In this document: piece after piece, positions 1-64,000 of the stretch
Layout: each line of letters starts with the position of its first letter
How positions within the stretch are numbered: position 1 is the stretch's first letter
NCBI GenBank assembly: GCA_016748015.1
Contig: JAAOMT010000694.1
Location: 248,001-312,000, forward strand
Direction of reading: 5' to 3'
Length of the DNA stretch: 64,000 nt
Source: Geosiphon pyriformis
Taxonomy: Eukaryota; Glomeromycota; Glomeromycetes; Archaeosporales; Geosiphonaceae
Program-made: the position numbers and the translations under genes
Notes under the pieces: model-generated
Databases searched by the model: none
Seen by the model: only the letters and a program-made list of their open reading frames with translations
What the model was told of the DNA's origin: nothing

Positions 1-55
1 AAATTAATTATGTTTACATTAAAATTAACATAAAAGTTTTTGAAGCAAAAAAATA

Positions 56-782
56 TACTATTATGGTTAAAAACCATAGTTTTTATTAGTTATTACATAT
101 ATTAACTATTAATATTACATAATTAATCACCTTATTTTTAGATAGTAATCAAAAACCTAATCATTAACTTAATTATTAATCTGATTATTCATCTGACTAT
201 TGACTTAATTATTGACTATTTTCAATAGTTATATAAGTGATAAGTCTCTTAGCTATAAAAAAACATGATCAAAATAACGAAATAAAACCTACTATTAATT
301 GGTAATATTTATAAAAAATTTTTAAGACTTTTTCTTATATTGCTTATTTTTTTTTCTTACTTTTAGGTATTTAAACATCTTGAATAAAAAATTACTTATT
401 AGTATTCATATATTTTATTTTTTTCCCTTCTTAATTTGTATTATTAAAATTAGCCTTAAAAGCAATTGCTTACTCTTGTACTTTTTTGAATAAAAAAATG
501 ATTGAAAAGCACAATAATACCTGTTATTAATTTTAAAAATCACCAAGTTAAAACATAAAATAATAACAGTAATATTATTTTATTAACAATCACAGACTAT
601 TTTTTTATTATTAAATTTTCAAAAAAGATTCACAACTATAATTATTATAAGACTAATTATGTATATTAAATCTTTACTTATTTAATTCACTTTCTTATTG
701 TAATTTTTTTTTGATTAATTTTATTATTCTACAATTTTGTTCTTCTTTACTATTTATTAGTTTATTATTCTAACTTATAACA
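56..782 (+). repeat. 5' LTR of element A (LTR1 family)
   Basis: Matches 7118-7821 and, in shortened form, 55152-55398. It is recognised by the shared block TTATGGTTAAAAACCATAG near its start, the ATTGACYTRATY-like short repeats at about 165-220, and the shared end ATAACA. The expected terminal TG is decayed to TA. Confidence 0.75.
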
Positions 783-884
783 TAAAAGTAGTATTTTTTA
801 TAAGATTATTAAAATACATTTTGTTTTTTATTGTATGGATAATTATTTATATTTGTCACAATAATCAGAAGAATACTTTCAATT

Positions 885-2434
885 TTCTGATTAATGACTT
901 TACCAAATTGCTTCAATTTGGTATCCAATTCAGATGATTTATTCATTACTAGGTTGATGGCTTGAACATAATTGGCTTCAAGTTTGGCCAATTTAAAATT
1001 CCTGGTATGTATGACTGTATTCTAAAAAGTATTTGGGTGCATTAGACATACTTGTTGTAAAAAGCTACTATGTAATTCACAAATAAATTGGTTCAAAATC
1101 TGTGCTGTTGTAAAATAATTGGCTTGAATTGTCTGAATTTGGCATAAATTCTTGTGTAAGTGTTTTAAGTAAGTAGTAACTGCTTCAGTATTACCTTGTT
1201 TAATTGTAATAAAACTAGTTAATAACTAATTGATGTTGTTATAATTGCTGAAGTATTGTAAAAATGTGATTTTAAACACATTAAAAGTTTGTGGCTTGTT
1301 GATAAGATTCTAATATTATAAATTAATAGTATTTTGTAAGAAGTAGAAAATAGCTTGAAGGGCTCTGGCATCATTCCAGTTATTGGCTGTAATTGTTTTG
1401 GCTATGTTATTTAATCATACTTGGACATTGTTTTCTTTGCCAGTGAATTTTTTAAGTTTAATAATAAGTGCATATACTATTGGTATTAGTTGTTGTTGTT
1501 GTAATTATTATTAAAGTTGTTATTGAGGTTGTTGTTGTGGTAAAACAATTAGTACAATTAGTAAATCAATTACAATTATTGAAAATAGGTTTTGTTAAAT
1601 AATAGGAGTAGAGTTTGGATTTTTTGGGTTCTGTAGAATTTAAACAATTAGAGTTTGTATTTTTGGGTTATTTGGAATCGGATTTTAATTATTATTTCTC
1701 TAATAACTGTTTTCTTTTTTTCCCAATTTGTTATCTTTCCAATGACTAATAAATCCAAAATTTGGTTAAGATAATAGTGATTAAAATTCTGATAATATTG
1801 TTGGTTATAATTTAAATTTTTCAAAAAAATTGCCATAGATTTCTAATAATTTGGTTTTTTTTTGATTATTTTGGAATGGTATTCTGGTTAATAGTGTTTT
1901 TGTAGTTAATAATAATGCAAATTCTGATGGTATGTGTATAGTACTTCTTAGTATATAATAGTATGATAAGTAAATAGATAAAATGACTCTTGGTTTCTTT
2001 TAATTAGGTGGTTGTATTTTTTTGGTGTTTCTGCTAAAGTTTATAACTTTTTTTTATCTGTAAAAATAATGAAAAATTTCTGTTAAATGTATTTTTCAAT
2101 TTTTTTGTTAATTTCCGTGATTAGTGATACAAACAAATAGTTTAGTAAAAGTGTAATGCTTTAAAATAATTCACTATAGAAATAATTAAAAGCAGCTTCT
2201 GGATTTTTTTAATCTTTCAAGTGGAATTTAATTTTTTCATTGACATAGAAATTAAAAACTAATTCTGCTAAACAATGATTATTTGTTAATCTAAAGTGAA
2301 TTTGATATTGTTGAAATAAAGATTTCACAAATCTTAAATAATTTTCTCCTATAATTTCTTGATCTGTCACTTTTCCAAATGATTGTTATTGGTGCTGGTT
2401 TTCTGTTAGATTATATTTTACAAAGAGAACCAAA
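885..2434 (-). pseudogene. gag fragment of a Ty3/gypsy element (LTR2 family)
   Basis: Reverse complement of the gag start found on the plus strand at 50612-52150. Shared landmarks are the segment beginning KLEANYVQA (around 990 here, about 52030 there) and the region encoding a stretch like NYYVNKKIKFYLENQ (about 2180-2290 here, 50790-50830 there). Next to the LTR at 2435 the sequence ACCAAA is the reverse complement of a TTTGGT primer-binding-site start. The fragment carries the 5' LTR, the primer site and the front of gag only, and stops inside gag at about 885. It is riddled with stops and cannot be functional. Confidence 0.7.
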
Positions 2435-3313
2435 TGTTATAAGTAATTATTTAGAGTGTTCATACAAATAACAAACTTATAACTTAGTGTTCAATAACTG
2501 ATAATGTTGGTAATATTTGAAGATTTTAGAGTCTGAAGGTTTTGGTTGAGTTTTTTGTATAATAAACAAAGATTTAATTGATGGTTTTTTCTGTGAATTT
2601 TTTTCTTTAGTGTAATGGCTAGTTTATTTTGACAGTAATGCTCTTCTGGTAAGCTATTTTTAAATTTCTATTTTTATTCTCAAGTTTTTTACCAGGTTTT
2701 TCTTAATGTTAAATACTTAGCACTTAATTTTTTTTAATCAATTAGTAAACAACAAAAAAATAAAATAAAAAAAATAAAAAAAAATAAAAAAAATAAAAAA
2801 AAGAGAAAAAAAAATAAGAAAATTAGTATTCTGTTAATAGTTATAATTAAGAGCTATTGGTTCTATGTAATTGAGTCTTAAATTCTATTAACATAAAGTA
2901 TTAATAGTGTAAAATTGATTAATATTTTTTAATTAAGTAATAATAATATGAATTTAGATAATAATTAATATTTTATTAATATGTAATTTGATTTCATTTT
3001 AAGTTGTAGAAAACTACTTTTTAAAGAAAAGAGTATTGAATAATTAATGAATTGTAACTGATTCTTCTCAATTAATTTTGTCTTTTTTGCTTTTAATACT
3101 TTCACTATATATACATAATTCTTTTTATACAAAATTTCATATTTTCTTGAACAATGTGCTCTATTTTTTCCAATAATATGCTTATTATTAAGCAATATAT
3201 CATGATTTTCTAACAATGTGCTTATTGCTAAGCAATGTGTTATAATTTACTGACAATATACTTATTGCTGAATATTGTGTCATAATTTTTTAATATTGTG
3301 CTTACTTGTTACA
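2435..3313 (-). repeat. LTR of the LTR2 family, antisense (879 bp)
   Basis: Reverse complement of the LTR at 49735-50611 (877 bp) and of 44131-44939. It contains the same A-rich tract (2750-2820), and its left border TGTTA is the complement of the TAACA terminus seen in the other LTRs. The right border is placed where the sequence complements TGTAACAAG; an end up to about 70 bp further right is possible. Confidence 0.7.
3150..3310. repeat. ~40-bp tandem repeat inside the LTR
   Basis: About four imperfect units, each starting ACAATGTGCTTATTGCTAAG or a variant (starts near 3150, 3172, 3214, 3253, 3293). They sit in the U3-like end of the LTR. The corresponding part of the LTR at 49735 has different short repeats, so this array is specific to this copy or subfamily. 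Confidence 0.75.
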
Positions 3314-3369
3314 TTCTATTCTTCTATTGGTCTATTTTTCTATCTGTTTTTCTTATTTTTTTTCTTTCT

Positions 3370-6300
3370 ATGAGTAACATCAGCAATGGCAAGTCACTAA
3401 ACAATATCAAAACTGATAAAAAAATAATCATTGTAAATAGCAAGCTAATTTGCTGGCCCTACTATAATATTCTTGGAAAATTTTTTGATAGAAAACCTAG
3501 CAAGAAAGCCAAATATAATTATTAGTAGTATGATTCTTGTGTCTGGTGCTGATATAATAAACTATTGTATTTTTCTAGTGATAAATACATGTTTTGTCTA
3601 ATTTATTATAAAGATTAAGAATCAATCAACTTGATACTTTGAAAAAAAATAAAAAAAGTACTGAAGTTTTTTGAAAGTAAATTACCAAATATATAGTTAT
3701 TAATAATAAAATAAAGAAAACTCTTTTCAAAAGAAAAAAATTTGACATTGAAAACCTGCTGACTAAAAATAGTCTAGTTATTTCAAAAGAAGGTAATACT
3801 CCTAAACATACTTATGTGATACAATACATTATTACCATTAAAAAAACTTGTCCTATTTATTTAAAGTCTTATTAATCCAATTGCCATAATAATAAGTTTA
3901 TCAAAAAAAAAATAAACCAGATGAAAAATTTTGAATTTATACAAAAAACCAAGAACAAATGAACATTTTCAGTTATAGTAATATCCAAAAAAAGTAGAAC
4001 CCTATGCTTTTGTGTCAACTATTGCCAATTAAATGTCATTACTAAAAGAGATATATACATACTTTTCAAAATTAATACAATGTTGAATTAATTCAATAGT
4101 GCTGTTTTTTTTTTAATTATTGATTTAATTGTTGAATTCTGGCAAGTAAAAATGGATTCAAAAAGCAGAAAAAAAACTGTCTTTATTATTAAGTATAATA
4201 TTTATAAATTTACAGTCATATCTTTTGGTCTTATTAATGTCTCTTCTATTTTTCAATATCTAATAAACAAAGTATTTAAATCAATAAAAGAAAATTTTGT
4301 TTTGGTCTATTTAAACGACATAATAGTATATTTAAAAACCTGAAATAAACACCTTGAACATTTACAAAAAATTTTTAATCTTTTTAGAAATGCTGATTTC
4401 AAGATCAATCTAATCAAATCTTTCTTTAAATGTTAATTTACTCAGTTTTTTGAATATCTTATTAAAAAAGATAGAATTTTCTCTAATCCAACCAAGATTG
4501 AAAAAGTTCAAAATATTAAACAACCAATAAACATTTATGAACTATCTTTTTTCTTTGGTTTAGCATCTTATTATTACAAATTTGTCAAAAATTTTTCCAA
4601 AATTGCCTTTTTATTTAATTAGCTACTTAAAAAAACTGTCAATTATCATTAGATTACACATTAACAAAAAGCTTTTAAAACCTTAAAAAAAATTAATTAT
4701 TAAGCCAATTCTTAATTAATCTGATTTGAATCAATTTTTTATCTTTTATACTAATACATTTGGCTTTAAAATTGGTGCTGTTTTATCTCAGAAAGATAAA
4801 AATAATAAAAAACATACTATAACTTATGTTAACAGATTTTTTTCTCTGACAGAACAGAATTACTTAGTAATTAAACAAAAATGCTTAGCAATAGTATAAT
4901 TTATTAACTACTGAAGTAAATATTTTTTTAATGTAAAATTTTTAATAATAACAGATTATTAAGTCTTAATTTGGCTATACAACAAAAAAAAGCTAAAACA
5001 CAAATAGATAACTTGTTGAATATTTTACCTGAATGAATTTAATTATGATATACAACATTATAAAGAAGCTTATTATCAAAATGCCAATATTTTTTTTAGA
5101 CTTACTATTCAATAATAATACAATTTTTCCAAACCAACTTAATTATTAGTAACTTTTTTTTAAACAAACACAATAATAGACTTAAATAACTACTTTGTCT
5201 TAATAGAATTTTTGGGTAAAAAACAATATTTACCAGATTACATTCAACAACAAAAAAAATATTTGTACAAACAATCAAATTTTTATTTGATTCATTAAAA
5301 CCAACTTTACAAAAGAAATAAAAAAGATCTTAATTATCTTTAAAGAGTTATCAAATTTAAAAAAAAAATTGTAATCTATAATATATATATTGATTCATTA
5401 GCTGAACACTTTAGAAAAACAAAAACAATTCAGAAAATTTTCATTCACTATTATTAGTCTATTTTAAAAAAAGATATTGCTGAATACATTAAAACTTTTA
5501 ATATTTGTTAAAGAATAAAAAAACTTAATTACAAAAAAGACATTCATCCAATTTCTGTTGGTTAACTATTTAACAAAATTAGTATAAATGTTATTGAACT
5601 TTTAAGAACAACTTTTGATAGCAATAGATATATTATCACAGCTATTAATTATTTTACAAAGTAAGTAGAAACAAAAGCCACCCCAGATTAAACAATAGTT
5701 TTTATTGTCAACTTTATTTATGAAGATATTATTTGTTATCATAGCTGTTCCAAAAAAATTTTATCTAATAAAAAAAAAGCCTTTTTTAATACACTAATTG
5801 AAAAACTTTGTAGAAAAATAGAAATACATTATAAACTTTTTTTTTTTATTACCCTTAAATTAATAGCTTAATAAAATGTTTCAATAGAATACTATATAAA
5901 ACTTTAACCAAAACCAGTAAAAAAACAAACTTATAAAACAAAGTACTGTTTTTAGTTTTGTTTACTTATAGAACTGTAAATTATGACATAATAAATTATA
6001 AATTCTTTTATCTGCTCTATAAATAAATAGCAATACTATCAATAAAAATTGATATTAAAACAATATTTTTTGAAAAAATCACAATAGAAAATCACAAAGA
6101 CATTTTGCAAAAAAAACTTGGTATCATTCTTGACTTTTTGGTAAAAACACAAATAATTGTCTTTAAAAAAATAAACCAGTTTTAAAAAAAAACTTAAAAA
6201 AAAAACAACTTATAAAACACTTTTTTTAAGTATTAATAACTTAGTTTTAGAATACTGTTTAGACAGAGACAATATCTATAGTAATAAATTCTCTAGCTAA

Positions 6301-7117
6301 TAAAAAGAACTTTTTTTAGTCAACAAAGTTTTGAACAATAGTTTTTATATCTTATAAAATTAATATAAAACAATTTTTTAATAATCATCTTATTTATAAC
6401 ATATAACTTAAAAAATATTACAAACAACTTGATTGGTTATCTGTTATGGTAATACCAATTTAAATGATCAGCAAAAATCAGATATAAATAAATATATCAT
6501 TCTCAAAATAAAGATATTTTTAATTAATATAAACAATTATTTCCTAAATTAAAACATTCAAAATACTTTTATATTTTCCATGAGTATTAGATCAAAAATT
6601 ATTCAAACATTATTCTAATTATTAAAAAACAGACCATTATAACTAATAATAATAGAATATATATTATTATTAAACCAAAAAAAACCACTATTAGAAGAGA
6701 AAAAATTGATAGCAAAATAGATAAATATATGTTTAATACACTTGAAAAAACAATTAAAAAAATCTTGCCTATAGATAAAAATTTGTTATATAAAAGACAA
6801 CTTGAACTTTATAATCAACTTGGTGAAATTATAGAAAACATAAAACTCATAAAGAAAACAACTTTAGTAATACAAATAAAAATTTTAAATATTATATAAT
6901 TAGATATTTTAAGAGTTTTAACTATTATTAAAAGAGCCAAAACTTTTATACAAGGATTTAATCTCTTAAATACAAAGCTTATTTTATCTTAAGTATTATA
7001 TATTTTATTTACAAAAAACTTTATTAAACTAGTTAGTTTTAAATTAAACAAAACTTTTTAATTAGAATATTTTATAAATAATTTGATTTTACTGAAGCTC
7101 AATCTTTTTAAAAAAGA
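3370..7117 (+). pseudogene. pol remnant of element A (RT, RNase H, integrase)
   Basis: Readable in pieces across many stops and frameshifts. About 3400-3600 is the pre-RT linker with an ICWPYYNIL-like Trp/Cys motif, shared with 57960-58140. About 3960-4440 is reverse transcriptase: a piece ending VYLNDIIVYLKT corresponds to the YLDD catalytic box (first Asp replaced by Asn). About 4735-5080 resembles RNase H (FYTNTFGFKIGAVLSQ). About 5575-6010 resembles the integrase core (TAINYFTK, then VETKATPD after a stop). The region from about 6100 to 7117 is AT-rich and I see no further domain. The closest relative in the window is element C. Confidence 0.75.
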
Positions 7118-7821
7118 TGATATTATGATTAAAAACCATAGTTTTTATTATTTATTATATGTATTAGTCATTGATATTACATAATTAACCATCTTATTTT
7201 TAAATAATGATTATTAATTTAATCAATAATTTGATCAATAATTTAATTATTGACTTGATCATTGATTTGATTATTAACTTAATTAATAATTATATAAGCA
7301 ATAAGTCTTTTAGCTATAAAAAAACATAATAAAAGTAACAAAATAAAATTCACTATTAATTACTTTTTCTTATATTGGTTATTTCTCTTTCCCTATTTTT
7401 AAGTATTTAAACATCTTAAGATAAAAGATTATTTCTTGGCTTTTATATATTTTATTTTTTTTCTTCTTGATTTGTATTGTTAAAATTAATTTGAGAAACA
7501 ATTACTTGTTCTTGTAATTTATTAAATAAAAAAATAATCGAAAAACACAATAATATCTGTTATTAATTTTAAGAATTACTCAAGTTAAGACATAAAATAA
7601 TAACAATAGTGTTATTTTGTTAACAATTATAAACTATTCTTTTATCTTTAGATTTTCAAAAAAGATTTGCAATTGTAATTTTTATAAAACTAATTATGTA
7701 TATTGAATTTTTACTTATTTAATTTGTTTTTTTATTGTAATTCTCTCTTTGATTAATTTTATCACTCTATAATCCTGTTTTTTTTTTGCTATTCATTAGC
7801 TTATTACTTCAATCCATAACA
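7118..7821 (+). repeat. 3' LTR of element A (LTR1 family)
   Basis: Direct repeat of 56-782, 704 bp, ending in CCATAACA. It keeps the terminal TG that the left copy has lost. Short repeats of the type TTATTGACTTGATCATTGA lie at about 7205-7290. Confidence 0.75.
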
Positions 7822-8504
7822 ATATATTTGTTAATATAGTTTTATAATGTTGTTTTAATTAGTTAAATGGCTAATTACATATAATAAGTGTATAAATTAT
7901 GTCTAATTTAAAATTTTAAATAGTTGTATTATATTATATAATAATTAAATTTTATTTATAAAAAAAAATAAAAATAAAAAATAATTTAATATATTAAATA
8001 ACATAGTTAAATATTAATTTAAATTAGTTTTAATAAATATATTGTTGTTATTGTCTAAAACAAAAAAAAACCACAAAAAAAACCAATTTTAAAACAATTT
8101 TTAAAATAATTAACTTTAGTATTTTTGAAAAAAATTACTTTTGGTTATTTTGGTTCTTTTGGCTATTTAAACAATAATTAAAAAAATTAAAACAAAAACA
8201 ATACAATATTAAACTTATTTTTAATAATTACTTTTCAAAAAACTTAAAAGAAAAAAAACTTTTAATTAAAAACAAAAAAATGCTTTTTTAATAACCAAAA
8301 CTGAATATTAAAAAGTGTTTTAACAAAATACTGTTTGAATGCTTTTATAATTAAATATTAAAGACCAAAAAAAATAAGAGCCGTTTTTTGCTTTGGTTGT
8401 AATTATAAAATTGCAAAAGAAAAAAGTAATTTTTGTAATAAATTTTTTTTTAAATTTATTGTTTTGAAAAATGACAATTATTTGATTTTTTTAGGCCACA
8501 TATA
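7822..8504. other. AT-rich stretch without a recognisable gene
   Basis: Very AT-rich with long A and T runs and no open frame that looks coding. It may be old transposon sequence, but I cannot tie it to any family in the window. Confidence 0.5.
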
Positions 8505-8602
8505 CAGGGGGGTATAAAAAGTATTGGACACTTTTATAATATGTTATATAAAAGAACTAACTTATGAATCGTTAATTTTTTTTTATTATATTAAAATACA
8601 TG

Positions 8603-8743
8603 TTAGTATTTTGTTTGACCCCCATTTGCTTCAAGAATAGCTTGAACTCGACGTGGCATAGACTTGATCAAATTACGATAGTAATTTACAGGTATCGCAT
8701 CCCATTCTTCCTTAACCCACTGTTCCAATTGTACAATATTTGA
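8603..8743 (-). pseudogene. Tc1-like transposase, C-terminal part after the gap
   Basis: On the minus strand the frame reads ...QWVKEEWDAIPVNYYRNLI, then KSMPRRVQAILEANGG and QTKY before the stop. This is the characteristic end of Tc1 transposases (Trp-x2-Ile-Pro, Leu-Ile-x-Ser-Met-Pro-Arg-Arg, Asn-Gly-Gly). It is in a different nominal frame from the N-terminal part because the N run has an arbitrary length. The pieces together imply a normal transposase missing only its unsequenced centre. Confidence 0.85.
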
Positions 8744-8763
8744 NNNNNNNNNNNNNNNNNNNN
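8744..8763. other. assembly gap of 20 N
   Basis: Run of 20 N inside the mariner transposase. Its length is probably nominal. A gap inside a repeated element is the usual place for contigs to break. Confidence 0.99.
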
Positions 8764-9158
8764 TTTTCTTTATTTGATTTGGAAATTAATGGCTTGAGAC
8801 GAGGAATGCACGAGCGAAGTCCTTCTTGAGCTAATCCATTTCGAATAGTTTGTATAGAAATAGATTTGTTGGTATCTTTAATAAAATTCAATCGTATTTG
8901 AGAAAGAGTTTGGCGGGGGGTTTCTTTATTCTCCATTATTGAATATTTGAGTTGTTCACGTGCGCGTTTGTCAAGAATTTGTGGTCGGCCCGTTCGTTTT
9001 TTAGGAAGTTTTTTTAGCTCGTATGACTTCCATACACGTATTACAGAAGAACGTGAACATCCAATAGTCGTTGAAATCTTACTATTTGTATGTCCTAACT
9101 TTTTTGCTGAAATAATCCCTCCTTTTTGGTATTCAGAAAGTTCTTTTCTAAGACACAT
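8764..9158 (-). pseudogene. Tc1-like transposase, N-terminal part up to the gap
   Basis: Starts at ATG 9158 (MCLRKELSEYQKG...). About 130 residues are visible, with two helix-turn-helix-like segments: residues ~15-45 (ISAKKLGHTNSKISTTIGCS) and, after a GRPQILDKRAREQL linker, residues ~75-115. This is the bipartite paired-like DNA-binding domain of Tc1/Tc3 transposases. No stop or frameshift is seen before the N run. The DDE catalytic domain should follow but falls in the unsequenced gap, so completeness cannot be judged; it is called pseudogene only because it is incomplete as assembled. Confidence 0.85.
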
Positions 9159-9604
9159 TTGATGCGGTAAATTTTTTCACGACAAGAATGTTTGATATTT
9201 TATAAATACGCGTATGATCCACTGTTGTGTTTTACAAGGACGCGATTTATGTTGATTTGTAGATTATAACTATAAGTAATTATAAAAAAAATTATGGCTT
9301 AAATTGGTAATGGTATTACTATATATAGCCTTTTTTATATATTATATTAAGTGTCCAATACTTTTTATACCCCCCTGTATTAATAAATCTTTGCTTTTGT
9401 TCAATGTTTAATGATGAAAGAACCAAAAATCTGGAAATCTTAAAGAAATGAGATTTTCATCAATTCTTTTTAATTTGCAGAGGCAATTTAAGCACATTTG
9501 CTTTGTATTGAAAATTTTTTGATCAAGTTAATAAAGTGAAATTGGTCTTTTTAACAGGAATTAAAATATTAACATGATATTTGCTATTGCATTTACCATT
9601 TTTT

Positions 9605-11768
9605 TCAGGACACCTGAGCAATCTCTCGAGCTTGTGCAAAAAATAATCTCGCTTCATGTTCTGTTTGATTGGCAATACAGTAGGAATTTCCTAAAAGATA
9701 ATAATTTTAAAAATGATTCGAGCCAGAAGACGGTTATCATGAACGAGTAACTTTGTTGAGATACCTCTGGGTACGCAAAATTGACCACCAATGGGTATTC
9801 GGAATTTTGATTTGTGTATAGTTATTGTAACCATTCCTTTAATTACATAGAAGGTCTTCCATATTCAAAACAAATGATATTAATTGCCATTAAATTATAT
9901 TTAGTAACAAACAAACAATCTTATTTACTTTGGGAAAACCCTTACCATTATACTGTCCTTGGTGTTTTTAGTTGGCTTTTCTGTTCCTTTGGGCAAGAAA
10001 ATGATACCAGTCGATAGAAATTCGCCTTCAGAAAATGATTTTTGGAACTTGTAATCATGGCTGTTGATATATTTAGGCTTTAACATTGAGGGCATAACGA
10101 CAACCTCTATGATTCAAATAAGTTTGAGTTTGAGTTTTTCCACATAAGAGATGAGAATGCAATTTTTTAACTCACGTCGAATCTCCTCGGAGCCATCGGT
10201 ACCCCATTCTACGACTTGAGCTTCACCATTTGTTTCTTCTTCAACAAAGCCATCTTCCTCTTCTTTTCGACGTTTTTGCGACTTTTTTTCAGATGTCCCA
10301 CGTCTTCTTTTGTGATAAAATTCAGTATTGTGGTTTTCATCATCCGAGAATCGGATCACCTCTTTGATAACAGGAACTGGAGTTGATCCTATTTTCGGAC
10401 ATTGGAAGAGAAACCCAAAACAAGAAGAGATTAATAGGAGAAATGGTTGACGGAATGATTGAACTTCAGATGACTAACCTTCCACCGGCCGTCCATATAC
10501 AACTTTCTCATTTCGCCAGAATTTCAAGGGCTTTATGCGGTTACGTGTACCTCTGCGTACTTTTCAGCAAATTGAAAAAACACATGAAACAAAACCCATA
10601 ATTACATTACAGAATTAATAAAATTGAACGTACATCCTTCCCCAGTATCATCCTTTGAAGCAGCGGCTTTTTTCTTATTCGTTGCTTTAGGTGGATTAAT
10701 CTTTTTTTTAGGTTTAATAAGCTGTATATTTTTGTCCTTAGGACCACTCTCTTCAATTTCTTGTTGGTAATCTTCATTATTATTTATTCCCAAATTAAAA
10801 GATTTATCATTTCCATCAGCTTCCGACACAGTTTCAGGTTTTTCGTCAGCGGTTTTTCTGGGTGAAAGTTTGGTAACCGCGGGAACAATAAATTCTTCCT
10901 CTTCTTCTTCTTCTTCTTCTTCTTCTTCTTCTTCTTCTTCTTCCATGTAGTCATTGGAACATAATTTGTCGACTTCTTCAAATCGATTATCATCTTTGAA
11001 TAAATAGGATTTTTGTTTTAGATTATGTGGTACAAATTCTCCAAATTTTAGTATGGAAGATTCATGTGCAGTCAAGAGGAAAAGTGAGCAAAATTCCCTG
11101 CCTTCCATTACAATTTCCATTGATATCTCCTCACTAATAGTAGTCTCGTTTCTAATAAAAGACGCCTCTTGTTGCGACTCACTATTGGGTTGTTCTTGAG
11201 CCGGCTGCAATTTGGCCACATTAAAGAAGTCGTCAATATCTTGAAGACCATCCGAGTCATTTTTAACTTTCCCTTTTACGGTCAAGCCCGTTTTTCTAGA
11301 AAAAATGTCAAATAAGAAAGTCTGAAAACTATTTTTCGAGGCAGGATTTCCCTAGGCTTTGAAAATCCTCTACCTTCCACGAACCCCAATTTCTGCAATA
11401 AATTTGTTGGCTCTCTTGGTTTTAAGCTTATTAAAATTGCTGGCGTGTATCATTGTTTCCTCGCTAGAATTGGTTTCATTTCTATCGGGAGACCCTCCTT
11501 GTTGTGATCCAACGTTGGAAGATTCTCGTCGTGACTGCGAATCCACCCCATTAAAGAAGTCGTCAATGTCTTCAAGGCCATCTATATCTTTTTTAACGTT
11601 CTCCTTAACAGTTATGCCGGTTTTTCTAGAAGCGGGTAAAGTTAGAATTGGGAACTATTTTTATGAACAAGTATTAAATTTTGATCGAATTCACCTTCCA
11701 CGAACCCCAATTTCTTCAGTAAACTTGTTCACCCTTTTAGTTTTGCGTGAAATATCGTCACTGGGCAT
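9605..11768 (-). CDS. MIF2: inner kinetochore protein CENP-C / Mif2, with duplicated N-terminal motif
   Basis: Eight exons, all phase-consistent: 11768-11695, 11625-11374, 11295-10634, 10559-10479, 10388-10176, 10106-9946, 9855-9765, 9690-9605, giving 539 aa from ATG 11768 (MPSDDISRKTKRVNKF). Mif2/CENP-C binds CENP-A nucleosomes and recruits the outer kinetochore (Mis12/MIND). Residues 11-50 carry the N-terminal Mif2 motif (GVRGRKTG...DGLEDIDDFFN) and residues 95-134 repeat it. Next come an acidic linker with ~18 consecutive Glu and a basic stretch. The CENP-C motif is at ~330-356 (RRGTRNRIKPLKFWRNEKVV, then YGRPVE). The C-terminal cupin dimerisation domain is at ~428-539 (PKGTEKPTKN, FYVIKGMVTITI, GGQFCVPRG, ARLFFAQ). 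The domain signatures leave little doubt. The duplicated front is the oddity; see Findings. Confidence 0.95.
10893..10945. repeat. coding TTC/GAA microsatellite (poly-Glu in CENP-C)
   Basis: Nearly pure (TTC)n on the plus strand, read as GAA codons on the minus strand and giving about 18 Glu in exon 3 of CENP-C. Confidence 0.95.
11217..11738 (-). repeat. 84-codon tandem duplication in CENP-C, intron included
   Basis: The segment NKF..EIGVRGR / intron / KTG(I/L)TVK...DGL.DIDDFFN occurs twice. The introns (11694-11626, 69 bp; 11373-11296, 78 bp) split the same Arg codon (GGAAG|GT ... CTAG|AAAAAC). The exon between them is 252 bp, exactly 84 codons. Similarity continues past the motif (SQQ, RNET and SEE in both copies). 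Confidence 0.9.
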
Positions 11769-12157
11769 CGAGCTTTCTTTTATTTATGTCCAAGGTTAGA
11801 AACTTCAAGGTTGAAGGAGACAAGTATTCTTTGCAAAAGTTGAAGTGGGAAATAACTCTTCTCACCAGCGTTATGTATTGATATTTTTTTAGTAGAACAC
11901 CAAACAGAAATCAGCACACTGCTCGTGACCTGATAATCATGGGTGACACTAAAAGCTTGACATCTGCGCACCAAATTGACTCGTGAAAAAAGATTTGAAT
12001 ATCAAAGATAATTTTAGATTTCATATTTTCCAATTTAATTGGAATCAAAAAATAGAAAATTTATTTATTTTTAAAATAGTAAGTCACAATAAACAAAAAT
12101 ATTTTCATGATGCTTTTAACTAGGTAAACTTGTTTGCTGGCAAAAAAGTTGTATTAA
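11769..12157. other. intergenic, upstream of CENP-C
   Basis: 390 bp between the CENP-C start and the stop of the next minus-strand gene. It should contain the CENP-C promoter. I see no recognisable element and no gene. Confidence 0.5.
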
Positions 12158-12704
12158 TTATTTAAAACAGGGTGGTAAAATAGTCAACCACTTCATTTCA
12201 TCGTATAGCATTTCCCCTTCAAGGCAACAACTAACAGATATTATTTGTTTGTAATTGATTTTGTGAAACAAATCCATTTTTTTGCATTTTATGCACTTGC
12301 CGAACGTCACCATTTGTTCGTTAACTGACGATTGATCTGCATGCTCATGCAACATCACCTGTCAGTCATTTCTGCTATGGTAAGGCTTGATTTTCTACAA
12401 ACAGTCAAAGAAGTCACACGGTGGTTCGAAAACGCTGGCTGAACTTTCTCGTTGCACGTTTCTTTAATGTTTCTTGCTCTCCAGTTCCCGCGAATCGTCT
12501 CTTAATGCCCAACAAATTTTCTCTGTAAGTTTGCCGAAACTTTGAGAATTTTTTGTTGCTATAATGGGCTGCTATAGTTGATAAAATGGTTTCGGCATCT
12601 GGTGTGTTAGCTTTGACCCAATCCTTTTTAAACTTTTGATTTACTTTTTGATTATAGAAAACGGTTTGTCCGTTCGTGTTCACGACGTAATCGGGAAAGC
12701 GGAC
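12158..12704 (-). CDS. hypothetical protein, two exons
   Basis: I do not recognise this protein. Exons 12704-12420 and 12358-12158 join in phase 0 through an intron GTGTGA...CTGACAG and give 161 aa. The proposed start is Met at 12704 (MVRFPDYVVNTNGQ); the frame is open further upstream to 12782 but without an ATG. It is basic (KKFSKFRQTYRENLLGIKRR, RATRKFSQRF), with a C-terminal part reading HEHADQSSVNEQMVTFGKC, where Cys-x2-Cys (KCIKCKK) and later Cys-Cys might bind metal. Base composition and codon use resemble the island genes, so it looks real. The proposed ATG lies only 35 bp from the divergent MATH-BTB ATG. It could be one member of a lineage-specific family. Confidence 0.5.
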
Positions 12705-12739
12705 CATCAGCACCTGCCAGAAGCAACGAACTTCGTGAT

Positions 12740-14046
12740 ATGACTTCCGACCCAGCAGCACGACCGCTCTCAAAACATTCACAGGATCATTTTACTTATT
12801 CATGGCCTATACGCAGCTTTAATGAACTTGTAAATTTTTATCCAAACGGAGGCTTTGTTCTCAGTGAACGTTTTTGGTCACCACGGCCTCCTTATAACAA
12901 CGATTCAACCACAAAAAACAAAGATTATCCATATTTATGGCGTATCAAATTATATCCGAATGGAGTAAACGATGCAGCAAAAAATCATATCTCCTTATAT
13001 CTTGTAGCAATTCAAACACCCTATGAGAAACAAAATAACATTACATTCCGAGATAAAATGTTTCGATTAGAGGTCTTTCGACTCAACCCTGATCCTTCAT
13101 CTTCATCTTCATCTGCAACTCCCATTTTAATTCGCAATGAAACTTTTACAATGAAATTTGAATTTGAAGGGCTGGATGATTTCGGCCGTCACCGATTTTG
13201 CTCTTTCGATAATTTATTTCCAGGTGGTGATTCATCGACAGATGTGGATTTATTAATAAGAGTGAAAATCTTTAATAACGCAACACCGACGGTTGAAGAG
13301 CCCGTGGAACTGATTGAATCGGAATTTCCTTCTTTCAAACAACATTTGGATGATGGTCGATTCAGTGATATAGAGTTCACGTTCGATTGTGGTTCCAGAA
13401 TCAAAGCACATCGAATAATACTTGCCACAAGATCATCATATTTCGAAAAATTACTTGGAGATAAATGGCGAGAAGGACAGGTATGTTCTCACGAATCGTT
13501 ATATGAAAAAGTTCCATTACAAAAATTTCCAAAAAATGTAATTAAATTCAATCAGTTTTGACTTGTGATGCCTTAGATGAAAACAATCCCAATCAAACAT
13601 ATGGAATACACCACATTTCGATCCATATTATATTATTTATATACTGGAAAACTTGACGAAGGATTGGAGTTTGACGTGTTAAAAGATGTCTATTCAAAAG
13701 CTGATATGTTGAATTTAGAAAAATTGGAAGAGATTGTTGCGGATAGAATTGCTGACATGGTGGACCTAGATAATTGGGATGAGATATTAATGTTGGCATG
13801 GGAAGTCGGTGATACACATCTAAAAGAGGCTGCACTCAATTATGCTGTATCAAAATGGACCGAGATAAGAGATGGGGAAAATATGAAACGTGTAATGGGT
13901 TGTGGTAAGTCTCCTGGATTTTTACCCAAAGCTGTGGTTTTGCTGTCCATTTTTCCTGATTTCTCTTTAAATATTTATTTATAGGGAATATGGATTGGGT
14001 CGAGGAATTGATGTCTGCAGTGTTTCGAAATAAATTTTATTCATGA
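12740..14046 (+). CDS. MATH-BTB (POZ) domain protein
   Basis: Exons 12740-13480, 13577-13904 and 13985-14046 join in consistent phase (introns GTATGT...TTAG and GTAAGT...ATAG), giving 376 aa. Residues ~17-170 look like a MATH domain (HFTYSWPI near its start, WRIKLYPNG, YLVAIQTPY, FDNLFPGG). Residues ~195-300 are a BTB domain (LDDGRFSDIEFTFDCGSRIK, AHRIILATRSSYFEKLL, then FRSILYYLYTGKL in exon 2). A helical BACK-like tail follows. Such proteins are usually substrate adaptors for Cullin-3 ubiquitin ligases, but that role here is family-level inference. Expanded BTB families are common in arbuscular mycorrhizal fungi. The start at 12740 is the first ATG of the frame; an intron acceptor-like CACAG at 12783 leaves room for another model. 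Confidence 0.85.
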
Positions 14047-15640
14047 ACATTATAATACAATCGTTTCCCTTTTTCATTACAACATCCAATTACGGGCCAA
14101 ACATTACTCGGCTTACCGTTGTGTACAAATACTAATGATCATAAAATTCTAATGAATATTGTAACCTATAATTCTTAAATAAACAAAACCGTCAACCGAT
14201 TCCGTTTCACAATCTCCTCCGCGGTTTCGGCTTAGGAAACTAAAGATTTGGGATATTATACTTCATCAAATGTAACAACTAGGCACAAAAAGTCAGGGAC
14301 CAACATCTGCCTTTAAGAGAAAACCAGGTTGCCCAGCTTTCTGTTTTGAGCTGTCAAAAATCGCAGTAAAGGTTATTTCATCTTTCCGTGATTTAATCAA
14401 AGATTGCCAATTAAATATCTGGCATCTTCGAGGGTAACGGATGGTTGTGATATAGAAAGGTTGTTGAAAGATCAAAAACAATTGCAAAGACCATTTATTT
14501 TTTTAACATTGACTCGGAGCCTAAGGTTGTCAGATCAAACATGAATATAGGATTTGCGAGATTGAATTGAAGAATGAATACTGAAATTGAAAAATAAAGC
14601 AGATTAATGTCAGGAATGCAAGCCTTCTAATCTCAAAAAGAAATGAACAAAAGGTTTCAAATATTTAAATAGCAGCTTTAGATGCCAATTAATGAACCTC
14701 TAAAGAGGCAGAAGCATGCCGTAAGCGAGGATTTATAGGCAGATATAATTCTTTAGTCTTTTAAATAAAATCTAAAGAAAAAAGAGCGTGAATCTAACCC
14801 AGGAATATCTCACCTTTATTAAAACTTGATAATATACATGATTTGATAAGAACTTGGGTTTTGAGAGGATTAAGAAATTAGTTATTTTGGGTAAATTCAA
14901 AAGAATCGAATGATCGTTATCCAAATAATTCACAATGCTTTCATTCTGCTAATGTTATCAAGAATCCAATTTAAAATAGGTATCAGAGAGGCATTTTTTC
15001 TACACAACGAACAAAAAAACACAAAATGGTTCATGTTTATTGGGTTCAGTTTGAAACAGCCTTAAATTTTGTAATATATTCATCATATAGATATTTTTTT
15101 TACTTGGATTTTGTTGAAATAGCTGGATATATTTTGAAAATTAAAGTTCATACATACCTTTATTTCTTTCCTGTTGGGGATTTTTTCAGGTGGCTTTACC
15201 TAAGGCAATCCACCGCTTATAGGACTGGGAGGTCAAAAGTAATAAATGAGGATAAAGGTTTTATTTTAAGAAGCTGAAAGGCAAAACGAAGACAAAGAAT
15301 CATTGCTCAAGTATTATTTGGGAAAAAAAAAATTACCTGTGATTATATGTGTGTGAGCGATCTACATGATTAGAAGCCATCATAGATTTCATTTTTTTGG
15401 AAGTAAATAATGATTCTGATTACAAGGGGTCTTTTAATGCTTTATATCTTTTAACCATTATTGGCGAAAGTTTTTTCATAAATCACGATTTATCATATTA
15501 ATTGATCCTTAATAAAATCGTCAAACTTTTTCTGTGATGTAAGAAATTAATTATCCAATAAGACAAAATTTCCTCGGGAAAAATTCTCAACAACTGAAAT
15601 CATAATCATCTGTTCTTTATTTAAAATTACGGTTTCTTTT
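14047..15640. other. 1.6-kb intergenic region between convergent genes
   Basis: Lies between the 3' ends of the MATH-BTB gene and SPB4. A minus-strand open stretch at 14293-14487 contains a coding-like piece (LIKSRKDEITFTAIFDSSKQ) that might be a relic of a domestic gene. It has no convincing start or neighbours. The rest is AT-rich with nothing recognisable. Confidence 0.5.
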
Positions 15641-18477
15641 TTACGCTTCTAATGTATCAGAAGAATTCCCAACTTCTTGATCAAATTCATCCCGTGCCAG
15701 TTTGCCTTGTCGTAACTTTTTCGCTAATCGTTCTTCTTTCTGAAGTTCCTCCCATTCATCAAGATCATCCTCCTCATCCTCATTTGATTTCTTGGGGTGT
15801 TCAATCTCGTCAGCTTTACGTTTCTTCGCGTAATCTCTTTTCCGTTCCTTTTTCAGGCGTCGTTCCATTTTTCTTTCTTTAGCCATTTTTTTTTGTGACC
15901 ATGGTTTAGATATTTGATTTTGTCGTTTGCTGGATAAGGAATAATAAGAATTTATTAGAAATTTATCTAAGAAAATCTAAAGAACTCGAGAATGATTCGA
16001 AGTTTGTTTACGCGTCTATTGATATACTAGTAGCTAACTTTTCTTTTGCTTTAGTTAATAAATGTTGCCGTTTTTTTTCTCGTGCCTTGTCCGCATATTT
16101 GTATTCATCCATCTGGTAAAGAATTGATTATATATATTAGTGATATGATGAGTAAAGATGCGAAAATTTTCCTGCCATAACTAACATTTAGGTCCAGGTT
16201 CTCAAATTCTACTGGACGGTCCTTTAATTCAGGCATCTTGGGTAACTAAGAGAGGTTAAGATGAAAAAAATTTATTTCAAAGATCAATTGATTTGGATGA
16301 ATTCAAAAATCAATAAATCACCCGTATTAATCCATAACCTTTGGCAACCTTTCCCAGATCTAGATCTTTTAATCGAAAGATAAATGTCGCATCATGCTTT
16401 GAATATGAGCGAACATAAGAAACAAAAGCCTTTGTTCCCTAAGAAAGTTATAAATTATCTATAAGCAGCCGCTGGTAAAGAAGGCTTGCTTAAATTGGAG
16501 CTTTACCTTGTCATAATAGTCCCGATCAGTGGCGACAAGCTGTCGAATTTGGTTTAAAAATATTTCGTTATCTTGATCTACTTTGGGAAGTATTGTTTCC
16601 GAAACACCATCATCTATGTTATCATCTAAAGTACTTTGGAACGAAAGACTATCTGTAAGGAGGTATGGCCGCTTTTGCAAAGGAATCTTTCGAATTTTTA
16701 GAAAATCTAATGAAAAAAAGAAAAAACGGAGGAGGATGATTGCGAAAAATTTTCAATCCGAAAATTTAAGAATTTTTTATTATAGACAAACCTATATAAA
16801 CTTCTTCCCTGCCTCTTCCCAAAAATAGTAGTGCCTTCCCTAATCTTCCTGCTCGAGCCGTCCTTCCGCATCGATGTGCAAATACTTTAGGATCTTGTGG
16901 GGCATCCATTTGTATCACGACATCTACATCAGGAAGATCAAGCCCTCGCGCAGCCACATCCGTGCATAAAAGAAGAGCGGGAGATGTTCGAGGTATATTC
17001 AGAAATGCTTGGTAAGTTGCTTTCAAATGTAATAGAAATTTTAAATTATTATCTAGATCTATTCACAGGATTTTTTTACAAAACAAATATATACCCACCC
17101 GATCGACGTTTGGGTTTCATTTGTCCATGGAGCGAATGGATCAAGAATGATTTGAATTGTGGCATATTTGAAAGAATCTGAGATTTTAAAGGTGAATTAT
17201 TACTTATCTTTTTTATTTAAATTGAGGATTGATTATATACTTTGTAAAAATAATCCACGGAGGCACAAGTAGCAAAATAAATAATATATTTTTTTGCAAT
17301 TTTTTCCGATTTCAAAAAACGCCATAATTGTGAAAGTTTTTGATGTGGTTCGCATACTACGTAACTGATTTCTAATCTTTTTAAAAATTGATTTGGTTAA
17401 TACATGTTCCGATGACAAATAATGATCAAAGAGAAGATTTTAATGGAAAAAATAAGAGATACGTGGATGGGATTCGTTGTTCATCTTTTGAATGAAGATC
17501 TTCAACTTTGACCTTAATCTTCACTGGATTTCTCAATCCTGTTCTTACGATCTCCGTCATTCCATCAGTCATGGTTGCCGAAAACAAACCAGTACGTCTT
17601 TGTCGTGGTAAATACGCAATAATATTGTTCAACGATTGTGAGAATCCCATATCCAACAATCGATCTGCTTCATCAAGTACCAAGATTTCAAATTCTCTAG
17701 TATCAGTTAAACTCCTGACACTATTTCTACCGGCGATCAAATCTTCTAATCTACCCGGTGTCCCGATTACAATATCAGGACCTATTTCTAAAAATCGACT
17801 TTGATCTTCTAATATATTTGATGTCCCACCAATAAATAGAGCGTGGGTAAGAGGTATAGTTGAATCTTTGAGAAAGATGGAAAATACAGATGATATTTGT
17901 AACGCCAATTCTCTTATCCACAATGGATCAAATTACTTTGATTAATAATATGAAATGAAAGCTTGGATCAAAAAAAATCTTGATTATTTGAAGGAAATCT
18001 ATATAATTACCTGGTGGGGGTAATTACTAAAGCACCTAGCTCATTTTTTCGTAAAGGATGTTTACGATGCATCAATTTCTCCAAGATGGGGATCACAAAT
18101 GCAAGTGTTTTCCCAGAACCAGTAACTGCCTAAAATCAACCAGTTCCAAATTTTTGAAAATTTAAAAACACATTCCCGGAATTATTTCGTATCAGTCATT
18201 CTTTCTTGATAACTAATAATAAAATGGTACCTCCACCACAACATCTTTATTTTGCATGAATAAAGGAATAACACTCGATTGTACGGGCGTCATCTCTGTA
18301 AATCCCATAGTCATCAATGTATCTAAACTGCAAAAGAATTAATTTAGATTCAATTTTAGAAAAATTGATGATCCTGTTCAATTGACTTGGATAGATAATA
18401 TAGAAATACATTGATTGACTTAATTTTGGATTTAATGTGGCCCATGAACCGGCAATTTTTGGTGCCATGTATGACAT
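15641..18477 (-). CDS. SPB4: DEAD-box RNA helicase Spb4/DDX55 (60S ribosome biogenesis)
   Basis: Twelve exons, all phase-consistent: 18477-18410, 18327-18231, 18129-18011, 17912-17463, 17364-17241, 17177-17099, 17007-16792, 16706-16507, 16438-16322, 16245-16186, 16112-16012, 15929-15641, giving 639 aa (yeast Spb4 606, human DDX55 600). Visible helicase motifs are Q motif GFTEMTPVQ (~30), Walker A AVTGSGKT (56-63), PTRELA, GTPGR, DEAD (175-178), SAT (206-208), [20 protein letters not shown] and [10 protein letters not shown]. The C-terminal extension ([19 protein letters not shown]) and the basic, charged tail ([16 protein letters not shown]) are typical of Spb4 rather than other DEAD helicases. 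It acts in the nucleolus on pre-60S particles by family knowledge. It is divergent from RPS10, another ribosome-assembly-related gene. Confidence 0.96.
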
Positions 18478-18840
18478 CCTTTATTATCCTTTGAATGAAT
18501 AGAGTAAGGTTTCTCTGGTAAATAAGAATTGCATAACGAATAATATATTTTCACAATCATGATCTTAACTTGATCTTATAAATTAATTTTGATCCATAAT
18601 GATTAGGTAGATCATGTGACATAGAAAAAAAATAAAAATCATACTATGGAAAATTAACCAAACTTCTTCGTTCGGTTGTAAAGGTAAGCGGAGGATTACA
18701 GCAACAAGGTCATGGAACACTCCTCAGTTTTAGAAAACGCTACAAGAATTTCTGTTTAAAAGAGAATACTTGATTTTTTTTATGATAGTTTATTTAATTA
18801 ACGCAAGAGTTTTTTTCTATCAGATAAGGTAGCGAAAAAA
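18478..18840. promoter_or_regulatory. shared upstream region of SPB4 (-) and RPS10 (+)
   Basis: 363 bp separate the two divergent start codons, so the promoters of both genes must lie here or overlap the neighbour. No TATA-like or ribosomal-gene motif stands out. The bidirectional arrangement of two ribosome-related genes suggests possible co-regulation, which is inference. Confidence 0.5.
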
Positions 18841-19546
18841 ATGCTTATTCCCAAGCAAAACCGCAAACTTATCTACGAGAACCTTTTCAAGGGTAAATTA
18901 TCATTATTCAATATTCTTTTCTTGACATTCAAAAATTATCTCAATCATCTTATTCTTCTTGATAAATATTATAAAAAGAGGGTGTCTTGGTAGCCAAGAA
19001 AGATTTCAACGCCCCAAAACACCAAGATATCGATGTTCCAAATTTACAAGTGATCAAAGCTTGTCAAAGTCTTAATTCAAAAGGATTTGTGAACACACAA
19101 TTCTCTTGGCAATATTACTACTATTCCTTGACTAATGAAGGGATAGAATACCTTCGTGAATTTTTACATTTGCCTTCGGAAATCGTTCCAGCTACGTTTA
19201 AGAAACAGGCTCGTCCGGCTGGACGGTCACCACGTGGTAAGTTTAGTTTTTTATTTTTAATGCCAATGATGAAATAGTTTGAGAATCAAGAAGTTGAGAA
19301 AGAGGGTGAATCAAATTCAAAACTCTTTTAAAAAGAGAATATAACTTTGAATCTTTTTATAATTGAATCCCATTCACAGAGGAAGGTGGAAGAGATGGTG
19401 TGTATCGTGCACCTCAAAGAAGTGATCGTGGAGAATACCGTCGTCGTGAGGAGGGTGGGGAAGGTAAAAAAGAAGGAGCTTCTGGTGATTATCGACCGGA
19501 ATTCCGAAGTTCTGGGGGAATTGGTCGTGGTCGTCATCAGGAATAA
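18841..19546 (+). CDS. RPS10: 40S ribosomal protein S10 (eS10)
   Basis: Exons 18841-18892, 18979-19236 and 19380-19546 join in phase 1 throughout, giving 158 aa (typical eS10 is 105-165 aa; fungal and animal forms differ in tail length). The start [44 protein letters not shown] and [20 protein letters not shown] are hallmark eS10 sequences. The basic, Gly/Arg-rich C-terminal tail ([29 protein letters not shown]) ends the protein. The product is a component of the small-subunit head near the mRNA entry. The first intron lies just after the 17th codon, an early position usual for ribosomal-protein genes. Confidence 0.97.
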
Positions 19547-20475
19547 ACTCCCATCATCAAAACCGAACTAATCACCACTTTACGTATATCCTTATCTTAC
19601 ATATCAACTGACACATGTATGATTGACCATATGATAATGATGTACTAAATCGTATATCTTATTACAAAACCTTAGTGGTAAAGCATAGAGTCGGGAAAGC
19701 TCCAGCAAAATTTTTGACTAAATAGTTAGAAAGAATTCATAATCTGATATTCAAGCCTCAATCCTCCATATTACTCATTAGTTGGAAAAAGGTTAAAGCC
19801 AAGTCTAGAGTTTAAAAGCAATAAAATTAAATTTGAATCAAAAATATTTCATGGAACAAAATAGGATATATCTAAACATAAATATTCTAAATTGATAAAC
19901 CTAAAGTTATGTTAAATAATATATTGACGGACTCTACCTTTTCCAAAATTATATTGCGAGTGAGGCTACACTTAATAAAAGCAAATATCGTATGATGCAT
20001 GCAGCCAAAAATTATTAATATACATATAAATGATCCGATTAAAAGTTATAACGCCCAAGGTTTCCTAGGAGTTGGCATTATTTGTAACAATGACAAATTT
20101 TTCCTTTCTAGTTGGAACCTATAATTTTGACCAATATAAATTGTCTGCCCGATGGTCTTTCAACTATTATTATGTCCTACATAGTACATGTATATACTAT
20201 ATTTTAATGTTATAGTAATTTCTTTAAATTATTATTTTTACTGAAAAAAACCCTTCTTGGACAATTTGCCTGAGGCGTGGACGATGCCTAAATCAGGTTA
20301 AAACGCTCGACCTTGAAGATTGATTCAAGATTACATAAATTAGAACTGAACCACTTTCACTACCAACTATTTTTACCAGTTCTGAAAAAAACATTATTTG
20401 AAATTGAAACTTGAGATCTTGAGTTTTTTCACCGTTTGATATTTGCTAACTTTAAAATATACAAACCCACACAAA
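19547..20475. other. intergenic, between RPS10 and the PP2C gene
   Basis: 929 bp, AT-rich, tandem genes on both sides. It must hold the RPS10 terminator and the PP2C promoter. I checked for tRNA-like A and B boxes and found no credible pair. No other feature is seen. Confidence 0.5.
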
Positions 20476-22067
20476 ATGTTGATAAGACGAAATCTGAGTA
20501 CTTGTTCCCGTTTCCCACGTCAAGCTCAACGACTTGTTTTACGCTCAACGACCGTAGCTCACTCTGTCTCACCTTTGTCTGTATCAGTTCGTCAAGTTCG
20601 TCAAAGACCTACCAATTGTCGTTTCAACTCTTCCTCCTCGAAACCAGCTGTCGACAACGATTCTAACTCTAATACGAATCGAAAATATAAACTGAATCGT
20701 TATTTGGGTATGGCAGCACTCGCTAGCATCAGTGCTTCGATATACTTTTATTTATTAGCAAAAGGAGATAAGGATCTCGAGCCCGAAAAAAAGCAATTAA
20801 TTTTATCCCCGGCTGAAGCTACTGCTAAATTACGTGAAAATCAACTCACCACTCTTCTTAAAAACAAATCCAATAATGGTCTTGTTTGGCGGTATGACAC
20901 AAATCAGGTCGCGTCAAACGATCCGATCGAAGATGCAAAATCTGAAATGATTTTTAAATCAAAAGACGGTGATAAGTTATTTTTTGCTGTATTTGATGGA
21001 CACGGTGGCTGGAATTGCTCTCGATATTTGAGCTCTCACCTGATCGCTTTTGTTAAAAAACATTTGGACCAAGCATATCAATCTGTCGCCGGTCAAGATC
21101 AAAAAAACGATGATTCTCGACAGCAACTAGTTACCAACACAATTCAGAACGCTTTTTTAAGTTTAGATTATGAAATCGTTTTTCGTGCAATAGCCAGACT
21201 TTTGGATGCACTTAAAGATGATAAGACACCCGCAACTGTTGAAGAAAGTGTGGTTACCGCGCTCGCTGGTTCTTGTGCTATAATGGCTTACATTGATGCA
21301 GCAAAAAAAGATTTATATGTTGCATCTACAGGTGATTCTAGAGCTATTATAGGTATTAAAGACCCTGTAACTGGTGACTGGAAAGCATTACCTTTGAGTG
21401 AAGATCAAACAGGACGAAATGAAAATGAAGTTAAAAGATTACAAACTGAACACCCAGATGAAGGGAATATCATTTCTCACGGAAGAGTGTTTGGTGGTTT
21501 AGAACCAACTCGCGCATTTGGAGACGCAAGGTATTTAAAAATCTTTCCTGGGTTTTTTTTGGGGGATTCAAAATTTAACCAGATTTTTCTTACGGAATTA
21601 GATACAAATGGGATAAAATTACTCACGATCGGATACATGAAAAATTATTTGACGAAAAACGTAATATTCCAGGTGGTGAACGCAACAAGACACCACCTTA
21701 TGTCACGGCTAGGCCAGAAGTGGTTTACCACAAAATCGATAAGAATGACAAGTTTTTGGTGTTAGCAACTGATGGACTTTGGGATAAGTTGAGTAATGAT
21801 GAAGTAGCGAAGCTTGTTGGAGGTTTTCTTGATGGACGCCCAGTTGAGCAGAAAATCCAATCTAATGAACAAGAAAATGTATCTAAACCCAAAAAATTCG
21901 CCTATGTTGATGAAAATGCCTCAACACATTTAATACGGAATGCACTGGGAGGAGCAGCTCAAGAACTGTTGTGTTCCCTTTTATCTTTGCCCTCACCAAT
22001 GGCGAGAAGGTTCCGAGACGATATAACCGTGACTGTTGTGTTCTTTAGCGATAGCGAACCATCCTAG
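20476..22067 (+). CDS. PTC5: mitochondrial PP2C-type protein phosphatase (pyruvate dehydrogenase phosphatase-like)
   Basis: Exons 20476-21530 and 21602-22067 join in phase 2 (donor GTATTT, acceptor TTAG), giving 506 aa. ATG 20476 is preferred because the protein then begins MLIRRNLSTCSRFPRQ, an arginine-rich, acid-free mitochondrial presequence. It is followed at ~65-85 by a hydrophobic segment (GMAALASISASIYFYLLA). PP2C metal-binding and catalytic motifs are visible: FAVFDGHGGW (~170-179), TGDSRAIIG, GGLEPTRAFGDARYKW across the intron, LATDGLWDKLS and RDDITVTVV. Order and spacing fit the Ptc5/PDP branch, which dephosphorylates the E1-alpha subunit of pyruvate dehydrogenase in the mitochondrion. 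Substrate assignment is by family, and Ptc7 or another mitochondrial PP2C remains possible. Confidence 0.85.
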
Positions 22068-22332
22068 TATTACCTTTTTTTAAGACATTTATTCTAATTC
22101 TAATTTAAAACCCTCTCGTCGATCCCTGTCAGATGTTCGGAATACTGGCTAGACATTCTCAACCGTCAACTGAGCAGGTGATTGACGAGGCCCGTGAAGT
22201 CCTTGGGTATATAAGTAGCTGAAATAATTGATAAGTTGGATTCTTTTCGAAAATTTAATACCTCTATCGAACGACTCTTGATATGAGTTAGCACAAGTTT
22301 GGATTTTGGCATAATTATTAATTTGGTATTGA

Positions 22333-24045
22333 TCACAATTCTGATACACGTTTGATCCTTAAATTTTCAAATAACTTGGGTCTTTTTTCAGTTTTCTTTG
22401 CATGTTCTTCAAGTAAACGATTTATGGAATTTTGGCCGGCTTCTTCCTCAGGCCTGCAACATCATAAATTGAATTATATATATAATAAGTATCCGTTCAC
22501 AGAGAAAAGGGAAAATTACCATATGATCGACACCGCTTGTTTTTTCAACATGTTTTCACACGTTGACCAACTGAACCGAAGCAAACGTGGAAAGCCGAAA
22601 ATTGGATCTATATTAGATTTCAACCATTTTACTGTATTGGGATCTAGAAGATGTCCATTGGTCAAAGTGCAAGATCAAGAATATACAATATACTTATGCC
22701 ATTATGAGATTTTCATCACCTGAAGGATAACCGGATCCGAAGTCATGGGATATTTCTTTGTTCAAAAGTTTTTCTTCAAATTCCCATCCTCTTAGAACCA
22801 TATCCCTTGTAACTTTTGCACATATGCTGGCAGCGCTTACGATTGGATATATGGAATCTGCTTTTTTTTCTACGATAATCTCAATCCCGGGAAAATTTCG
22901 TTTGAGCTTGGCTTGATAAGTGTTGGGCGTTCCGACAGTGTCAACATAAATCTGATTAATTAGTTGAGTGAGACTTGATCGACACAATAATATTAAAAAA
23001 TCAAAAAATTTTTCATACCTCCGTAACGTTTACTCCTTGTGCTAATACTTCTCTTATCAAATTAATTGTGGTATCATGCGCTTGGGCATTCAAATTATAT
23101 TTTTCCCTTATATTAAGAAATAGAATGTTTAGAAACATGACAAATGAGTGGAAGTAAATAAAGTACTCCTTACTTTTTCAGCATATCGGAAGATATAGTT
23201 TGCGGACAGAGAACACGAACAGCCCAACCAATAATATCATTTCTAGAAATCACGGTTTTTAGAAGTCGTTCTCTATTTTCTTCTTTAAGAGTTTTAGAAT
23301 CTAAGATATCAAGTTAAAGGAGGGATAATAAACTTAATCACAAATCTCAATCTCAAAATGCTAAAAATCAGATAAAATACCGGAGAAACCAATTTTTTTT
23401 ACAGTCTCATATTCACTTAAGGGACAATAGCATAATCCATATACCATAGGACCTTTATTTTGGAGTAGCGGGGAGACGATTGGCATATACAGAAAAGAAT
23501 AAAAACGTGTGAACATTGGTTTAAATACCTAACCGTTGAATTTGGGACGTTTACTCTCTTTTTCCCCTCCCTTTCTTAAACCCTCCCATGGAAAAAAAGC
23601 TTGAAAAGATTCCACAAGACCAACCAAGAACAGGTCCCCTGCCCGCTTCATCAATGCCTAGAACACAAGGCGGCTGCTCCCAACTTTGCTGTGCTTCTTT
23701 AACATTCTTTGTTGATAACAAGGAAGGTATTTCGGAAAGATAAGTATAGGAACAAGTTACAGGACCTTGTTTAACTGACGGTATTGTGACTAGTGTTGGT
23801 GAGAAAGTGAGAGTTTTTTCTCCCTCTTCTGCCCCTGCCGCCTCTGTCTCTACCTCTACCTCTACCTCTACCTCTACCTCTGCCTCTGTCTCTGTCTCTG
23901 TCTCTGTCTCTGTCTCTGTCTCTGTCTCTGTCTCTGTCTCTGTCTCTGCTTCTGACTCTACTTCTGCTTGTTCTTCAGGGTGGTCTTGTGAATAAGTTTC
24001 GACTTTTTGGATAGTAGGGTCTTCAGAAAAAGCTGTGGTGTCCAT
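22333..24045 (-). CDS. RNH201: ribonuclease H2 subunit A with low-complexity N-terminal extension
   Basis: Seven exons: 24045-23625, 23452-23381, 23300-23174, 23106-23019, 22951-22720, 22643-22520, 22453-22333. All phases agree and give 394 aa. RNase H2 hydrolyses RNA in RNA:DNA hybrids and removes single ribonucleotides from DNA. Catalytic signatures are [17 protein letters not shown] (Asp132, Glu133), [18 protein letters not shown] (Asp240) and [20 protein letters not shown] (Asp268), then [12 protein letters not shown] and [11 protein letters not shown]. Human and yeast proteins have ~300 aa; the excess is an N-terminal extension of ~100 residues, acidic and rich in Glu-Thr and Glu-Val dipeptides encoded by a microsatellite. 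The gene is convergent with the PP2C gene (265 bp between stops). Confidence 0.95.
23842..23955. repeat. coding (CTCTGT/CTCTAC)n microsatellite in RNH201
   Basis: A hexanucleotide array of about 110 bp, with CTCTAC/CTCTGC units at one end and CTCTGT units at the other. On the minus strand it reads as alternating Glu-Thr and Glu-Val codons in the N-terminal extension of RNase H2A. Confidence 0.95.
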
Positions 24046-24386
24046 GATTAAAAAGAATTCAACTGGAACATTCAGATATAAGACATTATCAGATCAGTTT
24101 TATTTGAGATCAAAAGGTTTGGGTTAAAAATAAGATTGTATTATTCTGTTGTTATGGTGCAAACCATTTATAATCATCAAAAATGTAGATCAGTCCGAAA
24201 TTTTAAATGACGATCTTCACGTGTTTTTATTTATATAATTAAATTTTATTGGTTAATATACATGTGTTTTTAATATATTATTTATAAGTAAGAAGTTTAT
24301 TAGGCTTTTACAAAAAAATCTGGGTTTTATCTACTTGAACTAATACGTTTCATACATTTTTTGCATCAAAACGAACTCGTTAGAAA
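24046..24386. promoter_or_regulatory. shared upstream region of RNH201 (-) and the next gene (+)
   Basis: 341 bp between divergent start codons, AT-rich, without a recognisable motif. Presumed bidirectional promoter by position only. Confidence 0.4.
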
Positions 24387-25070
24387 ATGTACAACACTAA
24401 CAAAAAAGAGCTATTCAAGGTTATGGGCTTTAAGACAACTTCAGTTTTCTCAATCAAGGTAAAGCCAAAGATCTTTCAATTCCAATCTGATTCCCCTAAA
24501 TTAACACCAACTGATGTAAGTTTCTTGATTATTGTGATAAGCTATTATATATCACATTCTAATAAGTTGTTGAAATATTCAACAATCGAAATTCCTTTTA
24601 CAACCTAGGAAACCAATTTTAAAACTAGATCATGATTCGGTCGAATACACGATAGGTATTTTAGTCGTTATATTTCTCTTTGGTATAATTCATCATTCAA
24701 ATATTAAATTTAACCAGAAATCTTTATTACAGGGGATTTCGTATATCTCTTAGATCCAAGCAATTCTTTGAAACGCAACATTATAATCATTGAAAGGTTA
24801 TTTGTGAATTCAAAGTAAGTATCCACATTATAATAACGCAAGGTTACAAATAGAGCGCAAATGACATTCCCAAATTCTCCGGCAATCGCTCATAGTACTT
24901 TTACGATTTCTTTGACGCCTGGTGTAAACAATATTGATATCTGGGTTTCTGTTCCAATAATGACAACCGAATATGGTGGTGGTGTGAATGGAATATTCAT
25001 GGTTAATGGTGCCGTGTCACCAGCAGAAGACACGCAGGCCGAGAGATATTATATCTTTATAAAAAAGTGA
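24387..25070 (+). CDS. hypothetical protein, four exon-like blocks, one phase break
   Basis: I do not recognise the family. Coding-like blocks are 24387-24515 (ending ...SPKLTPTD before GTAAGT), 24609-24655 (PILKLDHDSVEYTI), about 24734-24813 (GDFVYLLDPSNSLKRNIIII) and, from an acceptor AATAG at about 24853, a last block ending at stop 25070 (PNSPAIAHSTFTISLTPGVN, ERYYIFIKK). Blocks 2-3-4 join in phase (1, then 2). Block 1 ends in phase 0 while block 2 needs phase 2, so the first join fails as drawn: a missed micro-exon, another start, or a lesion. The GDFVYLLDP segment faintly resembles the start of a BAH domain, but the rest does not follow, so I assign no function. Confidence 0.5.
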
Positions 25071-25851
25071 CCATCTAAAGATTAGATTAATATTAATTGA
25101 AAGCCTTTCTGAAAATGATAATACTTCGATGATTTATCACGTGGTGACGTGACTTTAGTGATTGCTGATTGGCTAAAATCTGATTGATCGGCATCCGAAA
25201 ATTAAAGATTAATAATAAAAGTGGCTAATTTTAAACTTTAATAACTTTATAAATTATAATATAATTTAAAAAATTAAACCGTAAATGTGAAAGAGAAGAA
25301 CTTAATCTAACATATTTACGGTTTAGTTTTTTAATATTATTAAAATTGGAAGACTAGATACAATTTAAAATTATATAAATTGTTTGATTACTATAAATGA
25401 TCTGCACCATACTCAATACAAAAATATTATTATTAATTAAAATTATTAATTAGCCAATCATGTTTTTAATTCAATAATTAGCCAAATTATACAAAATTGT
25501 TGTTTTCCATACTGCGACTTGTAAAAAGGAAGAAAAAACTTGCCTCAAAGGTATCACGCAAACGTACAGCAGCGTATTGGGCGTCCTTCCAAAGCCTGTA
25601 GGCCTCCAATGCGAAACTTCTAGTAAAGTCACTTTGTTGTCGGTGCTGATAGAAACCCAGGGTTTCGCAAAAGTACAAAGGTGTTGATATTCATAATAAA
25701 CCAATTTCAAGATCCCATTAGCAGTAAATATTATAGTTTCATGACATAATGACCAAAATTATCAAGTCGTGATGATCTTTTTATAAATCGAGATTAGTTC
25801 AAAATTATATATTAACTGCTGGATTGTCTACTTTACCCAACTTCTCGAAAA
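25071..25851. other. intergenic, with a GC-richer exon-like island at 25540-25690
   Basis: Mostly very AT-rich. The island at 25540-25690 is clearly less AT-rich, and its minus strand reads FTRSFALEAYRLWKDAQYAA, VRLRDTFE between an AG (CTATCAG) and a GCAAGT. It looks like an orphan exon. No partner exons were found on either side. The remainder upstream of SDHB holds no recognised gene. Confidence 0.45.
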
Positions 25852-27148
25852 ATGCCATTTTTTCTAGCAACTACTTCTAGACCTCTATTACGGAGCTTTG
25901 CGAATGTCCATTGCAAAGTCTTTGCCGTATGAGCATTTTTTTTCATTCTCCTTTTTGAATGCCGTTACTTTAATTCCTGATCCCCATTTATCATCTCTAC
26001 TAGGCACCAGCTTGTGTGGCCCGAGGGTTAAAATCTTCAGTTGCCACTCAAATGGCCACCGAAGTAGGTGAGAAACACAATAAATTATTTTTTGAAAATA
26101 AATCAAATTCCCGTTTTAATTTTCCACTTTTGTTAATCTCGAATTTCAATCTCGTTAGCCCCTTCTCTGACTCGGGAACCAGGTTTGAACTACTTCTTAA
26201 AAACTAAAGGCCCGATAATTTTACCCCGAGAGTTTTTTGTTTTTTAACCTTTCTGTATTTTCTTTAGTGAAAAAGAAGGAGCCTCAACTAACAACCTTTG
26301 CCATTTATCGATGGGTAAGTATTTGATGTTTATTTCGATCTATTTAATTTATACTAAAATCAAAATTTTAATATAGAATCCCGATAACCCAACGGCCAAG
26401 CCCCATTTACAAAAATATCAGGTCGATCTTGATTCATGTGGTCCAATGTTATTGGATGCTCTTATCAAGATAAAAAATGAACAAGATTCCACTCTCACAT
26501 TCCGACGATCTTGTCGTGAAGGGATTTGTGGCTCATGTGCCATGAACATTGATGGTGTGAATACCTTAGCATGTTTAGCTAAAATAGATCGTAATTCGGC
26601 CCAAACCAAAATCTATCCATTGCCACATAGTAAGTATCTATCTTTATTCAATAATCAATATATGAAGAGGAGGAATATGAAATTTTACGGCCAAAGAATC
26701 CAACTGATCTTATTGAGTTTTTTCAGTGTATGTTATCAAGGATCTGGTACCAGATCTGACGCACTTTTATAAGCAATACAAATCGATAGAACCGTATCTT
26801 AAGAAGAAAGAACCTGCTTCAGACAAAAAAGAATATTTACAAAGTATCGCTGAAAGAAAGAAATTGGACGGTCTCTATGAATGTATTTTGTGTGCTTGCT
26901 GTTCAACTTCTTGTCCGAGTTATTGGTGGAATTCGGATGAGTATCTTGGACCGGCTGTCTTGCTGCAAGCTTATAGATGGATGGCCGATTCCAGAGATGA
27001 CTTCTCTCGTGAGAGACGTGAAGCATTACAAAATCCATTTTCCGTTTATCGTTGTCACACGATCATGAATTGCACTAGAACCTGTCCCAAAGGTTTAAAT
27101 CCTGGAAGAGCAATTGCTCAGATCAAGAGAGATATGGCTTTGAAATAA
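25852..27148 (+). CDS. SDH2: succinate dehydrogenase iron-sulfur subunit (SDHB)
   Basis: Five exons, 25852-25926, 26004-26067, 26268-26314, 26377-26629 and 26727-27148, are phase-consistent and give 286 aa (yeast 266, human 280). It is the iron-sulfur subunit of complex II, oxidising succinate and passing electrons to ubiquinone. The N-terminus [18 protein letters not shown] is a typical mitochondrial presequence. The plant-type ferredoxin domain holds the 2Fe-2S ligands CREGICGSC (Cys108, 113, 116) and Cys128. The C-terminal domain holds [11 protein letters not shown] (about 199-209) and [20 protein letters not shown] for the 4Fe-4S and 3Fe-4S clusters. Every cluster ligand is present, so it should be functional. 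It is convergent with BLOC1S2. Confidence 0.97.
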
Positions 27149-27570
27149 AACCGCGCCTTGATTGATTATATCTTCACCATAAAATGAATGCTCATTTTAT
27201 TAGATTTCTGAGTAAAGAAATGTATTTTGGGTTGCATGATGATAGGACATGAATAATTCATATGAGCAATCAGTTGCTGTATTTTGTTAAGAAATGATGA
27301 TAAAAACTGTTTAATCGCGAAATTTTCCTATACAAATAACATTTACGAACTCGTTCTCTACTTGCTAGAGCAATCTTTTATGCTAGTGGTCGCTAAACCT
27401 AAAAGATCACGTCTAGATAAACAGTATTGATCATTGTGAACTTTTTTTAGGGCTGTTTCCTAGGAACAATCAAAACCCAAATTAAATAAGATATTCACAC
27501 ACAAAATTATAACATGCTCCCTTATCTTTAATCCATAATTATTTGCTCAAAAGGCTTGAAAAAACTCGCG
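27149..27570. other. intergenic between convergent SDHB and BLOC1S2
   Basis: 422 bp, AT-rich; expected to carry the 3' ends of both transcripts. No gene or repeat recognised. Confidence 0.5.
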
Positions 27571-28287
27571 TCACTTGTTTAATTTCTTTACCCGTAACTC
27601 TATATTTAAATTATTAAATTAAAGCACAATTATTGTCTTCAGCTCAAAATCAAAGTTATTATTTTAAATTACTTACCTAAGTCTTTGGAGTAATCATCCA
27701 ATTCAACTGCCACTTTATCTAAATATTCTACTTGTTCACAAATCTCATCGATTTGTTGAACGTACGGCTCGAAATCAAGATCTACAAACCCATATTGTTA
27801 AAATACCCAACCTCCGAGTCAAATCTTTGATTTAATCGTACCCAATTAAGAACACATAATATTCATACATACAAACTCGTTGCAACTTTGACATTTCCAC
27901 CATTAAATTTTGGGCCATTCCAGACATCTCTTTATATCTAGCACAAGTTATATTATTCATACTTTCCAACAATTTATAATCTTCAGTCGTTGCTGCGAAT
28001 AAAATTACAAATTTCACGGGTATTTTTGAACTAAGCCAAGTAATCACTCTTTGAAAACCTAAACTGAAACAAAGTTACCTGTAATCTCGGCTTTCAAATA
28101 CTCGGTCACTTTGTTAAACATGTTTTCAGTAAGTTTGTTCAAGTCATTGCCGCCACTTTTGCTTAGCCCCTCCGTTGCTGTGGAGGAGGAGCCACGAGCC
28201 ATTGCTATTTGTGAGTGAACCGAATTTTCAGAGGCTACTGTGCTTCGACGGGCGTGCGTGTTTGATGCTGAAGGTTGCTGCTGCTGC

Positions 28288-28360
<73 letters not shown>

Positions 28361-28505
28361 CAGAACTTGAAGAGCTGGAAGTTGTTAGTGGTAGGACGGT
28401 TGAAGTTATGAAGGCAAGTGTAGAAGAGAGAGCAGAACTAGCATTCGTTGCCACATTGCCAGTCACTATAATTTTGCTTGTAGTCGGTGTTGTGGGCGCA
28501 GACAT
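27571..28505 (-). CDS. BLOC1S2: BLOC-1 subunit 2 homologue with poly-Gln tract
   Basis: Four exons, 28505-28079, 27992-27873, 27781-27677 and 27599-27571, join in phase 1 throughout and give 226 aa. The conserved domain begins LNKLTENMFNKVTEYLKAEI and continues ATTEDYKLLESMN, ARYKEMSGMAQNL, YVQQIDEICEQVEYLDKVAV, ELDDYSKDLE. This is the coiled-coil BLOC1S2 fold (animal proteins ~140 aa). BLOC-1 and the related BORC act in endosome and lysosome traffic; which complex it serves here is unknown. The first ~110 residues are a low-complexity extension with Ser/Thr runs and about 28 consecutive Gln. The final exon is only 29 bp. The assignment rests on the C-terminal half. Confidence 0.9.
28275..28361. 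repeat. coding (TTG)n/(CTG)n microsatellite (poly-Gln in BLOC1S2)
   Basis: Near-pure trinucleotide run of roughly 85 bp, mostly TTG on the plus strand (CAA on the coding strand) with a few CTG at the left end. Confidence 0.95.
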
Positions 28506-30007
28506 TACAGATAACGAAATTAAAATAGATGCAAAAAAATATAAATAACACTAAAATAATAATTTATTTATAATTAACAGGAATTTAATTTAAGATATAA
28601 CTTATTTTTATTTTATTTAATATTACATATTATTTATTTATTAGGTTTTAACTGAGTGTGCCTAACTATAACCACAGAGGGTCAACTGAATTTAAAGAAT
28701 AGCCAATAATAAAATAGATATTGTTTCACAGTAAATGTAACCTATGCCACCAAGCCAATCAAAACAATCTAAACTGGATCTAATGCTATATTATCATTAT
28801 CTAACAAACAATTATTATATAATCGTCATGTGCATGCATTTATAAAGAGTATTCTAGTAAACTTGGAACTCATAATTATTTGCACTTAGCTCTAAGTCCC
28901 GAACTTGGGAACCAGACTATAGCATACTGTAAAACGAACTTACTCAACCAGATTCTGGTTAGATTTTATCTTCAAAGGCTCTAGATTCTAAAAAACCACC
29001 GATTCATTTACAGTGTTATCACTTAAAGAAGGTATTTTACATTAAAAGGAAATGCACCATATTTTTTTTAACTTTAGTAATATTTTTTAACATTTTAGTA
29101 TTAAAACTGGTAACTTGAATATTTAATATAAAAAATCTACTTTAATAACTGTATTAAAAGAATTTTTAAAGTTGAATTATAGTTACCAAAAATCCAATCA
29201 GTTTTATTATAAACCAAAATAAACAAATTTCAAAACTGGAATTTCAAAAATTTAATTTAATGCTTGAAACAACAGTCTTAGCATAAAATATTAAACCAAT
29301 TAATAAAATTACCAAAAACTTGAGTATAAAAAACTTTTAAAATTTTGGCAAATAATTTAAACTTTAATATTTATAATATTGCTAATATTTTACCAAATAC
29401 AACAATTTTTTAAAGTATTAATTTAATAGTATTATTAAAATTACTTTAATTTAAAAATAAAACATATTTAATTATTTTTTTTGGCAATTATGTTACTAAT
29501 CTTAAAAATAATACAACCTAAAAAAAGTTAACTAGCTTGGTTTTAAAAGCATTACAAAAAGCAATTGCTTTTTTTAATACAAAACAGAAAGAATTCAAAC
29601 ACTATTTTTTTTATCAAAATTTGCAATGTATACTGTTACAAACCACCAGGCTTTAACTTAATACCAGAAACTTTACCAAGAATCTTTAATCTCATTTACA
29701 ATAATTTTTAAAAGAACATTAATTTTTTAATAATTAAACATAATACAATAATTAAAATAATTTATTTATTGTTAAAACAACAAATATTTTTTTTATTTGC
29801 GAAATTCTTTTGCTATTTTTTTAAAAAAAGTCCCTCCCCTCCCCAACGAATGCCATTCGTTGTGGAATTCATATCTTTTCCAGAATTGTGCATAATGTAC
29901 TGATCAAAGTAATCTTCCACACTTGAAAGTACACAGCTACCGCACGCATCTTCCCACTATTAATTCGAAGCAGTTCATACTGCATTGAATAATATAGTTT
30001 CTATAAA
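28506..30007. other. 1.5-kb AT-rich intergenic region
   Basis: Upstream of BLOC1S2 and downstream of DPH3. From about 29040 to 29800 composition is extreme, with no open frame, resembling decayed transposon DNA. I could not match it to any family in the window. No gene seen. Confidence 0.5.
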
Positions 30008-30553
30008 TCACACGGCGATAGTTTTTTTAGCGAAATCAATCGCGTTATGACTAGTTTCTTCACTTTGGAAATCATCCTGAGGAAACCATAATTAAGTATT
30101 AATAAAGGAGAGAAAATAGTTAACTTTACTTTAATAGTAAATGTAGTGGTATGTGACATACCGGATCATAAATAACACGCACCATCAAAGAACAGCTCGG
30201 ACACCGAGCAATGTCTTCCCCGTCCATTAGTTCGACCTGAGAGGTTGTTTAATAAGATGTTTGAGTCGCTAGCGTAAGATCTTGTCAACGCAATTTTTTG
30301 GGAAGAAGAGACAAGGGAGGTAGAAAGTTAAGAAACCCGAAGTGTTAAGGTGTTTGAGCTTACCATTGTAATTTCAAAACGGTCACCACAAGGACATGGA
30401 TAGTGATAGGTTTTTGTCTGTTCGTCAAACTCAAAATCTTCTAATAATTTGACAAGAGTATCATTTTTAAATACAATTGAGATTCTACTTATGAAATGTC
30501 TATGCAAGAGTTGAGTCTTTACCGATTTCAATTTCGTCGTAGAAGGAAGTCAT
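30008..30553 (-). CDS. DPH3: diphthamide biosynthesis protein 3 (DPH3/Kti11)
   Basis: Four small exons, 30553-30523, 30440-30364, 30236-30162 and 30076-30008, are phase-consistent and give 83 aa (family ~80). The start [20 protein letters not shown], then [33 protein letters not shown] and VIYDPDDF cover the entire CSL zinc-finger protein. Two Cys pairs (CPCG and CPSC) bind the metal. DPH3 supplies electrons to Dph1-Dph2 for diphthamide synthesis on elongation factor 2 and also serves Elongator-dependent tRNA modification. Length and motifs are standard. The next gene's proposed ATG lies 18 bp away in the opposite direction. Confidence 0.96.
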
Positions 30554-30571
30554 TTTGAAAGAAATTGAGCA

Positions 30572-31132
30572 ATGGTTTATTTAGCCGAAAGGGATCCTTG
30601 GGAAATGATTGAGTGGGATAAGCAATTCATCAACCTTGATCCAATCTGATCTTGTATTTAAACTGCGCTCTTATATTTTATTACATTTGTCTACATCATT
30701 TACCATTACCCAATTTTAGTTGGGAAAGAGTATCAAAGGATAAAGTTACCTCAAATAAAATAAAGTTTTATACTATTGCTAATAAACTGTTTGATGAGGA
30801 TGGAAGAATGCTGCAAATCGTTTTTAGCGTAGAATTTTGGTCTTACTTGATCCCGTCCATCCATCCCTTCTATTCGTCCAAAATTGGTTTTAGTCCACTA
30901 TGTAAATAAAAATCCAAAAATACATTATTTTTCCAGAATGGGGTAAGATTCGTTGCGTGGTTCTAAGCATCGTGCACAATTTTAGGAAAGAGGTGGCTCG
31001 AACCAAATTTATTGTTGGACAGGGAACCGTGAAAAGATTTTCAAGTTCAAAGATCTCGTACTCTATTCCATAGATAATAAAGAAGGATTAGCGCTATCTT
31101 CGGCGCTTTCCAATAAACTATTTTTACGTTAA
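30572..31132 (+). CDS. small hypothetical protein (95 aa model)
   Basis: I do not recognise this protein. A three-exon model, 30572-30612, 30720-30819 and 30986-31132, keeps one frame and gives 95 aa: MVYLAERDPWEMI, then WERVSKDKVTSNKIKFYTIA, NKLFDEDGRMLQI, then ERGGSNQIYCWTGNREKIFK and [12 protein letters not shown] before the stop. The first donor (GTGGGA) is weak. Without it the first exon runs into a stop at 30650. A six-base micro-exon at about 30937 (AATGGG before GTAAGA) would also keep the frame. The last exon is convincing coding sequence. Its stop overlaps the ATG18 stop on the other strand. Confidence 0.45.
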
Positions 31133-33225
31133 TAAATTGTTTTAATCATCAAGGGTAGAAAATTTAAGATTAATATGAAATCAAGATGAAATAAAATATC
31201 GGATGATAATTTATTAAAAGTCCTCGTCTTGTACCTGTATTGTTTAAGCAGGACGCATTCTCCGCCAATCTCTAAATCAATACTGTACTGGTAAAAATAG
31301 CCTTCAGATGTAACCACCATAACTTGATTCGTAGTGCTTTTGAAATAATCAATATATTATTAATAGTTTTTGACTTAGTACCAACATATTAATTTACTTA
31401 CTTGCTCAGTGCAACTACGCTCTGTACACCAGAGTTGGGCAACTTGAAATATGCAAAATCTCTTGCAGGTTCCCACATTTCAGTGAGAGCATCTGGGAGA
31501 TAATTTCCCACGCTTCCCGCGACTGTACGTCCCAAGTGATAAGATTGTCGACGTATGGTACTACTAATCTCCGGGAATAAATTCAAGTTATTTGTTAATA
31601 AAAGGATATCAAGCTTTCTTTACTTTTAATTAGGTTATAAACACAAGATACTATTTACAAACTGACCCAACAGCAACTGACCCGGTCTTCTTTTTTTCAT
31701 TTATGTAAGCCTCAAATCCACCAACTGCAGCCGGACCGGCTGAGTGTCGATTCAGAGAACCACCTGAACCACCGTTTGATGCCCCATTATTAGCAACTCC
31801 AGGTGGTGGTCCATTTAAGGAATTTCCCCCCAGTTTGAATATATGTACAGTGTCTGTATCACTAGACACACACAATAATGAGCTTACAGAGTTAAAGGAG
31901 ATTGAATGAATACGTGTGGGATAAGAGCCTCGCCGAAATTGATATAATTTTTGCGCGTTTGGAATAGAAAAAACACGAATTATGGTGCCCTATATATTTC
32001 CAATTACAATTTTTCATTAGCTAAACTGTAAGAAAGTAATTCCAATAATTATCAATTTCCTCCAGCCACACAGACCTTGTCACTAGCCGTGGCTAACATT
32101 GTTCCGTCGGAATTGATGGCCACATATGACACGGGACTTTTGTGAGCTTGAACTATGTTAACCACTTGTAGACCCAAAGCATCAAAAATGTAAACGTCAC
32201 CAGATGATATCGCGTTCTGTGTACTATTAGCGAAAGGGGAAGATGGTCCCGGTGTGGGGGATGGGTAAGCTATGTAACAGTTGTCATTTGATGGAGAGAG
32301 GGCACAAATGGCTGTAAAAAATATATTTAAAAATGAACCGTTAACCTAGAATAGATTTATGACTAGCTATTGACTTAATCAAAATGAGCGCGAATTCATC
32401 CTTACCATGTGGGTTAGAACTGGTTTCAATGGTATGCAATAATTTCATGTTGCTAATATCATGAACGTAAATCATATTTTCCAACACGACAATCAATCGA
32501 CGTCGATTCAACTTCACAGCGAGAATGGTGGTAGCAAATGTCAATTCACATATCGTAGATTGTCTCTTTTAAATTATTTTGTTCAGATTTTATTAGGTTT
32601 ACTTCAGAAAATTCAAATTGATAAAAAGCCTTTCACCAACCTTGGTGTTAGTGATCTGCAACCTTCGTGGGGTAAACGCCGGCTGTTCACCAGCTCCCAC
32701 TAAAGCCACAAGTGATGTACAAAAAAGCATCTCAACAATGCCTAGACCACCATCAGCTACCAAAATTACAGGATCCAAGTTTCAGCCTTTATTCAATGAT
32801 CACATTACTTTATACGCTGATTCTTACCTTTGGAGTAGCATTTGCCAAAAGGATCACAGTTATATATTTTGTAGCCACGTTGTGTGCCGACGGAGATGCA
32901 ACTTTTTACAACAATTATTTGTTGACAGGAAATAAAAGTTCAAAAGGATATTAAATTATCACATTGATTAAAGTATGTCTCGAAAAGGGTTGTATTTTTT
33001 AAGGGTAGGGAACCATTAATTATACAGAGCCAAACATATATTAAAAGATCGAATAAAGCAAGTTTTCTCAGAGGAAGATGAATTTGATATTATTGATTTA
33101 CTGTTACATCCTTAATTAAAAGCTGAGTGCTTGAAACCTCAACCCATATTCCAGACAAGTTACCTGAAATCCTGATTGAAATTAATGAAAAGCAATTCGT
33201 TTTTACTTTTTGCACTTAGATTCAT
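31129..33225 (-). CDS. ATG18: PROPPIN autophagy protein Atg18/WIPI-like
   Basis: Eight exons: 33225-33164, 32901-32828, 32756-32641, 32565-32406, 32311-32076, 31989-31667, 31563-31402, 31336-31129. All phases agree and give 446 aa. The start is [20 protein letters not shown], followed by [19 protein letters not shown]. The diagnostic PI3P/PI(3,5)P2-binding motif is [17 protein letters not shown], within a seven-bladed WD40-like propeller ([40 protein letters not shown]). A Gly/Ser-rich loop ([19 protein letters not shown]) lies in the region of the long blade-6 loop. Such proteins act at the phagophore and vacuole. Paralogues Atg21 and Hsv2 share the FRRG motif, so the exact orthologue is less certain. 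The stop overlaps that of the convergent small gene. Confidence 0.93.
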
Positions 33226-34282
33226 GATTTCCTTAAGATTTGGCTGGCTCCACAATTCGCTTTGGTCTATCACGCAAAAGGTTGTCTTTCACAATAAGAT
33301 CAAGACTATTTAATAAAATGAATCGCGTTCTTAAAAATTCTTGCTTTTTCCTTGGGGTGGAAGGCCTGTATCATGAAAAACACATTGGAATTGACACGTT
33401 TAAAAAGAAGCTTTACAAGTCCAACTTCTGTTGAACCAACTTCTATATTTTAATCGCGAATGACCTTTCGGTCATGTGATAAATCATGACTCAGGGACGC
33501 ACTAATCCAAAAATAGTGAAAGAATATTCTCCAAAGAAAAGCTTGTTTTGTATAATATATTTTACATTTTATGCATTATTTATTTGATATTATTACTCAA
33601 ATTGACACATAATATTATTTTTAACCAACTCATTAATTGAATTTTAAAAATTATATGCTAATATTATATAATTAAATCAACAAAAATTATTATTATCTTA
33701 AAAACACAAAGTTTTATGTTTTTTTTGTTATTATTTTAAATTTGTTTTTTAAAATTAAATATTTAAACAGCATATATTTTTGAATTAAAATCTTAAAAAA
33801 TTTTATTAAATATAATTAATTATTAAACAATTAAATTAAATATTATATAAATTTAATTTTAAATATTTATAATATATAATTATTTAAAATAAAATATTTT
33901 TTTGTTTTAATAATTAATGTTCTAATTTAAATAATATTGTATAAAATTTATTCTTATAAAAAATATAATTAATTGTTTTATTGTTATTATTATTATTATT
34001 ATTAAAATGTTTAATAAATATTATTTTAAATTGTTATTATTTTTTAAAATTTAAAATTTGTTTTATATATTAATTTTAAATTTTTTTTATAATTTTATAA
34101 TTTTAATTAAAACAAAAAAAAACTTCTTTCTCTCATTTATCCCAAATTCTCAAAAAAGAGCCAAAATATTTTTTAAAGAAGTTTTTTCTGTTTTTATCAT
34201 TCAGTGCACTAATTCCAAACTGTTTGTGCTTGATTATGAAGCCACCATTGGCTCTAGTATTGCAGTTCTAAACAAGTCTATT
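33226..34282. other. AT-rich boundary between gene island and LINE
   Basis: About 33470-34130 is almost pure A/T with no genes. A short plus-strand open frame at 33240-33434 has no credible features. The last part probably holds the 5' leader of the LINE, but its exact 5' end is not visible. Confidence 0.5.
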
Positions 34283-36055
34283 ATGGAGCCTAGTTTTAAT
34301 ATTAGTGTCAAGTCTGTTGAGTCCAGAAAGAAGAGAAGAGATGGTGTTTTGGAAAATAATATTGGTAATAGAAAATTTGCTGCTGCTAAGGTATTAAGTA
34401 GTCATTTTTGGGGTTCTGCAACCAGTGATACTACTGAATCTGATAGTGTAGATATGAAGAAAGAATGTTTAGTTAAAGAAACCAGCTTTAATTATGGAGA
34501 TAGTGGAGCTTTTGCTGGTGAGAATTCAGAGCAAACACCTAAAAGTTCGAAGATTCTTACTAAGAGAGTGCTTGAAAAGCCACTAAGGAAAATTAATTTC
34601 TTGGGTGATAATATTGATAATATATTTTTGGACAAATCTGTGGTTTTCTCTCCCCTTCTAAAGAACTTGGTCAATATTTCTGTTAGGAAGTCTTTTGCTT
34701 TGGACATCAGCTTGGATAATGTTGTTGAAAAATCTGCTCTGAAAAAGCTTGTAATTGTCAGAAAATTATTTTCAAGAATCAATGGTTTTGAGAGGGCTTC
34801 TACCCTCTCAAAATTTGCTAGAATCATTAGAACAATATTTACTTCTGAATCAAGTTTGGTGCAGGCTTCTAAAAAGGCTGAAGAGGCAAAGATCTTGGTA
34901 AACTCTGATTTCAAAAAATCATCTAGGTGTTTAGATCAGGCTGTGGTATTAAAAGAAATTCCTGTTAGAACATTAACTGAGACTGTGTGTGCTGTGCTAT
35001 CTAGTTTTGGTGTGGTGGTGTCAATCAAAATACAGTTGGTGGGTTTGTGGCAGAAGGCTATAGTTGAATTTAGTAAGGATGAACAGACTGATTTAATTAC
35101 AGCTTGTTGGTCTATTCTGATTGGGAAGGATGCTGTGCGTGTGGTCAGGGCTAATCAAAACAAGAAATTGTGGGACACAAGAGATCAACATAGGGCTTTG
35201 CTCTATACTCTGCCAATGAAAATAACTGCTCATAACATCTGAGATTATATTGGCTTTGTGGGTGAAAAAACATATATGATAGATCATCATCCTGTTATAT
35301 ATGCTCGGGCCAGATGCGCTGTTGTTTGTTTTGAGTCAGCCGATTCCTTGAATGCTGTCATGGAAACTACTCTAATTTTAAGGGGTGTGAATATGCATTG
35401 GTCTCCTTTGGGTTTTTTTAAATATGCTGAGTGTGGGAAATTGGGTTATACATCTTTGGGCTGTGCTGTAAATGGGAATCTCTCTTCTAAGAAACCTTTT
35501 TGCAGACTTTTCTCAGACATAGATAAATGCAGATTGGCAATCATCTATACCAAGTGTTCAGCTCTGATTGCTTGTTCTATTGCTTTTGATGGAGTTTCTT
35601 GGGCAAAAATTGCTGGTGGAAATATTTTTCCCCCTTTTTTTGTGCAGAAAGTGTCAGTCATTTCTGGCTCCTTTTCAGAAATGAAACCTACTCTCCCTGA
35701 TATGAGTGATGTTGAAAAAAGATTTGCTGTTTTGGAAAGCAGTCTTGGGACAAATTAGTGAGTTGGCTAAGAGGTTGGACTTATTTATGTCAGCAGTTTC
35801 CCAACCTAGCCTGGATGTCAGCTGCTGGTAATTTCTCCATTACAGGATTGGGTGGGTAATGTAGTGATAAGAGAGAGTTTAAGTAAAGTTACAAGTAGTG
35901 AAACTGCTATGACTTTGGAATTTTCTGCTTCTCCTAAAGTAAAAAGATTGGAAAACATATTGGAAGGACTTTCTGCTTCAGTTTTAAGTCTTACAACAAA
36001 GTTTAATAGTTCAATTTTGGCTGGCAGTGCATTTTTCAAACCTTCTTCTCAATGA
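34283..36055 (+). pseudogene. LINE ORF1 (nucleic-acid-binding gag-like protein), broken
   Basis: Starts at ATG 34283 (MEPSFNISVKSVESRKKRRD). It reads to a TGA at 35240-35242, continues in the same frame from 35243 to 35758 (YIGFVGEKTYMIDHHPVIYA, RARCAVVCFESADSLNAVME), needs a one-base shift near 35750 (ISELAKRLDLFMSAV), and after a further stop and frame change ends KVKRLENILEGLSASVLSL ... FKPSSQ at TGA 36053-36055. A CGKLGYTSLGC segment (~35435-35465) is the likely zinc-knuckle site. Roles by family: RNA binding and ribonucleoprotein formation. It is inactive as it stands. Confidence 0.8.
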
Positions 36056-39000
36056 CCAGTCTAGTATGGAAGATTGCCATGTGTAATATTAGGGGTTTGA
36101 ATAATCCTGCAAAACAAGATGATGTAATTTATTGGCATAAAGAGATGAACAATTTGATTTCTATTGTTACTGAGACTAAGTTGAGGGGCAAGATCTGCCC
36201 ATGAATCATAAATAAATTTGATGGTGTCTGGGTTTTTACTTCTGGTTTGGATTCTGGTTATTTGGGTTCTGGTGTTGCGATTATTATGGACAATTCTTTG
36301 GCAAGACATGTATATAAAGTTTCCAGTCGACTTCTCTCTCTCAAATTACTCTTCAAGAATAATCTTTCTGTGTCAATTTTAGAACTCTATGCTGGTGCTT
36401 CATCAGTGGTTTGGTTTTTTCAGACTGGTAAAATCAACTCTCTCATTATAAAAGCAGTGAATAAATTCTCCTTCATTATTTTGGGTGGTGATTTCAATGA
36501 AGATGGGGCCTGAAAGTGTGTTAGCTTCAAGAAGTGCTTTGATTTGGGTTTAGTTGATTTTTTAAGGAGAAGTTTGTTTGTCAAGATGCCTATGTAGACC
36601 AATTCTTGTGGTGTCACTAAAGCTCTTGATTATATTCTCATTTTTTCATGTTTGGTCAATGCTGTAATAGATAGTAGTGTGGCTGATGTTAAGGACTATT
36701 TTGATACCAATCACAAAACAGTTTCTGCTTCCGTGGGTTTGAGTGGTTTGCTTGATATCTATTTGAGTTCAATATGCAAGCAGGTGAATAAGAATCATTG
36801 GAAATTTGATGTCAAAAGTGCAGATAAGGAAAAATGGAGTGAATTTAAGAATGTTACTACAGCCAATGCTGCCATGTTCTTGGATGAGTTTGAGTCAGCC
36901 AGGAAATTCTCTAATCTGGATGTTATGTGGGATATTGTTTGCAAAGTGATGATTTTTTCAGCTAATGGTGTTTTCAAGAAGAAATGGTTTAAGGATTATG
37001 ATAGAGTGTTTACTAAAGAGGCTTCCAAGTTGCATAGCTTGGAGATTTTGGTTTTGAAAATTGTTAAGACTTCTTGCAAAACAGACTCTGGCAGGTTTGA
37101 GTCTCTGTTGAGATGCTGGGTTTCTATGGATAGTGACAAAGCTTCTGTTGTTTGAGATCTTGTGAGTTCTGGTGTGAGTTTGGATCATGTTTGTTCTGCT
37201 CTTTATGGTGTGAGGAGGTTTTATTGTGCCTTTAAGCTTGCCGAGTCTTTGTAAGCCAAGAAGTTAGGCATTAGATCAGCTATTGAAAAAAGAATGAAAA
37301 GTTTTGTGGCCAACAAAGGCCACACAATCTGTAGTGTTTTGGAATGACCATTCTGTAAAATGGTGTTGAATTATTTGGTTTCTGATGGCAGTTTGATTTT
37401 GGACCCAGTAAAAGTCAAGAATAAGGTGGATGATATAATGGAAGGCTGGACAAAAAAGAAGGCCATGCTAAAAAGTGTTCCCAATTTGTGGTAGCATCAA
37501 TACCTGTCATTAGATTATGTTGACAATAATGCTTTTTCTGGTGTGATAGATGCTATCAGTTTGGATGACTTGACATGTGTAATTAAAAATTTATTAGATG
37601 GTAAAGCTGCTGGCTTGTCTGGTATTTCAAATGAACTTTGGAAACATTGTGATGGTTCTGTGCTAGGCTTGCTTCTGGATCTTCTGAACATTTGTTTGGT
37701 GTGTGAGTTAGTTTCCCATTGTTAGAAAGAAGCTTGGGTGTCAATGATTCCCAAGCCCTATAAGTGAGAGGGTGTCTTAACTAATACCTAACCAATTGCT
37801 TTAATTGAGACTGTTCATAAGATTCTTTCTAAGTTGCTGTCTGACAGGATTTTGTCAGTGTGTGGTCTTTTCAACATATTTTGTGAGGACAATTTTTCTG
37901 TGCTTAAGGGCACTACTACTCAATCGCCTATTTTTACCATTGGTTCAATTGTTGAAGACACTTTAAAAAAAGATCATAAACTTTGGCTTGTGCTACAAGA
38001 TATGCGTAAAGCCTATAACTCTGTAAGTTGACATCACTTGCATAATAGCTTGGTTCGGATCAAAATGTGTGGGCATTTTATTAGATTTTTTGGTTCTATT
38101 CACAATGACTGTTTTAATTGGGTTATGACTGATTTCAGTCTAACTAATGGGTACCAGATACATAATGGTCTTAATTAGGGTGAGGTTTTCTCTTCTTTGC
38201 TGTGAAGAATCTTTTACGACTTTTTTTTGTGTGAGGTCAAAAAACAGAAAAGTTTGTGTGAATATTGAATTGATACTAAATTTGTAGCTAAGACAGGTAA
38301 AATAGAAAACCAAGACAGTTTGACTTCGTTTTTGGCTGTTGGTGTATTTGTAGATGATACTATTTGGGTGAGTAGCAGTTAGGCTGCCACTCAGTATATT
38401 TTGGACACAGCAAGTGAATTTTTCAGAGTGAATGACATTTCTATTAATAATGAGAAAACTGTTGCCATTCCTATCAATTAGAGAGTTAGTAATGTATCAT
38501 TGTCAATTAGTGGTCTACCAATTTTAATTGCTCACAGAAAGGAGTTTCATTGGTACCTTGGTATTTATTTGTTATTTAAGAGTTTGTCCTAATCCAGTTT
38601 TGCTAAGGTGCATATGGACATCAGGTTTTTTGTCAATTTGGTACTTAAAAAAGCTATTTTGGACAAGCAGTTTCTGTATTTAGTGTTAGCTGTATTACAG
38701 TCTATTGTCAATTATAGGACTTAGTTCAGCTTTGTTTCTAGGAATGTGTATATGAAGTGGGATACTTTAATTAGGAGGGGGTTGAGACTTAAGACTGGTC
38801 TTCTGAGAAACTTTCCCAATGAGACTCTTTACCATCTTTCTTTGTATGACTTAAAATCTTTTGAGCAGTTGCAGACTGAGTACAAGATGGCTTCAGTATT
38901 ATGTTTTTCAAATGCTGGTGGTGTTTTTGGTTGTTTGTTTAATTATAGATTTCTGGATCTTCAGGTTTTGGATTGGTCACTTATTTACCCTCTATGTTAT

Positions 39001-40724
39001 CCAATAAGGTTGCATACCAGTCCAGTCAATAACTTTTTGGCAGGTGTTATTAGAATTTTTATGGATTATAACATGTCTCTTGACAATTTTTCTGTTTCTG
39101 CATTCCACTTTTCTGGTAGAACATCAATATCTACAGTCTTAGGAGCTTTTTTGTTTTATAATGTTTTTTCTTCTCTCAAAAAGTTTGGGGTCATCTTTGC
39201 CAAGCAGTTATATATCAAAAAAGGTTTGATTTTCGATTGGAAACCTTTTGTCATTGGAAAAAACTTGATCTAAGGGGCTCTGTCTCTCTTTGGTTCACTT
39301 TGGTTTGTGACTTTTTGGTTCGACCTTCTATTTCTAATGATTTACATGTTGAAGATTTACAGGCCATGGATGTCTGCAGTTCAGGTGCAGTTTCCAGATT
39401 GGGCCAATGTCTCTCTTCTGTAAATCTGAGAGTTGTTAATGTTTACACTGATGGATCATTAAGAGATTTGGGTTCATGTGAAATGAAGTGTGGTACTGCT
39501 GCTTACTTCTCGGATTTGAATCAAAGTATTGGTGCTAAGGTTGGTAAATTGGTATCTTCAACTATGGTAGAACTGTAGGCAATTGCTTTGACTTTGGAGT
39601 GTATTCTCTCTGCCAGTTTAGTGGTGGTTTATTCAGACAGTTAGGCTGCCTTAGATGCATGTGTAGCTGAATTTGCTCTGGTGTCTCTGAATTTCTGCAA
39701 CTACTACTGGATAAAGCAATGTGGCATTATCAATTTAATTAGGAGAAAGTGGCTAGATGTTTCTTGGCATAAGGTAAAAGAACATTTGGGTATTGTAAAT
39801 AATAAGTGTGTTGATAAGTTAGCCAGTCTGGCTGCGAACTCTTCTTTGGCACTTTCTGTTTTGGTTATGGAGAGATTTATCAAGACTGGTAAAGTGGCAG
39901 TGTTTAGAAACATTTGTCATTTTGCCCACAAGATTTTCAGGTCTGTTAATTATGCTTGTTGGGAGGTTGGTCTTGGTTTCGATGTTATTGATGATAGTTT
40001 ACTTAGTGATGTGAACTGGTTTTGTATTGCTTCAGTATGGCACCCTGATTTTCATATGGCAACCAGCTTTACCAGTAAATTTATGGCTAGTTTGCACTCT
40101 TATTTTTTAAAGGCCTTCTACTGCTATCTTCCAGTTACTGTACAGAAGCATTTGTATAGTAAGATCTACCTGAGTGTCTCGTGTCTGCACTGTGGTGAAG
40201 TGGAAAGTTCTGACCACTCTTTTGTTTGTATGTTTGACTCTGATGTTCGTAAAAGTATTCTCAGATTTCATCTGGCCAAGTGGCATTGTGTTTCTGAATT
40301 GGGCTTGCATTTATCTCATGTCTCACAGATGCTCTCTCTGTGCACATCTGATGATGTGTTGTATACCACTGTGAGTAAAGATTTTGTGTTCAAAGATTGG
40401 GTTCAGAAAGCTTTGTTCATTCTGGGTGATGCCAAGATTGCAGAAAAGTTTATTGTTGATTTTGTTTATGAATTGAGTGCTGCTCACCACATGGATATTT
40501 GGTTGGTTAGAGCTAAATATAGGGCTTTGATAGAAAAAGACGGTTTAATTCCACTTGATGGTTCTGTGTATCCTGTGACTTGTGGTTTGTCATGTATGTT
40601 TTTTGCTGAAGTGATTAGGTTGCTTGGGATTGCTGAGACAGTTGGTGTCTGTTTTGGTTTTTATAAACATTGCTGCTTTTCTTCTGGCATAGATAGTATG
40701 GTCTCTGTTCTAATAGATTCATAG
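36052..40724 (+). pseudogene. LINE ORF2 (endonuclease, reverse transcriptase, RNase H), many stops
   Basis: Begins at ATG 36052, overlapping the ORF1 stop by ATGA. The endonuclease spans about 36060-36720: MCNIRGLNN, ETKLRGK, ILGGDFNEDG, DTNHKTVSASV (the Ser-Asp-His box degraded to Thr-Asn-His). Reverse transcriptase spans about 37540-38720: DGKAAGLSGISNELWKH, PIALIETVHKILSKLLSDRI, LVLQDMRKAYNSV and the catalytic FVDDTIW at about 38350. RNase H lies at about 39420-39850 (VYTDGS, MVEL, VVYSDS, KVKEHLGIVNNKCVDKLAS), followed by a Cys/His motif (CLHCGEVESSDHSFVC) at about 40185. Around 18 in-frame stops interrupt an otherwise readable frame. Confidence 0.87.
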
Positions 40725-40850
40725 TGTTGTTTTGATTGGTCTGAATGGCTGGTCACGTGTAGAAAGTGCATGATTAGTGCCTAGTTTAGATCACTTAGTT
40801 TGATGTATTGTACTAGGTAGCTTTTGGGCCTTACTCGTTAAAAGTTAATA

Positions 40851-41399
40851 AAAAAAAAAAAATTAAAACAAAAAATAATAAAAAATTAACTTTTATTTTT
40901 TTGGTAATTAATAAATAATATATTAACAAATAACAAAAAAACATTATTAAAGTAATAAAAAAAATTCAATAAAATAAATTAATATATATAATTAGTTTTA
41001 AATTATAATTATAATTTTTTTGAAAAAAAATTCAAAAATAAAATTAATTTATAATTATTATTTTATGTTTTATTTAGTAAAATTAATAACAAATTTTATT
41101 TAATAATTATAAAAACAAGCAAGGAATTTTTTAAATTAATTTTAATAATATATCTTAAGAATATATATATATATATATATGTTAACAAATAAATAAATAT
41201 AAATAAAAAATATAAAAAAATTTACTTGCTTAATGTTTTTTTTAATTAAAAAAATATAATTTATATAATTATTAAAAAAAATTAACAATTAAAGAAAATC
41301 AATTTTAAAGAATAAATTAAATGAATAAAAATTTAATATATAAAATTAATCTCATAAAATATCTTAGTCAGTATTTTTTTTAAAAGATAGTTAGCGAAT
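40851..41399. other. AT-rich stretch with an (AT)n run
   Basis: Between the LINE tail and the next LTR; contains a pure AT dinucleotide run at about 41161-41180. No gene. Confidence 0.6.
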
Positions 41400-41930
41400 T
41401 TAAAAGTAAAGAGATGATTTGTACTGTCAAAAAATAATAATACATTGGTATAATTCTATGTTTTTTTTTAGTGCTCTTAAAATTTGATATCAAATATTAG
41501 ATATACTTTTTAGTCATGTTTTATTTAATAATCTTTAAATAATACAATTATTTAAGTTAAAAAAAAAGTAAGTAATAACCAACAAGTAATCTTTTATCCC
41601 AAAATATTTAGATACTTGAAGGTAGATAAAGAAAAATTAGCAATAGAAGAAGAATTAAGATAAAAGTTGTTATTTTATTTATTTAATTTTCTTGATTTTT
41701 TTATGTTTTTCTACAGTTAAGAGATTCATTACTTATATAACTATCAAAAATAGTCAATAACTAAATCAATAATTAAGTCAATAAATAAGTTAATAATCAG
41801 GTCAACAGTTAGATTATTAATTAAATCAATAATTACTATCTAAAAATAGAATGGTTAATTATATAACATTAATAGCTAATACATATAATAACTAATAAAA
41901 AATATGAATTTTAACTATAATAATATAACA
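41400..41930 (-). repeat. LTR1-family LTR, antisense, partial
   Basis: Reverse complement of 7118-7500: it shares the start (complement of TGTTATATTATTATAGTTAA), the short ATTGAYYTRATT repeats (41755-41840) and the complement of ATCTTAAGATAAAAGATTA (about 41590-41620). The left (3') border is indistinct, so the start coordinate is approximate. Confidence 0.6.
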
Positions 41931-42099
41931 TAATAATTAATATATGTAATAAATTTTTTTTATTTCTTATAAATAAAGCCTAATTATTATTTAATATAAT
42001 ATAATTATTTAGAATTTCAAATTAAATATAATTTATGTATTTGTTATATGTGACTAATTATTTAACTAATTAAAGCAATATTATGTAACTATATTAACT

Positions 42100-44100
42100 A
42101 AAACTTTTTTAATAGTACTAACAAAAAATAAGTGGCCAATATTTAAACCAAAACCAACAGCATAACTTTCTTTAATACTTAACAAATAAGTAATATTATT
42201 TAAAACTCTAATAGAAAAATTATAAACAATATTAATTATAGAACTATTTTTAATTAACAAACTCTTATAATCTATATTGGCCCAAAATCTTAAATTAGAA
42301 ATCTATATTTATTTTCTATGGCTTTTAACCAAACTTTGAATAAACTTAATTAATTTAAATATAACAAGATTAGCATCTCTGAAAAAAGTTTTAGCTTTTA
42401 TTAATTAATTCTTAAATACAAATCTTTTACACAAAACTATATATAAACTAATATTAAAAACACATAAAACCAAAAACTAAAAGACTATAGACAAAGTTAT
42501 ATTTGTTCTAATTAAAGATTTCCAAAGAAAAAAACATTTATTTAACAAATTTTATTGAACAAAAAAAAATAAACTGCAAACAAACTGTAATCTAAAAACT
42601 CTATTTTACTATAATGTACATACAAAATACTTAAATAGTTACAATTGTATAAACATTTTTTAATTACAACTAACAATTTTTTGTATAGAGTTTTTATCAA
42701 GTATATATACAAATTAACAGTAATTTTGCTTGTGTATTTAACAGTTATATGAAAATTAAGATACTAAACCAAAACAGTAAGTTTTTAATTAATATTAATA
42801 ATACATAAAAAATCTACAACATTAAGATCTGGTCTGATTTTTTATTGAAAATGTCTTATAAAATTATTTATTACTTTAATAAAATAATAAGTATTGTTAG
42901 ATACCACTTTATTATTAGCTATTAAAAATTTTTCTTAATATTTATTAAAAAAACAAGTTTTAAAGAAGTAATTCAACCAGTAAATCTATTAACACACTTG
43001 TTATTTAATACATTAGAATAACTTTTCATTTTAACTCAATTTACAAAAATGTTTTTACTTCTAACTAAATTATTAATTCAATAGTATTCAACTTAATATT
43101 TGTTGTAAAAATTAGATCTTACTAATTTAAGTTCAGTTTAACACACATTTAGAGAAGTCTAATGATCAGAAAAGATTATAACTTTGAAAGAAACCAGAAC
43201 ACACTCAAGAGCCAAAACAATAACCTGTACTTTAGTTAAAATCAAAAACATTATTCCTAAACTTCTACTTTTGTATACAAATCTATATTAGAAAAGTAAA
43301 CAATTACACTACCAATAGTATCAAAAAAGCCAAAACTTTAATATAATTATTAATATAAACTGAAATTACTAGCAAAGACACAATCTTTAAATTAAAATAA
43401 ATAGCATTAAAACTATTCATATTAGCCACACTTTTTTTAAAAGAATATCCAAAAGCTAATAAAAAACTTTGAACTAATTTTTTATATAATAATTAATTAA
43501 TTAATATAATATTTTTAGTTTTATATAATTTAATAAATAACTTAAATTATTATTCTTAGCAAAATCTAAAATTTGTGTAAATCAAAAGAAAACTAGACCT
43601 TTAGAATTCAACTGTTTTCACTAACAAAAATCTTTTCAAGTAAAGCATTTATTATAATTATTTAAAAATTGGTCTGCAAAAATAATGCCAAAATGCTTTA
43701 AAAATTTACAAATCCAAAAATATTTTATTTAATTTAGTATATTTAAAACAAAAATGCTGTGTTTAAAACAAAAAGCATTAAGCATACTATTAGTTATAAA
43801 TATATTATTGTGTAGAAATATTTTAGTAATACCAACCAAAAAGTTGTTTATTGAATTGATTTTTAGCTTAACAGAAAATTAAAGAGAGTTCTAAAGAACT
43901 CAACTCAAAATCTGCAAATTTAACAATTTATGTTTAAAAAACAGACCAAGAATACTTTTGGCATTAGCAAAATTCATTATTAATGCTATTTTCTTTTCTG
44001 TTTAAACTTGATCAAAAAGTCTTAAATTGTATAAAAATAGATAATATACTACTTTATTAAAAAAGTTTTTAAACAAACTGGCTTTAGATTTTAATCTTTT
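42100..44100 (-). pseudogene. ghost of a second LINE, antisense
   Basis: Very decayed. On the minus strand at about 43020-43200 one can read LECVLVSFKVIIFSDH, stop, TSLNVC, stop, TELKLV, then YYWINNLVRSK and VLNNKCVNRF. This tracks the RNase H part of the LINE ORF2 at 39590-39830 (LECILSASLVVVYSDS, AALDAC, YYWIKQ, IVNNKCVDKL), including stops at the same two CAG-derived positions. The flanking parts are too decayed to align by eye. The limits given are approximate. Confidence 0.55.
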
Positions 44101-44130
44101 TTTAATTAAACAATCTTATTTATTATACAT

Positions 44131-44939
44131 TATTACAGATGATTATTTGAGATGTTGGAATAAATAACAAACCCATAACTTAGTGTTCAATAACTGAAAA
44201 TATTAGTAATTTCTAAAGGTTTTGGTTAAGTTTTTTGTATAATAAACAAAGATTCAATTGATAGTTTTTTCTGTGAATTTTTTTTTATTGTAATGGCTAA
44301 TTTATTCTGACAATTATGTTTTTTTGATAAGCTAATTTTAAGTTTTTTATCTTTGTTCCTGGGTTTTTTATTAAACTATTCTTAATGTCAAATACTTAGT
44401 ACTTAATTTTTTTAATCAATTATTAAACAACAAAAAGACAAAACAAAAAAAAAACAAAAAAAAACAAAAAAAGAAAAGAAAAAATTAATATCTCATTAAT
44501 AGTCATAATTAAAAGCTATTGTTTTAGTATGGTTAAGTATCAGAATTTATCAACATAAGTTATTAATAGTGAAAAAGTGATTAATATTCTTAATTAAGTG
44601 ATAATAACATGGATTAAATAATAATTAGATATTTTATTAGTATTGAAATAATTTTATTTTAAGTTATAAAAAACTATCTTTTGAAGAAAAAGTATAAAAA
44701 AAATAATTATTGCTAGTTATTATTCTGTTTAAGTCTGTCTTTTTTGCTTTTAACATTCTTATTATATATACATAATTTATGTTATATAAAATTTCTTGAA
44801 ATCTTTTAATTTCTTTGACAAAAATTCTGGAATTCTGTAATTCTCCAAAAAAATTTTGCAATTTCTTTTCTTATTATATCTATTTCTGATTGGCTATTTT
44901 ATCTACTATTATAATTCTTAATTTTTATAAGTAACATTA
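44131..44939 (-). repeat. LTR2-family LTR, antisense (3' LTR of element D)
   Basis: Reverse complement of 49735-50611 and similar to 2435-3313. The right end complements the start of the plus-strand LTR (ATAAGTAACATTA against TGTTGTTACTTAT). A polypurine tract (AAAAAGAAAAAA on the minus strand) lies immediately outside at 44940-44955, which marks this as the 3' LTR of the antisense element to its right. Confidence 0.7.
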
Positions 44940-47900
44940 TTTTTTCTTTTTAATATTAAGCTTTGTCAAGATCTTTTAAATCTTTTTTTTAGATTAACTC
45001 TATAACTTCTTTTTCGAAAATTGTTTTTGTAATTTTGGTTTGCAATTTGTTAAATTAGACATTAATTAATTTTTTCAGATAATTTTTTCTTGAACTGTTA
45101 AGTATTAATATAATATTAGAGTTGTTAATATTTTTGTGTATTTATCTTTTATTATATTTTTGGGTTAAAATGTTTTTAGATTTGGTTTATTTATGATAAG
45201 CTATCAGTATTTCTGTTTTTTTTTTTTTTATAATATATAGTATAATTAAATAGTGATAGTTTTATTTTTTATCTTATATGACAATCATCTTCAAATTTTT
45301 GTTTTTGGATTAATGTTAATTTCTTGTAATTAGTATATACATTGAACTTTTGATTTAAGTATTTCTTTTATTTAATAACAATCCAATAGATAGCTAAGTG
45401 TTTTAATGCTAAAGTTTTATAGTTTTTTTCAGTTGAACTTAAATTTTGGCTGGTGTATGCTATTAAATGTTTTTATCCATTGGCTTTTTTTTGTAACAAT
45501 ACAATTTTTAATGCTTAATTGGATGTATTGATAATAATAATAAATAATTTGTTATAATTTGAATAGATTAATACTAAAGCTTGAATAAACTTTCTTCTTA
45601 GTATGTCAAAAGCTTTTTGTTGAATTTTGGCTTAAAGCTAATAAAATAGTTGAGCCAGTTTGGAGAAATTTTGGATAAAGCAATAATAGTATCCAGCAAA
45701 TCCCAAAAATACTCTTAAATTTATAAGATTTATTGATATTGAAAAGTTCTTGACTATTTCAATCTTGTCTGGATTTGTTTTTATGCTGTCTTTGTTTACA
45801 ACATGTTTCAAAAACTTGAGTTTAGATTTTTCAAAGAAGTATTTAGTAACATTTAACTTTAGCTCAACTTTTTTTAATCTTTTAAACATTTGTTAAAGAT
45901 AGTAAAAATGATCATCAAATGTTTTAGAAAACATATTGATATTATTCAAGTAAACTATTACTAATTTCTATAGTAATTTTATGTAGACAATTTTTATTAG
46001 CTGTTGAAAAATGGCTAAAATATTGGTTAAACCAAATAATATAATGTTAAATTTGAAATTTTTTTTTTTGGTAGTAAATGTTGTTTTTTTTTTATTGGCT
46101 AAATTCATGGCTACTTGCCAATAATTACTATTTAAGTCTAATATTGAGAACTATTTCTTCTTTTTAAAAACATCAAATAGTTTTTGAATTTATAGAGTTG
46201 AGTAGCTATCTTTATAAATAACATTGTTGAATTTTTGGTAATTTATACAAAAGTAGATTTTTTCATTTTTTTTTAAACAAGTACTACTGGTAATAACTAT
46301 AGACTTATTGATAATTGTATTAATTATTGTTTAACATTCAGTTGATTTCTTGTTAAATGATTTTATAGTTAACAAGTAGTACTTTGTATGTTTTTTGTTT
46401 GATTGACATTATATTTTCAGTTTTAATTTGATATTGAATAATATTAGTTCTGCCAAATTTATTTTTATTGGCAAAGATATCAATAAAATTATTAAGTAGT
46501 ATTTTGAATTACATATATTAAAATAGGTTTAAATTTCCCAAGTTTATTTGCTCTAACTGTTTTAATTGTAGTAAATAATACTCTTCTCATTTATAAATGG
46601 TTTGTAATATAATATCCACATATCTACACAGTTGTAGAAAGTTTGAAATGATAGTTGGTGATTGGTTTTTAACTTCAGTGCTTAAGTATTTAATAGTGGT
46701 TTCACTTGGTATTTTTATAAAGTTTTTGGTTGTATTATGTATTGAGATCTTAATGTGTTTGTGGTTTTTGGCTGGTTAGAGATTGGTAATATCAATTTCT
46801 TTTAACTCACAAATTTTTAATTCTGCTTCAAAAATTTGGGATTGATTCTTTTATAATTAACATATATTGGTCATATAATAGAATAAAAATAAATTGATTG
46901 GTAAAAATAATTTTTTTCTTATCAATTGTTTTTTTTTTACCATATTGATTAGCACTTTTACTTTACTTATAGATCCAAATCTATTAATTTTTTTTGTTAT
47001 GATCTCTAATTTTTCTCTTATTTTTATTAATATTAACTAAGTAATTTTAATTAGAAACAGGAATATTGTCTGTACTATTTTTTTATTTAGTTCAATTGTG
47101 TATCCTTTTTTTAAGTTATTTTGTAGTATTGCAATAATATTTCCTATATATTCTGCATTAATTATTTCTTCTCTAATATTAATTCTTTTTTTATTAAACT
47201 AGATTTAGAAACTAATTAAACCATTGTTATTGCTAAAATTTCTAGTATTATTTTCAAATCTATACTAGTGCACAAATAAAATTCTAATTAGATGGCAGTT
47301 TTTTCTGGATATCTAAGATTAAATCTTGTATTGGTATTATGCATATGTTTTGACATAATACTTTTATTATTATTACTGAACTATTTGAGTTTTTGTTCTT
47401 TTGAAAGATTTAAGAACATAATATATTGTTCAAAATTTTCATTAGGATTTGAATTATTATTGTTGTTATTACTATTGTAAATAAAATTAGAATTATTGTT
47501 GTTATTATTATTGAAGTTTAAATTGTAATTGAATTTTGATTCCAATTCTAATGCACATTTACTAATTGGTTCTTTTTTTTCAGGAATTGAATAGATTATA
47601 TATAGTGGTGGATTGTAAATAAAATCACAATTGTTACAATATTCAAAGTTATTGAAAATTAATCAATGTTTACAAAGTCTAGTATTTAATTGTTTTAACT
47701 ATTGTTCTTGCTTTTTTTAAGTGGGTGTTAGATCTTGGTAGTGTTCATAAAATTGTTTTGGATTATTCAAGATGTCAATAAATATATTTAAATTGGAAAT
47801 AAGAATAGTTTTGACAGGTTTTGGTGGGTTGTTTTTGATGATAAGTATTTCACTAAGTAAAACATTTTTGACTTTAACACTCGCTATTTGCCAGATTTTG

Positions 47901-49734
47901 TTTTTGTCATGTAGATAATAATTCAAACATGACAGAATTTTGTTTTATGCAGTATTAAAAAGCATTTTTTGGCTTACTTAGTCACTTATAAGAATTGTAT
48001 ATTAACATAATATATTACATGTTCTTTTATAACCAAAAATATTATTTTACATTCTTTTATTAAGTAATATTTTTCCACAAGTAAAACATGATTTGTTGTT
48101 CTACTTTCTCTGTTATTTTGAATAACCAAAGCATTTTTTGTAATACAGTTTGCAATAATAGTAAATACGTATTCAATAGTCCTCTTTTGACAAAATCTAA
48201 GCTTCTATAAAAAAAAGCTTCTTTTTATAATCAATGTATCTAAGAGAAATATAAAGTGGTTTTTTTTGATTCTACTAAGTATAGAACATGCTAACTGTTG
48301 GCTGTTTCTTTAGTAGTAGTGGTATTTTGGAAGTTATCTTTTTCTTTTTTTTTTTGTCATTCCAAAAGAGTATTAGTGGCAGTTTGTTGCATTTGTTTTT
48401 AGCTTATAAGACTTAATAAACTTTTCAAGTAAGTAGATTTATTTCTTTCACAAATTTTATTAGTGGTTGGAATAGAGTTGTTTTAAAATAACTGTAAGTA
48501 ACTACTATCTGAGTTTGCTGACCATCTTAACTGAACTATAACTTTTATATAGTTTAATCAAACATGGTATTAGTCTTAGATAGCCAGTTGTTATTAATAA
48601 AAGCTTAGTATTATGTAACTTTAATAATTAAAACTTTAATTGGCATAATAATACCATTAACTTTAAAAAAAAAGTTATTGATTTTGTCAATAAAAGTTTT
48701 TGTCATTCCATTAGCTATAATGATTCTAGCACTGATAGTTTAATTAACTTGGTGACCTAATTAGTTTATAAATTGTCATGTAATAATATTGTCTGTTAAT
48801 TCACTATTAAGAATTAATTTGATAGATTGGCCATTAACTTTGACATCAGTATATATGGTGGTAATTAGTTTGGTGTTAAGAATAACTCTATTGAATAACG
48901 AGGTTTTTGATTGGTCTTTTAACTCAAATAGAAAAATAGCAACTAGTGATTTGTTTTTTATAACAGTTGCTAATAAGATGTTATTAGTAAGTAATTGGTA
49001 ATTGGTTTTCAGGTTATTGAGTAAGTTGTTATTAATTACAGCCAAAAGACTTAAATAGTTTTAAAAATTTGGGTTTTGGGTGTATTTACTTTTTGAATTT
49101 TTTGAATGTAATCTTAATGTTTAATTTGAGGAACTAAAAATCAGTTAGTGCATAACTATTGTCGATTTTTAGTTCTGTTATATATAAATAATTTTCAGTC
49201 TTTGGCTTTCAGTTAGTATTAACACAGTATTTTGAAGTAGTGCTTGAATTGGTTGAAATTAATAAATGATTTGTGACTATGGCTGATATATTACTAATGT
49301 TAAAGTTTAATATATTGGAAATAAGTATATTAATTATTGTATTATTGGTGTGTAATAAGACTAATATTAATATTGTTCTTAATTTGGAGTGTAATTTAAA
49401 GTTTGAAACCTGTAATTAAGATTTTTATATTGGTTTTCTGATTATTGGTTATTAAATTTGAAGTGGCAATCTGCTTTTATATGGCCTTATTTATTACAAT
49501 AGTAACAATTACACATTTTTTGTTATCACAATTAATTGGTTGATGATGATAATAAATGTAATTGATTTTAGAAATAATTGGAGTTTTCTGGATTATTATA
49601 ATATTGAAGAGGTTGATAAATTGCTTAATTATTAACTAAGTATTCTTCAATTTTTGAATTGATAGCTTTGTCAAATCACTTCAATTTGGTATTTAATTCA
49701 GATAATCTGTTTATTACTAGATTTATAGCTTGAA
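44940..49734 (-). pseudogene. antisense Ty3/gypsy element D: gag, protease and RT remnants
   Basis: Reading right to left on the minus strand. About 49620-49734 is a gag end (same segment as KLEANYVQAINL elsewhere). About 48776-49045 is a protease whose active-site box reads LILNSELTDNIIT (Asp replaced by Asn). About 47380-47600 is an Asn-rich tract mirrored at 54215-54420. About 45900-45960 is the RT catalytic box VYLNNINMFSKTF. At 45638-45889 is the RT thumb/connection (FLGFAGYYYCFIQNFSKLAQ). Frames are destroyed throughout. The element is cut inside gag at 49734 by the plus-strand LTR of element E. Confidence 0.75.
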
Positions 49735-50611
49735 TGTTGTTACTTATAAAAATTTAAGAATAATAAAGTAGCCAATTAGAAATAAGTATAATAAAAGAAA
49801 AATTTCAGGATTTTTCTCAAAGAATTGCAGAATTCCAGAAATTTCAGAATTTTTTTTAAAAAATTACAAGATTTCAAGAATTCCAGAATTTTTGGCTAAA
49901 AAAATTAAAAAAATTCAAGGAATTTTATATAACAGTAATTATGTATATATAGTAAAAATATTAGAAGCAGAAAAAACAGAATTTAGAATTAATACCAATC
50001 ATCCATTAATTATTCAATATCTTTCTCTTCAAAATGTAGTTTTCTATAACTTGAAGTGAAATAAAATCACATATCAATAAAATATCAATTATTATCTGAA
50101 TTCATATTATTATCACTTAATTAAGAAATATTAATTATTTTTAGTTTATCAATGCCCATATTAATAAAATCTAATATTTAACTACACTAAACCAATAGCT
50201 TTTAATTATGGCTATTGGCAAAATACTAATTTTTTATTTTTTTTATTTTTTTTATTTTTATTTTATTGTTTACTAATTAATTAAAAAAGATTAAATACTG
50301 AATTATTAATGTTAAGAATAGTTTAATAAAAGATCTGTACAACAAAAATAAAAAACTTATAAAATTAAGAATAGCTTATCAGAAAGGCAAGACTGTCAAA
50401 AGAACTGGCCACCATGTTGAGAAAAAAATTTACAGAAAAAACTTCCAGAACAGGTACTGAAACAGTAAGTAAATTTCTGTTTATTATATAAAGAACTTAA
50501 CTAAAATCTTCAGACTTTAAAACCTTTAGATATTATTAACATTATTAAACTATTGAGCACCAAGTTATGAGTTTGTTATTTGTTTTAGCATTCAAATAAT
50601 TACTTGTAACA
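49735..50611 (+). repeat. 5' LTR of element E (LTR2 family)
   Basis: 877 bp from TGTTGTTACTTA to CTTGTAACA. It is followed two bases later by TGGTGCTTTCTG, a primer-binding-site-like sequence. The reverse complement occurs at 2435-3313, 44131-44939 and (in part) 54789-55151. Its start resembles those of the LTRs at 58795 and 59977. Confidence 0.75.
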
Positions 50612-50613
50612 TT

Positions 50614-50626
50614 TGGTGCTTTCTGT
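50614..50626 (+). other. primer-binding site of element E
   Basis: TGGTGCTTTCTG begins two bases after the LTR. TGG complements the CCA tail of a tRNA. The same sequence, with changes, follows the LTRs at 55398 (TGGTGCTCTCTG) and 60966 (TGGTGCTCTTCT), so these families share a primer type. I cannot name the tRNA. Confidence 0.6.
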
Positions 50627-53600
50627 AAAATATAATTCAACAGAGAACTAACACTAATATTAACTATTTGAAAAAATAGCAAACCAAAAAATTATAAAAA
50701 AAAATTATTTAGAATTCATAAAATTCTTATTTTAACATTATTAAAGTTACTTGGAATTAACAAATAATAATTGGCCAGCAGAATCAGCTTTCAATTATTA
50801 TGTTAATAAAAAAATTAAATTCTACTTGGAAAACCAAAGAGATCCAAAAACTGTCTTTAACAATTTTTATAATAAATTATTCCAAAACACCACACTTTTA
50901 CTAAACTATTTGTTTGTACTAATAATTACAGAAATAAACAGAAAAATCAAAAATTACACTTAACAGAGATTTTCTATTACTTTTGCAGACAAAAGAAAAT
51001 TACAAACATCAGCAAAAACACCAGAGAAAATACAACTGTCTAATTGAAAAAAACCAAAAGTCATTTTACCTATTCATTTATCATATTATCATATACCAGA
51101 AAGTACTATATATATATTATCAGGATCTCATTACTATTAACTACAAAAACACTATTATTTAGAGTACTATTCCAAAACAATTAAAAGAAAATCAAATTAT
51201 TAAGAATATATAATGATTATTTTGAAAGATTTAGATCATAATCAACAATACCATTAAGACTTTGATCATTACTATCTTAACCAAATTTCGAATCTATCAG
51301 TCATTGAAAAAATACCAATTCAAAAGAAAAAAAAATAGTGATTAAGAAAATAATAACCAAAATATAATATCAAATAACCTAGAAATACAAATTCTGATTA
51401 TTCAAACTCCATAAAATCTAAACAATCCAAACTCTGCTTCTATTATTCAGCAAAACTTACCTTCAATAATAGTAATTAAACCACCAATTGCACTAATTGC
51501 TCTATTATAACAACAACTACAATAACAACAAATAGCATTAATAGTATATATATCTATTATTAAACTCGAGAAATTCACCAACAAAGAGAACAATACCTAA
51601 ACATAATTAAATAATATCACTAAGACAATTACAGCCAATAACTAAAACAATATTAGAGTTCTTTAAGTTATTTTTTATTTTTTATAAAATACTATCAACT
51701 TATAATATTAGAATTTTGTCAACAAGCCACAAATCTTTAATATGTTTAAAACTGTGTTTCTACAATATTTCAGTAATTACAACAATATTAATAAGTTATT
51801 AACTAGTTTTACCACTCTTAAACAAAGAGAAACTAAAGCAGTTACTACTTATTTGAAACACTTTTACAAAAATTTGTGCCAAATACAGATAATACAAGCT
51901 AACTACTTTACTAAAGCACAAATCTTAAACCAGTTTATTCATAAATTAGATAGTAGCTTGTTATAATAAATATGTCCAATGCACCCAAATACTTTTCAAA
52001 ATACAGTAATCCATGTTAGAAATTTTGAATTGGCCAAACTTGAAGCCAACTATGTCTAAGCCATTAATCTAGTAATGAATGGATTATCTAAATTAAATAC
52101 CAAATTGAAACAATTTGGCAAAGTCATCAATCAGAAAATTAAAAGATATTTAGTTAACAATTAAACAATCTATTAATCTTTACAATGTTGCAACAATTCA
52201 GAAAACTCTAATCATTTCCAGAATTAATTGTATCTATTATTATTATCAATTAATTAATCATGATAGTAAAAAACACATATTTGTCACTATTGTAATAAAC
52301 AAAGATATTTAAAAATAGACTGCTAATTAAGATTAAATAACCAATAATTAGAAAATCAATATTAAAACTTTAATTGCTGGTTCAAACTCCAAATTATACT
52401 CCAAATCAGGAATCATATCAATCTTATTACATCTTAATAATATAATAATTAATATACTTATCTCCAATATATCAAACTCTAATACCAATCATCTATTAGT
52501 TACAGTCATAAATAATCTATTAGCCATAATCACAAATTATATATTAACCACTACCAATTTAAGCACTGTCACAAAATTTAGGTCAAATATCAATTAGCAA
52601 CCAAAGACTAAGAATTACTCACATGTAACAAAACTGAAAATTGGCAATAATAATACATCAACTGATTCTCAATTTATTAAATCAGCCATTAGAATTATGC
52701 CAGTAAAGTTCAAAAAGTAAGTACATCCAAAACCTGAATTTTTAGAACTATTTAAGTCTCTTAGTTATCCTAAAAGACAACACATTCAACAATTTAAAAA
52801 CCAACCAACAACTACTTACTAACAATATTCTACAAGCAACCATTATTGAAAACAAATTATTTGCAGTTATATTTTTTTTCAAATTAAAAATTTAATCAGA
52901 AACACCATTATTCAGTAGAGCCATTCTTAATGCCAAATTCTATCACAGTCATGTATACTAATATTAAAGTTAATAGCCACTCTATTAAGCTAATCCTTGA
53001 TAATAAGTCAGCAGATAATATTATCACATAACAACTCATAATCCAATTAGGTTGCCAAGTTAATCACTCTGTTAATACCAAAATTATTATCACCAATAGA
53101 GCAAAAAAAATGCCTATTGGTAAAATTAATAACTTTTTATTTGAAGTTAATGACATCATAGCACTTATTAAAATTTTTATAATAGAAGCTATACAGTATC
53201 AAGCTCTAGTTGGTAATAACTAGCTGTTCAAAACCAATATTGTGCTCAACTAGAATATTCAAAAGCTATAGCTCAATCAAGATGGTCAACAAACTTGAAT
53301 ACTTATTACTTGCAACCACTTTTAGCCAAACACTATTATTTAATCATCACTAATTGAATTTAAGAAAAAAAAAAACCTACCTAAAAAGCCTATCAAGTCT
53401 TATGAGGTAAAAACAAACATAACAAATTACCACCAATATTTTCTTAGGACAATAAAGAGAAAAAAACAAAAAAAAACAAAACCAAAGCCATTATAGCTAC
53501 CAAAAAAATAACTAGTGGCTGAAACTGATTCTACTCTGTGAACACAAAAAAAAACCACCATATATTCCACTTAAGTATATTAACTATAAGAAAAAGCTTT

Positions 53601-54788
53601 CTTTCATAAAAGCTTGGATTGTGCTAAACAAAAACTACTAGACACATACTCACTACTACTGCAAACCATATTACAGAAAACATTTTAGTTATTCTAAGCA
53701 ACAAAAAAAGTAGAACAATAAATCATGTCTCATTTGTGGAAAAACACTACTTAATAAAAGAATATGAAATAACATTTCTGGTTGAAGAAAAATGTGTAAT
53801 GCATTATGTCAGTACACAATTCTAATAAGCAATTAAATAAGCCAAGAAACACTCTTTAATACTGCATAAAACCAAGCATTCTCATACTTGGATAGTTATT
53901 CACACAACAAAAATAAAATCTGGTAAATAGTAAATGCCAAAGTCAAAAATGCTTTGTCCAGCAAAATATTAGCAATCAGGAATAATCTACTAAAACTTGT
54001 TAAAACCATTTTTATTTTCAATTTAGACATATTTTTTGATATCTTGAGTAATCTTAAAAAATTCTACAAATACTATCAAGAGTTAGCACCTACTAGAAAA
54101 AAACAAGAGTAGTATTTAAAACAATTAAATACAAGATTTTGTAAACATTATCTAATTTTCAATGACTTTAAATATTGTAATGATTGTAATCTTATTTACA
54201 ATTTACTACCATGCATGATTTATTTAATCTCTAAGAAAAAAGAACCAATCAGTAAATATGCATCAAATTCAGAATCAAAAATCAATTGCAATTCGAACTT
54301 TGACAATAATAACAACAATAGTTCCAATTCTATTTATTATAACAATAACAATAATAATTTTAATTTTAATTACAATTCTAAACAAAATATTGTGCTTTTA
54401 GATTTGTTAATATAGCAGGAACTAAAATGGTTCAGCAATAATAATAAAAACATTATGTCAGAATGTGCACATAATATTAATGCAGAGTTTGATTTTAGAT
54501 ATTCAAAAAAAACTGCCATTAGATTAGAACTTTATTCACACACCAGTATAGATCTGAAAATAACACTGGAAATTCTGACAACAACAATAGTCTAATTAGC
54601 CTCTAAATTTAGTTTAATAAAAAAAGAGATTAATATTAGAGAAAAAATAATTGATACAAGATATGTAGGAAATATTATTGCAATGTTACAAAATAACTCA
54701 GAAAAAAGATACACAATTAAACTAAATAAAAAGATAACACAGACAATATTTCTGCTTCTGGTTAAAATAGCTTAGTTAATATCAATGA
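50627..54788 (+). pseudogene. element E: gag, protease and Asn/Cys-rich segment, no RT
   Basis: Gag pieces lie at 50751-50960 (WPAESAFNYYVNKKIKFYLE), 51742-51966 (TTYLKHFYKNLCQI, AQILNQFIHKL) and about 52030-52150 (KLEANYV...). A protease remnant lies at about 52940-53300 (SIKLILDNKSADNIIT, YQALVGNN). About 53640-53770 is a Cys-rich segment (YYCKPYYRKHF, KSCLICGKTLL). An Asn-rich stretch lies at 54215-54420. The body ends abruptly at 54788 against an antisense LTR, with no RT or integrase, so E is a 5' half only. Numerous stops. Confidence 0.7.
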
Positions 54789-55151
54789 TATTATAAGTGT
54801 TTATTTGGAGTGTTAATACAAATAACAAATCTGTAACTTAGTACTTAATAGCTGAATAATGTTGGTAATATTTGAAGGTTTTGGTGAAGTTCTTTATATA
54901 ATAGACAAAGATTCAATAGTTGTTTTAATAGCCTTCTGGAATGATTATTTCATTAATTTTTTTTTTCAGCATGATGGCTGGTTTATTCTAATAGTTGTGT
55001 TTTTTTGATAAGTTATCTTCAATTTTCGAATTCTATACTTTTATTTTTAGGTTTTTTACTAGGCTATTCTTAATGTTAAAATACTCAATGCTTAATCTTT
55101 TTAATCCATTAGTAAATTAACAAAACAAACAAAAAAAAATAAAAAAAATAA
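54789..55151 (-). repeat. truncated antisense LTR2 fragment
   Basis: Reverse complement of the last ~360-400 bp of the LTR at 49735-50611; parallel to 2435-2840 and 44131-44470. It stops in the A-rich tract exactly where the LTR of element C begins (55152). Confidence 0.7.
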
Positions 55152-55398
55152 TGTTATGGTTAAAACCTATACTTCTTATTAATTATTACATGTATTAACC
55201 ACTAATGTTATATAATTAGCCACTCTATTTTTAGAAAATGATTATTGACCTAATCAATAACTTGACCATTGATCTGATTATTGACCTGATCATTGACCTA
55301 GTTATTGACCTAATTATTAACCATTTTTGATTCCTTTTATCATCCTATAATCCTGTTCTCCCTTGCTATCCATTAGCTTGTTATTCCAATCTGTAACA
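55152..55398 (+). repeat. 5' LTR of element C (LTR1 family, internally deleted)
   Basis: Begins TGTTATGGTTAAAACC and ends CTGTAACA like the LTRs of element A, but is only 247 bp. About 470 bp present in 7118-7821 is missing between the short-repeat block and the TTTGATTNNTTTTATCA segment. A primer site TGGTGCTCTCTGTAAGG follows at 55405. Confidence 0.75.
55238..55322. repeat. 12-bp direct-repeat array in the LTR1 U3
   Basis: About seven units of the form ATTGACCTRATY. Diverged versions lie at 165-220, 7205-7290 and, antisense, 41755-41840, so the array is an old conserved part of the family. Confidence 0.75.
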
Positions 55399-55404
55399 TA
55401 AAAG

Positions 55405-58400
55405 TGGTGCTCTCTGTAAGGTTGTCAAAATCTACTTTGTTTTTTATTGTATAAGTGATTATTCATACCTGCCACAATAATCAGAAGAACACTTTGAAGC
55501 ACACAACAAAAATGATCTAGACTTTATTGAACTCAATCCTTTGTTCTCCTGTTTGATTTGCTTCCCTATTGAAAAACAATCCAGTAAACAATTCCAAAAC
55601 TTTTGAAACTGGTTTCTGAACAAGCATTCAGCTGAAACTTATACAGCTTATACAACCTATTATTTTGAAAACAACTTTAAAGAAAGAAACAACAACATCA
55701 ATTAGCTTTTATACTCTACAACTTTTGAACAACAGCCTCCTGATTCTAAATACTTGAATCATCAAATTCACATTTGGATTGCTGCCCATTAGCTAGTTAA
55801 AACACTCTTTGAAACAAAAAAAAAAGCTATCAAACTGCTCCTGTTTTTGACCTTTTTTCAAGTAAATCAGAACATTCCACACAAACAGCTACTTCTGAAC
55901 CAATGGCTAATGATCCTATACAACAAAATATTCTGATTGCTTTCCAAAGCATACAAACTGCTTTAGGGCAAAAAAATAACATCTCATTATCTTTATTTAG
56001 AAGTAATGCACAAGATTCAATTGAATAGTTGGATGACTTTGAAAGAGCTGTTACAGCCAACCAATATGATAATAAATATAAGTTCCAAATTATTGGTGGC
56101 TACTTTCAAGGCTCTCTTGCTACTTGGTTCTTACAAAAAACCAATACCAATGCTCAGCAAAGAATCATTAGATAGACCCAGCAAATGCTGGAGAAGATAA
56201 TACCTCTTTTACTATCTGATTTGAAATGAAATTTAGAACTCTTATTTTGATATCCAAATAGTATATGAAATTAGAAAAAAGAACCCAAGGTCCTGGTGAA
56301 GTGGTAATTAAATATGCCAAAGCTATCAGAAAGTTAATTAAAAGAGTAGATTCTGAAAGAAACTGGACAAAAGAGCAAAAGATTTATTCCTTTACAAAAA
56401 AATTGAGAACAGATTTGTCATATGCTCTTTGGCTTCTTTTGGCTCTGAAAAATCATTCCACAATAGATATGGCTATTGAACTTGTCCAGAAAATAAAAGA
56501 TAACCAAAGGATGCATCTAGAATCTACTCTTCCAGTTTTTGCTCCTGCTTCTGTTATGACTTCTGCTCCACAAATGGCTGCTATCTCTTTTGCCACTCAA
56601 ACTCAAGACTCCAATAAACAGTTAATAAATAAACTTATAGCAAATCTTGCTTGGCTATTAAAACCATTAGCCCAAACAGTTAAAGACAACCAGCAACCAC
56701 AAAGATCTAGATTTGAATCACATTTTAATCAACTTCAGCAACCTTCTTATTAAAAACAACAAAATTGTAACCTATCTGTGTATTATTACTGTGGATTAAC
56801 TGGATATTTCTCCAAAGATTGCAACAATTCTCTCTTGTCTCCTCCAGCTCTCAGAAACAATGACAATTAAAACAACAAAACCATTAACAACAATATTCCC
56901 AACCAAAGACCCAATCATGTTAATATCAATTTCTTTGGAGAAGATCCCTTAGTTGAAGCTACTGTTTATTAGTCTTTAAACTAATAGGTACATCTCCAAA
57001 AGGTGAGAATGCAAGCCAACCAGAAAAAAATCTCTTTTATGCTTTTAATTTAACTGACAATAACCATGATATATATAAACTAGCTATCAGTCTCTCTAAC
57101 TTAGTAAGAAAAAAAAAAGCCAAGATTGATTTCATTTTAAATCTCAACAAAGCTTTAACTTCTATTGCTAATAATAATAAGCCACCAAAAACCAAAGTTT
57201 TTAAGAATCCTCCAAAGTTGGAACTCCCAGAAATAGTACAAAAATCTGGTTCTTATTTTGTTGTCAAAGATCTTATGAAAACACCTGCTCATATTATCTT
57301 TGGCCAGTTAATGACTTATTCCCAATTTAGAAAAGACCTTTGCAAATTTTTGATTCCTAAGAAAAAAACACCAAAGACCAACAAGCATCTATGCCAAGCT
57401 GAACTTGCTAACAACAGCAATGTTACCCCTCTTATTTGTAAAGCCCAAATGGCTAGTTACTTTATTGATCTGATCCTAAATAGTGAATTATCTGTTAGCA
57501 TTATTGCCAAACACTTCTTAGAAGCAATTGGCAGAAAAATTGATGAACCATCTACAAGACTAATAACTAATATACATAGTAACAAGAAAAAAGGTTTAGG
57601 CATAGCCAAAGCTGTTCCTATCCAAATCAATAGTATTAGCATTGAAACTGACATGAAAGTATCTGAAGTAAAAGAATACACCATAATAATTGGCAATAAA
57701 TGACTCAAGAAAACAAAAGCCTTGCTTGATTATGAACTCTGTGAACTGACCATCAGATGTGATAAAAAACCCATCATAGTTAAGTATCACTATTAGACAA
57801 CTCCTCCAATACCCAAACAAAGCCAAGAAAAAAAGCAATCAGATGAGTCAGATGATGAAAAAAGTGACAAAAAAAATGAACAAGAAAAAACTGTTAAACT
57901 TGTCTACACTATCTTTACCAGTAATAACAAGTTATTAGATAATGTTAAAACAGATAAAAAAGGAATTATAGTAAATAACAAACTAATCTGCTGGCCCTAA
58001 TATGATATTCTCAGAAGAATCTTTAACAGAAAGCCTGGCAAAAAAGCCAAATACAGTTATTAGTAACATGATCCTTATGTTCAGTGTTAATGCAATAAAT
58101 TATTATACTCTCCTAACAATAAATGCATGTTTTGCCTGATCTATTACAAAGATTGGGAACCAATTAACTTGATATCTCATAAAGAAATAAAAGAAGTCCA
58201 AAAGTCTTTGAAAATGAACCACCTGAGATCTAATCATTAATTATAGAACAAAAAAAATCTTTTCCTGAAGAAAAAAAAGTGGATATTAAAAACCTATTGG
58301 TTAAAAATAGCCCAGTTATATCCAAAGAAGATGATGCTTTTGGATGCATTTATGTGATACAACATATCATCACCACTAGAGAAACTTGTCCCATCTACTT

Positions 58401-59976
58401 GAAGCTCTATCAGTCCAACCATCACAATAATAAATTCATTAAGAAAGAAATAAACTGAATGAAAAATCTTGGATTCATACAAAAAACCAAGAATGAATGA
58501 GCATTTTCAGTTGTAGTGGTATCCAAGAAAGGTGGAACCCTACACTTTTGTGTTGACTACTACCAATTAAATATCATTATTATAAGAGACATGTATCTAT
58601 TCCCCAAAATTGATGCAATGCTAGATAAATTCAATGGTACTGTTTTCTTTTTAACTATTGACTTAACTGCTGAATTTTGGCAAGTAGAAATGAATTTAAA
58701 AAGCAAAAAAAAAACTGCCTTTATTACCAAGTATAGCATTTATGAATTCACAGTCATGCCTTTTGGTCTTACCAATGTCTCTTCCACCTTTTAATGCTGT
58801 TACCCAAGTAGAAAAACCAATCCAAAGTTATGAAAAAACATAACCAAAATGTGATATAATACAGAATAGTGTGTAATAACATTGGATAACACATTATAAC
58901 TTAAAATAATGCAAGATAATGTGTTATAATGTGGAATAACACAGAATAATATGTAATAACACTAGATAACCTATTATAACATAGAATAACTAGTAATAAC
59001 ATAGAAAAACAAAGCAATTACAAAAATAACAAAGCAATAGTTAGCAATAATAGAACAGTCAAAATACAATTCTGTAGAACAAAAAAAATGTATAAAAATG
59101 AGTAGTTATAAAAGTTAGAAAGACATCCAGAAAGAAAATTAGACTTTCAAAGTTAATTGAACTCTTAGAGTCAATTAGACTTGTAGGTCATAATTATTAA
59201 ATACTTTTCTTTTCAAGGATAGTTGCTATTAACCAAAATAAAATTATATCAATAAAATATTTCTTCAATTCTTCAAATCCATGTTATTATCTACTATTTA
59301 ACTTGCTAGCACAATAGCTCTTAATTACAGCTATTGACAGGACACTTATTTCTTATTTTATTTTTTTTATTTTTTTATTTTCTTTTATTTTCTTTTATTT
59401 TCTTTTCTTTTTTATTTTTTTTTGTGGAGTGGCAACATAAGAAAATTGATTGTTTAAGAATAGACTTTGTAATAACCTGGTAAAAGAGGGAGACTTCTCC
59501 TAAGTTTTGGATATTAATATTATCTTGTTAGCTTACCAAAAGGACAAAAAAACAATGCCAGATCCTAATGACTGCACTTATTAGCTCAAAGAAAATAACT
59601 CACATTTTTAAAGAAGTTGCAATTAGCAAAAACCAAACTTTTGTGCCTTATAACCAAAGAACTCAATAAATAAATTCACAACCATCCAGAAAAGATTTTT
59701 AGAGACTAATAAACATTAATTTTGTAAAAAACATACAATCCTAGAACACTAAATTAGAGCACCAAACATTATTACTATACTCCACCAAGTTTACTCATAA
59801 CAATGTCTAATAGACAAAGTATTTGAATCAGTAAAAAAAACTTTATTCTGGTCTATTTAGATGATATAATGGTCTATTCAAAAACCTGGAATGAACACTT
59901 TGAACATTTACAGAAAGTTTTTGACCTGCTTAAAAATGCTGGCCTTAAGATTAACCCAATTAAATCTTTTTTTAGA
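55405..59976 (+). pseudogene. Ty3/gypsy element C: gag, protease, RT; interrupted twice
   Basis: Gag runs from about 55500 to 56950 (QGPGEVVIKYAKAIRKL at 56290), with a CCHC-type knuckle reading YYYCGLTGYFSKDC at about 56785 (first Cys and the His both replaced by Tyr). Protease is at about 57440-57700, box LILNSELSVSII (Asp to Asn). A linker with a Trp/Cys module (LICWP; MFCLIYYKDWE) spans 57960-58160. RT starts at about 58380 (SVVVVSKKGGTLHFCVDYYQ, PFGLTNVSSTF). It is split at 58795 by a solo LTR and resumes at 59803 with VYLDDIMVYSKTWNEHF. It is split again at 59977 by the LTR of element F, and its 3' part is not in the window. Confidence 0.85.
58795..59802 (+). mobile_element. solo LTR inserted in the RT of element C (1008 bp)
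   Basis: From TGCTGTTACCC to ACTCATAACA, inside otherwise continuous RT sequence; the empty site is visible in element A at 4245-4260 (TTTTTCAATATCTAATAAAC). Its start resembles the LTR3 start at 59977, and both contain a T-rich (TTTTATTTTCTTTTATTTTC) block. No internal region is present. A clean target duplication is not visible. U3 carries AT-rich imperfect repeats (GTGTAATAACATTGGATAAC and variants) at about 58850-59000. Confidence 0.85.
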
Positions 59977-60966
59977 TGCTATTACCAGTAGAATTTTAGC
60001 TATTAATTAGCATGAAATTACCCTTATAATTCCTATAATTAATTAGTATATTAATATCATTTCAAATTATCATTTATTATTTAATCAATTATCACATATC
60101 ACAATTCAATTAAATAATCCAATTAGTATAACAAAAAGTAGAATGATCAAATTACACAATACCCTGAACTTTGTAACATTCAGAAATTCGCCGAAATTTA
60201 TAAGAAATTCGCCGAAATTTATAGAAATTCGCCGAAATTATGAATAGTTCACCCAAATTAATCAATAGTTCAGCGAAATAACTTGTAGTCCATCAAAATA
60301 TATCTTTAGTTTGCCAAAATTTGAGCAAAGAGAAAAAGTGCAAGTTCATAGACTAGTACTACAACAAATTGTATAAAAGAAGAGCTTTTCTCTTCAAGAA
60401 AATATATCTTACTTTAGATTTATCACTTAGAACCATTCTTACATACACAAAAAAAAAATATCAAATAATTTAAAAAACCAAATTCTTTAATTATTGCACT
60501 TGAAAAATCCCCAAAACCCAACTAACATTTTGAAATTGATTAGCTACCAATTTCAGTAAACTGTTAGTGACTCCAGGTCTGGATAGAAAACGTTTCTCTT
60601 GACAGAATTCAATTTCTTTTATATTTCTTTTACTTTTCTTTTATTTTCTTATTATAATCATTAGAGTAGTCTACAGACAAGATTCCTGTAGAAGAGTTGA
60701 CTTTCACAGCAAAGTAACTACACATTTTTAGTGAGCTTCTAGATGAGCAATTCCTGGGAAAGAGTTGACATTTACTACAACATAACTACATAAAGTAACT
60801 GACAAGGAATTGGCTATTCTACTTATAAGCCCAGCAGTTCAAATTATAGGAAATAATTTGAAGATAAATTCAGTACTGGAGGTTCAACTATTTCTAAAAA
60901 ACATGAATTTGCAACCAACAAACATTTACAACATTTAAGAAAAGAGACCAAAAACCTCTGGTAACA
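59977..60966 (+). repeat. 5' LTR of element F (LTR3 family, 990 bp)
   Basis: TGCTATTACCAG to CTCTGGTAACA, followed by TT and the primer site TGGTGCTCTTCTACAG at 60969. It interrupts the RT of element C directly after the SFFR-Cys codons. The matching 3' LTR is beyond the window. Confidence 0.88.
60182..60240. repeat. three near-identical 20-bp repeats in the F LTR
   Basis: Three copies of AGAAATTCGCCGAAATTTAT in a row, followed by weaker relatives (ATAGTTCAGCGAAATAA) to about 60300. Each unit is close to a palindrome around TTCGCCGAA and holds CpG, unusual in this AT-rich DNA. Confidence 0.9.
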
Positions 60967-60968
60967 TT

Positions 60969-60985
60969 TGGTGCTCTTCTACAGA
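60969..60985 (+). other. primer-binding site of element F
   Basis: TGGTGCTCTTCTACAG begins two bases after the LTR end, starting with the TGG expected to pair with the CCA end of a tRNA primer. Confidence 0.7.
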
Positions 60986-61011
60986 AATAACACAGCAACA
61001 ACAAATTCAAA

Positions 61012-64000
61012 ATGGCGACCACATCAGACACAACAACTCTAGAGTATTACCAGTCAATTTACACCCACTGCAAGCAAAGATTCAACATCCCAGACGGAAT
61101 TGAAGTTATCAAGAAATCAGTATACCAATATATTGAAAATTACATCAACAATTATTTTTTTGAAAACTACAACATTTCAGAAGTTAGAAGCAACCTCTAC
61201 AATAATTTAGTGCACTATTCACAATTGGGAACAGAAGACCTGAATAGTGAAACACTTGCTACCTACTTCCAAGAACTTAATTTTAATATTATTGAGTACT
61301 GTGAAGAAAATACCCAGTACAGCCCAAATATTCTTTTAATTTTGAATCAAAAACAGAGACAAGCAACAAAGGCAAACAAAAAGTGAAACAATATTCAAAA
61401 ACCACTCCAAACACTCCCATACTACCAAAAACAGCTGCCAAACACTTGCAAACATCTGAACAAGGAACCAGTGTCAAATTACCACTTTCTATTACATCAT
61501 TTCCAATTTTACTTGTTCAACCACAAACACCAAGTTTACTACTTAACTGTTTCTCCAGACCAGAAGATTTTCAGTCACCTAGAAATCCTACTCAACAACA
61601 GAAACCAATATCAACAAGTGCCAATATCATTGATTACTTACAGAAAAACGAAAATAATCATTCAAAAAGCTTGGAAAGTGAAAAAACTGAACCAGAACCA
61701 GAAAAAGCCACAGAAAACAAAGAAGAAATGACAACTGCTTATATTGCAAAGATTCCAGAATTCACAGGTGAAGATAATGATACCAGTCTTCAAGAATGGC
61801 TTAACAAAGTTCAAAAAGCAGGAGATGCAAATGGTTGGAATGCAGCTAGAATGCTTAAAGCAATTCCATACTTTCTCTAAGAAACTGCAGAAGAATGGTT
61901 TGAAAACTTAGAAGAACTATTTGAAAACTGGCAAGCATTCAAAAATGCTTTTCTACAACAATTCACTGACAACAACACTTCTATCACTCTCAGAAACTGC
62001 TTTTACAATATCAAGCAAGAAACATCTGAAACTGTTATGACTTATTTTGGAAGATTTAACAAACTTCTTAGACAAATTCGACAATTGGAAACCAATGACT
62101 ACTATTCCAATGCTCAAATTCTGAATCAGTTTATTGCAGGGTTAAAAAACAAACTGATTAAGAAAGTCCATTTACATGCTCCAGCAGACTTAGCAACTGC
62201 CATTAAACATGCAAAGAATTATGAAATAACTATGGAAGAAGTGAACCACACCAAACTTGTTAACTTGGTTATTGGAGAAACCAGCTTAGCAGCTGAAGAA
62301 AAGATAGACCAACTTACAAAGAAGGTTGAAAGTTATTTTACAAACCAGCAACAACCACAAAAATATCAACCACCACAACAATGCAACCAAAACAACTTTG
62401 AACCATCATCCAACAACCAATCTCAAAATTGTCACTATTGTGGAATTCCAGAATACTGAAAACGAGATTGCAGGAAACTACAAAGAGACCAACAAAACAG
62501 GAGTAATCAACGTTACTCTTTACCACAACAATCTTATTACCAACCCCTACCACCAACTTATTATTCACTGAGACCACAAATTCAAAACAGCTATTATTAA
62601 CCAGCTCTACAACCAATTCAACAACAATATTAGCAACCTTTACCAATTTAGCAATATTAGACACCACCCACTCAACAATATCAAGTACCAGCAAAAAAAT
62701 TGGTTCAACATAACCAATTTACATTCCAAAATCAATTTCAGAATAACAACAACAGAATTAATCCAAATAACCAGTTGGTTCTCCGAAATTCTGGTCAGCA
62801 AAGACCCAATCACTATTACACTCAACCCAGTTATCTTATAATACCAGAGAAATCGGATTTTCAACAACCTGCACTTTCTGAAGGTGAAGTTGCAGCACCC
62901 AGATCAAACCCTTTCAACAACACTATTCCACTAGCTCAAATTGCCCAAAATGCCAACTTTTCAGATATATTCCCATTCGAATTTGAAGCAAATGAATCAC
63001 CATTATTGCTTAGTAATGCAGCAGCTAATGAACAAAAAGCTATTACTGCCATGTACACTGAAGCTACAGTAGAAAGAAAACCCATTCGACTAATTCTAAA
63101 CAGTGGATCAGCTGGAAGTATTATCACCTACTAGTTAATACAACAGCTTCAAAAAACTGTTGACAGACCAGCCCAAACTGTAATTGTTACAGCAGATAGT
63201 ATGAAAAAAATACCAGTAGGAGAAATTGACAATTTTCTATTCACCATTGATGGAATCACCATTCCAGTCAAAGTTCTAGTCATGGATGCACCCTAATACT
63301 AAGCTCTGGTCGAAAATGATTGGCTTCTTAAGGCCAATGCAAACTTGGACTGGAAAATTCAGGAATTAAAAATCTTATACCAAGGACAATACACCATAGT
63401 ATCTGTTACTTGTGATACTTTTAACAAACAATCAGAAAAAGCCCCAGTATTTGAATTTGAAAAGGAGAAAAAAATGCCACTTACTGAAACCTACATGGCT
63501 CTTGGATCAACATCCAATTGGGCTGAAGAAACAGAACAGGAGATTTTTGAAGAATCAAGAAGATGGAAGAAAGTTAGATATTCTACACCAGAATCATGGA
63601 AACAACCACCCTATATTCCACTCAAATACAAAGATTGCAACAAGAAACTTTCATCAATGGGAGCATGTATTTCTCCAGAAGAGGAATATGAAACTTGTAC
63701 CTGTTACTTTTGCAAAGCATGTCATAGAGAACGATTTGGATCTCCAAAAAGAAGTGGAAAATGGGACAACACATCTTGCCTTACATGTGGAGATATGTTA
63801 CCAGAAGAATGCAACTGGATTGATGTTGCAATGAAAGAAGAAGTATGTGATCAAGCCTGTCAATATGTTTTATCAATTTCGGAAAAAGTCAAAAAAGGAA
63901 CACTATTTGATGCAGCATACAACAGTGCTTTCAATAAACTTTACCACTACTCTTATGATGCTGAAATGATTTTTGACTTAGCAATAACATTGATCAATGG
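61012..64000 (+). pseudogene. element F gag-protease region (Ty3/gypsy), youngest element, runs off the edge
   Basis: ATG 61012 opens a gag-like frame (MATTSDTTTLEYYQSIYTH) to 61386. A frame change near 61340 continues it (PEFTGEDNDTSLQEWLNKVQ at ~61750; ANGWNAARMLKAIPYF; MTYFGRFNKLLRQIRQLE at 62037), which is the retrotransposon gag core. A zinc knuckle CHYCGIPEY-stop-KRDC lies at 62430-62475, with Trp replaced by TGA. The protease box is at about 63090-63125 (LILNSGSAGSIITY; Asp to Asn). At 63690-63815 is a Cys-rich module (CTCYFCKACHRERFG, CLTCGDMLPEEC). About nine stops occur, most at codons expected to be Gln. RT and integrase lie outside the window. Confidence 0.87.

Follow-up and report, generated by a model that had tools for sequence, protein, structure and literature searches.

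A predicted CENP-C of Geosiphon pyriformis with a tandemly repeated Mis12-docking motif

We analyzed a 64,000-nt stretch of the G. pyriformis genome (called the window below; G+C content, 28.9%) and found in it a predicted CENP-C/Mif2 gene that encodes two tandem copies of the N-terminal motif with which fungal CENP-C docks the Mis12/MIND complex. We lean toward a model in which one CENP-C molecule with this duplicated module is able to carry two Mis12 complexes. The two motif copies are read directly from the predicted protein, and double occupancy is what we infer from them.

The predicted CENP-C gene and its two motif copies

The gene occupies positions 11768 to 9605 on the minus strand of the window, as do all of its features given below, and is predicted to consist of 8 exons encoding a complete protein of 539 amino acids. 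The exon model was assembled manually, guided by open frames and splice signals, and the join between exons 3 and 4 was the single solution that emerged from a scan. A single open frame runs across all 8 exons, and each of the seven predicted introns, which range from 69 to 90 nt, starts with GT and ends with AG. The first-pass annotation of this DNA had called the product CENP-C, an assignment borne out by the presence of the Mif2_N domain, the CENP-C motif, and the cupin. Mif2_N (PF15624) was found in two stretches of the protein, with a Pfam score of 68.9 bits against a cut-off of 23.5, and the CENP-C_C cupin (PF11699) was found at residues 446 to 531, with 101.5 bits against a cut-off of 29. 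Among PDB chains, the C terminus matched the cupin-containing proteins Cnp3 (6o2d_A; E = 1.1e-19) and Mif2 (2vpv; E = 5.3e-12). Judged by this architecture, the gene is a complete CENP-C.

The three conserved parts follow one another along the predicted chain. Exon 1 (11695-11768) opens with the ATG at 11768, encodes residues 1 to 25, which comprise an N-terminal extension and the beginning of motif copy 1, and ends at a GT donor in phase 2. Intron 1 (69 nt; 11626-11694) lies inside an Arg codon of this copy. Exon 2 (252 nt, or 84 codons; 11374-11625), which is in phase 2 at both ends, encodes the remainder of copy 1, a linker, and the start of copy 2; intron 2 (78 nt; 11296-11373) then falls inside the equivalent Arg codon. 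Exon 3 (10634-11295) completes copy 2 and continues into a second linker, in which a run of GAA and GAG codons (10893-10943) specifies 17 consecutive Glu residues (227 to 243); this tract may vary in length between strains. Exon 4 (10479-10559) carries the CENP-C motif, RRGTRNRIKPLKFWRNEKVVY, which matches the short CENP-C motif chains 6qld_C (E = 0.00099), 7bxt_K (E = 0.014), and 4x23_V (E = 0.019), as well as a stretch inside 7on1_C, and is expected to bind the CENP-A nucleosome. Exon 5 (10176-10388) encodes an acidic and basic region preceding the cupin. The cupin itself is encoded within 9605-10106 by exons 6 to 8 (10106-9946, 9855-9765, and 9690-9605), which are separated by two introns and end with the stop codon at 9605; by homology, it is expected to mediate dimerization, and the protein is expected to localize to the centromere.

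Two copies of the Mif2 N-terminal motif (GVRGRKTG...DIDDFF) had been proposed for this chain, and both are present. Copy 1 spans residues 21 to 49 (11553-11708, with intron 1 inside) and copy 2 spans residues 105 to 133 (11223-11387, with intron 2 inside). Either copy alone exceeds the Mif2_N cut-off of 23.5 bits: residues 1 to 81 score 42.4 bits and residues 82 to 170 score 42.8 bits. In phmmer searches of the PDB, the best match of each copy was Kluyveromyces lactis Mif2 (5t59_C), aligned without gaps, with E values of 1.6e-5 for copy 1 and 2.3e-4 for copy 2; the chain in this structure comprises Mif2 residues 4 to 36 on head 1 of the Mis12 complex, as described in PMC13065467. The profile and the 5t59 match thus uphold the proposal that the repeated element is the fungal Mis12/MIND-docking motif, which is expected to be a peptide that becomes ordered only on its partner. 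Both copies retain RKTG, the V that follows three residues later, and DFF. Copy 2 is the weaker match to 5t59 (24.7 bits, versus 28.5 bits for copy 1) and also the poorer match to 7on1; of the 21 positions common to the K. lactis and Saccharomyces cerevisiae motifs, copy 1 retains 12 and copy 2 retains 10. The affinities of the two copies may therefore differ.

The surroundings of the gene were also surveyed. Directly downstream of CENP-C lies a Tc1/mariner-like element (8502-9380) whose 32-nt terminal inverted repeats, at 8502-8533 and at 9349-9380, match perfectly; it contains a transposase fragment (HTH_Tnp_Tc3_2) and the sole run of N in the window, 20 N at 8744-8763. On the other side, a MATH-BTB gene (plus strand, about 12750-14046) is divergent from CENP-C, with MATH_2 and BTB above their cut-offs in exon 1. 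This neighbor, the G+C content of the window, and the genome size of 124.7 Mb do not conflict with a placement in Glomeromycotina. Farther along the plus strand are a protein phosphatase 2C (about 20476-21765; PP2C, 85.5 bits), whose long N-terminal extension may be a mitochondrial presequence, and long open frames at 34055-35242 and 39645-40724. These two frames resemble parts of retroelements; no Pfam match was found in the first of them, most of which was scanned. The window gave no hits with Rfam or in a tRNA scan.

Origin of the repeat and constraint on its copies

An ungapped alignment of residues 1 to 84 with residues 85 to 168 confirmed that the repeat period is exactly 84 codons, as first noted, because exon 2 is 252 nt long. 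Identity over this alignment is 48/84 (57%), and in the best 30-residue stretch at offset 84 the copies agree at 24 positions. Chance similarity can be rejected, since a control in which residues 1 to 170 were shuffled 200 times and compared at offsets 20 to 139 reached 11/30 at best. In nucleotides, codons 13 to 50 are identical to their counterparts in the second copy at 93 of 114 bases. When each unit was compared with the window by tblastn, the two known places were recovered, together with one weak chance place for each (E = 7.4 and 2.8).

Similarity extends beyond the motif, as had been pointed out for SQQ..S..RNET..SEE on its 3' side, and KTKR.NKF is likewise shared on its upstream side. 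The duplicated unit therefore spans from inside exon 1 (~residue 9) to inside the present exon 2 (~residue 81). Unit 1 corresponds to residues 9 to 81 (11457-11744, containing intron 1) and unit 2 to residues 93 to 165 (11127-11423, containing intron 2). The first-pass annotation ascribed the repeat to tandem duplication of an exon plus an intron. Tandem duplication is indeed the simplest origin of the repeat, but the boundaries of the event must be redrawn: the unit takes in one intron together with portions of the two exons that flank it.

In agreement with the earlier reading, each copy is interrupted at the same place in the same Arg codon (AG^A), in phase 2, and introns 1 and 2 both have the form GT...CTAG. 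We considered homology of the two introns as proof of duplication and then dropped it. At first, 1 of 500 mononucleotide shuffles reached the score of the pair, but the similarity became unremarkable when the alignment was restricted to the intron interiors, without the splice ends, and the remaining introns were compared as well: 101 of 2,000 dinucleotide shuffles reached the interior alignment score, and among the 20 other pairings of introns in the gene, three (1-7, 3-4, and 5-7) outscored the pair 1-2. With these shuffles and introns as controls, no clear sequence similarity was seen between introns 1 and 2 beyond their ends.

Duplicated stretches may arise during assembly, and the present one comes from a draft genome (124.7 Mb in 406 contigs) with the N run described above in the same window. 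We nevertheless regard a misassembly as very improbable: 21 of the 114 aligned coding bases distinguish the copies, and introns 1 and 2 are unlike in both length and sequence. In addition, the open frame continues unbroken through the junction, and the N run lies ~840 bases beyond the end of the CENP-C gene.

The differences between the copies are unevenly distributed. Over codons 14 to 50, dS is 0.58 and dN is 0.12 by the Nei-Gojobori method, giving a dN/dS ratio of ~0.2, and synonymous and nonsynonymous changes between the copies differ with a Fisher p of 0.004 on rounded counts. The tails (codons 51 to 84) are more diverged, with a dS of 1.43 and a dN of 0.49. Residues differ at 9 of 38 positions within positions 13 to 50 and at 20 of 34 positions in the tails. 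This pattern fits an old duplication in which the docking motif has been constrained at the protein level, and such constraint between the copies would fit two functional docking sites. Constraint during part of the history of the copies would also produce a low dN/dS, and gene conversion, if confined to the motif, would likewise reduce divergence in that part.

It is conceivable that the copies have divided their labor, with one docking Mis12 and the other shifted to another partner or regulatory state, such as Mis12 in which Dsn1 is still inhibited. The residue differences just described and the weaker matches of copy 2 to 5t59 and 7on1 would be in keeping with such a shift. Yet the core residues are common to both copies and their Mif2_N scores are practically equal, and we consider this explanation unlikely. 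Two copies that each dock Mis12 remain our preferred reading of the alignment.

A further explanation places the valency of CENP-C under the control of splicing, with exon 2 as a cassette whose inclusion or omission would yield two-motif and one-motif proteins. Since exon 2 is 252 nt long and phase symmetric, a join of exon 1 to exon 3 would keep the frame and leave one complete motif. However, this join would require removal of a 399-nt intron (11694-11296), compared with the predicted 69 to 90 nt of the introns in the model, and short introns usually favor intron-defined splicing. On account of this size difference, the two-motif form of CENP-C is expected to dominate, and we consider a splicing switch very unlikely. 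Retention of intron 1 or intron 2 would lead to an immediate in-frame stop (TGA and TAG, respectively).

Proposed docking of two Mis12 complexes

In the model that we favor, the CENP-C motif and the cupin would anchor the protein at CENP-A chromatin, and the auto-inhibitory segment of Dsn1 would be released in mitosis. Each motif copy would then take head 1 of one Mis12 complex, and one CENP-C would carry two Mis12-Ndc80 modules, or up to four in a cupin dimer. Within this model, we infer that the gene is transcribed and spliced, that either copy binds Mis12, that both copies can be occupied at once, and that the protein dimerizes.

The stoichiometry of docking in other organisms bears on how a second motif would be used. 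The N terminus of yeast Mif2 binds the Mtw1-Nnf1 head (PMC7367685, PMC13065467). In the human reconstitution reported in PMC5241120, CENP-C binds a single MIS12 complex, for which CENP-T is a competitor, and a Drosophila CENP-C fragment is reported to bind Mis12 1:1 (PMC4772808). By analogy with this competition and with the 1:1 binding, one Mis12 complex probably has room for a single motif of this kind, and the most plausible partner of a second motif is therefore a further Mis12 complex. A linker of 55 residues, probably disordered, separates the two motifs; its contour length of ~21 nm when fully extended should leave enough space for two heads to bind without clash. CENP-C cupins are reported to dimerize (PMC7333888), and four Mis12 complexes per dimer would thus be the upper limit.

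The second motif could instead serve avidity or redundancy, raising the local concentration of docking sites and favoring rebinding, or acting as a backup, with one Mis12 complex held per CENP-C. Binding by the budding yeast Mif2 N terminus is modest, with a Kd of 0.98 μM even with phosphomimetic Dsn1 (PMC13065467), and a second copy would therefore help occupancy. The conservation of both motif copies is also compatible with this role. On the other hand, the 55-residue linker is long enough for two partners, and we saw nothing in the sequence that would prevent double occupancy. We regard avidity or redundancy as a possible, though not a probable, explanation and prefer the model with two Mis12 complexes per chain. 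The contribution of either motif should be viewed against findings in budding yeast, where the Mif2 N terminus is reported to be dispensable (PMC13065467) and, with Mif2 lacking its first 40 residues, 16% of beads still bound microtubules (PMC7367685); the motif is therefore not the whole interface in that organism.

The genome encodes partners that the model would require. Genes for the Mis12-complex subunits Mis12, Dsn1, and Nnf1 were found, with the Mis12-Nnf1 head encoded at C142:5468-5841 and C343:179092-179211. The Dsn1 stretch (C381:169544-169864) contains RRRSSLEMRGKRTSTIG, in which serines follow basic residues and are ten apart. This spacing may be compared with that of Ser240 and Ser250 in the auto-inhibitory segment of yeast Dsn1 (PMC13065467) and suggests that Aurora-B-controlled auto-inhibition of Dsn1 has been retained, with these serines as putative Aurora B sites. 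A divergent, CENP-A-like histone H3 (C403:420281-420852) reads AQEFVTESLELRWQSAAIMALQEA and has a loop 1 three residues longer than that of an H3 from the same genome; a longer loop 1 is expected of CENP-A. A longer loop 1 in CENP-A is mentioned in PMC9252888. This fungus thus seems to keep both CENP-A and CENP-C, in contrast to Mucor, which is reported to lack both (PMC9252888).

When the whole genome was searched with residues 1 to 170 of the protein, Mif2_N, and CENP-C_C, neither a second CENP-C nor a further Mif2_N emerged above the cut-offs. One weak match, on contig C315 (E = 2.2), was a Glu-rich stretch and was rejected. Beyond this genome, a pattern search yielded 3 stretches in a virus collection and 64 in a collection of bacteria and archaea, none of which was confirmed.

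Other proteins could share the task of recruiting Mis12, and we looked for them in the genome exon by exon, with prokaryotic genomes as controls. In this search, all five places found with CENP-T_C fell below the cut-off; one of these we take to be histone H3 and three histone H4. With the same search and the same prokaryotic controls, CENP-U and CENP-I had no match in the genome or in the controls, and CENP-Q had one weak, coiled-coil-like stretch below the cut-off. A wider model can be framed, in which valency has moved into CENP-C, other Mis12 recruiters (CENP-T and CENP-U) have been reduced or lost, and the CENP-C dimer, holding up to four Mis12 complexes, has become the principal multivalent connection from chromatin to the spindle. 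We consider this extension rather doubtful.

Comparison with known systems

The number of outer modules per inner-kinetochore molecule bears on the strength with which a chromosome grips the spindle. In the parts of the open-licence literature available to us, we found no description of a CENP-C with a repeated Mis12-docking motif or of a linker design with a duplicated docking module in CENP-C.

The closest counterpart is budding yeast Mif2 (5t59, 7on1; PF15624), in which, as here, an N-terminal motif is followed by a CENP-C motif and a cupin. The yeast chains have one matching stretch, beginning at ~residue 5, whereas the G. pyriformis protein has two copies, each after a conserved KTKR.NKF. 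The N terminus of vertebrate CENP-C also docks MIS12 head 1, with an N-terminal extension contacting MIS12 (PMC13065467); PDB searches with the G. pyriformis N terminus returned no vertebrate CENP-C chain. For vertebrate CENP-C, recruitment of just one MIS12:NDC80 complex is reported (PMC5241120), in contrast to the two motifs found here.

Tandem duplication within the CENP-C gene has a precedent in grasses, where exons 9 to 12 of Cenpc have undergone tandem exon duplications (PMC549713). According to that report, however, these affect a poorly conserved middle region with a suggested role in DNA binding and not the Mis12-docking N terminus.

The described systems that we considered multiply outer modules through additional proteins, CENP-T and CENP-U (PMC5241120, PMC13065467). 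CENP-T resembles the proposed arrangement in that one inner-kinetochore chain carries several outer modules, one MIS12:NDC80 complex and two NDC80 complexes (PMC5241120), but it is a different protein and gains its extra valency through direct Ndc80 sites, not through a repeated Mis12 motif. CENP-U/Ame1 of budding yeast is a second ligand of head 1, whose binding excludes that of Mif2 (PMC13065467); it is a separate protein, whereas in G. pyriformis the second ligand is part of the same CENP-C chain. The two-motif CENP-C would broaden the picture of kinetochores in early-diverging fungi and, if bivalent, would represent a natural experiment, with valency doubled inside one chain.
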